The notes beneath the pieces are model-generated. The model searched no databases. It had not been told where the DNA came from and saw nothing but the letters and a program-made list of their open reading frames with translations. A stretch of 33,488 nucleotides of DNA from Chitinophagaceae bacterium (lineage in GTDB: Bacteria; Bacteroidota; Bacteroidia; Chitinophagales; Chitinophagaceae), in NCBI GenBank assembly GCA_016786785.1, contig JAEUVR010000115.1, forward strand, positions 1 through 33,488, read 5' to 3'. Of this stretch, positions 1-33,488 are shown piece by piece. Position 1 is the stretch's first letter. Each line of letters opens with the position of its first letter. A program made the translations under genes and the position numbers.

Positions 1-63
1 TTAGCGGATCTTAATATCGGGGACAGTTGGCAGAAAACAGGCATGAGGGCTTTTGCTTCCTAA
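1..63 (+). CDS. C-terminal end of an upstream gene (partial)
   Basis: The first 20 codons of the window are open in frame 1 and end at a TAA at 61-63. The other two plus frames stop almost at once. The peptide ends in DSWQKTGMRAFAS. It lies 71 bases before a plus-strand glycan biosynthesis gene on the same strand, so it may be the tail of another gene of that cluster. The fragment is too short to assign a family, and a non-coding origin cannot be excluded. Confidence 0.3.
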   Translation, partial: LADLNIGDSWQKTGMRAFAS

Positions 64-134
64 TGGATTCGTTTTGAAGGAGTATTGTCCATTTTGGAAT
101 AATAGAATTAATTTAGCGTTATATTTAATAAACT

Positions 135-590
135 ATGGCTGAAACCCTGGGAATGTTATGCGATAAACTGACTATTGTAAAACTTAAGGAATACCATACT
201 GAAGATAGCGATCGGCTGGAAAGCCTGAAAATACAGGCAAAGCATCTCCGGCAAGAGATTGATCAATATATTGTTCATGCTGTTAAAGGCGATATTGATG
301 AGAGTCAGCTTACTTTTGCGGCAAATAAAGTATTCAAAAAGGAAGGGAATATTGTGCCTGATGTGCAAGGGAATATAGGCGATGTTTTTTATCAGTTGGC
401 TGATGTTAATTGCAGGTTATGGCATGAACAGGAAAAGGTATACGATTTTGAAAGTGTCCCTCCACAACAAAAAGACACAGTCGTTAAACAGCTCGCCATT
501 TTGAATTTGCAAAGAAATAAGTGCATTGATTCAATTAATGAACAATTTGCCGAATTAGTCAAACAATCAAGAAATACCATACCCGAATAA
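135..590 (+). CDS. Small DUF4254-like protein of glycan clusters
   Basis: This is a 151-residue soluble, largely alpha-helical protein with no signal peptide or membrane segment. The N-terminal stretch LGMLCDKLTIVKLKEYHTED resembles the start of DUF4254-type proteins, which sit beside heptosyltransferase-like genes in Bacteroidota lipopolysaccharide clusters. The body is charged and heptad-like (SDRLESLKIQAKHLRQEI), consistent with a helical bundle. The ATG at 135 is chosen because an in-frame TAA lies just upstream at 129-131. It is followed after 12 bases by the C-methyltransferase gene and probably shares its transcript. The biochemical role is unknown. The family assignment rests on resemblance of the first 30 residues only. 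Confidence 0.6.
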   Translation: MAETLGMLCDKLTIVKLKEYHTEDSDRLESLKIQAKHLRQEIDQYIVHAVKGDIDESQLTFAANKVFKKEGNIVPDVQGNIGDVFYQLADVNCRLWHEQEKVYDFESVPPQQKDTVVKQLAILNLQRNKCIDSINEQFAELVKQSRNTIPE

Positions 591-602
591 TCTGCTGCAT
601 TT

Positions 603-1859
603 ATGCATATAAAAACGAGAAAGACTTGTAGGGTCTGCGGTTCAGCATCCTTAAAGAAAGTGATTGATATTGGAGAGCAGTACCTTCAGGGGTCTTTTAT
701 AAAGCCAGGCAAAGAAATACCTTCCATGCGAAAGATTCCATGCTCCCTCGTACGCTGCTCGCCGGAAGATGATGAAGATGCTTGCGGACTACTTCAGATG
801 GAACACTCTGTTCCTCCTGAAATATTGTATAACGCTTATTGGTATCGATCGGGCACAAATGATACTATGAGGAATCATCTTAAGGAAATTGCCGGGTCTA
901 TACTGGCGATTATTAACAAAAAAACAGCTTCTGTCCTTGATATTGGATGTAATGACGGCACATTTTTAAATAACTATCCCGCTTCTTTTAACAAATACGG
1001 ATGCGATCCCAGCGATGTTGCCCGGGAAGTTGAAGGCGCTACCGTAGTTCAGGATATCTTTCCTTCCGAAAAATTGTTTTCTCTTTTGAAGGGCGCCAAA
1101 CTCGACGTTGTTACTTCCATTGCTATGTTTTATGATCTTGAAAGTCCCGTTAAGTTTGTTAAGGAAATTAAGAAGATACTCTCTCCGGAAGGGATATGGG
1201 TTTTTGAGATGAGCTATATGCCTCATATGCTTGAGTCGGATTCTTATGATACTATCTGTCATGAACACCTGGAATATTATAGCCTTGCCGCAATTGAAAG
1301 GATATGCTCGTTAGCGGAAATGAAATTGTTTAAGGTCTCATTTAATAGCATAAATGGCGGAAGTATTCGATGCTATGCCACGCATCTCGAAAATAGTTCT
1401 TTTGATAATAAGATCGATCAGCAATTTTTATATTCGATTAGGCAGAAGGAATTTGATATGATGTTGGATACGGATAAGCCGTATGTGGAATTCCAGCGTC
1501 GGATAGAAGATCGTAAGCGCGAATTGTCAGATCTCCTGACAAGGATAAAAAATGAAGGGAAACATATTCATATTTATGGGGCGTCTACCAAAGGCAATAC
1601 AATCCTGCAATGGTGTAACCTGGATAATAACCTGATTGATTATGCGGCTGAAAGAAACCCCGACAAATATGGGGCAATTACATTAGGCACAAACATTCCC
1701 ATTATTAGCGAAGAGGAAAGCAGAAAAATGAAGCCTGATTTTTATTTAGTGCTGCCCTGGCATTTTAGAGAGGAGTTTTTAAAGAGAGAAAAAGATATAT
1801 TAGATCAGGGAACAGGGTTGATCTTCCCGTTGCCGAAAGTTGAGATTTTTAAGAAGTAG
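603..1859 (+). CDS. Sugar C-methyltransferase-like SAM enzyme (three-domain)
   Basis: The 418-residue protein has the three-part layout of deoxysugar C-methyltransferases of the NovU/TylCIII/TcaB9 type. An N-terminal zinc-binding part has a CxxC pair (C9, C12) and more Cys residues near 47-62. The central SAM domain carries motif I VLDIGCNDGTFL at about 111-122. The C-terminal domain contains HIHIYGASTKGNTILQWC near 323-340, as in the methyltransferase-14 family. Known members add a methyl group from SAM to C3 (sometimes C5) of an NDP-4-keto-6-deoxysugar. The nearby gmd could supply a GDP-4-keto-6-deoxy sugar, but that substrate link is inference. Many family members in glycan clusters have no proven substrate. 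It is co-directional with the FkbM gene 35 bases downstream. Confidence 0.8.
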   Translation: MHIKTRKTCRVCGSASLKKVIDIGEQYLQGSFIKPGKEIPSMRKIPCSLVRCSPEDDEDACGLLQMEHSVPPEILYNAYWYRSGTNDTMRNHLKEIAGSILAIINKKTASVLDIGCNDGTFLNNYPASFNKYGCDPSDVAREVEGATVVQDIFPSEKLFSLLKGAKLDVVTSIAMFYDLESPVKFVKEIKKILSPEGIWVFEMSYMPHMLESDSYDTICHEHLEYYSLAAIERICSLAEMKLFKVSFNSINGGSIRCYATHLENSSFDNKIDQQFLYSIRQKEFDMMLDTDKPYVEFQRRIEDRKRELSDLLTRIKNEGKHIHIYGASTKGNTILQWCNLDNNLIDYAAERNPDKYGAITLGTNIPIISEEESRKMKPDFYLVLPWHFREEFLKREKDILDQGTGLIFPLPKVEIFKK

Positions 1860-1894
1860 ATAATTGGCAAATGCTTTTATAATCCGCATAGCGA

Positions 1895-2602
1895 ATGGGC
1901 ATGAGAAATATATTGGGGAAGGTTGTTAGCAGGGCGTTGCTTCCGAATCTGCAACTGGCTTATGCACAGGCTGGAGAAGATCTTATTCTGGCAAGATTGT
2001 TTTATAAAGAAAATATTCTTAAGCCGTCCTATTTGGATATAGGAGCCAATCACCCCTCGTACCTGAGCAATACTTATTATTTTTATGTCAGAGGAAGCAG
2101 AGGGGTTTGTATTGAGCCTAATCCTGTTTTATTTAGAAAGTTTAAGAAGGTCAGGACATCGGATACTGTTTTGAATGTTGGCGTAGGGATCGGAGAGGAG
2201 AAAGAGGCGGACTTTTATTTGTTTTCCGGGCGTTTTGACGGGTTGAGTACTTTTTCGAAGGAGCAGGCTTACTATTGGAAGAATGTGGGGATGGATAAAG
2301 TAGGAAAAATAGATTTTGACCGGATAATCCGGGTTCCTTTATTACGGGTCAATGATATTCTTCAGCGTTATTGTGCAACGCTTCCAGATTTTATTTCTAT
2401 TGATGTGGAGGGGCTCGATCTGGAGATTTTGAAATCCATTGATTTTAATACTTATCGGCCGCTTGCTTTTTGCGTTGAAACATTGGGGTATGATGCCAAT
2501 CAGAAGGAGTATAAAAGAACGGAGATCGAAGATTTTCTTGTAAATAAGGATTACAAGGTTTACGCAGAAACAAGCATTAATACCATATTTATAAGAAACT
2601 GA
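1895..2602 (+). CDS. FkbM family methyltransferase
   Basis: The 235-residue protein carries the FkbM layout: an N-terminal QAGEDLILARLF segment (about 24-35), SAM motif I YLDIGANHP (about 46-54), the acidic IEPNP motif near 73-77, and FISIDVEGLDLEIL at about 165-178, which is diagnostic of the family. FkbM-type enzymes O-methylate sugars or polyketides using SAM. Here the likely acceptor is a glycan residue, because the gene lies between a C-methyltransferase and an NDP-sugar enzyme. No signal peptide is seen, so it should act in the cytoplasm. The ATG at 1895 is followed two codons later by a second ATG. No Shine-Dalgarno sequence is visible. The exact acceptor is not readable from sequence. 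Confidence 0.85.
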   Translation: MGMRNILGKVVSRALLPNLQLAYAQAGEDLILARLFYKENILKPSYLDIGANHPSYLSNTYYFYVRGSRGVCIEPNPVLFRKFKKVRTSDTVLNVGVGIGEEKEADFYLFSGRFDGLSTFSKEQAYYWKNVGMDKVGKIDFDRIIRVPLLRVNDILQRYCATLPDFISIDVEGLDLEILKSIDFNTYRPLAFCVETLGYDANQKEYKRTEIEDFLVNKDYKVYAETSINTIFIRN

Positions 2603-2619
2603 ATAATCTTTAATTAGTT

Positions 2620-3495
2620 TTGAGCGCTACCGCAATAATATTCGGAATAAATGGCCAGGATGGATTTTATCTTTCAAGGTTTCTGGAAAGCCGAGGCGTT
2701 TCTGTAATAGGAATTTCAAGAAAAGATATTTCAGAAACTTCCGGAATTCACAACTTTGAGTGGGTCAAGTATCTGATCGAACGGTATCAGCCGGAATATA
2801 TATTTCATTTTGCCGCAGTTTCCACGACTAGCCATCAATCGCTTTTTGATAATTACCAGGCTGTTTCTACAGGCGCCATTAATATATTGGAGGCTGCTAA
2901 GGTCGTGTCGCGGCGCTCGAAAATTTTTATCTCCGGTAGCGGGCTTCAATTTAAAAATACAGGTTTGCCTATAAAGGAGTCTGATCCCTTCGAGGCCCGC
3001 GACGCCTATTCTCTATGTAGAATACAATCGGCTTACGCCGCTAGATATTATCGTTCGCTGGGTCTAAAAACATATATCGGCTATTTTTTTAATCATGATA
3101 GTCCTCGCAGAACGGAACGGCATGTAAGTAAAATGATTGCTAATGCGGTTAAAAGTATTGCTAAGGGAGAAGATGTAAAAGTAGAGATAGGAGATATTTC
3201 GGTCGTAAAGGAGTGGACATTTGCAGGCGATATTGTTAATGCTGTTTGGACATTTGTCCAACAGGAGGAAATTGGGGAGGCTGTATTGGGTTCGGGGGAG
3301 GGATATTCTATCATGGAATATATTAAAGAATGCTTTGCCCTGATTGATAAGGATTGGGAGGATTATGTAGTTATGCAGAATGATTTTAAGCCGGAATATA
3401 AAAGGTTGGTTTCTGATCCTTCCCTTATTTATAGCCTTGGATGGAAGCCCGAAATTAGTTTTTCGGGACTCGTTAAAATGATGATCGGTGAATAA
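2620..3495 (+). CDS. GMD-like NDP-sugar SDR with altered active site
   Basis: This 291-residue extended SDR resembles GDP-mannose 4,6-dehydratase but is shorter (GMD is about 350-370). The nucleotide loop GINGQDG is at 9-15. FFNHDSPRR at 156-164 matches the LFNHESPxR segment of GMD. Where GMD has STSELYG, this protein has SGSGLQF (105-111), so the catalytic Thr and Glu positions are both Gly. The SDR YxxxK motif reads YSLCR (130-134), with Arg in place of Lys. Only the Tyr remains. A standard dehydratase is therefore unlikely. It may be a reductase, epimerase or non-catalytic partner acting on a GDP-sugar, possibly after the convergent gmd product. The start is TTG at 2620. An in-frame stop at 2611 and the need to include the Rossmann loop rule out another start. 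The next gene follows after 8 bases. Confidence 0.75.
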   Translation: MSATAIIFGINGQDGFYLSRFLESRGVSVIGISRKDISETSGIHNFEWVKYLIERYQPEYIFHFAAVSTTSHQSLFDNYQAVSTGAINILEAAKVVSRRSKIFISGSGLQFKNTGLPIKESDPFEARDAYSLCRIQSAYAARYYRSLGLKTYIGYFFNHDSPRRTERHVSKMIANAVKSIAKGEDVKVEIGDISVVKEWTFAGDIVNAVWTFVQQEEIGEAVLGSGEGYSIMEYIKECFALIDKDWEDYVVMQNDFKPEYKRLVSDPSLIYSLGWKPEISFSGLVKMMIGE

Positions 3496-3503
3496 TTTCT
3501 CAT

Positions 3504-4622
3504 ATGGCGCCAACTAAAATCCTATTAGTTCAATTGTTTTCTAATGGAGACTGTTTATATGCAACGGCTATTGCAAAACAAATTAAACAAGATTTCCCAG
3601 GTTGCCGTCTGTATTGGGCTATATCTACCGCTTGCAAAAGTATTATCGCCGGTAATCCTTATGTTGATGAAACGATTGAAGTTTCTTCGGTTGCCAAAAA
3701 TGACGCTCCGGCTTATAGACGATTTATAAAACAGGTTAACCGAGATAAGCGCCTGGGCAAATGGGATGAAGTTTTTATTACGCATATCATGGGCGCTAAC
3801 CAGGCCAATTATGACGGGAGCATAAGGTCTGCAATATTCAGAGGTTATGGCAGGCCGGTTACTGTTGGGGCGACGATGACGCTTCGGTTAACTGAAAAGG
3901 AGAAGGAAAATGTCCGGCAGTTTGCTTCTAATCATAAATTATCCGATTTCCAAAATGTTATTTTATTTGAGTTTGCCCCTCAAAGCGGGCAATCTTCTAT
4001 TACACTTTCCCAGGCGCTTTTGATTGCCGAAAAATTGGCGACGAGGAATGACACGGCGATCATTCTATCTTCTTCCCGGCAAATTATACACGAAAACAAC
4101 CGGATTATCGACGGCAGCGCGCTTACGATAAGGGAAACTGCGGCCCTTACGCATTCTTGTTCATTTCTGATCGGTTGCTCAAGCGGTATTACCTGGCTCT
4201 CTACTTCAGATGAGGCTAAGCAGTTGCCAATGGTGCAGCTTCTTAATCCATATACAAATTGGGTAAATCCTCCGTCGAGGGATTTTAAACGGTTTGGACT
4301 AAACATCAGGTTGATAGAATTAATAGATTTTGATATTGCTAAAGTAGCGGTCTGCGTAAACGATGCGCTGAATGATTTTGAGAACGCAAGGAGAAAATAT
4401 AATCAGGAAATACCGCTTCATTTCCGAACGACCAGAAGCATTGTTTATAATCTCCTTTGTTATCTTGAATTTCCAGCTATTTGGAGACATATCCGGATCA
4501 ATAGTCAAACCTATGGGTTTAATCTTTCTTTTTATAAGGAGACGGCAATGGGTTTTATGATATTCCCATTTAAATTGGCGAAGAATTTATTTGTAAAAAA
4601 AGTACTGAAAATCCAACGCTAG
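3504..4622 (+). CDS. Glycosyltransferase family 9 / heptosyltransferase-like protein
   Basis: The 372-residue protein has a GT-B-like layout of the ADP-heptose:LPS heptosyltransferase family (GT9). The N-terminus ILLVQLFSNGDCLYATAIAKQIKQ matches the GDxxLxTPxxxxLK signature, with Gly-Asp before a helix. A second signature, SFLIGCSSGITWLS near 219-232, corresponds to the GxDSGxxHxA acceptor/donor loop, with Ser-Ser in place of Asp-Ser. GT9 enzymes transfer heptose or related sugars to lipopolysaccharide inner core on the cytoplasmic side of the inner membrane. The loop difference makes the donor uncertain. The gene is co-directional and tightly spaced with the GMD-like gene upstream. It is convergent with gmd, the two stop codons being only 7 bases apart. 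Confidence 0.75.
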   Translation: MAPTKILLVQLFSNGDCLYATAIAKQIKQDFPGCRLYWAISTACKSIIAGNPYVDETIEVSSVAKNDAPAYRRFIKQVNRDKRLGKWDEVFITHIMGANQANYDGSIRSAIFRGYGRPVTVGATMTLRLTEKEKENVRQFASNHKLSDFQNVILFEFAPQSGQSSITLSQALLIAEKLATRNDTAIILSSSRQIIHENNRIIDGSALTIRETAALTHSCSFLIGCSSGITWLSTSDEAKQLPMVQLLNPYTNWVNPPSRDFKRFGLNIRLIELIDFDIAKVAVCVNDALNDFENARRKYNQEIPLHFRTTRSIVYNLLCYLEFPAIWRHIRINSQTYGFNLSFYKETAMGFMIFPFKLAKNLFVKKVLKIQR

Positions 4623-4629
4623 GTGATTG

Positions 4630-5727
4630 TTATTTGCCCGGGGCTAAGATCTTTAATGTTTTTCCCGTCTGTTTTTGGAAGATCAGCTCCTTCTCCATCA
4701 TTTCTACCACCAGCATTTCGAGCGTGTATTTAGGCGCCCATCCTAATTTGGTCCTGGCTTTGGCGGCGTCGCCAATAAGTATATCGACCTCTGCTGGCCT
4801 GAAATAACGAGGATGGATGCTTATTACTTGTTTGCCGATCGGTAATTGATAGGATGAGTTATTGCATTTGGCAATAAAACCTTTCTCCTCTACGCCGGCG
4901 CCCTCAAATTTTAATTCTATTCCGGCGTATGAGAAGGCAAGTATTACAAAGTCGCGGACAGAAGTGGTTTTTCCCGTGGCAAGGACATAGTCTTCCGGAG
5001 CGTCTGATTGCATCATCATCCACATTCCTTCAATATAGTCTGCGGCATGTCCCCAGTCTCTTTTAGCGTCAAGGTTTCCCAACAATATAATATCTTCCAG
5101 CCCCATAAGTATTTTCGAAACACCTATGGTTATCTTCCTCGTAACGAAGTTTTCTCCCCTTAGCGGACTTTCATGATTGAACAATATGCCGTTTACCGCG
5201 TATATTCCATAAGCTTCTCTGTAATTGACCGTTATCCAATAAGCATAAAGTTTGGCTACCCCATAAGGAGACCTGGGATAAAACGGCGTTTTCTCATTTT
5301 GAGGGATTTCCCGTACCATTCCATAAAGTTCGGAAGTGGATGCCTGATAGAACCTGGTTTTCTTTTCTAATCCCAATATCCTAATAGCTTCCAGAAGCCT
5401 GAGCACGCCAATAGCATCTGCATTTGCGGTATACTCTGGAGTTTCAAAACTTACTTGCACATGGCTTTGAGCGGCTAGGTTATATATTTCGTCCGGCTGA
5501 ATTTGTTTAATGATCCTGAGAAGATTTGACGAATCGGTAAGATCGCCATAATGAAGATGGAATTTCTCCATTAATGATTTATCGAAAAAGATATGATCTA
5601 TCCGGTCGGTATTCATTAAAGAGCTTCTTCTTTTAATGCCGTGTACGATATATCCTTTATTTAAGAGAAACTCTGCAAGATAAGCCCCGTCCTGGCCTGT
5701 AATGCCCGTTATTAGCGCTGTCTTCAT
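4630..5727 (-). CDS. gmd: GDP-mannose 4,6-dehydratase
   Basis: The 365-residue protein is a full-length canonical GMD. The NADP-binding loop [14 protein letters not shown] is at 8-21. The 2'-phosphate-binding IKRRSS follows at 31-36. The catalytic STSELYG motif (Thr131, Glu133) and [10 protein letters not shown] motif (Tyr155, Lys159) are intact, as is [18 protein letters not shown]. It converts GDP-D-mannose to GDP-4-keto-6-deoxy-D-mannose, the precursor of GDP-L-fucose, GDP-D-rhamnose, GDP-colitose and C-methylated derivatives. The usual partner fcl is absent from the window, so the product here is open. It lies on the opposite strand to the flanking glycan genes. Its promoter should lie in the roughly 145-base divergent gap shared with the GT2 gene, but no clear Bacteroidota -7 box was found there. 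Confidence 0.97.
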
Positions 5728-5874
5728 TAATGGGTTAATTTATTTCTGCAAATTAATGATTTTAGATTGCTGAAATGATTTTGATTTATTCGATAAATGA
5801 TAGATTTACTGTATTTTAGGAGATAGATAGCGTTTAGCGTATGGTTGGCGGATACAATTATTTCTCTCGGGCGT

Positions 5875-6885
5875 ATGTCTTATTTTATATCTGTTATTAT
5901 TGTTAATTATAAGACGCCGAAGCTTTTGCTGGGGTGCTTGCGGTCTATTATTGATGGCGGAGGAAGTTTTCCATTGGAGATCATTGTTGTTGATAATGCT
6001 TCGGGTGATAATAGCCGGGAATTAATTGCGGACGCGTATCCGTCTGTGAAATGGATTCAAATGTCCTATAATGCAGGTTTTGCAAGAGCTAATAATGAAG
6101 GAATCCGGCAGTCGGCCAGCGAAATTGTACTGCTGCTAAATTCTGATACCTTAAATGTAAATAATGGTATTAATAAATGTGCAGAGCTCTTTGCCAGGTC
6201 CGAATATGTCGCTTGCGGCGTACAGTTATTAAACGAAGACGGAACGCCTCAGATTTCGGGAAATTATTTTATGAAAGGCGGACTCAATAACCTACTGCCG
6301 CTTCCTTATGTGGGCGCTGTTCTTAAGAGGTTGGGGACATTTTTTGCCGTGAAAAAGCCTAATGTTCCCGATGCTAAAGAGCCAGTTGAAGTAGACTGGA
6401 TCAATGGGGCATTCCTGATGGTAAAAAAATCGGCTATTGATAAGGTTGGACTGATGGACGAAGACTTCTTCCTATACGCAGAAGAGGCTGAATGGTGTTC
6501 CCGCTTGAGAAAAGTGGGTAAATTGGTTGTCTATGGACAATACAGAATATATCATTTGCAGGGTGAAACGGCCAATGTTGCTTTTAAATCTTCCGGAAGA
6601 GGGTATTATAATTTATACGACAAAAAAGGACTTCAGATAATGCTTTCTAATTTTGTCAGGATTAGAAAACAGTTTGGCGCCTGTTGGTTTCTTTTTCATT
6701 TGTTTATGTATTCATTTACAGTGCCTTTAGCCGTTATTGCGAGCTTCTTTAAAATCCTTTTTTATGGCGCGCAGGGTAGGCTGGAATTTATCCGTATGCT
6801 TGGATTTTTACGGAATATCTTGGCGATTTGGCGTTTTACGCCCATCATACTACGGGGAAATCCTTTCTTTTATAAAATAAATTAG
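5875..6885 (+). CDS. Glycosyltransferase family 2 (rhamnosyltransferase-like)
   Basis: The 336-residue GT-A protein starts SYFISVIIVNYKTP, then VVDNASGD (38-45) and LLLNSDT (86-92), the DxD-equivalent metal/nucleotide site. The acceptor-domain block WINGAFLMVKKSAID (175-189), with DEDFFLYAEEAEWCSRLRKVG (195-215) after it, is typical of WbbL-like rhamnosyltransferases. The C-terminal part has a hydrophobic stretch (about 269-297) that could anchor it to the inner membrane. It should add one sugar to a lipid-linked glycan in the cytoplasm. The frame can be extended to a TTG at 5845, adding ten residues (MADTIISLGR). The ATG at 5875 is preferred because the conserved beta-strand begins directly after it. 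The sugar donor cannot be read from the sequence. Confidence 0.88.
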   Translation: MSYFISVIIVNYKTPKLLLGCLRSIIDGGGSFPLEIIVVDNASGDNSRELIADAYPSVKWIQMSYNAGFARANNEGIRQSASEIVLLLNSDTLNVNNGINKCAELFARSEYVACGVQLLNEDGTPQISGNYFMKGGLNNLLPLPYVGAVLKRLGTFFAVKKPNVPDAKEPVEVDWINGAFLMVKKSAIDKVGLMDEDFFLYAEEAEWCSRLRKVGKLVVYGQYRIYHLQGETANVAFKSSGRGYYNLYDKKGLQIMLSNFVRIRKQFGACWFLFHLFMYSFTVPLAVIASFFKILFYGAQGRLEFIRMLGFLRNILAIWRFTPIILRGNPFFYKIN

Positions 6886-6894
6886 ATATATTTG
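6864..6894 (+). promoter_or_regulatory. Likely Bacteroidota-type promoter for the DNRLRE lipoprotein gene
   Basis: A TATATTTG at 6887-6894 fits the TAnnTTTG -7 consensus exactly. TTTC at 6864-6867, one base from the TTTG -33 element, lies 19 bases upstream, the usual spacing. Transcription would begin near 6900, giving a leader of about 16 bases before the ATG at 6916. The -7 box directly follows the GT2 stop codon, so the lipoprotein gene may be transcribed independently of it. Confidence 0.5.
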
Positions 6895-6915
6895 GCAATA
6901 TTTAATATTTTAATT

Positions 6916-7647
6916 ATGAAAAAATTTAGCATATACATTCTTCTTGGGTTTGGCATTTCTGTTTTTTTATTTAGTTGTGATAAATTAGAACAATATTTCC
7001 CTAACCTTAAAGCTAAAGCGAAGAAAATGACATTGCAGCCAGGCCCTTCTGATGGTCAGGATTGCCTGGTCGCATATCGTGATACTGATAATGGTCTTTA
7101 TGCCGGAGCAAATCATAAGGTGAATCCGGATGTTACGGCCATTCGCTGGACTTACAATGAAGTTGGCGCCGGGCAAGGCACCAACAGAACATATATAAAA
7201 TTTTTAGGCCTTTCCGAAATTCCTTCTAAAGCAGAGATCATCTCTGCTAAATTGTCTCTTTATGGCGTGGAGTCAGGCGTTGCCGCGCCTTTGGGTAATT
7301 CGTACTATCCGGGTTCTCCATATCAAGGTTATGGCGACAATGCATCTTGGTTGAAAAGGGTATTGAGTGATTGGAGCGATTCAACGATTACCTGGAATAA
7401 TAAACCGGCCACTACCGATGAAGATCGCACTGCTGTTCCGGCTTCAACGGCGCAATGGAATTTTAATGCTGTTGATTTAGACGTTACTGCTATGGTTAAG
7501 GAAATGGTAAAAGGGGGTAAGAATTTCGGGTTTTGTCTTGAACTCCAAAATGAGGAAATATACAGGTCTATTTTATTCGGGAGCAGCGAGCATACAAACC
7601 CGGCAAAAAGACCTAAGCTGGAGGTTGAATATTTAGTTTCTCATTAA
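6916..7647 (+). CDS. DNRLRE (CBM96-like) domain lipoprotein
   Basis: The 243-residue protein begins MKKFSIYILLGFGISVFLFSC, a lipoprotein signal with a predicted lipidated Cys21. The mature part resembles DNRLRE/CBM96-type beta-sandwich modules. It has YIKFLGLSEIPSKAEIISAKLSLY in the middle, WSDSTITWNNKP, and a C-terminal segment ending GSSEHTNPAKRPKLEVEY. Such modules bind polysaccharides or decorate the cell surface. It probably sits on the outer membrane or its periplasmic face. An upstream TTG (6892) would add eight residues but would spoil the signal peptide and overlap the -7 box, so the ATG at 6916 is used. The 3' end overlaps the convergent GT4 gene by 15 bases. The position inside a glycan locus suggests binding of the polymer made there, which is inference. 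Confidence 0.8.
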   Translation: MKKFSIYILLGFGISVFLFSCDKLEQYFPNLKAKAKKMTLQPGPSDGQDCLVAYRDTDNGLYAGANHKVNPDVTAIRWTYNEVGAGQGTNRTYIKFLGLSEIPSKAEIISAKLSLYGVESGVAAPLGNSYYPGSPYQGYGDNASWLKRVLSDWSDSTITWNNKPATTDEDRTAVPASTAQWNFNAVDLDVTAMVKEMVKGGKNFGFCLELQNEEIYRSILFGSSEHTNPAKRPKLEVEYLVSH

Positions 7648-8766
7648 TTCAAGAGTTCTGTTAGTTACCCTCCCCCAGTAATAATAGTCAAAAAATGTAG
7701 GGGGGGTGGGTTCTTCTTTTTGGGCGCTGTGGATGACGGTTTCGGCAAATAGCCGCCAGTCGTGGTTTTCGATGATATGCAGTTTGTCGCCGCATATCTC
7801 CCTTTTTATGCCCATCGCGCCTAATTCAGTGGAGACTACCGTGCAATTCATCGCCAGCGCCTCTATGGCCTTTGTCTTTACGCCTCCCCCGCTGAGGATA
7901 GGGTTTAAAAATACGTCGGCAGCTTTGAAATAAAGACTTATATCTTCTACGAAGCCGGCATAAATGATATGCTTATCGGCATATTCTTTTAGCTCGTTGA
8001 AAAACGCCGGAAGTCCCTTGCCGCAGATAATGATCTTGTATTTAAATGCAGGAGCGCCCAGCAGGATAGGATTGATCTTGTCCAGGATGATCTTCAATGC
8101 GTCATAATTGGTATGGTGATACAAGGCGCCGTTAAAGAGCAGGACCTTTTCCTCTTGGTCGATGCCGTGTAAGGCGCCGATCCTCCGCCGGCATTCATGT
8201 AGTTCGCTATCGTCCGGGATACCGGCCTGTTCAATCCCATAAGTAACCGTAAAGGACCTCGCCGCGGAAACGCCCAATTCCTTAATGGCATGCTCTCGGT
8301 CTTCGTCCGAAATGAAAAATACCTTGTCGGCTCTGCGATATACCCAACGCTCATAAGCTTTTAACGTTCTCCACCACCAGCGGCCGATAGATCGCGAACG
8401 CATGTATTCTATATTGTGCGAATGCACGACCCATATAACCGGCAGCGTCTTTTTCAAAGCCCAGGCCAACCAGCCAAAATAAGGGTGCTCAATAAACAGA
8501 TGCGTGGCTTCCTGCTGAAGCAGGACCCTGCGTATGCTGAAATACAGGAATGGATTGATATACCGAAGCTTGGTATCGGAAAGGACATTAAGCAGTTTGT
8601 AGTTTATCGCATACTGGGGGTCGTTATTTTTAGTGGATATGCCTGTTACTTCAGCCAGCCTGCCCAGGTATTCGTAGAATAACGCGATCCCTTTTTCTCC
8701 CCCCAGCTTTGCCGGGAGGATCTTATAAGGAATGATGCTGACGATCTTCGGCTGTTTATGATCCAT
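7633..8766 (-). CDS. Glycosyltransferase family 4 (GT-B)
   Basis: The 377-residue protein has the two Rossmann-like domains of GT-B enzymes. The N-terminal domain has the glycine loop LGGEKGIALF (21-30), then VVHSHNIEYMRSR (113-125). The C-terminal domain has KVLLFNGALYHHTN (207-220), YAGFVEDISLYFKAADVFLNP (269-289) and SGGGVKTKAIEALA (292-305). The last is the nucleotide-sugar binding region of GT4 family members. It presumably transfers a hexose or deoxyhexose to the growing glycan in the cytoplasm. The ATG at 8766 gives a start directly before the first beta-strand. Its 3' end overlaps the convergent lipoprotein gene. A 234-base gap with tandem repeats separates it from the methyltransferase operon on the same strand. 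Confidence 0.88.
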   Translation of the reverse strand: MDHKQPKIVSIIPYKILPAKLGGEKGIALFYEYLGRLAEVTGISTKNNDPQYAINYKLLNVLSDTKLRYINPFLYFSIRRVLLQQEATHLFIEHPYFGWLAWALKKTLPVIWVVHSHNIEYMRSRSIGRWWWRTLKAYERWVYRRADKVFFISDEDREHAIKELGVSAARSFTVTYGIEQAGIPDDSELHECRRRIGALHGIDQEEKVLLFNGALYHHTNYDALKIILDKINPILLGAPAFKYKIIICGKGLPAFFNELKEYADKHIIYAGFVEDISLYFKAADVFLNPILSGGGVKTKAIEALAMNCTVVSTELGAMGIKREICGDKLHIIENHDWRLFAETVIHSAQKEEPTPPTFFDYYYWGRVTNRTLELMRN

Positions 8767-8791
8767 CTTAACTGCCTGTTTATTTGTTTAT

Positions 8792-8975
8792 GCTAAAGCG
8801 CTGATAGCATTTGTTTAACTGTCCTTACACGCTGCCCCGACAGCGACTAGCTCGCTAAGCCCTGATAGTATTTTTAACCGCCTCTATATACTCCGCGTCT
8901 ATAGCGACTAGTTGGCTAAGGCGCCGACTGCATTTGTTCAGCCCCTTCCTTCCTGCATTCTTGTCTCCTCAAAGC
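8792..8975. repeat. Three degenerate tandem copies of a 61-62 bp unit
   Basis: Copies start at 8792, 8854 and 8915, each opening GCTAAA or GCTAAG. The first two share CTGATAG followed two bases later by ATTT near their start, and both end with AGCGACTAG. Copies one and three share GCATTTGTT. The third is the most diverged and fades out near 8975. No open reading frame explains the pattern. The array lies between the GT4 and methyltransferase genes, both on the minus strand. Confidence 0.7.
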
Positions 8976-9000
8976 CAATCTGCTCATGGCCCGTTTCGCG

Positions 9001-9765
9001 CTATTTCTTTGCCTTTTTCTGCGCAAGGACGAAGATGGAAGTGGCCAGAAAGGGAACTGCTGTTTTATTGTTCCTGAAAATGGAGCCCGTCAATATCTTT
9101 TTAAGCCGGCCTTCCTTTAATACGTCCATCGGCGCCGTGACATAACAATGATCAATGATATCAAAACCATGCCTGCGCATCAATCCCAGTATCCGCTTCC
9201 TCGTATATATCCGCGCATTGGCATACCGTTCGTGTATGGCGCTTGGCAGCCAGGAAAAAAAAGGAACCCTGTTCCAGGGCAACAGGGGCAGCTTTGCGCC
9301 ATGCGTTTCAAATATCCACCATTTATTGGGAACCGTGATAGCAGCCATACCTCCGTCTTTTAATACATTATAATAAGAAGCGATGCTGTTCTCATCCCTT
9401 AAATGTTCGATAACCTCAAAACTGATCAGCCGGTCAAATTGTTCTTGCGGCGCTTCCTTTTCAAGATCCATCTTTTTAAAATGGCAGTTTTCAGCGTTTC
9501 GTTTAACCGCCCGCTCATTAAATGAATCGGAATAATCGTAGATATCTATGCCCAGGCTTTTGGCGAAGCGACCGGCTAACTGCGTGATGGTGGCGCCCGA
9601 ACCGCATCCCGCTTCGATACAGGACATGCTTTTATTAAAAAATTCCGGATACGTTTCCAGTATTTCTATTCTTCTGCGAATGATCTTGTCCTGGTCGTCT
9701 GCAGGCTTGCCCAGGTAATGTTCCTGGTCGAATAGTTTTTTATCTACCCTTTCAGTATTAGCCAT
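9001..9765 (-). CDS. Class I SAM-dependent methyltransferase (type 11-like)
   Basis: The 254-residue protein has motif I CIEAGCGSGATITQL (49-63), an acidic GIDIYDYS strand end (72-79), and SFEVIEHLRDE (115-125), the post-motif II of the UbiE/Methyltransf_11 group. LKDGGMAAITVPNKW follows. It resembles glycan-cluster O-methyltransferases, but the acceptor is unknown. The frame can be opened to an ATG at 9798. The ATG at 9765 is chosen because it overlaps the preceding gene's stop by 8 bases, a typical translational coupling arrangement, and the family homology starts after it. It is the last gene of a minus-strand operon behind a second methyltransferase-like gene and the YfhO gene. Confidence 0.82.
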   Translation of the reverse strand: MANTERVDKKLFDQEHYLGKPADDQDKIIRRRIEILETYPEFFNKSMSCIEAGCGSGATITQLAGRFAKSLGIDIYDYSDSFNERAVKRNAENCHFKKMDLEKEAPQEQFDRLISFEVIEHLRDENSIASYYNVLKDGGMAAITVPNKWWIFETHGAKLPLLPWNRVPFFSWLPSAIHERYANARIYTRKRILGLMRRHGFDIIDHCYVTAPMDVLKEGRLKKILTGSIFRNNKTAVPFLATSIFVLAQKKAKK

Positions 9766-10801
9766 GTATATCGTTTTGTCTGGGGCTGGCAATGACATAA
9801 ATAAAAGGCGCCAGCCGAAGCGCCGCCTTGCCGCCCTTGCGGATCTTCCAGTTCAGGAGCTTGCAGAGCTTGTTTTTATAAGCAGAAGTATAATGCGTGT
9901 CCCAGAAGCCCGCTTCAAAACTGATATGGTAAACATCTTCGTTGATAAGCGTTCTGTATTCCCCCTCGCTTAATAAATGTTCTGCCCATACGCCGTTTGC
10001 CGGATCGCAGGTATTGCTGCCATAAACGGATGGGTCGGGCATTTTGCCTGTTCTTCGGTATTCTTCTATCGCTTCTTTTAAATCGTCTCCTGCCAGTCCG
10101 CGGGTAGACGCAGCCAGGGCGTTTGTTTTGGCGGCGGATAATCCCGGCGCCTGCCATTGTATGACGACCAACCGCTTGCCCTTGTATACTTTCTCCCATT
10201 TCCGGTGCCATAGGATATGTTTGGCGACGGACGCCGGATTGTTTTTGTTGGCGGTAGTGGAAGAATAGATCAGCGCGCCGGGCTGCTTTTCATGAATAGC
10301 GTTATAGAAAAGATCCAGCCGGTAAATATGTTCTATCACATTCCTGGAGGCGATCAGGTCGCATGACAGGCCAAGGCGGCCGATACCGGTCAGGCAATCT
10401 TCGATATCTCCTACAATATAATGGTCTATTGCTATGCCCGCCGCTTCTGCAACGAGCTGAGCGCTTTTTTGCCAATCTTCCAGGTGGTCGTTATAGATCA
10501 CTTTTTTAAAGCCTACCATTTTTGCCAGCAGGTATAAGGTTCCGACGCCTGCGCCATAATCCATAAGGATCATCTTGTCAGGATCCTTGCCCGACATTTT
10601 TATGGACCTGTATAAAAGATGCGCGCTGGTTTCAATGGAAAAAAAAAGCCGGCTCGAATGGCTGCTTTTAAAATATTCCAGGCAATGTTCGGGCATGCCC
10701 AGCTTATTGATATTGATGCGACGTATCCTGTCATACAGATCTGTCGCGCGGCCTTGTATCAGCGCTCCCAGTTCATCTTCGTATGGAAGGAATTTATCCA
10801 T
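9758..10801 (-). CDS. Methyltransferase-fold protein of unknown substrate
   Basis: The protein of about 347 residues has a Rossmann-like SAM motif ILMDYGAGVGTLYLLAKM (78-95), an acidic YNDH strand end (103-106), and a second signature IASRNVIEHIYRLD (150-163). These support a class I methyltransferase. The C-terminal half (WHRKWEKVYKGKRL, then DPSVYGSNTCDPANGVWAEHLL) has no motif recognised here. Two starts are possible. The ATG at 10840 would overlap the YfhO gene by 26 bases. The ATG at 10801 leaves a 13-base gap and is preferred, although the bases upstream of 10840 are more A-rich, which Bacteroidota favour. It is coupled by overlap with the next methyltransferase. Modification of a glycan or its lipid carrier is inference. 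Confidence 0.72.
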   Translation of the reverse strand: MDKFLPYEDELGALIQGRATDLYDRIRRININKLGMPEHCLEYFKSSHSSRLFFSIETSAHLLYRSIKMSGKDPDKMILMDYGAGVGTLYLLAKMVGFKKVIYNDHLEDWQKSAQLVAEAAGIAIDHYIVGDIEDCLTGIGRLGLSCDLIASRNVIEHIYRLDLFYNAIHEKQPGALIYSSTTANKNNPASVAKHILWHRKWEKVYKGKRLVVIQWQAPGLSAAKTNALAASTRGLAGDDLKEAIEEYRRTGKMPDPSVYGSNTCDPANGVWAEHLLSEGEYRTLINEDVYHISFEAGFWDTHYTSAYKNKLCKLLNWKIRKGGKAALRLAPFIYVIASPRQNDIHG

Positions 10802-10814
10802 CGCGGCGATGCGC

Positions 10815-13397
10815 TTATTTTTTGGCGGCAGCGCTATCATTGGTTTGTGTATTTATTGCGATAGCCTTGCCGGTATCCCTGTAATTTTTCCAAAGCGCGA
10901 ACAGGCCATATGCCAGTATAAGAATGGATAGCAGACCGATGGCAAATGATATGCGGTTGCCCAGGATATAGGATTCCGGCTCAAACCTGAACTCGATCGT
11001 ATGCTCTCCCTTCGTAACCGGCAGGCCGCGAAGCAGGTAGTTTACTTTTACGATAGGCGTTTCCTTTCCATCTATAAAAGCCTTCCATCCATTGGGATAA
11101 TATATTTCGCTGAATACGGCAAACTGATCGGATGATGAAATGGATTTATAGGAGATCAGATCGTTTTCATTCTGAATGAGTTTTATGGAGGCTGTGGAAT
11201 CACGCTGAGGAAGGAAGGGAATTTTTGACTGTTCTTTTTTCTCGGCGACGGCCGTGTCGCGCGGGTTAAGATCATCCAGCGCATTCATCTCTTCGTCTGC
11301 ATTATTTACATATTTAATGCCGGCTACAAACCAGGCCGCTCCTAATGCGTCCGGGTTCTGTTCTACCATGGGCTGATTATTGGAAGGATTGCTGATAATA
11401 AAGTATTTTGTATTCAGCATATTGAATACCGCTATATTTCCTTTGGTCAGCTGTCTTGCGATAAGATCGTTGTACAAGGCCAGCTTTGCAGGATGATATC
11501 CCCCCACCGAATTATGGAAATAGGAAGTGCGCGGCGTTGCGCCTGACAGTTGGAAGGGGTCTCCGTCAGAGTGATTGAATACCCGGTAATACGATGTGTC
11601 TTTCAGGATCTGCAGATCGGCGGCGGTGGGCACGAAGGCCTCCTCGAAACCCTCTTTATCTACATAGTTTCTGCTGCTAAGGTATCGAAGGTCCACCCCG
11701 AGCAGGTCTATCAGCGTCAGCGCCATCAGGCCAAACACGACCACGGGCTTTTTAACCTGGTTTTTTACATAGAGGAACAACAATCCTATCCCTAATACGA
11801 TGAATAGGAGCGACCTGAAAAGATCGCTGCCATATAAGGAGCGTCGGTCCTGCTTTAACGCATTGACAACCGATCTTCCAAATTCGGTTGCCTGCTGTTG
11901 CATCTGGGGCGTTGGCTCGCCTTGCTTGGAGAGTTGCTGAAGCATGCCATTGGTAAGGTTTTCCCTGATGGCGCTATCCATGTCGCTTTTATAATCGAGC
12001 GTAAAGTAGAGGGCGACCAACAGCGCCGCTACGGCGCCGGTAATCGTGAGCGCCAGTTTAAACTTTTTCCATAAAACATGCTTCTCCAGCGGCTGCTCCA
12101 GGAATTGGTTGAGACCTAACGCCGCCAGCAGGGGAAAACCGAGCTGCGGGATCACCATGGCCATGGAGGGCGCCCGGAATTTATTATAGAAAGGGAGGTA
12201 ATCGAATAAGAAATAATTGAAGGAGGGAAAATGTTTACCCCAGGCCAATAATATTCCCAGGATCGTTGCGGCCAGGATCCATTGTTTATGCCATCCGGTA
12301 TAAAAGACTATGCCGAAAATAAACAGCGCGCAGATGATGGCGCCAAAATATACGGCCCCGGAAGTGCCGCCCTGCGGCCCCCAGTAAGCGGGAAACTGTT
12401 TTACATAATCATTTGCCTGGTCCTCCGACATCCCGGTATGCGCTGCAAATACCTCGGCTGTTTTAGCGTTTTCGGGCAGTTCGCCGGAACTGCCGCCATA
12501 CATCCTGGGAACGATCATGGTCAATACTTCGGTAATGCCATAGCTGTATCCGAAAGCATAATCTTTATCGAGCCCGCCCTTTGATTTATTGGAAGCATGC
12601 TGTGGCGATGTAAGCTCCGATCTTCCGCCGCGCATGGTTTCTTTGGTATAATCGTATGTCGGAAATAAGATAACTGCATACGATAACATGCCCATGACTC
12701 CGGCGATCAACGCGAGGCCTGCTGTTTTTGCCAGGTGAGCAAACGCTTTTTCCCGGATGGCGCGGATCGCATAGGCTACAACCAGGCACAAGGCCATCAG
12801 TAAGGTGTAATAAACGATCTGCACATGGTTCTGGTAAAACAGTTGGGTACTGAATACTAGCGTGGTAATAAACCCGAGCAGGTACCGGCGTTGGGTTAAC
12901 AATATGATGCCCGCCAATACGGCCGGGGCATATCCCATGGAAGAAAACTTGGTGGTATGGCCAACCGATACGATGATCGCATTATAAGAAGCAAAAGCAT
13001 AGGCAAGCGAACCCAGTACGGCTATCCAGTTGCGAATGCCAAGAGAAAGGCAGAGAATATAAAATCCCAGGCAGGCGAGGAAGAACAGACCGGCCGGTTC
13101 GGGTAAAAACAACATGAACAGGTGATGCAGGTAGGCGATATGCACATTATAAGTGGCGCCTACGAGTATCTGGAAAGCAGGCATCCCGCTGAAAGTGCTG
13201 TTGGTCCAAAGTGGGTAACGGCCATGCTTTTCGTAAAAATCAAATGATTGTTGCGCCATTCCTTTCCAGCCCACTGCATCATGCTGCGATACGACCAGGC
13301 CCTGCAGCGCAGGAAGGCAGTACAGGCAGGAGATAACAAAAAATATTCCGATAGCGATTGCGTGGGGTTGGATCTTTTGCCACAATGACTTATTCAT
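10815..13397 (-). CDS. YfhO family multi-spanning membrane protein
   Basis: The 860-residue protein has around a dozen hydrophobic segments and the features of YfhO family proteins. An N-terminal membrane segment (about 13-33) is followed by a loop GLVVSQHDAVGWKGMAQQSFDF and SGMPAFQILVG. Later comes a loop with YGGSSGELPENAK, and near the C-terminus VFSEIYYPNGWKAFIDGKE, with a last helix after RFEPESYILGNRISFAIG. In Firmicutes YfhO acts in glycosylation of lipoteichoic acid as a GT-C-type transferase. In Bacteroidota it is common but uncharacterised. It likely uses a lipid-phosphate sugar at the periplasmic face of the inner membrane. A TTG at 13421 extends the frame, but the ATG at 13397 (MNKSLWQKIQ) is the natural start. 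It heads the operon with the two methyltransferase genes. Confidence 0.88.
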   Translation of the reverse strand: MNKSLWQKIQPHAIAIGIFFVISCLYCLPALQGLVVSQHDAVGWKGMAQQSFDFYEKHGRYPLWTNSTFSGMPAFQILVGATYNVHIAYLHHLFMLFLPEPAGLFFLACLGFYILCLSLGIRNWIAVLGSLAYAFASYNAIIVSVGHTTKFSSMGYAPAVLAGIILLTQRRYLLGFITTLVFSTQLFYQNHVQIVYYTLLMALCLVVAYAIRAIREKAFAHLAKTAGLALIAGVMGMLSYAVILFPTYDYTKETMRGGRSELTSPQHASNKSKGGLDKDYAFGYSYGITEVLTMIVPRMYGGSSGELPENAKTAEVFAAHTGMSEDQANDYVKQFPAYWGPQGGTSGAVYFGAIICALFIFGIVFYTGWHKQWILAATILGILLAWGKHFPSFNYFLFDYLPFYNKFRAPSMAMVIPQLGFPLLAALGLNQFLEQPLEKHVLWKKFKLALTITGAVAALLVALYFTLDYKSDMDSAIRENLTNGMLQQLSKQGEPTPQMQQQATEFGRSVVNALKQDRRSLYGSDLFRSLLFIVLGIGLLFLYVKNQVKKPVVVFGLMALTLIDLLGVDLRYLSSRNYVDKEGFEEAFVPTAADLQILKDTSYYRVFNHSDGDPFQLSGATPRTSYFHNSVGGYHPAKLALYNDLIARQLTKGNIAVFNMLNTKYFIISNPSNNQPMVEQNPDALGAAWFVAGIKYVNNADEEMNALDDLNPRDTAVAEKKEQSKIPFLPQRDSTASIKLIQNENDLISYKSISSSDQFAVFSEIYYPNGWKAFIDGKETPIVKVNYLLRGLPVTKGEHTIEFRFEPESYILGNRISFAIGLLSILILAYGLFALWKNYRDTGKAIAINTQTNDSAAAKK

Positions 13398-13547
13398 TAT
13401 CAGTTGATTATTAGTGAGCAAAATACTGCAATTTCATGTATTTTGGACTAAGTTCCCTTATTTTACCCGGGAGCCCGTAAGCGTACACTTGTATTATGTA
13501 TTTTTTCCTTGCAACGGGGCGCTTGTTTTTTTTAAGTTAGAACGGAT

Positions 13548-13826
13548 ATGGAGAAACTCGCATTTTTTTCCCGCGTGGCGCTTATTTGTAATGGCTGCTT
13601 TGTACTAGCTTTTCTTGCGCAGCGCCTGCCTTTTGCTTCCAATGGATTTATGATGTCAACGGTTATTGTATTGGGTAATGCCGTCTCGATAGCGCTTAAT
13701 GTGATAATGGGCGTCTGGTATCTCTTGCGTAATATAAGCGGTATGGCCGTATCTCCGCCTGTTCCCCGATGGCTGCTCATGGCAAACATGCTGTTTCTTG
13801 TTTTTCAGCTTATGATTTTTTTGTAA
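13548..13826 (+). CDS. Small three-helix membrane protein, unknown function
   Basis: The 92-residue protein has three hydrophobic stretches: about 6-26, 36-60 (with VLGNAVSIALNVIMGVWYLL) and 74-92. They are separated by short loops with charged or prolyl residues (AQRLPF, SGMAVSPPVPR). No family is recognised. The ATG at 13548 has an A-rich leader (AAGTTAGAACGGAT). It lies alone between the minus-strand YfhO operon and the minus-strand TPR-like gene, divergent from the former. A small integral inner-membrane protein is the safest description. Confidence 0.65.
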   Translation: MEKLAFFSRVALICNGCFVLAFLAQRLPFASNGFMMSTVIVLGNAVSIALNVIMGVWYLLRNISGMAVSPPVPRWLLMANMLFLVFQLMIFL

Positions 13827-14077
13827 TTCTTTCTGCCATTGGCGACCAATTTGCCTCGACCTGCTGAAGGCGTCCTTAATGCATTTATTTTAATCCTGCT
13901 TCGGTCTATTATCTTACTTATATGTCGACCGCTGGAGCAGACGCTCACCGTATAATCCACATTTTGGCTGGTATATTTTCTATTGGCCAGTTTTTTGCAA
14001 CTTCCTAAATTTAAAAATCTTAAATCATTGAGCATATATTGATTGTCAAAGTGAATATATAGCTATGAAAACCACTG

Positions 14078-14107
14078 ACCCGGTTTTGGAGCAATCCTTT
14101 ACCGGGT
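14078..14107. terminator. Hairpin downstream of two converging genes
   Basis: A 7-bp stem ACCCGGT / ACCGGGT encloses a smaller GGA-GCAA-TCC tetraloop hairpin. The T-run after it is weak in either direction. It sits in the 304-base gap 13827-14130 between a plus-strand and a minus-strand gene, so it may serve both. The rest of that gap is AT-rich. It includes a stretch near 13878 (TGCATTTATTTTAATCC) that faintly resembles the core of the dispersed repeats. Confidence 0.4.
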
Positions 14108-14130
14108 TCTTTATCAGTGAGTTATCGAAA

Positions 14131-15681
14131 TTAAGCCTTTCTTTTGCTGGCAAGATATTTATCGTGGATAACCTGGCTCATGGGTTTTTGATAGACTTTG
14201 CTTTCTAACCAGGAAATAATATCCAGGTAAGCGAAGGCGCGCGTTTCAAAACGATTTTTTTCCAAATGCTTTATCTTTTGAAGAAGCGTTTCGAGCTCCT
14301 GCTTGAGTTTGTGGCGTGAAACGCGAAAAGAATTCCGGAGAAACCGGAACATTTCTTCTTCTACAACCGTAAGGTTTTCCATTTTTGCCATGAACCGGTA
14401 AACGGATTTTGTAAGCGACTCCATCAGATCGAAATTCCCTAATTCATAATGCGCCAACAGGTGAAGAAGCCGCGCATAACATTGCAGGTCGTTTCGCAGA
14501 TCCGCGGGTTCGTTAATGATCCTTTGCAGGTAGTCTATCGAAGCGGCATAATCTCCGCTTCCAAAATACAGCATGGCGATCTTGTAATTAAAGACCAGGA
14601 TGCGATGTTTGTCGAGGAACAGCGCATATGCTTCTAATTTTTCTTCTATAAGCGGAATCAGCGTAAGCCCTTCCCTGAAAGTTCCGCGCATAAAATGCCG
14701 GTTGATCTTTGCCTGTTGAATGGAGATAAAGGTTTGCACCTTGAAATTATCATGGCGCTGAACGACATGAGCGTGGGAGAATCTTTCCAGCTCTTCCAAT
14801 GCAAGATCCAGTTTTACGTGGTTACGCAGATCAAAATGAGCATTCATGATATTATGCATTCCCTTGATGTAATGGCCCGTTTCGACATTGATCATTCCGG
14901 GCTCATTGTTAAAGAGGTCGACCCATTTTTGCGCATAACGATAATACCGTAAAAAATCCTGGCAAATAAAAGCATACCAGTTATAACTCTGATACAGGTA
15001 CAGCCGTTCATAAAATCCCGTTTGTTCATTGCTGTTGGAAGGAAGATTTTCCGCGAAGAATTTTCTAACTCCAGATTCGTCTTTTTCATTTCTTGCATGT
15101 CCGTTTTGGACATACCAACTGTATAGTTTGAGCGCCAGGTTCGACAACTGGGTGATCATTTTTCTTCTTTCATGCGCTTCGCTCGCTTCCCTCGCCAGCT
15201 GATCGGCCTTATAGGGAAGCCTGCGGGTAATATGCAGGGTCTCTATCTTTTTTTCCAGGGAAGCGATCTGGATCAGGATGGTATCCTGGTGGTAGGAAAT
15301 TGCTGTTTCCTTCAGTTTATCCAGGATCTTCAGACTTTGAAGGTATAGCCCTTTGTAGTAAAGAATACGGGCATAATCCAGTTGTTCAATAAGGTCAAGT
15401 TCAAGATTCTCGCTTCTTTTAAGCAACCTCAGGCTGGCCAGCACCTGCCGGTAAAGATGGGTTTTAAGGTTGGATAGCTGCGATTTTCCTGTATTGGGGA
15501 GCTTTTTTAGCAGGAGCTTCTCATCATAATCCTTCATTTTGTCCAACGCATCGAACAACTGCACGATCTTAAGCTCCTCATTTGCCGAATTCCTCTTGAT
15601 ATAGAGTTTAAAATGCCTTTTTTCTGACTTTTCGAGGGAATGAATTAACTGAAAAAGAATATCTGAAAATCGATTGGACAT
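14131..15681 (-). CDS. Alpha-helical TPR-like protein of unknown function
   Basis: The 516-residue protein is almost wholly alpha-helical, with paired-helix segments typical of TPR-like solenoids. Examples are YARILYYKGLYLQSLKILDKL near 104-124 and FNYKIAMLYFGSGDYAASIDYL in the C-terminal third. The N-terminus (MSNRFSDILFQLIHSLEKSEKRHFKLYIKR) is basic. There is no signal peptide, membrane segment or catalytic motif. Proteins of this length and style are frequent, single-gene and uncharacterised in Chitinophagaceae. A scaffold or protein-interaction role is likely by fold alone. It stands alone: upstream is the divergent ncRNA candidate and downstream the convergent small membrane protein. Confidence 0.75.
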   Translation of the reverse strand: MSNRFSDILFQLIHSLEKSEKRHFKLYIKRNSANEELKIVQLFDALDKMKDYDEKLLLKKLPNTGKSQLSNLKTHLYRQVLASLRLLKRSENLELDLIEQLDYARILYYKGLYLQSLKILDKLKETAISYHQDTILIQIASLEKKIETLHITRRLPYKADQLAREASEAHERRKMITQLSNLALKLYSWYVQNGHARNEKDESGVRKFFAENLPSNSNEQTGFYERLYLYQSYNWYAFICQDFLRYYRYAQKWVDLFNNEPGMINVETGHYIKGMHNIMNAHFDLRNHVKLDLALEELERFSHAHVVQRHDNFKVQTFISIQQAKINRHFMRGTFREGLTLIPLIEEKLEAYALFLDKHRILVFNYKIAMLYFGSGDYAASIDYLQRIINEPADLRNDLQCYARLLHLLAHYELGNFDLMESLTKSVYRFMAKMENLTVVEEEMFRFLRNSFRVSRHKLKQELETLLQKIKHLEKNRFETRAFAYLDIISWLESKVYQKPMSQVIHDKYLASKRKA

Positions 15682-15793
15682 AATTAAAAAATACTTGCCA
15701 AATCCAATACAGGCAAGGAATACAGCCTTTTTTGCTTCTTTTTGACATAATGATATGTCGCCGAAATTGACATCCGGGCAATACCAGGCGTCT

Positions 15794-15801
15794 TATCTTT
15801 G
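15794..15801 (+). promoter_or_regulatory. Candidate -7 box of an orphan transcript
   Basis: TATCTTTG fits TAnnTTTG exactly. The matching -33 element is weak. TTGACA at 15767-15772 is present but spaced 21 bases from the box, against a usual 19. Nothing coding lies downstream on this strand before a terminator 135 bases later. Confidence 0.4.
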
Positions 15802-15805
15802 TAGT

Positions 15806-15964
15806 GGAAAGGAAAATGAGTCATACGACAGGTAATCTTGAAGAAAGGATCTCAAAGACTTAATTTATAGGTAAGCTGTGAAACCCAGCCCAACAATACC
15901 TTTTACATTTTTCATATGGCAAGCAATCGTTAGAGGCCGTCCTATTCTTAGGAGGGCTTTTTTT
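15806..15964 (+). ncRNA. Candidate small structured RNA (or short leader-peptide transcript)
   Basis: About 160 bases lie between a -7 box and a strong intrinsic terminator with no long reading frame on this strand. A hairpin near 15870-15900 has an outer GGTA/TACC pair and an inner stem GCTG/CAGC that extends past a mismatch to a GAAAC cap. A 15-codon frame (15816-15863, MSHTTGNLEERISKT) follows a purine-rich GGAAAGGAAA, so a leader-peptide or small-protein gene is an alternative. No known RNA family was recognised. The unit occupies most of the 311-base gap 15682-15992 between the TPR-like gene and the AraC gene, both on the other strand. Confidence 0.4.
15936..15964 (+). terminator. Intrinsic terminator of the orphan unit
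   Basis: The arms GCCGTCCT and AGGAGGGC form an 8-bp stem with one G-G mismatch around a 6-base loop. Seven T residues follow directly. The polarity is plus strand only, and no plus-strand gene ends before it. Confidence 0.75.
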
Positions 15965-15992
15965 CGCGCCCGAAGTTATGAATAAATGAACA

Positions 15993-16892
15993 TTAAGGGA
16001 ATTTATTTTTGCTCCGTATAGCGCTTTTCTTATACTGATACGGGCTTTGACCCACCTGATCTTTAAATACTTTACAAAAATGAGAGCTTGACCGGTAGCC
16101 GCACAGGTCTGATATTTCCGAAACCGATTTATCCGTTTGTATAAGCAGGTTGCAGGCGTGGGATATCCGTTGGTCGGAGAGGTATTGAGAGAAACTCTTT
16201 TTTGTCCTGCTTCGGAAAAAACGACAGAATGATTGTTCCGTCATACAGGCAATAGCCGCTACCTGCTTTAGCGATAGCTGATTTTGAAGATTGTCTTTGA
16301 TAAACTTTATTACGTCTATCAGCCGGTCGGAATATTGCGATTGCGGGCTTTCAATCTCCTTATTTACAATAAAGCTTTTATGTTGCGAGGTGGAAATGAT
16401 GTGCATGATCTGCAAAAGCCCTTCAATTTTTTCAAATCCTGATTTTGACGATAGGGCGATCAGCTTTTCGGCAATAACGTTTCTGGTTTCTCCAAAAATT
16501 TTAATTCCTTTGGAAGCCTGCCGAATCACATCCCTGATCCCGCTGAATTCTTTTACCGAATTAAACAGCTCCTCAAATATTTTCGGATTAAAATAGGTCA
16601 CCACCACCTTGGAGCTAAGGGTGGTGTTTTTTTTATAGAAAGCTTCGTCGCTCAGCCAGATATGGGGAACGTTAGATCCTATAAATACCATGTCTCCTGA
16701 TTCAAAGGGTTCTACTTTGTTGCCGATGATTCTGGTGCCATATCCTTCTATAATAAAAACCAGTTCAAGTTCGGGATGCGCATGAAATGAAGGCTGACTG
16801 TGAAAAGGAGACTGCAGAAATTGCTGGCGCCTCAGATCAATAGACAGGAAGTCATTAATAAGCGGAGTAATTTCAGTGTGTAAAAGCCTCAT
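15993..16892 (-). CDS. AraC family transcriptional regulator
   Basis: The 299-residue protein has an N-terminal cupin sensor domain. FHAHPELELVFIIEG (36-50) and ESGDMVFIGSNVPHIW (64-79) are the paired cupin motifs. The C-terminal 100 residues are a double helix-turn-helix: LSLKQVAAIACMTEQSFCRFF, then VSEISDLCGYRSSSHFCKVF and the closing QSPYQYKK. This type binds a small sugar-like ligand and activates adjacent catabolic genes. It is divergent from the sugar-acid operon starting at 17207, and the shared 314-base gap holds a palindrome and a promoter candidate. Control of that operon is the obvious prediction, but no binding evidence is visible beyond position. Confidence 0.92.
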   Translation of the reverse strand: MRLLHTEITPLINDFLSIDLRRQQFLQSPFHSQPSFHAHPELELVFIIEGYGTRIIGNKVEPFESGDMVFIGSNVPHIWLSDEAFYKKNTTLSSKVVVTYFNPKIFEELFNSVKEFSGIRDVIRQASKGIKIFGETRNVIAEKLIALSSKSGFEKIEGLLQIMHIISTSQHKSFIVNKEIESPQSQYSDRLIDVIKFIKDNLQNQLSLKQVAAIACMTEQSFCRFFRSRTKKSFSQYLSDQRISHACNLLIQTDKSVSEISDLCGYRSSSHFCKVFKDQVGQSPYQYKKSAIRSKNKFP

Positions 16893-16938
16893 CTTCTTGT
16901 GGCAATTGAGCGAGTGAACAATCGTTATGACTGGGAAG

Positions 16939-16988
16939 TTAAAATATTATTTTAATTTTTACCGGTGTTGGAGATATGAATATTTTTG
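16939..16988 (+). promoter_or_regulatory. Candidate operator and promoter of the sugar-acid operon
   Basis: A perfect 17-bp palindrome TTAAAATATTATTTTAA (8-bp arms, central T) lies at 16939-16955. It is followed by TTTA at 16958-16961, 19 bases, and the -7 box TATTTTTG at 16981-16988. Transcription would start near 16995, leaving an untranslated leader of about 210 bases before the ATG at 17207. The palindrome would lie just upstream of the -33 element, where an activator would bind. AT-richness makes chance palindromes likely, so confidence is modest. Confidence 0.4.
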
Positions 16989-17113
16989 CCTCGTCGCGCA
17001 TTGCCGTCGGGCTTGTTTCCCAATCGTTTAACCTCGTATTGCCCGCAGGCATGGAAACAATCAACCAGCGGCAGATGGCCGACCTGCCCGCCCATATTCG
17101 CCATCCCAGATGA
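16976..17113 (+). other. Untranslated or remnant stretch with a 45-codon frame
   Basis: A 45-codon frame starts at the ATG at 16976 (MNIFASSRIAVGLVSQSF) and ends at TGA 17111-17113. Its base composition is GC-rich like coding sequence, but no family is recognised. The candidate -7 box lies inside its first codons, which argues against translation. Two segments look alike at about 39 bases spacing (CATTGCCGTCGGGC near 17000, TATTGCCCGCAGGC near 17037), so this may be another eroded tandem repeat or a gene remnant. It fills most of the 314-base gap 16893-17206. Confidence 0.25.
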
Positions 17114-17206
17114 TCCCGTTAGTTTCAATGTAAAATATTTCTCTGCCTATGCCTGCGCGCCGTGGCGTTTTTAAGGGCTATATTAGCTGATTATTGAAAG
17201 TCGTTT

Positions 17207-17980
17207 ATGAGCAGAAAAACAGCGTTGATTACCGGAAGCGTTAGCGGCATAGGCCTGGGTATTGCCGAAGCTTTTGCGGAAAAAGGGTACAATATCGTTT
17301 TTAACGGCCTCGAAAAAGACGGCGCATCGATCGCTGCGCGCGTGGCCGAAAGATATCAGGTTAACCATTTTTTCTCCGACGCCAATATGCTTGAGCCGGA
17401 ATCCCTGCGAGGACTGGTTCGCCAATGCGTCGATTGTTTCGGCGGTATCGACGTGTTGATCAATAATGCGGGTATTCAACATGTATCGCCGGTAGAAAGT
17501 TTCCCGGAAGACAAATGGAACGCGATCATCAACATTAACCTGAACGCCGTATTCCATCTTACTAAGGCCGCATGGCCGTATATGAAGGAAAGGCGGTTTG
17601 GGCGCATCATCAATATTGCTTCCGCGCATGGTTTGTTTGCCTCTGAATACAAAAGCGCTTATGTAGCGGCAAAACATGGAGTAGTAGGATTCACCAAAAC
17701 GGTCGCGCTGGAAGGAGCGGGGTTAAATATTACCTGCAATGCTATTTGCCCGGGTTATGTAAAGACGGCGTTGGTGGAAAAACAGATTGCCGACCTGGTT
17801 GAATCGCGCCAGTTGTCGGAAAAGGAAGCGATCGATGATGTACTGCTGAAAAAGCAGGCGGTAAAAGAGTTTGTCCCGGTGAAGTTAATTGCCGATATGG
17901 CGCTGTTCCTGGCTTCGGATAATGCCGCTGCCATAACCGGGATAGCCCTCCCAATAGATGGCGGATGGTCGGCCCAGTAG
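17207..17980 (+). CDS. 3-hydroxybutyrate dehydrogenase-like SDR
   Basis: The 257-residue classical SDR has the NAD loop TGSVSGIG (9-16), NNAG (86-89), and the catalytic Ser139, Tyr152 and Lys156. Gln91, His141, Lys149 and Gln193 occupy the positions that bind the substrate carboxylate in bacterial D-3-hydroxybutyrate dehydrogenases. The flanking CPGYVKTALVEKQI (181-194) and the C-terminal DGGW are also typical. The family oxidises (R)-3-hydroxybutyrate to acetoacetate with NAD. In this operon of sugar-acid genes it may instead act on a small beta-hydroxy acid derived from the sugar. It is the first gene of the operon, behind a predicted long leader, with the divergent AraC gene upstream. Confidence 0.85.
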   Translation: MSRKTALITGSVSGIGLGIAEAFAEKGYNIVFNGLEKDGASIAARVAERYQVNHFFSDANMLEPESLRGLVRQCVDCFGGIDVLINNAGIQHVSPVESFPEDKWNAIININLNAVFHLTKAAWPYMKERRFGRIINIASAHGLFASEYKSAYVAAKHGVVGFTKTVALEGAGLNITCNAICPGYVKTALVEKQIADLVESRQLSEKEAIDDVLLKKQAVKEFVPVKLIADMALFLASDNAAAITGIALPIDGGWSAQ

Positions 17981-18096
17981 ATCGGTCTTCATGGCATGGA
18001 TCGACGATTATTCATTTGAGCCAAAGCGCTTAAATTCACTATAATGCCGAACAGTTGCGGCTTTAAAATTATTATTCATTATTATCAAGAGGCAAA

Positions 18097-19044
18097 ATGG
18101 AAAAATTGGGAATTATCGGTTGCGGAACGATGGGACATTCTATTGCATTATCTGCCGCCTGGGCGGGAATGCCTGTAAGCGTACACGGATTGAATGATAC
18201 AGAAATACAAAGGGCGGAGGAAGGCCTTATCGATAAACTGCGACTGCTGATGCAGTATGGCGTTATAAAAGAGACGGCGATCTCGGAAATATTGAACCGG
18301 ATCCGTTTTACCCGGTCTATTGACGAAATAGCGGCGGCTTCTTCTTTTATTATTGAAACGATACCCGAAAACATGGCGCTGAAAAAGGAATTGTTTGCTT
18401 ACCTGGATAACAGGTGTTCGCGGGAAACCATCCTGGCTACCAATACTTCGGGACTTAGCCCGACGGAAATGGCTGCTGCAACCGCCTTTCCGCATAGGGT
18501 AGTGGTAACGCATTTCTGGAACCCGGCTCACCTGATCCCATTGGTGGAGGTAGTCAGGGGAGAAAAGACAGGCGACCAAACTGTTGAACGGGCTTTTGGA
18601 CTGTTACGATCGATGAGTAAAAAACCTATTGAAGTGAAAAAGGAAGCGCCGGGATTTGTGGGCAACCGCCTTCAGTTCGCGCTCCTGAGGGAAGCGCAAT
18701 ATATATTGGAGCAGGGCATCGCTTCAAAAGAAGATATCGATGCGGCCGTTACCTATGGAATTGGAAGAAGACTGCCGGTAACCGGGCCGCTGGTTTCTGC
18801 GGATATGGGCGGACTGGATGTTTTTGCGGCCATAGCTGATTATTTATTCAGCGACCTGAGCAATGCCGTCGCCGCCAGCTCCGGTTTGAAACAACTGGTC
18901 GCCGCTCAAAAATACGGGGCCAAATCAGGGGAAGGATATTATGAATGGCCTCCTTCTTTTTATGAAGAAAGGCATCGGGCCAGAGAGGCTGCGCTGATCG
19001 GGTTCCTGAAACAGGACCAGTCGGCAAATAACGCAGCAGAGTAA
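18097..19044 (+). CDS. 3-hydroxyacyl-CoA dehydrogenase family oxidoreductase
   Basis: The 315-residue protein has the N-terminal NAD domain with GCGTMG (8-13), NTSGLSP (116-122), the catalytic His139 in THFWNPAHLIPLVEVV, and Glu151. The C-terminal dimerisation domain begins APGFVGNRLQ (184-193). Its size and the tryptophan-containing HFWNP motif fit the group that includes L-carnitine dehydrogenase and L-gulonate 3-dehydrogenase as well as 3-hydroxybutyryl-CoA dehydrogenase. No thiolase or enoyl-CoA hydratase accompanies it, so a free hydroxy acid or sugar acid is a more likely substrate than an acyl-CoA. A purine-rich AAGAGG precedes the ATG at 18097, unusual for this group of bacteria. The 116-base gap from the previous gene could hold a second promoter, but none was recognised. 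Confidence 0.82.
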   Translation: MEKLGIIGCGTMGHSIALSAAWAGMPVSVHGLNDTEIQRAEEGLIDKLRLLMQYGVIKETAISEILNRIRFTRSIDEIAAASSFIIETIPENMALKKELFAYLDNRCSRETILATNTSGLSPTEMAAATAFPHRVVVTHFWNPAHLIPLVEVVRGEKTGDQTVERAFGLLRSMSKKPIEVKKEAPGFVGNRLQFALLREAQYILEQGIASKEDIDAAVTYGIGRRLPVTGPLVSADMGGLDVFAAIADYLFSDLSNAVAASSGLKQLVAAQKYGAKSGEGYYEWPPSFYEERHRAREAALIGFLKQDQSANNAAE

Positions 19045-19165
19045 TACGCGCGTTGGTATAAATGATAATTGATGAATACAACGGGCTAATAAACTGATAT
19101 TTTCCTGTAAAATGATCTCCTAATTTTACAAAGGGGCTCGTCTCTGTCATTTTTATTTTACGCCA

Positions 19166-20878
19166 ATGCAAAAAAAATTACGCAGCCAAAGCTGGTTTGG
19201 TAAAAAGGGTAAGGATGGGCTTATCTATCGCGCCTGGATGAGGAACCAGGGGATACCTTCTTATGAATTTGAAGGAAAACCGATCATAGGAATATGCAAC
19301 ACATGGTCGGAGTTGACGCCCTGTAACGCGCATTTCCGGGAGCTTGCAGAATCAGTAAAACGAGGCATATCGGAAGCAGGAGGCTTTCCCGTTGAATTTC
19401 CGGTCATGTCCCTCGGAGAAACGCTCATGAAACCTACTACCATGCTTTTCCGGAACCTGGCGAGCATGGATGTGGAAGAATCGATCAGGGGCAACCCGAT
19501 AGACGGCGTAGTACTGTTATGCGGTTGCGATAAGACCACTCCTTCTTTATTAATGGGCGCCTGCAGCGTTGATATCCCTACTATTGTTGTTTCCGGCGGA
19601 CCTATGCTTACAGGGAAGTACAGGGGAAAAAATATCGGAACTACGGATATCTGGCGGTTTGCCGACGAGGTGAAAGCTGGCGTTATGTCGCAGGAAGCGC
19701 TGAATGAGGCCGAAGCCGGATTATGCAGGAGCAGGGGGCATTGCGCAGTCATGGGCACCGCTTCCTCGATGGCCTGTATGGTAGAAGCATTGGGCATGTC
19801 GCTGCCCGGGAATGCCGCTATTCCCGCCGTTGACGCCGGCCGGAAAGTATTGGCGCAGCTATCCGGCATCCGGATCGTAGAGATGGCGAAAGAAGGTTTG
19901 AAAATATCGGATATTCTTACGCGTAAGGCATTTGAGAACGCCATTAAGGTTAACGCGGCGGTCGGCGGCTCTACTAACTTTGTTATTCACCTGCTAGCGA
20001 TCGCGGGCAGGGTCGGAACGCCGTTGACAATAGACGATTTTGATATCGCGCGCTCCAGTCTCCCGCTGATGGTAAACCTGCAACCTTCCGGCCAGTATTT
20101 TATGGAAGATTTTTATTATGCCGGCGGTCTTCCGGCGGTAATGCGGGAGATAAGCGATCACCTTCATAAAGATTGCATTACGGTGAACGGCAGAAGCGTA
20201 GGCGAAAACATAGGGCGCGCTGAAAATATCAATACGGAGGTAATTGCCTCCGTCAACGCGCCTTTTAAAAGAGATTCGGGCGTGATCATTTTAAAAGGAA
20301 ATATATGTCCCGATGGCGCCGTCATCAAGCCCAATGCCATTAGCGAACAACTGAGGAAACATAGCGGAAAAGCGGTAGTATTTGAAAATATTGAAGAATA
20401 CAAAGAACGCATCGACGATCTTGATCTGGAGGTTGATGAAAACAGCGTGCTGGTGCTTAAAAACGTAGGGCCCAAGGGATATCCCGGCATGCCGGAAGTG
20501 GGCAATATGGGCCTGCCGAAGAAATTACTGGAAAAAGGCGTTACGGATATGGTGCGGATATCAGATGGGCGAATGAGCGGGACTGGTTTTGGAACGGTGG
20601 TTTTGCATGTGTCGCCTGAAGCGGCCGAGGGAGGTAATTTCGCCGTGATCCGGTCGGGAGATACGATAGAACTCGACATTGATCAGCGGACCCTGAACCT
20701 GGTCGTACCAGAAGAAGAGCTGACGCGTCGCAAACAATTGTTCAGGCCCCAGGCTGATCCTATCAGCAGGGGGTATGCCTATCTGTATAAGCGGCATGTT
20801 GAACAGGCGCACCTGGGCGCTGATCTTGATTTTTTAAAAGGAGGATCCGGAAGTGTCGTGACCAGGGATTCTCACTAA
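19166..20878 (+). CDS. IlvD/Edd family sugar-acid dehydratase (L-arabinonate dehydratase-like)
   Basis: The 570-residue protein is of usual length for the IlvD/Edd family and belongs to the sugar-acid branch. It opens SWFGKKGKDGLIYRAWMRNQG, then IGICNTWSELTPCNAHF, as in L-arabinonate and D-xylonate dehydratases. The three Fe-S cluster Cys residues are at 44, 121 (GCDKTTPS) and 193 (GHCAVMGTAS). DGRMSGTGFGT near the C-terminus completes the active site. The enzyme removes water from an aldonate to give a 2-keto-3-deoxy acid. The family acts on L-arabinonate, D-galactonate, L-fuconate or D-xylonate, and sequence alone does not settle which. The next gene starts 4 bases downstream. Confidence 0.92.
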   Translation: MQKKLRSQSWFGKKGKDGLIYRAWMRNQGIPSYEFEGKPIIGICNTWSELTPCNAHFRELAESVKRGISEAGGFPVEFPVMSLGETLMKPTTMLFRNLASMDVEESIRGNPIDGVVLLCGCDKTTPSLLMGACSVDIPTIVVSGGPMLTGKYRGKNIGTTDIWRFADEVKAGVMSQEALNEAEAGLCRSRGHCAVMGTASSMACMVEALGMSLPGNAAIPAVDAGRKVLAQLSGIRIVEMAKEGLKISDILTRKAFENAIKVNAAVGGSTNFVIHLLAIAGRVGTPLTIDDFDIARSSLPLMVNLQPSGQYFMEDFYYAGGLPAVMREISDHLHKDCITVNGRSVGENIGRAENINTEVIASVNAPFKRDSGVIILKGNICPDGAVIKPNAISEQLRKHSGKAVVFENIEEYKERIDDLDLEVDENSVLVLKNVGPKGYPGMPEVGNMGLPKKLLEKGVTDMVRISDGRMSGTGFGTVVLHVSPEAAEGGNFAVIRSGDTIELDIDQRTLNLVVPEEELTRRKQLFRPQADPISRGYAYLYKRHVEQAHLGADLDFLKGGSGSVVTRDSH

Positions 20879-20882
20879 ATCT

Positions 20883-21659
20883 ATGGTAAATATGAATCGA
20901 CGACTTTTTGAAAATAAGGTAGCCATTGTTACCGGCGCAGGGCAGGGGATCGGTTTTGAGATCTGCAGGATGCTGGCAAAACAAGGCGCATCAGTGGTAT
21001 TAAATGACGTGGACGGTACGCTGGCGGCAAATGCCGCAGCCGCTATCCAGGCAGAAAAAGGCGCTTGTGTCGCCGTAGCCGGAGACGCGTCGGACCTGGC
21101 GCTTGTGCAGCGCCTGATCGATAAGGCGACTTCGGTATTTGGCAGGCTCGATATAGCGATTGCCAATGCTGGCATCACTTTATTTGGCAATTTCCTGGAT
21201 TACCCGGCCGATTCGTTTTACAAAGTATTGAATGTAAACCTGGGAGGATCGTTTTTCCTGGCCCAGGGCGCCGCGAAGCAAATGATCAAACAGGGCGGGG
21301 GCGGCGCTATCCTGTTCATGTCGTCGGTAACCGGCCATCAGGCGCATAAGGACCTCTCGGCGTATGGGATGACAAAGGCCGCGTTGGAGATGCTTGCCAA
21401 AAGCCTGGTCATTGAATTGTCGCCATATAAGATCACGACAAATGCGATTGCGCCCGGCGCCACCCTTACGGAAAGGACGGTGAACGACCCGGGTTACGAA
21501 GCGGTCTGGTCGGGCATTACGCCTATGGGAAGGCCTGCGAACGCCGCCGATATAGCCAATGCCGCGCTGTTCCTGGTTTCGGAACAGGCCAGCCATATCA
21601 CGGGGCAGAGCCTGGTGATTGACGGCGGATGGACGGCCATCAGCCCTTCGCCGTTTTAA
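20883..21659 (+). CDS. SDR family dehydrogenase (sugar 1-dehydrogenase candidate)
   Basis: The 258-residue classical SDR has TGAGQGIG (17-24), NAG (95-97), Ser148, Tyr161 and Lys165. Asp42 after the second beta-strand suggests NAD preference. The substrate loop (PGATLTERTVNDPGYEAVW) is of the glucose/fucose 1-dehydrogenase type rather than the ketoacyl-reductase type. In the proposed pathway it would oxidise the aldose to a lactone, the entry step, but this is a positional inference. A second ATG three codons later (20892) is an equally good start. The four-base gap to the dehydratase gene indicates a common transcript and possibly coupled translation. Confidence 0.82.
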   Translation: MVNMNRRLFENKVAIVTGAGQGIGFEICRMLAKQGASVVLNDVDGTLAANAAAAIQAEKGACVAVAGDASDLALVQRLIDKATSVFGRLDIAIANAGITLFGNFLDYPADSFYKVLNVNLGGSFFLAQGAAKQMIKQGGGGAILFMSSVTGHQAHKDLSAYGMTKAALEMLAKSLVIELSPYKITTNAIAPGATLTERTVNDPGYEAVWSGITPMGRPANAADIANAALFLVSEQASHITGQSLVIDGGWTAISPSPF

Positions 21660-21686
21660 AAGGAAGCGAAATGGTCTAGTATGTTC

Positions 21687-21733
21687 ATGATCGTTAGGTA
21701 ATAACTATTGTCGCCCGGCTGGGATTGTCGCCC
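21687..21733. repeat. Single or partial copy of the dispersed intergenic repeat
   Basis: The stretch starting ATGATCG at 21687 and ending in TATTGTCGCCCGGCTGGGA (21706-21724) aligns with the repeat copy at 23822-23863, which reads TATTGTCTCCCGGCCTGGGA in the same place. ATTGTCGCCC is itself repeated at 21707 and 21724. A further TGCATATTA lies near 21745. It is in the 272-base gap 21660-21931, otherwise AT-rich and without a recognised promoter. Confidence 0.5.
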
Positions 21734-21931
21734 TTTTCCGGCCAAATGCATATTAAAGAGCAATAGTTTTGCGGAAATGATAAAATACTACAAGAATGCG
21801 GGTAAAAAGTTTAAATAATATTTTCGTTAACCATTTAACTTTATAGCCCGGGAGCGGGTTAAGCATAAACGGGAAATAATTGATACGGCATGTCCTGCTC
21901 ATAGGCGGGCCTGCAACATAAAAACAGGCGA

Positions 21932-22708
21932 ATGATGTTTAGTTTAAAAGGTAAAACGGCGCTGATCACGGGAGGCGGCAGCGGCATTGGAAAGGCAATA
22001 GCGGTCTTATTTGCAAAGCAGGAAGCAAGGGTATTTATTCTTGACCTCGATGAAGCAAATGGCGCGGCGGTAGTTGAGTCTATCCGAAAAGAAGGCGGCG
22101 ACGCTGTTTTTATAAAATGTAATATTGTTTCCCTGCAGGAAGCGCAGCAGGCTGTGGCGGCAATCATAGCGGCGACAGGAGCCCTGGATATCGTCGTTAA
22201 TAATGCAGGTATTGCGCATGTGGGCAACCTGGAACAGACTTCGGAAGCGGACATGGAAAGATTGCTGGCCGTGAATGTAAAAGGCGTTTTTCATGTGCTG
22301 CAGGCGTCGATCGGGCAATTAAAAAAACATGGGGGAGTTATTCTGAATCTGGCTTCCATCGCCGCTTTGGTAGGCATTCCGGATCGTTTCGCCTATTCCA
22401 CGACAAAGGCCGCCGTAAGAGGCATGACCATGTCCGTCGCCAAAGATTATATTTCCTATAATATCCGCTGTAATTCGATTTCCCCGGCCAGGGTGCATAC
22501 TCCGTTTGTGGATGGGTTTATTGCTAAAAACTATCCCGGAAAGGAAGACGAAATGTTTAAGAAATTATCGGCCACCCAACCGATCGGCAGGATGGCCGGA
22601 CCGGAAGAAGTAGCTCAACTGGCATTGTACCTTTGTTCAGATGAAGCCTCTTTTATCACCGGGTGCGATTACCCTATCGACGGCGGATTTGTTTATCTGA
22701 ATAATTAA
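21932..22708 (+). CDS. 2-keto-3-deoxy-L-fuconate dehydrogenase-like SDR
   Basis: The 258-residue SDR has TGGGSGIG (13-20), NNAG (90-93), Ser142, Tyr155 and Lys159. The distinctive segment SPARVHTPFVDGFIAKNYPG (184-203) with QPIGRMAGPEEVA is characteristic of dehydrogenases that oxidise C4 of 2-keto-3-deoxy-L-fuconate or -rhamnonate to the 2,4-diketo acid. The gene directly precedes a fumarylacetoacetate hydrolase-family gene, which acts next in that route, a strong contextual match. The start at 21932 is ATGATG. Either ATG is possible and differs by one residue. The 272-base upstream gap is the largest inside the operon and contains a copy of the dispersed repeat. Confidence 0.85.
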   Translation: MMFSLKGKTALITGGGSGIGKAIAVLFAKQEARVFILDLDEANGAAVVESIRKEGGDAVFIKCNIVSLQEAQQAVAAIIAATGALDIVVNNAGIAHVGNLEQTSEADMERLLAVNVKGVFHVLQASIGQLKKHGGVILNLASIAALVGIPDRFAYSTTKAAVRGMTMSVAKDYISYNIRCNSISPARVHTPFVDGFIAKNYPGKEDEMFKKLSATQPIGRMAGPEEVAQLALYLCSDEASFITGCDYPIDGGFVYLNN

Positions 22709-22825
22709 CGGGAGATTAGAACCGGAATAGCGCCCGGCGTGTCTGGCAGGCAACCGGCGCGGCTTGTTTTAAAATCAGGCAAACGGATCAACAGGAATAT
22801 TTATATAAAAATTGAAATAGTTATT

Positions 22826-23680
22826 ATGAAACTCATTCGGTTTGGAGAACCGGGAAAAGAAAAGCCCGGCATTCGCATAGACGATCAATCCTATGATCTT
22901 ACAGGTTTTGGCGAAGATTTTGACGAAAATTTTTTTGGAACAGACGGCATATCCCGGTTGCGGAAATATGTTGAACAGCATCGCGGCGAGCTGCGGCCTA
23001 TACCTGACGGCGCACGTCTCGGGGCTCCTCTTGCGCGCCCGTCCAAAATTATTTGTATCGGGCTAAACTATGTCGATCATGCGAAAGAATCAAATGCGGC
23101 AATCCCTACGGAGCCCATATTGTTTTTTAAGTCGACCAGCGCCCTGGTTGGCCCGAATGACGACCTGATCATCCCGAAGGGAGCGCAAAAAACAGACTGG
23201 GAAGTCGAGTTGGCCGTGGTGATCGGTAAAAAAGCAAGTTATGTGGAAGAGAAAGACGCGGTATCGCATATTGCCGGCTATTGCTTGCATAACGATTATA
23301 GCGAAAGGCATTTTCAATTGGAGAGAGGCGGGCAATGGGTAAAAGGAAAAAGCTGCGATAGTTTTGCGCCCATGGGGCCCTTTATTGCTACCGCCGACGA
23401 AATAAAGGATACCAATAACCTCAGGTTATGGTTAAAAGTGAATGACCAGATGATGCAGGATGGCAACACTGCTGATCTTATTTTTAAGGTGCCCTACCTG
23501 GTGCATTATGCCAGCCAGTTCATGACCCTGCTGCCTGGCGATATTATCTCTACCGGCACGCCCAAAGGCGTCGGCATGGGCATCAAGCCTAACCCCATCT
23601 ACCTGAAAGCGGGCGACAAAGTGGAATTGGGTATAGATGGTTTGGGCTCTTCTTCGCAAAAGGTAAAAGCATGGGCATGA
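22826..23680 (+). CDS. 2,4-diketo-3-deoxy sugar acid hydrolase (fumarylacetoacetate hydrolase family)
   Basis: The 284-residue protein has the FAH-fold signature. RPSKIICIGLNYVDHAKE (71-88) is followed by the metal-binding Glu126 and Glu128 in DWEVELAVVIG, and Asp157 in HNDYSERHFQ. GDIISTGTPKGVGMG lies in the C-terminal part. It resembles 2,4-diketo-3-deoxy-L-fuconate hydrolases, which cleave the C-C bond to pyruvate and lactate (or glycolate for the pentose route) with Mg or Mn. The frame opens at a GTG (22739), but the ATG at 22826 begins directly at the conserved MKLIRFG start. The A/T-rich leader before it is typical of the group. Confidence 0.88.
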   Translation: MKLIRFGEPGKEKPGIRIDDQSYDLTGFGEDFDENFFGTDGISRLRKYVEQHRGELRPIPDGARLGAPLARPSKIICIGLNYVDHAKESNAAIPTEPILFFKSTSALVGPNDDLIIPKGAQKTDWEVELAVVIGKKASYVEEKDAVSHIAGYCLHNDYSERHFQLERGGQWVKGKSCDSFAPMGPFIATADEIKDTNNLRLWLKVNDQMMQDGNTADLIFKVPYLVHYASQFMTLLPGDIISTGTPKGVGMGIKPNPIYLKAGDKVELGIDGLGSSSQKVKAWA

Positions 23681-23705
23681 GTTCCATTCATCCCCAACGG
23701 ATAAC

Positions 23706-23905
23706 ATGGGCGTTAAACGGGATTTAAAATATTCTTTCCTGACCCAATCGAATGTAAGCGACGGCATGATTGAAGCAGAACTGCATATTGTCTCAACCTG
23801 GTCAAATAAGGGGTAAGCGCTATGATTGAAACGGAACTTAGCATATTGTCTCCCGGCCTGGGAGAATACGGGAGGTCCGCCTTATGATCGAAGCGGGACT
23901 TGGAA
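23706..23905. repeat. Degenerate tandem repeat running into the oxidase start codon
   Basis: Four copies begin with ATG at 23706, 23766, 23822 and 23884 (spacings 60, 56 and 62). Three open ATGATTGAAGC, ATGATTGAAAC and ATGATCGAAGC. The middle two share GCATATTGTCTC, and the first two share GTAAGCG near their ends. The fourth copy is the start of the annotated oxidase gene. The first two copies are in one frame and stop at a TAA (23815-23817), so the upstream ATGs are decoys or tiny upstream frames. Confidence 0.65.
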
Positions 23906-26820
23906 AGATATTGCCTGCAGAGCGTATCAAGACCCGGTATATAGACCTGGTTTCTTATGGCGCGGACGCAGGATTTTATTACCTGCTGCCCAAAGCGGTA
24001 GTGCGTCCCGTGAATGAGGAGGAGATCATAGCTTTGTTTGAATTTTCCCGGCAACAGCATATTCCATTGGTATTCCGGACAGGCGGCACCAGTCTTTCCG
24101 GTCAGTCCATAACAGACGGCATACTGGTAGACCTCAGCCAGTTCTGGAATCGCATACGCATAGAAGAAGAAGGCGCCTTAGCGCGCGTACAGCCGGGAAT
24201 CACCGGCGCCATGGTAAACGCATACTTGCGGCGGTTCCAGCGCAAGATAGGCCCGGATCCTTCGAGCATCAGCTCGGCCATGATGGGCGGCATCCTGTCT
24301 AATAATTCCAGCGGCATGTGCTGCGGCGTAAAAGCTAACGCTTACCATACCACGAAATATATCCGTTTTATTCTCCCCGACGGTAAGGCATTCAGTACGG
24401 AACGCCCCGAAGATTATTCCCGGTTTGAGAAAGAACGCCCCGATATATTCAACGAGCTGCTGAACTTAAGAACGGAAATCATCCGCAATACGGATCTCTA
24501 CGATAAGATCAGGAGAAAATACAGGACCAAAAATACCGTGGGTTATTCGTTGAATGCGCTGATCGATCATGAGCATCCATTGGATATCATGGCCAGGCTC
24601 CTGATCGGAGGCGAGGGCACGCTGGCCTTCATCTCGGAAGCGGTATTGCAAACCGTTCCGGATCATCCCTGTAAGGCGACCTCTTTATTGTATTTCCCGG
24701 ATATCTATGCAGCCTGCCAGGCGATCGTTCCCCTGCGCGACGCAGGCGCGGAAGCGGTTGAACTGATGGACAGGGCTTCTTTGCGTTCTGTCGAACGCAT
24801 GCCGGGCATGCCGGCGGTAGTGCAAACCCTGCCCGCCGGATCTGCCGCTCTATTGGTAGAATTCCAGGAAAAAGAATTGGAAACGCTTCGCGAAAAAGTA
24901 GGCCGCTTCCTGGAGGTCGCGTCTGCGCTTTCTTTATTGTATGCGCCGGAGTTTACCTATGATCATACAGAACAGCAGTTCCTGTGGAAGGTGCGGAAGG
25001 GCCTCTTCCCCGCCGTGGGCGCGGTTAGGCAGAGCGGCACAACGGTAGTGTTGGAAGATATTGCCTTTCCCGTGGAGAAATTAGGCGACGCTATTACTGA
25101 TCTGCAAGGGCTGTTCGCAACATTCCAGTACGATAATGCTATCATTTTCGGACATGCGAAGGATGGGAATATTCATTTCGTGGTTACGCAATCCTTTAAC
25201 GAACAGGAAGAGGTCGGGCGGTATGATCGTTTCATGCATGCGGTGGTAGACCTCGTCGTGAAAAAATACGACGGAACGCTTAAGGCGGAGCATGGAACAG
25301 GACGCAATATGGCGCCATTCGTGGAAACGGAATGGGGAGGCGAAGCTTATCGTATCATGAAACGGTTAAAACAAACCATTGATCCGGCCGGTTTGTTAAA
25401 CCCTGGAGTGATCGTCAATGACGATCCGAAACTGCATATCAGGAACCTGAAGGAACTGCCTACCGTAGAAGAGGAAGTCGACAAATGTATTGAATGCGGT
25501 TACTGCGAACACAAATGCCCCAGCAGGGATATAACGTTAACGCCCAGGCGACGTATAATCGCCCGCCGAGAGCTGGCCAAATTAAAGCTGGCCGGCGAAG
25601 ATCAAAAATACAAACTGCTGTTGCATCAGTACCAGTACGACGGGCTGGACACCTGCTCGGTAGACGGGCTTTGCGCAACGGCCTGCCCGGTAGATATCAA
25701 TACCGGCGACCTGGTAAAAAGACTCCGGCGTGAAAATCATTCGGCATTCGCGAACGGCGTTGCGTTATGGGTTGCCCGGAATTTCAAGATGGTAGAAATG
25801 CTTGCGAGGATCGGGTTGAGAACAGGCGTCGCGATCAATGCTGTTTTTGGCGCCAACGCGATGACTGGCATAACCCGCTTGGCGCGAAAGGTCGTCAGTG
25901 CAATCCCTCTTTGGTCGAACCGGCTTAGCGCTCCTCCTACAGTTCCCCGTACGGCAAAAATGAGCCATGGCGAACGTCGGGTTGAAGGCGCAGACAACGC
26001 CCGCAGAACACTTTATACTGAGCGCAGCGGCGAACCGCCGGCTTCCCGCGTATCCCCGCTTTCCGGCGGCGCAGCAAAAAGCCTTCCCGGTCAGGAGCCT
26101 GTTGTTTATTTCCCCGCCTGCATTTCGAGGTTGTTGGGAGAAGGAGACGATGGCAAGAAGAATATCATGGAAACCTTTCTCAGCGTTTCCGCAAAGGCCG
26201 GTATAGAAGTGATCCTCCCCGAAAAGATCGTCGGGACCTGTTGCGGACAGATATTTTCATCAAAGGGATACCAAAGCGCTTACCGGTTTACGGTAAATAA
26301 GATAATAGACAGGCTATGGGAAACCAGCCTGGAAGGGAAGCTCCCGGTAGTTACCGATGTAAGCTCCTGCGCTTACACGTTGACGAATATCCGCCCTGCT
26401 TTATCGGAGACCAATAAAGATCGTTTCGATCGGCTCAGGATACTGGACAGTATTCAATATCTCTATGAGCGGGTAATACCGGCATCTCCGGCAATTGTTA
26501 AAAAAGGCAGGGTCGTGCTGCATCCCGTATGTTCCTTGCAGAAAATGGGAACGCACCAACAGTTTGTATCCGTCGCCGAACATTTTGCCGAGTCTGTAAC
26601 CGTGCCCGTGCATGCCGGATGTTGCGGTATGGCCGGCGACAGGGGATTTTTATTTCCTGAGTTGACGGGGTCGGCTACTCATGATGAAGCGCAGGAGGTC
26701 TGCCAGAACCAATATGATGGATATTATTCTTCCACAAAGACCTGCGAAATAGCCATGTCGGAAGCCGTAAAGAAAAACTATGCATCCATCCTTTACCTCG
26801 CCGATCAGGCGCTGGACTGA
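23884..26820 (+). CDS. FAD/Fe-S D-2-hydroxyacid dehydrogenase (D-lactate/glycolate type)
   Basis: The 978-residue membrane-associated flavoprotein has an N-terminal FAD-binding domain (about 40-200, with FRTGGTSLSGQ), an FAD-oxidase C-terminal-like domain (GHAKDGNIHF near 422), and two Cys clusters for 4Fe-4S centres. These are C535, C538, C541 and C545 in CIECGYCEHKCP, and C591, C597 and C601. Two CCG-type motifs follow (C786/C787 and C913/C914). It resembles YdiJ/Dld-II proteins that oxidise D-lactate, glycolate or 2-hydroxyglutarate with electrons passed to the quinone pool. Following the diketo-acid hydrolase, it should oxidise the released lactate or glycolate. A long Pro/Arg/Ser linker (about 675-735) is odd. 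The ATG at 23884 lies in a repeat copy, but the family-like sequence begins a few residues later at ILPAERIKTRYID. Confidence 0.9.
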   Translation: MIEAGLGKILPAERIKTRYIDLVSYGADAGFYYLLPKAVVRPVNEEEIIALFEFSRQQHIPLVFRTGGTSLSGQSITDGILVDLSQFWNRIRIEEEGALARVQPGITGAMVNAYLRRFQRKIGPDPSSISSAMMGGILSNNSSGMCCGVKANAYHTTKYIRFILPDGKAFSTERPEDYSRFEKERPDIFNELLNLRTEIIRNTDLYDKIRRKYRTKNTVGYSLNALIDHEHPLDIMARLLIGGEGTLAFISEAVLQTVPDHPCKATSLLYFPDIYAACQAIVPLRDAGAEAVELMDRASLRSVERMPGMPAVVQTLPAGSAALLVEFQEKELETLREKVGRFLEVASALSLLYAPEFTYDHTEQQFLWKVRKGLFPAVGAVRQSGTTVVLEDIAFPVEKLGDAITDLQGLFATFQYDNAIIFGHAKDGNIHFVVTQSFNEQEEVGRYDRFMHAVVDLVVKKYDGTLKAEHGTGRNMAPFVETEWGGEAYRIMKRLKQTIDPAGLLNPGVIVNDDPKLHIRNLKELPTVEEEVDKCIECGYCEHKCPSRDITLTPRRRIIARRELAKLKLAGEDQKYKLLLHQYQYDGLDTCSVDGLCATACPVDINTGDLVKRLRRENHSAFANGVALWVARNFKMVEMLARIGLRTGVAINAVFGANAMTGITRLARKVVSAIPLWSNRLSAPPTVPRTAKMSHGERRVEGADNARRTLYTERSGEPPASRVSPLSGGAAKSLPGQEPVVYFPACISRLLGEGDDGKKNIMETFLSVSAKAGIEVILPEKIVGTCCGQIFSSKGYQSAYRFTVNKIIDRLWETSLEGKLPVVTDVSSCAYTLTNIRPALSETNKDRFDRLRILDSIQYLYERVIPASPAIVKKGRVVLHPVCSLQKMGTHQQFVSVAEHFAESVTVPVHAGCCGMAGDRGFLFPELTGSATHDEAQEVCQNQYDGYYSSTKTCEIAMSEAVKKNYASILYLADQALD

Positions 26821-26919
26821 TCGGCTTTCGGGAGCAGCAAGGCTTACTCAAGGGCCGCATCGTTGATTTTTTTAGTCGTCAATCTTTTTTCCCAACATTT
26901 CCGGACCAATTGCATCATT

Positions 26920-27051
26920 GCCGGCGATCCACTATATATCGTCCCCGTGTATTTAACGCCCGCATCGTAGTCGGTCTCTTTATCGCCTGCAGGCGTTGAA
27001 TGCCGGCATCGTCGGTACTTTATCGCCCTGCATATATTGAACGCCCGCCCG
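26920..27051. repeat. Degenerate tandem repeat, period 38-44 bp
   Basis: Copies start at 26920, 26958, 27002 and 27043. Each opens GCCGGC or GCCCGC. The middle two contain TTTATCGCCTGC or TTTATCGCCCTGC. The first three end TTTAAC, TTGAAT or TTGAAC directly before the next unit. They lie in the 257-base gap between the convergent oxidase and CE15 esterase genes. No terminator with a clear T-run was identified in the gap, apart from a weak candidate near 26868-26892. Confidence 0.55.
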
Positions 27052-27077
27052 TCAGGACAGCGCGCTAGCTCGTCTTC

Positions 27078-28349
27078 TTAACGGAGGTATTTGTCTGCAA
27101 AGTCCATATACTGGTTCCAGTCGTATAACGTGATGTCATGCTTGCCCGTCCGGATATGATACCTGACCCTGTCGCCTACGGGATGGTTTTCGGCGGGCAT
27201 CTCTTCTCCACCTAGTCCGGTAAATTTATATAAGCGGTAAACGGGCTCAGCATTTTTAGCAGAAAGAAATTCGCCTTTAGGATCGGCCCAGAGGTCCTCG
27301 CTTGCGCTGGCCACGTACAACGGGCGGGGCGCAATTAGCGATAAAAGCATGTGCTGGTCTACCGGCAGCTGATCTGCCTTATTGTTATACGTTTTGTATT
27401 TGGCGACGAACCAATGCGGGAAGGTATTATTCAGGTCCCAGATCGTTTCTCCGAATAGTCTGCGGGAGAGCGCCGCTCCGCCTTCCCCCGAATTGTTTGA
27501 GATCGCTATGGCAAAACGCCGGTCGTTTGCAGCGGCCCATAAAGCGGTCTTGCCTAGCCGGGAATGCCCTATTACAATGGTCTTTGTAGCGTCTACGGCG
27601 GGATCCGTTTCCAGGTAATCCTGGATACGGCTTAACGCCCATGCCCATACGCTGATGGCGCTCCACGATTCGGGTTGGATATGCAGGCGATCCTTCAGCG
27701 TGGTCCTGAACCCTTGCTTCCAGCCGTCTTTATCGTCTACCTCGATATCTTCATAATGAACGGTGGCTACGCCATATCCTCTTTTGATCGCTTCTTCGAT
27801 CTCCCAACGGCTGGCAGTCGTTCCTCTTAGCGCTTCCTGCGAGGCCAGGGTAGGAATATCGTCGGGGGTTTCCTTTTTCCAGTGTCTGCTGATCAGTATG
27901 CCTTTATCGGCGTTGACGCGATGATTTCCTTTGAAATTGAGCCCCACAAATACGGGAGCCTTAGGCGAATTTTTGGGCAGGTATAAAAGTATATTCATGG
28001 AAGGCGCATCGGGGCCTTCGCCAAAATAAGCGGTAACCTGTTTCCTGATCGCTGTTCCGTTTAATGCCGCGTTATCTATATCGGTCAGCTCGAAATGCAT
28101 GCCCTGGGGCTTTCCCGGGATCCTTCCATATACATGCTCCGTAAACAGGGCCAACACATAAGGGCGTTGTTTTTTTTCCCACTCTTTTGCGCTGCTGATC
28201 TTTTTGCCATTTATAGATAGCAGCGGATCGGGAAGCGTATAAGGCGGGATCTTTGATTCGTCGTAATTGGTGGGAACCGGGCGCCGCTGCGCCTTAACGC
28301 CGGCGCTATTCAGGATAACGGCCAATAGGAGAAAGCATACAGGTTTCAT
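27078..28349 (-). CDS. CE15 glucuronoyl esterase-like secreted hydrolase
   Basis: The 423-residue protein begins with a signal peptide (MKPVCFLLLAVILNSAGVKAQ, cleavage near 20). It has the alpha/beta-hydrolase features of carbohydrate esterase family 15. The nucleophile elbow GHSRLGKTALWAAA has Ser263, with SNNSGEGGAALSRR at 284-297 and the catalytic His404 in TGKHDITLYDW. CE15 enzymes cleave the ester between glucuronoxylan methylglucuronate and lignin alcohols. Acting in the periplasm or outside, it suggests use of plant cell-wall glucuronoxylan. The acid residue is probably among Glu351/Asp352 (SASEDLWADP), but alternatives exist. It is on the opposite strand to its neighbours, and a 147-base divergent gap separates it from the PQQ dehydrogenase gene. 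Confidence 0.85.
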   Translation of the reverse strand: MKPVCFLLLAVILNSAGVKAQRRPVPTNYDESKIPPYTLPDPLLSINGKKISSAKEWEKKQRPYVLALFTEHVYGRIPGKPQGMHFELTDIDNAALNGTAIRKQVTAYFGEGPDAPSMNILLYLPKNSPKAPVFVGLNFKGNHRVNADKGILISRHWKKETPDDIPTLASQEALRGTTASRWEIEEAIKRGYGVATVHYEDIEVDDKDGWKQGFRTTLKDRLHIQPESWSAISVWAWALSRIQDYLETDPAVDATKTIVIGHSRLGKTALWAAANDRRFAIAISNNSGEGGAALSRRLFGETIWDLNNTFPHWFVAKYKTYNNKADQLPVDQHMLLSLIAPRPLYVASASEDLWADPKGEFLSAKNAEPVYRLYKFTGLGGEEMPAENHPVGDRVRYHIRTGKHDITLYDWNQYMDFADKYLR

Positions 28350-28496
28350 TACAATGGTTTAATACATTCTGAAGGTAGCATATTCTCCTGTTTTGAAATA
28401 AATAATTTAAACTTCCACGGCGTTAAGTAACTTAGTCCTTTACCGCGATAAACACCGGAAATCTATTGTTCAAATTTCAGATGAAGTAAATTAAAA

Positions 28497-30665
28497 ATGA
28501 CTATTCACAGTTTTATCAGGCCGTGGCTGGCATGCCTTTTATCGGTTATCCTTTCCTGTAACACAGCGAACGAAGACTATGCGGATTGGAAAGTTGCGGG
28601 AGGAAATAAAGAGAATACCCGTTATTCGTCGTTGAAACAAATAGATACGGCCAATGTAAAGGATCTGCAGATAGCCTGGACCTATAATACCGGCGATGGC
28701 GATACGGCTAACCGCTCGCAGATCCAATGTAATCCGATCATCGTAAACAATATATTGTACGGCACTTCGCCCAGGTTAAAATTGCTGGCGCTGGATGCGG
28801 CTACAGGCGCGCTCAAATGGCAATTCGATTCGCGGGATTCCGTTCAGAATAAACGCTGGCGATCCAGGGCGATGAACATTAACAGGGGCGTAACGTATTG
28901 GGAAGAGGGCGAAGACAAGCGCATATTGTATTCAGTGGGATCGGTCTTATTTGCCATAAATGCGCAGACAGGCAAGCTTATCGCGGATTTTGGCGAGGAA
29001 GGAGGGGTGGATCTGCTCAAGGGGCTGGGAAGAGATGTGGACCACCTGTATGTAATGCCCACTTCGCCGGGAATGATCTATAAGAATTTATATATCGTCG
29101 GCGGCCGCACCAATGAGAACCTACCGGCCGCCCCGGGCCATATTCGCGCTTTTGACGTTAAAACAGGCAAACAGCAGTGGATATTTCATACCATTCCCCA
29201 ACCCGGCGAGTATGGATACGACACCTGGAAAGATACCGCCGCGTATCGTTTTGCCGGCGCCGTCAACAACTGGTCGGGCTTTAGCCTTGATGAAAAGAGA
29301 GGTATCGTATTTGCGCCCACCGGTTCGGCGGCTTTTGATTTTTATGGAGGAAAACGATTGGGAGATAATCTTTTTGCCAATTGTTTGATCGCTTTAGACG
29401 CTGCAACAGGCAAACGGATATGGCATTTTCAGACCATCCGCCATGATGTCTGGGACAGGGACCTGCCCACGCCGCCAGCGTTGGTAACGGTCATGCATGA
29501 GGGGAAAAAGGTCGACGCGGTGGCGCAACCTACCAAACACGGTTATGTTTTTGTTTTTGAAAGAGAGACCGGAAAGCCTGTTTTCCCTATTGAGGAAATG
29601 AAGGTTCCCACGCATACCGACCTGATAGGCGAGGAGCTTTCGCCTACCCAGCCGGCGCCGCTGCTGCCAGAGCCTTTTGCCCGCCAGACTTTTACCGAGG
29701 CCGACCTTAATACCCTTGTGCCCGATTCTTCTTACCAGGACATCAAACAAAGGTTCAATCAATACCTTAACGGGCATATGTTTAACCCTCCTTCAAAACA
29801 AGGCACGGTTGTCTTCCCCGGATTTGACGGAGGAGCGGAATGGGGAGGTCCCGCTTTTGATCCCGCAAGCGGCTGGCTATATGTAAATGCCAATGAGATG
29901 CCCTGGGTACTGAAGATGATAGACGCTGACGAAGACCCTGATTACCTCGAAACCTATGGCCGCGCGGGAGCAAGACTATACAGGCAACATTGCAGGAGCT
30001 GCCATGGCCCCGACCGTAAGGGCGCAGGCAATTATCCCACACTGATAGGGGTAGATAAAAAATACGCTATCGGCCAGTTTCATGAACTGCTGGCAAACGG
30101 CCGCAGGATGATGCCTTCTTTCAAACAGCTGACGCAGGAGGAAAAAGAAGCGATCGCTTCTTTTGTGCTGGAACGGAAAAAAGAGCAATCGAAAAGATTT
30201 ATATCGACAAAAGAGAAAATAGATAGCAATGAAATACAACCCTATTCTTTTACCGGTTACAATAAGTTCCTGACAAAAGAGGGGTATCCCGCTATTAATC
30301 CGCCCTGGGGAACCTTGAATGCCATCAACCTGAACACCGGTAAAATAGAATGGAGAATTCCTTTGGGCGAGATTCCGGAGCTTATGGCGAAAGGCATCCC
30401 CGCTACCGGTACTGAAAATTATGGCGGGCCGGCGGTAACGGCAGGGGGATTATTGTTCATTGCGGCCACCAGGGATAGTAAATTCAGGGCTATTCATAAA
30501 AGGACCGGGAAAATCTTATGGGAGACCGCTCTACCCGCTCCGGGATATGCCACGCCTTCGGTATATGCGGTTAATGGAAAGCAATATGTCGTGATCGCCT
30601 GCGGGGGAGGTAAACTGGGTAGCAGGTCCGGCGATGCGTATATCGCTTTTGCCCTGCCCGATTAA
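28497..30665 (+). CDS. PQQ-dependent dehydrogenase lipoprotein with inserted cytochrome c
   Basis: The 722-residue protein starts with a lipoprotein signal (LLSVILSC, lipidated Cys21). The main part is an eight-bladed quinoprotein propeller, with repeated blade motifs such as LLALDAATGALKWQF, FDVKTGKQQWIFHT and LIALDAATGKRIWHF, and terminal blades NLNTGKIEWRIPLG and HKRTGKILWETALP. A heme-c domain is inserted between blades: GARLYRQHCRSCHG (CxxCH at 499-503), with the axial Met in RRMMPSF about 40 residues later. It should oxidise an aldose or alcohol in the periplasm and pass electrons through the heme to an external cytochrome. PQQ synthesis genes are not in the window. The substrate is not readable from the sequence, but glucose or another aldose is usual in this group. 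Confidence 0.9.
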   Translation: MTIHSFIRPWLACLLSVILSCNTANEDYADWKVAGGNKENTRYSSLKQIDTANVKDLQIAWTYNTGDGDTANRSQIQCNPIIVNNILYGTSPRLKLLALDAATGALKWQFDSRDSVQNKRWRSRAMNINRGVTYWEEGEDKRILYSVGSVLFAINAQTGKLIADFGEEGGVDLLKGLGRDVDHLYVMPTSPGMIYKNLYIVGGRTNENLPAAPGHIRAFDVKTGKQQWIFHTIPQPGEYGYDTWKDTAAYRFAGAVNNWSGFSLDEKRGIVFAPTGSAAFDFYGGKRLGDNLFANCLIALDAATGKRIWHFQTIRHDVWDRDLPTPPALVTVMHEGKKVDAVAQPTKHGYVFVFERETGKPVFPIEEMKVPTHTDLIGEELSPTQPAPLLPEPFARQTFTEADLNTLVPDSSYQDIKQRFNQYLNGHMFNPPSKQGTVVFPGFDGGAEWGGPAFDPASGWLYVNANEMPWVLKMIDADEDPDYLETYGRAGARLYRQHCRSCHGPDRKGAGNYPTLIGVDKKYAIGQFHELLANGRRMMPSFKQLTQEEKEAIASFVLERKKEQSKRFISTKEKIDSNEIQPYSFTGYNKFLTKEGYPAINPPWGTLNAINLNTGKIEWRIPLGEIPELMAKGIPATGTENYGGPAVTAGGLLFIAATRDSKFRAIHKRTGKILWETALPAPGYATPSVYAVNGKQYVVIACGGGKLGSRSGDAYIAFALPD

Positions 30666-30735
30666 TATATCTTGATAAACTATTCTTTGCAATCGGACAG
30701 TGTTATCAATATAACTTCATAATTATACCAAACAT

Positions 30736-31065
30736 ATGTACTGGATTATCTTGATCATTGCAGGGTTATTTGAAGTAGGCTTTACGACCTGCCTGGGCAA
30801 GGCAAAGGAAAGCTCAGGCGCCGCCGCTACCTTATGGCTGGCAGGTTTTTTTATATGTTTGTCTTTAAGTATGCTGTTATTGTATAAAGCCTCTCAGTCA
30901 TTGCCGCTGGGAACAGCTTATGCGGTATGGACGGGCATTGGCGCCGTCGGCACGGTGATAATGGGGATATTGTTCTTTAACGAGCCTACCTCTTTCTGGC
31001 GCCTATTTTTCATTTTTACCCTTATCGTCTCTATTGTGGGGCTCAAATTCGTATCCAGTCATTAG
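30736..31065 (+). CDS. sugE: SMR family exporter, Gdx/SugE type
   Basis: The 109-residue protein has four membrane helices and the small-multidrug-resistance signature. The essential Glu13 lies in AGLFEVG, and KASQSLPLGTAYAVWTGIGAVGT spans helix 3, with FNEPTSFWR leading into helix 4. The AVWTGIGAVGT and LFEVG motifs are of the Gdx/SugE branch, whose members export guanidinium with proton antiport, rather than the EmrE multidrug branch. The 70-base leader shows no ACGR-loop hairpins of a guanidine riboswitch. It is followed by a symmetric terminator hairpin. It is unrelated to its neighbours by function. Confidence 0.9.
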   Translation: MYWIILIIAGLFEVGFTTCLGKAKESSGAAATLWLAGFFICLSLSMLLLYKASQSLPLGTAYAVWTGIGAVGTVIMGILFFNEPTSFWRLFFIFTLIVSIVGLKFVSSH

Positions 31066-31119
31066 CGGAGCGCTCTTGCCTTTTTTCGAAAGCTGCGGCG
31101 ACGCATGCAAAACTTATGT

Positions 31120-31157
31120 AAAACGCGCGAGCCTGTCGTATTGGCGACGCGCGTTTT
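31120..31157. terminator. Symmetric bidirectional terminator
   Basis: AAAACGCGCG at 31120-31129 and CGCGCGTTTT at 31148-31157 form a perfect 10-bp stem, ending in an A/T-run on each side. The arms enclose 18 bases. It sits between the stop codons of the convergent SMR exporter and FGE-fold genes and can serve both. Confidence 0.8.
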
Positions 31158-31231
31158 AAAGAATGTTTCAACGGCAGGGGGAGCAGGGCTTTTTTAAAAC
31201 CGCGCTTGTGCATTGCCGTTGCCGCCTGATC

Positions 31232-32275
31232 CTACAGGTCTTCGATAGGACCAGAAAAATATTTTTTTATTTCAGCCGCAGTAGGCGTTTTCGCGGGCCG
31301 CACGACCCTGAATCCTACAAAAGAAGCGTCTGTCATCCACCAGTCGCTTTTAGGGATCTGCGGATCGCGTCTTTTCCATCTGCGAGCAGATTTTTGCCTT
31401 GAGGCAGAACGAAGCAATTCTGCATTGTCATTCCAGGAGCCGCCTCTTACCGAATGGGGATATAATTCTTCTGGTTGCGCCCAGGGATTAACAGCGACAG
31501 ATTTAGCGAGGCTAGTATAATAATCCGGTATGTACTGGTCCAGGGTCCATTCTGCTACATTGCCATGCATATCGTATAGTCCCCATACATTAGGTTTTTT
31601 TTGTCCGGGTTTGTGATAGGCGCCTCCGCTGTTCTTGCTGTACCAGGCATATTCTCCCAATTGCTGTTCGTCGTCGCCGAAAGAGTAGGCTTTATCCGAA
31701 CCGGCGCGGCAGGCATATTCCCATTCAGCTTCTGTGGGAAGCCGGTAAAAATGTCCTGTTTTGTCGGTAAGCCATTTACAATAACTTAACGCGGCATAGT
31801 AGGTCATGTTTACTGCAGGGAGGCCGTTCTTACCCATGCCGAAACTCATGTCTGTAAATGGCGGGGTAGGTCGGGCTACCCCGTCTACTTTTACTTCCTT
31901 ATTGATGGGAGGAACGCCATTTTTCTGATGCAGCTTCTCGAGTTCGGGGGAAATAAAAAGTTCATACTCATCCCAGGTGACCTCAAACTTTCCCATCCAG
32001 AACGCGTCTATTTTTACTTCATGCACAGGCGCTTCATCCTGCTGATGTCCTTTTTGGGAGGCGGGGCTGCCCAGTTTCATTTGCCCTCCGGGAATGGCGA
32101 CCATATCAAATTTTACCATCGTGCCGGGTATGGCAGCCGTGTAAGGTTTGAACGGGGTTTGCCGGTTCTCTTGCAGAAATGATTGGCTGAGGATGCCTAA
32201 GCCTGATAAAAATAAAAACGGGATCGCTATATATGCCCGGGAAACAAAAACGCTACGCATAAATATTTTTTTCAT
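31232..32275 (-). CDS. Secreted FGE-sulfatase-fold (SUMF1-like) protein
   Basis: The 347-residue protein has an N-terminal signal anchor (about 14-34), then a SUMF1/FGE domain (about 56-335). VAIPGGQMKLGS (59-70), then DEAPVHEVKIDAFWMGKFEVTWDEY and RLPTEAEWEYACRAG, DMHGNVAEWTLD and RGGSWNDNAELLRSASR fit the family. A true formylglycine-generating enzyme has two active-site Cys near the RGGSW region, and these are absent. Generation of formylglycine is therefore unlikely. Other members act as lectin-like or gliding-motility-associated proteins. It probably faces the periplasm. The ATG at 32275 is used. A second ATG five codons later is possible. It is divergent from the GH109-like gene. Confidence 0.82.
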   Translation of the reverse strand: MKKIFMRSVFVSRAYIAIPFLFLSGLGILSQSFLQENRQTPFKPYTAAIPGTMVKFDMVAIPGGQMKLGSPASQKGHQQDEAPVHEVKIDAFWMGKFEVTWDEYELFISPELEKLHQKNGVPPINKEVKVDGVARPTPPFTDMSFGMGKNGLPAVNMTYYAALSYCKWLTDKTGHFYRLPTEAEWEYACRAGSDKAYSFGDDEQQLGEYAWYSKNSGGAYHKPGQKKPNVWGLYDMHGNVAEWTLDQYIPDYYTSLAKSVAVNPWAQPEELYPHSVRGGSWNDNAELLRSASRQKSARRWKRRDPQIPKSDWWMTDASFVGFRVVRPAKTPTAAEIKKYFSGPIEDL

Positions 32276-32378
32276 TGACAGATCTTTGATCTTTGCCTTT
32301 TAACGAGGGCCGCTCATCTTGAATGTTTGTAAAGGGAGTCCTTTAATTGTCAGAACAGGGACCGCCCATATAAATTTT

Positions 32379-32469
32379 CTTGCTAAGATATTGACGATTT
32401 AAGAACTACAATAATATTTACTTAGACGGCATCTATGGATATGCCGTTGCAATGACCTTGCTAAGATAT
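32379..32469. repeat. Direct repeat flanking a hairpin in a divergent promoter region
   Basis: CTTGCTAAGATAT occurs exactly at 32379-32391 and 32457-32469. Between them lies a hairpin with 7-bp arms ACGGCAT (32426-32432) and ATGCCGT (32441-32447). A second small hairpin, CCGC-AACA-GCGG, follows near 32490. They lie in the 377-base gap 32276-32652 between divergent genes. No good TAnnTTTG box was found there in either direction, so these may be regulatory sites. Confidence 0.5.
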
Positions 32470-32652
32470 CAGAATCAAACAATTTAATTTCCGCAACAGC
32501 GGTAATAAAATGTTATTTTCGTATACGCTAACAAACAAGGCGTCATGGGCTTAAATCAGAGACTTCCTTACAGTTTTGCAGGAACGTGATATGAATTTTG
32601 CCTGGTAGCGCGCGTAAAATTAATCTTTCTCTCATTCATATAATCATCAGCC

Positions 32653-33488
32653 ATGAACAGAAAAGAATTTGTAAGAACAACAGGCCTTGCGGCTGCCTCC
32701 CTTGCTTTATTCCCACAAAATATTTTGCAGGCAAAAGAAGCCGCTATAGACAAAGTGAACATAGGCCTGATAGGGGTAGGCCTTCGGGGGCAGAATCACC
32801 TGGCCGAGCTGTTGCGTAGAAAAGACGTGGAAGTAACCGCTATCTGCGATATAGACAACCGTATGATAGATGCGGCAAAAGCATTGTTCGGCAAAAGCGG
32901 AAAGAAAATGCCCGAGGTCTTTACCGGCGACAAATACGCCTGGAAAAAACTGATTGCCCAGAAAGGCCTGCATGCGGCGCTTATCGCCACCCCATGGGAA
33001 TGGCATAAGGAGATGATCATCGGCTCCGTGGAGGCCGGCATCAAATATGTCGCTTCGGAAGTGATTATCGGCATTACCCTGCAGGATCACTGGGAAGTGG
33101 TTAGGGCGGCTGAAAAATATAACGCCCAGGTAATGATGCTGGAAAATGTTTGTTACCGTCGCGATGTCATGGCCGTGCTGAACATGGCGCGCCAGGGTTT
33201 ATTCGGAGAGCTGATCCACCTGCAGGGCGGTTACCAGCACGATCTCCGGGAAGTCAAATTTAACGACGGCGTGCATCCTTATGGTCATGGCGTTGAATTT
33301 GGCGAAAAAGCTTTTTCGGAAGCGCGATGGAGAACAGAGCATTCGGTATTAAGGAATGGCGATCTGTATCCTACCCATGGGGTCGGGCCGCTGGCGCATT
33401 ATATCAATATCAACCGGGGCAATCGTTTTAACAGCCTTTGCTCCTTCTCTTCAAAAGCCAGGGGATTGCATGATTATATTGTTAAAAA
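32653..33488 (+). CDS. GH109-like Gfo/Idh/MocA oxidoreductase (5' part, runs off the window)
   Basis: The first 278 residues are present, and the frame is open at the window end. The N-terminus MNRKEFVRTTGLAAASLALFP is a Bacteroidota-type export signal. An NAD-binding Rossmann loop follows (IGLIGVGLRGQNH, 37-49), with EVTAICDID. MMLENVCYRRDVMAVLN (161-177), GLFGELIHLQGGYQHDLR (182-199) and LYPTHGVGPLAHYINI (238-253) are hallmarks of glycoside hydrolase family 109. Members remove alpha-linked N-acetylgalactosamine using tightly bound NAD by an oxidation/elimination mechanism. Some relatives act on other sugars, so the substrate is not certain. The ATG at 32653 begins the signal sequence. Confidence 0.85.
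   Translation, partial: MNRKEFVRTTGLAAASLALFPQNILQAKEAAIDKVNIGLIGVGLRGQNHLAELLRRKDVEVTAICDIDNRMIDAAKALFGKSGKKMPEVFTGDKYAWKKLIAQKGLHAALIATPWEWHKEMIIGSVEAGIKYVASEVIIGITLQDHWEVVRAAEKYNAQVMMLENVCYRRDVMAVLNMARQGLFGELIHLQGGYQHDLREVKFNDGVHPYGHGVEFGEKAFSEARWRTEHSVLRNGDLYPTHGVGPLAHYININRGNRFNSLCSFSSKARGLHDYIVK

Follow-up and report, generated by a model that had tools for sequence, protein, structure and literature searches.

The closest described relatives of the SDR studied here are the GDP-mannose 4,6-dehydratases (GMD; TIGR01472; 1n7h, 1rpn, 2z1m, 1db3), which share with it the GDP_Man_Dehyd domain, the GxxGQDG and FNHxSPxR segments and the active-site Tyr, and form the nearest group in the tree. 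However, identity between the two is 26–34%, and the SDR has Leu for the catalytic Glu, Arg for the catalytic Lys and K-E-W/F for RDW. RMD (GDP-6-deoxy-D-lyxo-4-hexulose reductase; 2pk3, 6x3b) belongs to the same superfamily, is a ketoreductase on the kind of substrate proposed below and, like the SDR, keeps little of the segment that follows residue 37. On the other hand, it forms a separate clade, has Phe-Val/Ala where the SDR has Gln-Asp in the glycine motif and Gln where the SDR has Arg at position 164, and 2pk3 keeps both Glu and Lys. GDP-L-fucose synthase (GMER, fcl) is also comparable, being a reductase with Ser-Tyr plus a basic residue that follows GMD, but it belongs to another clade, and the position of its dual-function acid/base residue, Cys109, is hydrophobic in the SDR. 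The route proposed for virenose in Coxiella includes Gmd, a TylCIII-type methyltransferase and GMER (PMC3539893). It takes its steps in the same order as the pathway proposed here, in that a GDP-sugar is dehydrated, then methylated at C3 and finally reduced at its 4-keto group; both routes are predictions. It differs in that its GMER-like reductase has the canonical residues (PMC3539893). The methyltransferases MtmC and TcaB9 (4rv9, 4e2w) are whole-length homologues of the sugar C-methyltransferase (CMT) encoded beside the SDR and share its Glu-His pair, whereas other active-site positions are changed in the cassette-linked CMTs whose motif was read. Few residues of the SDR superfamily are as well conserved as the lysine of YxxxK, and other SDRs mutated to Arg there in the laboratory are weaker catalysts.

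The SDR is encoded in a stretch of 33,488 nucleotides from a Chitinophagaceae bacterium (contig JAEUVR010000115.1), here called the window. Its gene stands fourth in a run of five that are read in the same direction, for DUF4254, C-methyltransferase, FkbM methyltransferase, SDR and GT9-like transferase, with intergenic gaps of 12, 35, 17 and 8 bases in gene order, and a canonical gmd is convergent with this cassette (Table 1). The frame encodes 291 residues from a TTG start, as the sequence-only reading had it; an alternative start codon is absent between this TTG and the in-frame upstream stop at 2611, and the homologue in a genus-mate genome, 87% identical, begins with TTG too. The FkbM slot is variable, and other genes stand there in other loci. 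Homologues of the GT9-like gene lie within five genes of the SDR in 42 of the 82 loci, 37 of them at position +1. The DUF4254 protein is highly similar from phylum to phylum (mean column identity 65%) and often has a fixed place in the cassette; its AlphaFold model is an all-helical bundle of low confidence (pLDDT 78.9, pTM 0.50). Elsewhere in the window, a probable lipoprotein at 6892–7647, with the signal-like LLGFGISVFLFSC and a CBM96 / Disaggr_repeat match, adjoins the glycan genes. A run of genes for an SDR, a 3-hydroxyacyl-CoA dehydrogenase-like protein and a dihydroxy-acid/phosphogluconate dehydratase at 17207–20878, together with a glucuronyl esterase-like gene at 27078–28349, looks like sugar-acid catabolism.

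Table 1. Cassette genes, SDR motifs and the neighbouring gmd, with positions in the window.
Feature	Positions	Strand	Basis
DUF4254 protein, cassette gene 1, 151 aa	135–590	+	Pfam PF14063, 34.8 bits; homologues within five genes of the SDR in 40/82 loci
Sugar C-methyltransferase (CMT), distinct subfamily (SIAMFYDLE / DTICHEHLE), usual partner of the SDR	603–1859	+	Pfam Methyltransf_13, _23, _14
FkbM-family methyltransferase	1895–2602	+	Pfam PF05050, TIGR01444
Short GMD-like SDR with Ser-Tyr-Arg active site	2620–3495	+	ORF, Pfam/NCBIfam, alignments, tree, model
SDR nucleotide-binding motif GINGQDG, residues 9–15	2644–2664	+	G9, Q13, D14 invariant; G15 in 84/86
SDR G106-S107-G108-L109, opposite GMD STSE (Ser for Thr, Leu for Glu)	2935–2946	+	Alignments
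SDR Y130-S-L-C-R134, YxxxR for YxxxK	3007–3021	+	Y and R in 86/86 homologues; K in 39/39 GMDs
SDR FNHDSPRR, residues 157–164	3088–3111	+	F157, H159, S161, R164 invariant
SDR K197-E198, for Arg-Asp of GMD RDW	3208–3213	+	K and E in 86/86; R and D in 39/39 GMDs
GT9-like (heptosyltransferase-like) glycosyltransferase, usually the next gene after the SDR	3504–4622	+	TIGR02193, E 8e-7, below cutoff
Canonical GDP-mannose 4,6-dehydratase, gmd	4630–5727	-	TIGR01472, 569.7 bits, cutoff 415

The sequence-only reading had described a GMD-family SDR in which the Thr, Glu and Lys of the active site are replaced. The altered site is borne out, with Leu for Glu and, as had been noted, YxxxR for YxxxK, but Ser for Thr is a conservative change, so two residues are truly replaced. 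Ser stands at the catalytic Thr position in 13 of the 39 GMD-clade sequences compared, and it has been described in several GMDs (PMC3539893). The earlier mapping of STSE onto SGSG was one position out: in the alignment the Glu of GMD falls on Leu109 and not on a Gly. The GINGQDG and FNHxSPRR segments are kept, as had been noted. A second Lys/Arg exchange is also fixed, since the Arg-Asp of the GMD motif RDW is Lys-Glu throughout the SDR clade, while R34 is found in 55 of 58 clade members and in all 38 GMDs that have a residue there. The SDR is 26–27% identical to the gmd product of the window and had been estimated to be about 75 residues shorter. The count holds (291 versus 365 residues), but two of the three missing segments are absent from short GMDs too. 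The 74 residues are mainly three stretches, of 21 behind residue 37, 26 behind residue 246 and 19 at the tail, and a short GMD of 311 residues (L016) is without the 26- and 19-residue segments as well. The segment after residue 37, of which 17–22 residues are absent relative to GMDs, is thus, as judged from the alignments, the one distinctive deletion of the SDR; in GMD this segment follows beta-2 and is the RR loop, which makes tetramer and cofactor contacts, and the SDR is predicted to have lost the GMD tetramer.

The SDR is confidently modelled by AlphaFold (72 homologues; pLDDT 95.7, pTM 0.92) with the GMD/RMD fold. Of the solved structures, GMDs match it best (1n7h with Z 37.1 and an rmsd of 1.9 over 287 residues), and RMD 2pk3 comes next with Z 35.8, a gap so small that the fold by itself does not tell a dehydratase from a reductase. 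The protein scores 156.9 bits against Pfam GDP_Man_Dehyd (PF16363) and 125.9 bits against the NCBIfam gmd equivalog TIGR01472, under the cutoff of 415. It has the Rossmann fold, the GxxGxxG motif and the catalytic Tyr of the extended SDR superfamily, with YxxxR instead of YxxxK in all 86 homologues. From the GMD catalytic set of Thr/Ser, Glu, Tyr and Lys it keeps the Ser and the Tyr, and when compared with the Ser, Tyr, Lys and Cys109 of GMER it has Arg for Lys and a hydrophobic residue at the second acid/base position.

The 86 homologues are sequences at 40% identity or more to the SDR; a few represent the same contig fetched twice, so they correspond to about 82 distinct loci. The relatives number at least 86, from 80 loci kept from one genome-collection scan, nearly all of them clade members, and from genomes of the same family. 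S107, Y130, R134, H159, S161, R164, K197, E198 and D204 are invariant in all 86, and the Glu position holds Leu, Val, Met or Ile in 85. The homologues were picked by similarity and not by the Arg, so this invariance is not circular, although it is bounded by the identity threshold. The TTG start and the clustering of unusual residues in one short stretch could be taken as signs of a sequencing error or a decaying pseudogene. The frame, however, is open over its full length, and S107, Y130 and R134 occur in every homologue, including the one from the genus-mate; the altered site is therefore neither an error, which had been considered for positions 2932–3024, nor decay, and the chance of either is negligible.

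In the tree, a branch with SH-aLRT 100 sets the homologues off as a single clade, next to the GMDs and apart from RMD, RmlB and fcl; the tree comes from a quick search without bootstrap, in which long branches were flagged, and E. coli fcl stands apart from the SDR clade on such a long branch. In this tree the SDR does not fall within a reductase or epimerase clade that has been characterised, an outcome that the sequence-only reading had named as evidence against itself, and tree and residues together show that it belongs to neither the RMD nor the GMER clade. SDR loci were found in Bacteroidota, Cyanobacteriota, Pseudomonadota, Thermodesulfobacteriota, Nitrospirota, Acidobacteriota, Myxococcota, Planctomycetota, Verrucomicrobiota, Lentisphaerota and Abditibacteriota and, among the archaea, in a few methanogenic Methanobacteriota, several of the MAGs in this list being named only roughly. 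Culturable bearers of the cassette include Agriterribacter humi and Methanolobus profundi. A 137 kb viral contig from IMG/VR carries an SDR homologue (L113:7947–8849; 41% identity, YSVAR) among glycosyltransferase-like genes, and a C-methyltransferase is absent from the 16.8 kb examined around it. Plasmid and phage records searched with the SDR gave only matches below 60% identity, the best at about 31%. A second, separate lineage of YxxxR SDRs is RMD-like, keeps GSSEEYG or GSTEEYG and has Arg for the catalytic Lys; its members (L059:10858–11835, L063:13151–14119, L102:13584–14540, L104:8111–9070) lie near some SDR loci, and a query with one such protein matched 4 of 50 genomes. A literature search of partial coverage, and hence of little weight, found no natural YxxxR SDRs, and neither an assayed enzyme of the SDR clade nor its sugar product was found in the literature searched.

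The sequence-only reading had framed the gene as an altered paralogue paired with the active gmd of the window. This framing missed the real partner, which is the CMT, and GDP-fucose synthase is present in most of the genomes checked. The CMT lies within five genes of the SDR in 69 of the 82 loci, on the same strand in 67 of these 69. Across the window's family (246 genomes), strong CMT matches (E 1e-89 or better and at least 41% identity, the next match being at E 4e-53) occur in 18 of the 20 SDR-positive genomes versus 1 of the 226 SDR-negative ones (Fisher p 4e-24, kinship ignored). In one genus (g145; genomes G303, G487 and G538) the two genes are both present on different contigs, and where an SDR locus is without the CMT the contig often ends close by. 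Four long SDR frames (L084, L091, L106, L107) were considered as fusions that might reveal the partner and rejected, each being an extended upstream reading with no domain fusion; that of L107 looks like an out-of-frame methyltransferase. The best solved relatives of the CMT, homologous along its whole length, are the D-mycarose 3-C-methyltransferase MtmC and TcaB9, and the protein has Methyltransf_13, the methyltransferase core, Methyltransf_14 and the Glu-His pair. The motifs SIAM..YDLE and DTIC.EH are common to nearly all SDR-linked CMTs (in two the first was unmatched by the pattern used), whereas two ordinary family methyltransferases in the same neighbourhoods have NNVLAHV and DTIYHEHF instead. 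Relative to TcaB9 and MtmC, the subfamily is altered at active-site positions (MFYDLE, CHEH) with Glu-His kept. The SDR clade is thus tied to a distinct subfamily of sugar C-methyltransferases. So tight a pairing with one methyltransferase subfamily, along with the replacement of two residues of the dehydratase set, might suit a subunit of Gmd or the CMT that regulates or serves as a scaffold and has no catalysis of its own. We regard this as very unlikely, because a disused site would decay and here Ser107, Tyr130 and Arg134 are invariant across many phyla and the nucleotide-binding motif is kept.

Compared with the CMT, gmd is less strongly tied to the SDR. It is found in all 20 SDR-positive genomes of the family versus 183 of the 246 overall (p 0.002), and in 46 of 50 SDR-positive genomes from the wider set, the four without a match all being MAGs. 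It is the commonest dehydratase seen within SDR loci, although it stands in only 28 of the 82. The presence of gmd somewhere in a genome is weak evidence, because most of these genomes (42 of 50) also have GMER; such genomes probably make GDP-fucose, and their gmd can serve that purpose. TylC3-type methyltransferases, moreover, classically use dTDP-4-keto sugars. On both grounds the SDR could be a ketoreductase on a dTDP-, UDP- or CDP-sugar in genomes where gmd is present for GDP-fucose only. This seems quite improbable, since sequence, tree and fold all place the SDR among enzymes of GDP-sugars, and since, beside the 28 loci with gmd, no more than two of the neighbours put into the tree grouped with E. 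coli rfbB. In the five genomes with gmd and no GMER match, gmd lies in the SDR locus in 5 of 5, versus 7 of 41 others (p 0.0006), a post hoc comparison made after seeing the data. An RMD query against these five gave at best 34% identity, and its top match was gmd itself in four of them. One locus (L088) is a bare trio of CMT, SDR and gmd in a row.

We hypothesize that the SDR is an active NADPH-dependent ketoreductase that works after Gmd and the CMT on a GDP-3-C-methyl-4-keto-6-deoxyhexose, with a probability of roughly 0.5. The loss of Glu removes the base needed by a 4,6-dehydratase and leaves the reductase-type set of Ser, Tyr and a basic residue, so the enzyme would use a Ser107-Tyr130-Arg134 active site without the dehydratase base. 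The gmd of the window, which is likely the source of the 4-keto substrate, would make GDP-4-keto-6-deoxymannose, and the CMT would add a methyl group to the carbon adjoining the keto group, which by homology is C3. The SDR would then reduce the 4-keto group with Arg134 in place of Lys, and the product, a GDP-3-C-methyl-6-deoxyhexose, would enter a surface glycan via the GT9-like enzyme and other transferases. We infer that the carrier is GDP, that C3 is methylated and C4 reduced, that the steps run in this order, that Arg134 takes over from Lys and that NADPH is used, for which the retained R34 argues. Against the ketoreductase reading stand the lack of an assayed clade member in the literature searched, the GMER that in most SDR-positive genomes explains gmd otherwise, the four such genomes with no gmd match, the absence of gmd from most SDR loci, the weaker catalysis of Arg mutants of other SDRs and the differences between the CMT and TylC3-type enzymes (MFYDLE for NVLAHV, CHEH for YHEH), which mean that the regiochemistry may differ.

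The same loss of Glu with Ser, Tyr and a basic residue kept would also fit redox chemistry without dehydration, and H72, N113, R142, H168 and C238, specific to the SDR clade in the alignment with GMDs, point to a changed pocket. The SDR could then act before or around the CMT, for instance by oxidising C4 of a non-dehydrated GDP-hexose and later reducing it back, or it could epimerise the 4-keto sugar. This alternative, with which the many loci without gmd agree, is unlikely: gmd is found in nearly all the genomes and, wherever it occurs with no GMER match, sits in the SDR locus, and 3,5-epimerisation in particular is opposed by the hydrophobic residue at the acid/base position of GMER Cys109 and GMD Glu. 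Whether as ketoreductase or otherwise, the suggestion of a different reaction on the same GDP-sugar, which the sequence-only reading had offered next to a regulatory subunit, is favoured over the latter: the hydrophobic residue for the Glu base, the invariant Ser and Tyr, the likewise invariant Arg of SPxR, the retention of most of the nucleotide-binding motif and the tie to the CMT, closer than that to gmd, all support it indirectly.

The family and its pairing with the CMT are solid, and the reaction stands at about even odds. The label 'GDP-mannose 4,6-dehydratase' is probably wrong for proteins of the SDR clade, and the pairing with one CMT subfamily turns generically annotated proteins into a testable pathway for methyl-branched sugars. 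The Arg fixed in every clade member found is natural material that tests how the lysine of YxxxK works. The relatives of the SDR in bacteria, a few archaea and one virus, most of them with a CMT, probably make little-known methyl-branched cell-surface sugars. Slightly short of an even chance, in our view, is the joint claim that a Lys-to-Arg SDR and a dedicated CMT clade form an unrecognised pair that makes methyl-branched GDP-sugars, that this pair has spread to methanogenic archaea and through some eleven phyla of bacteria, and that the SDR also occurs in at least one virus. It would mean that, a few pathogens and antibiotics apart, a class of branched surface sugars has gone unnoticed.
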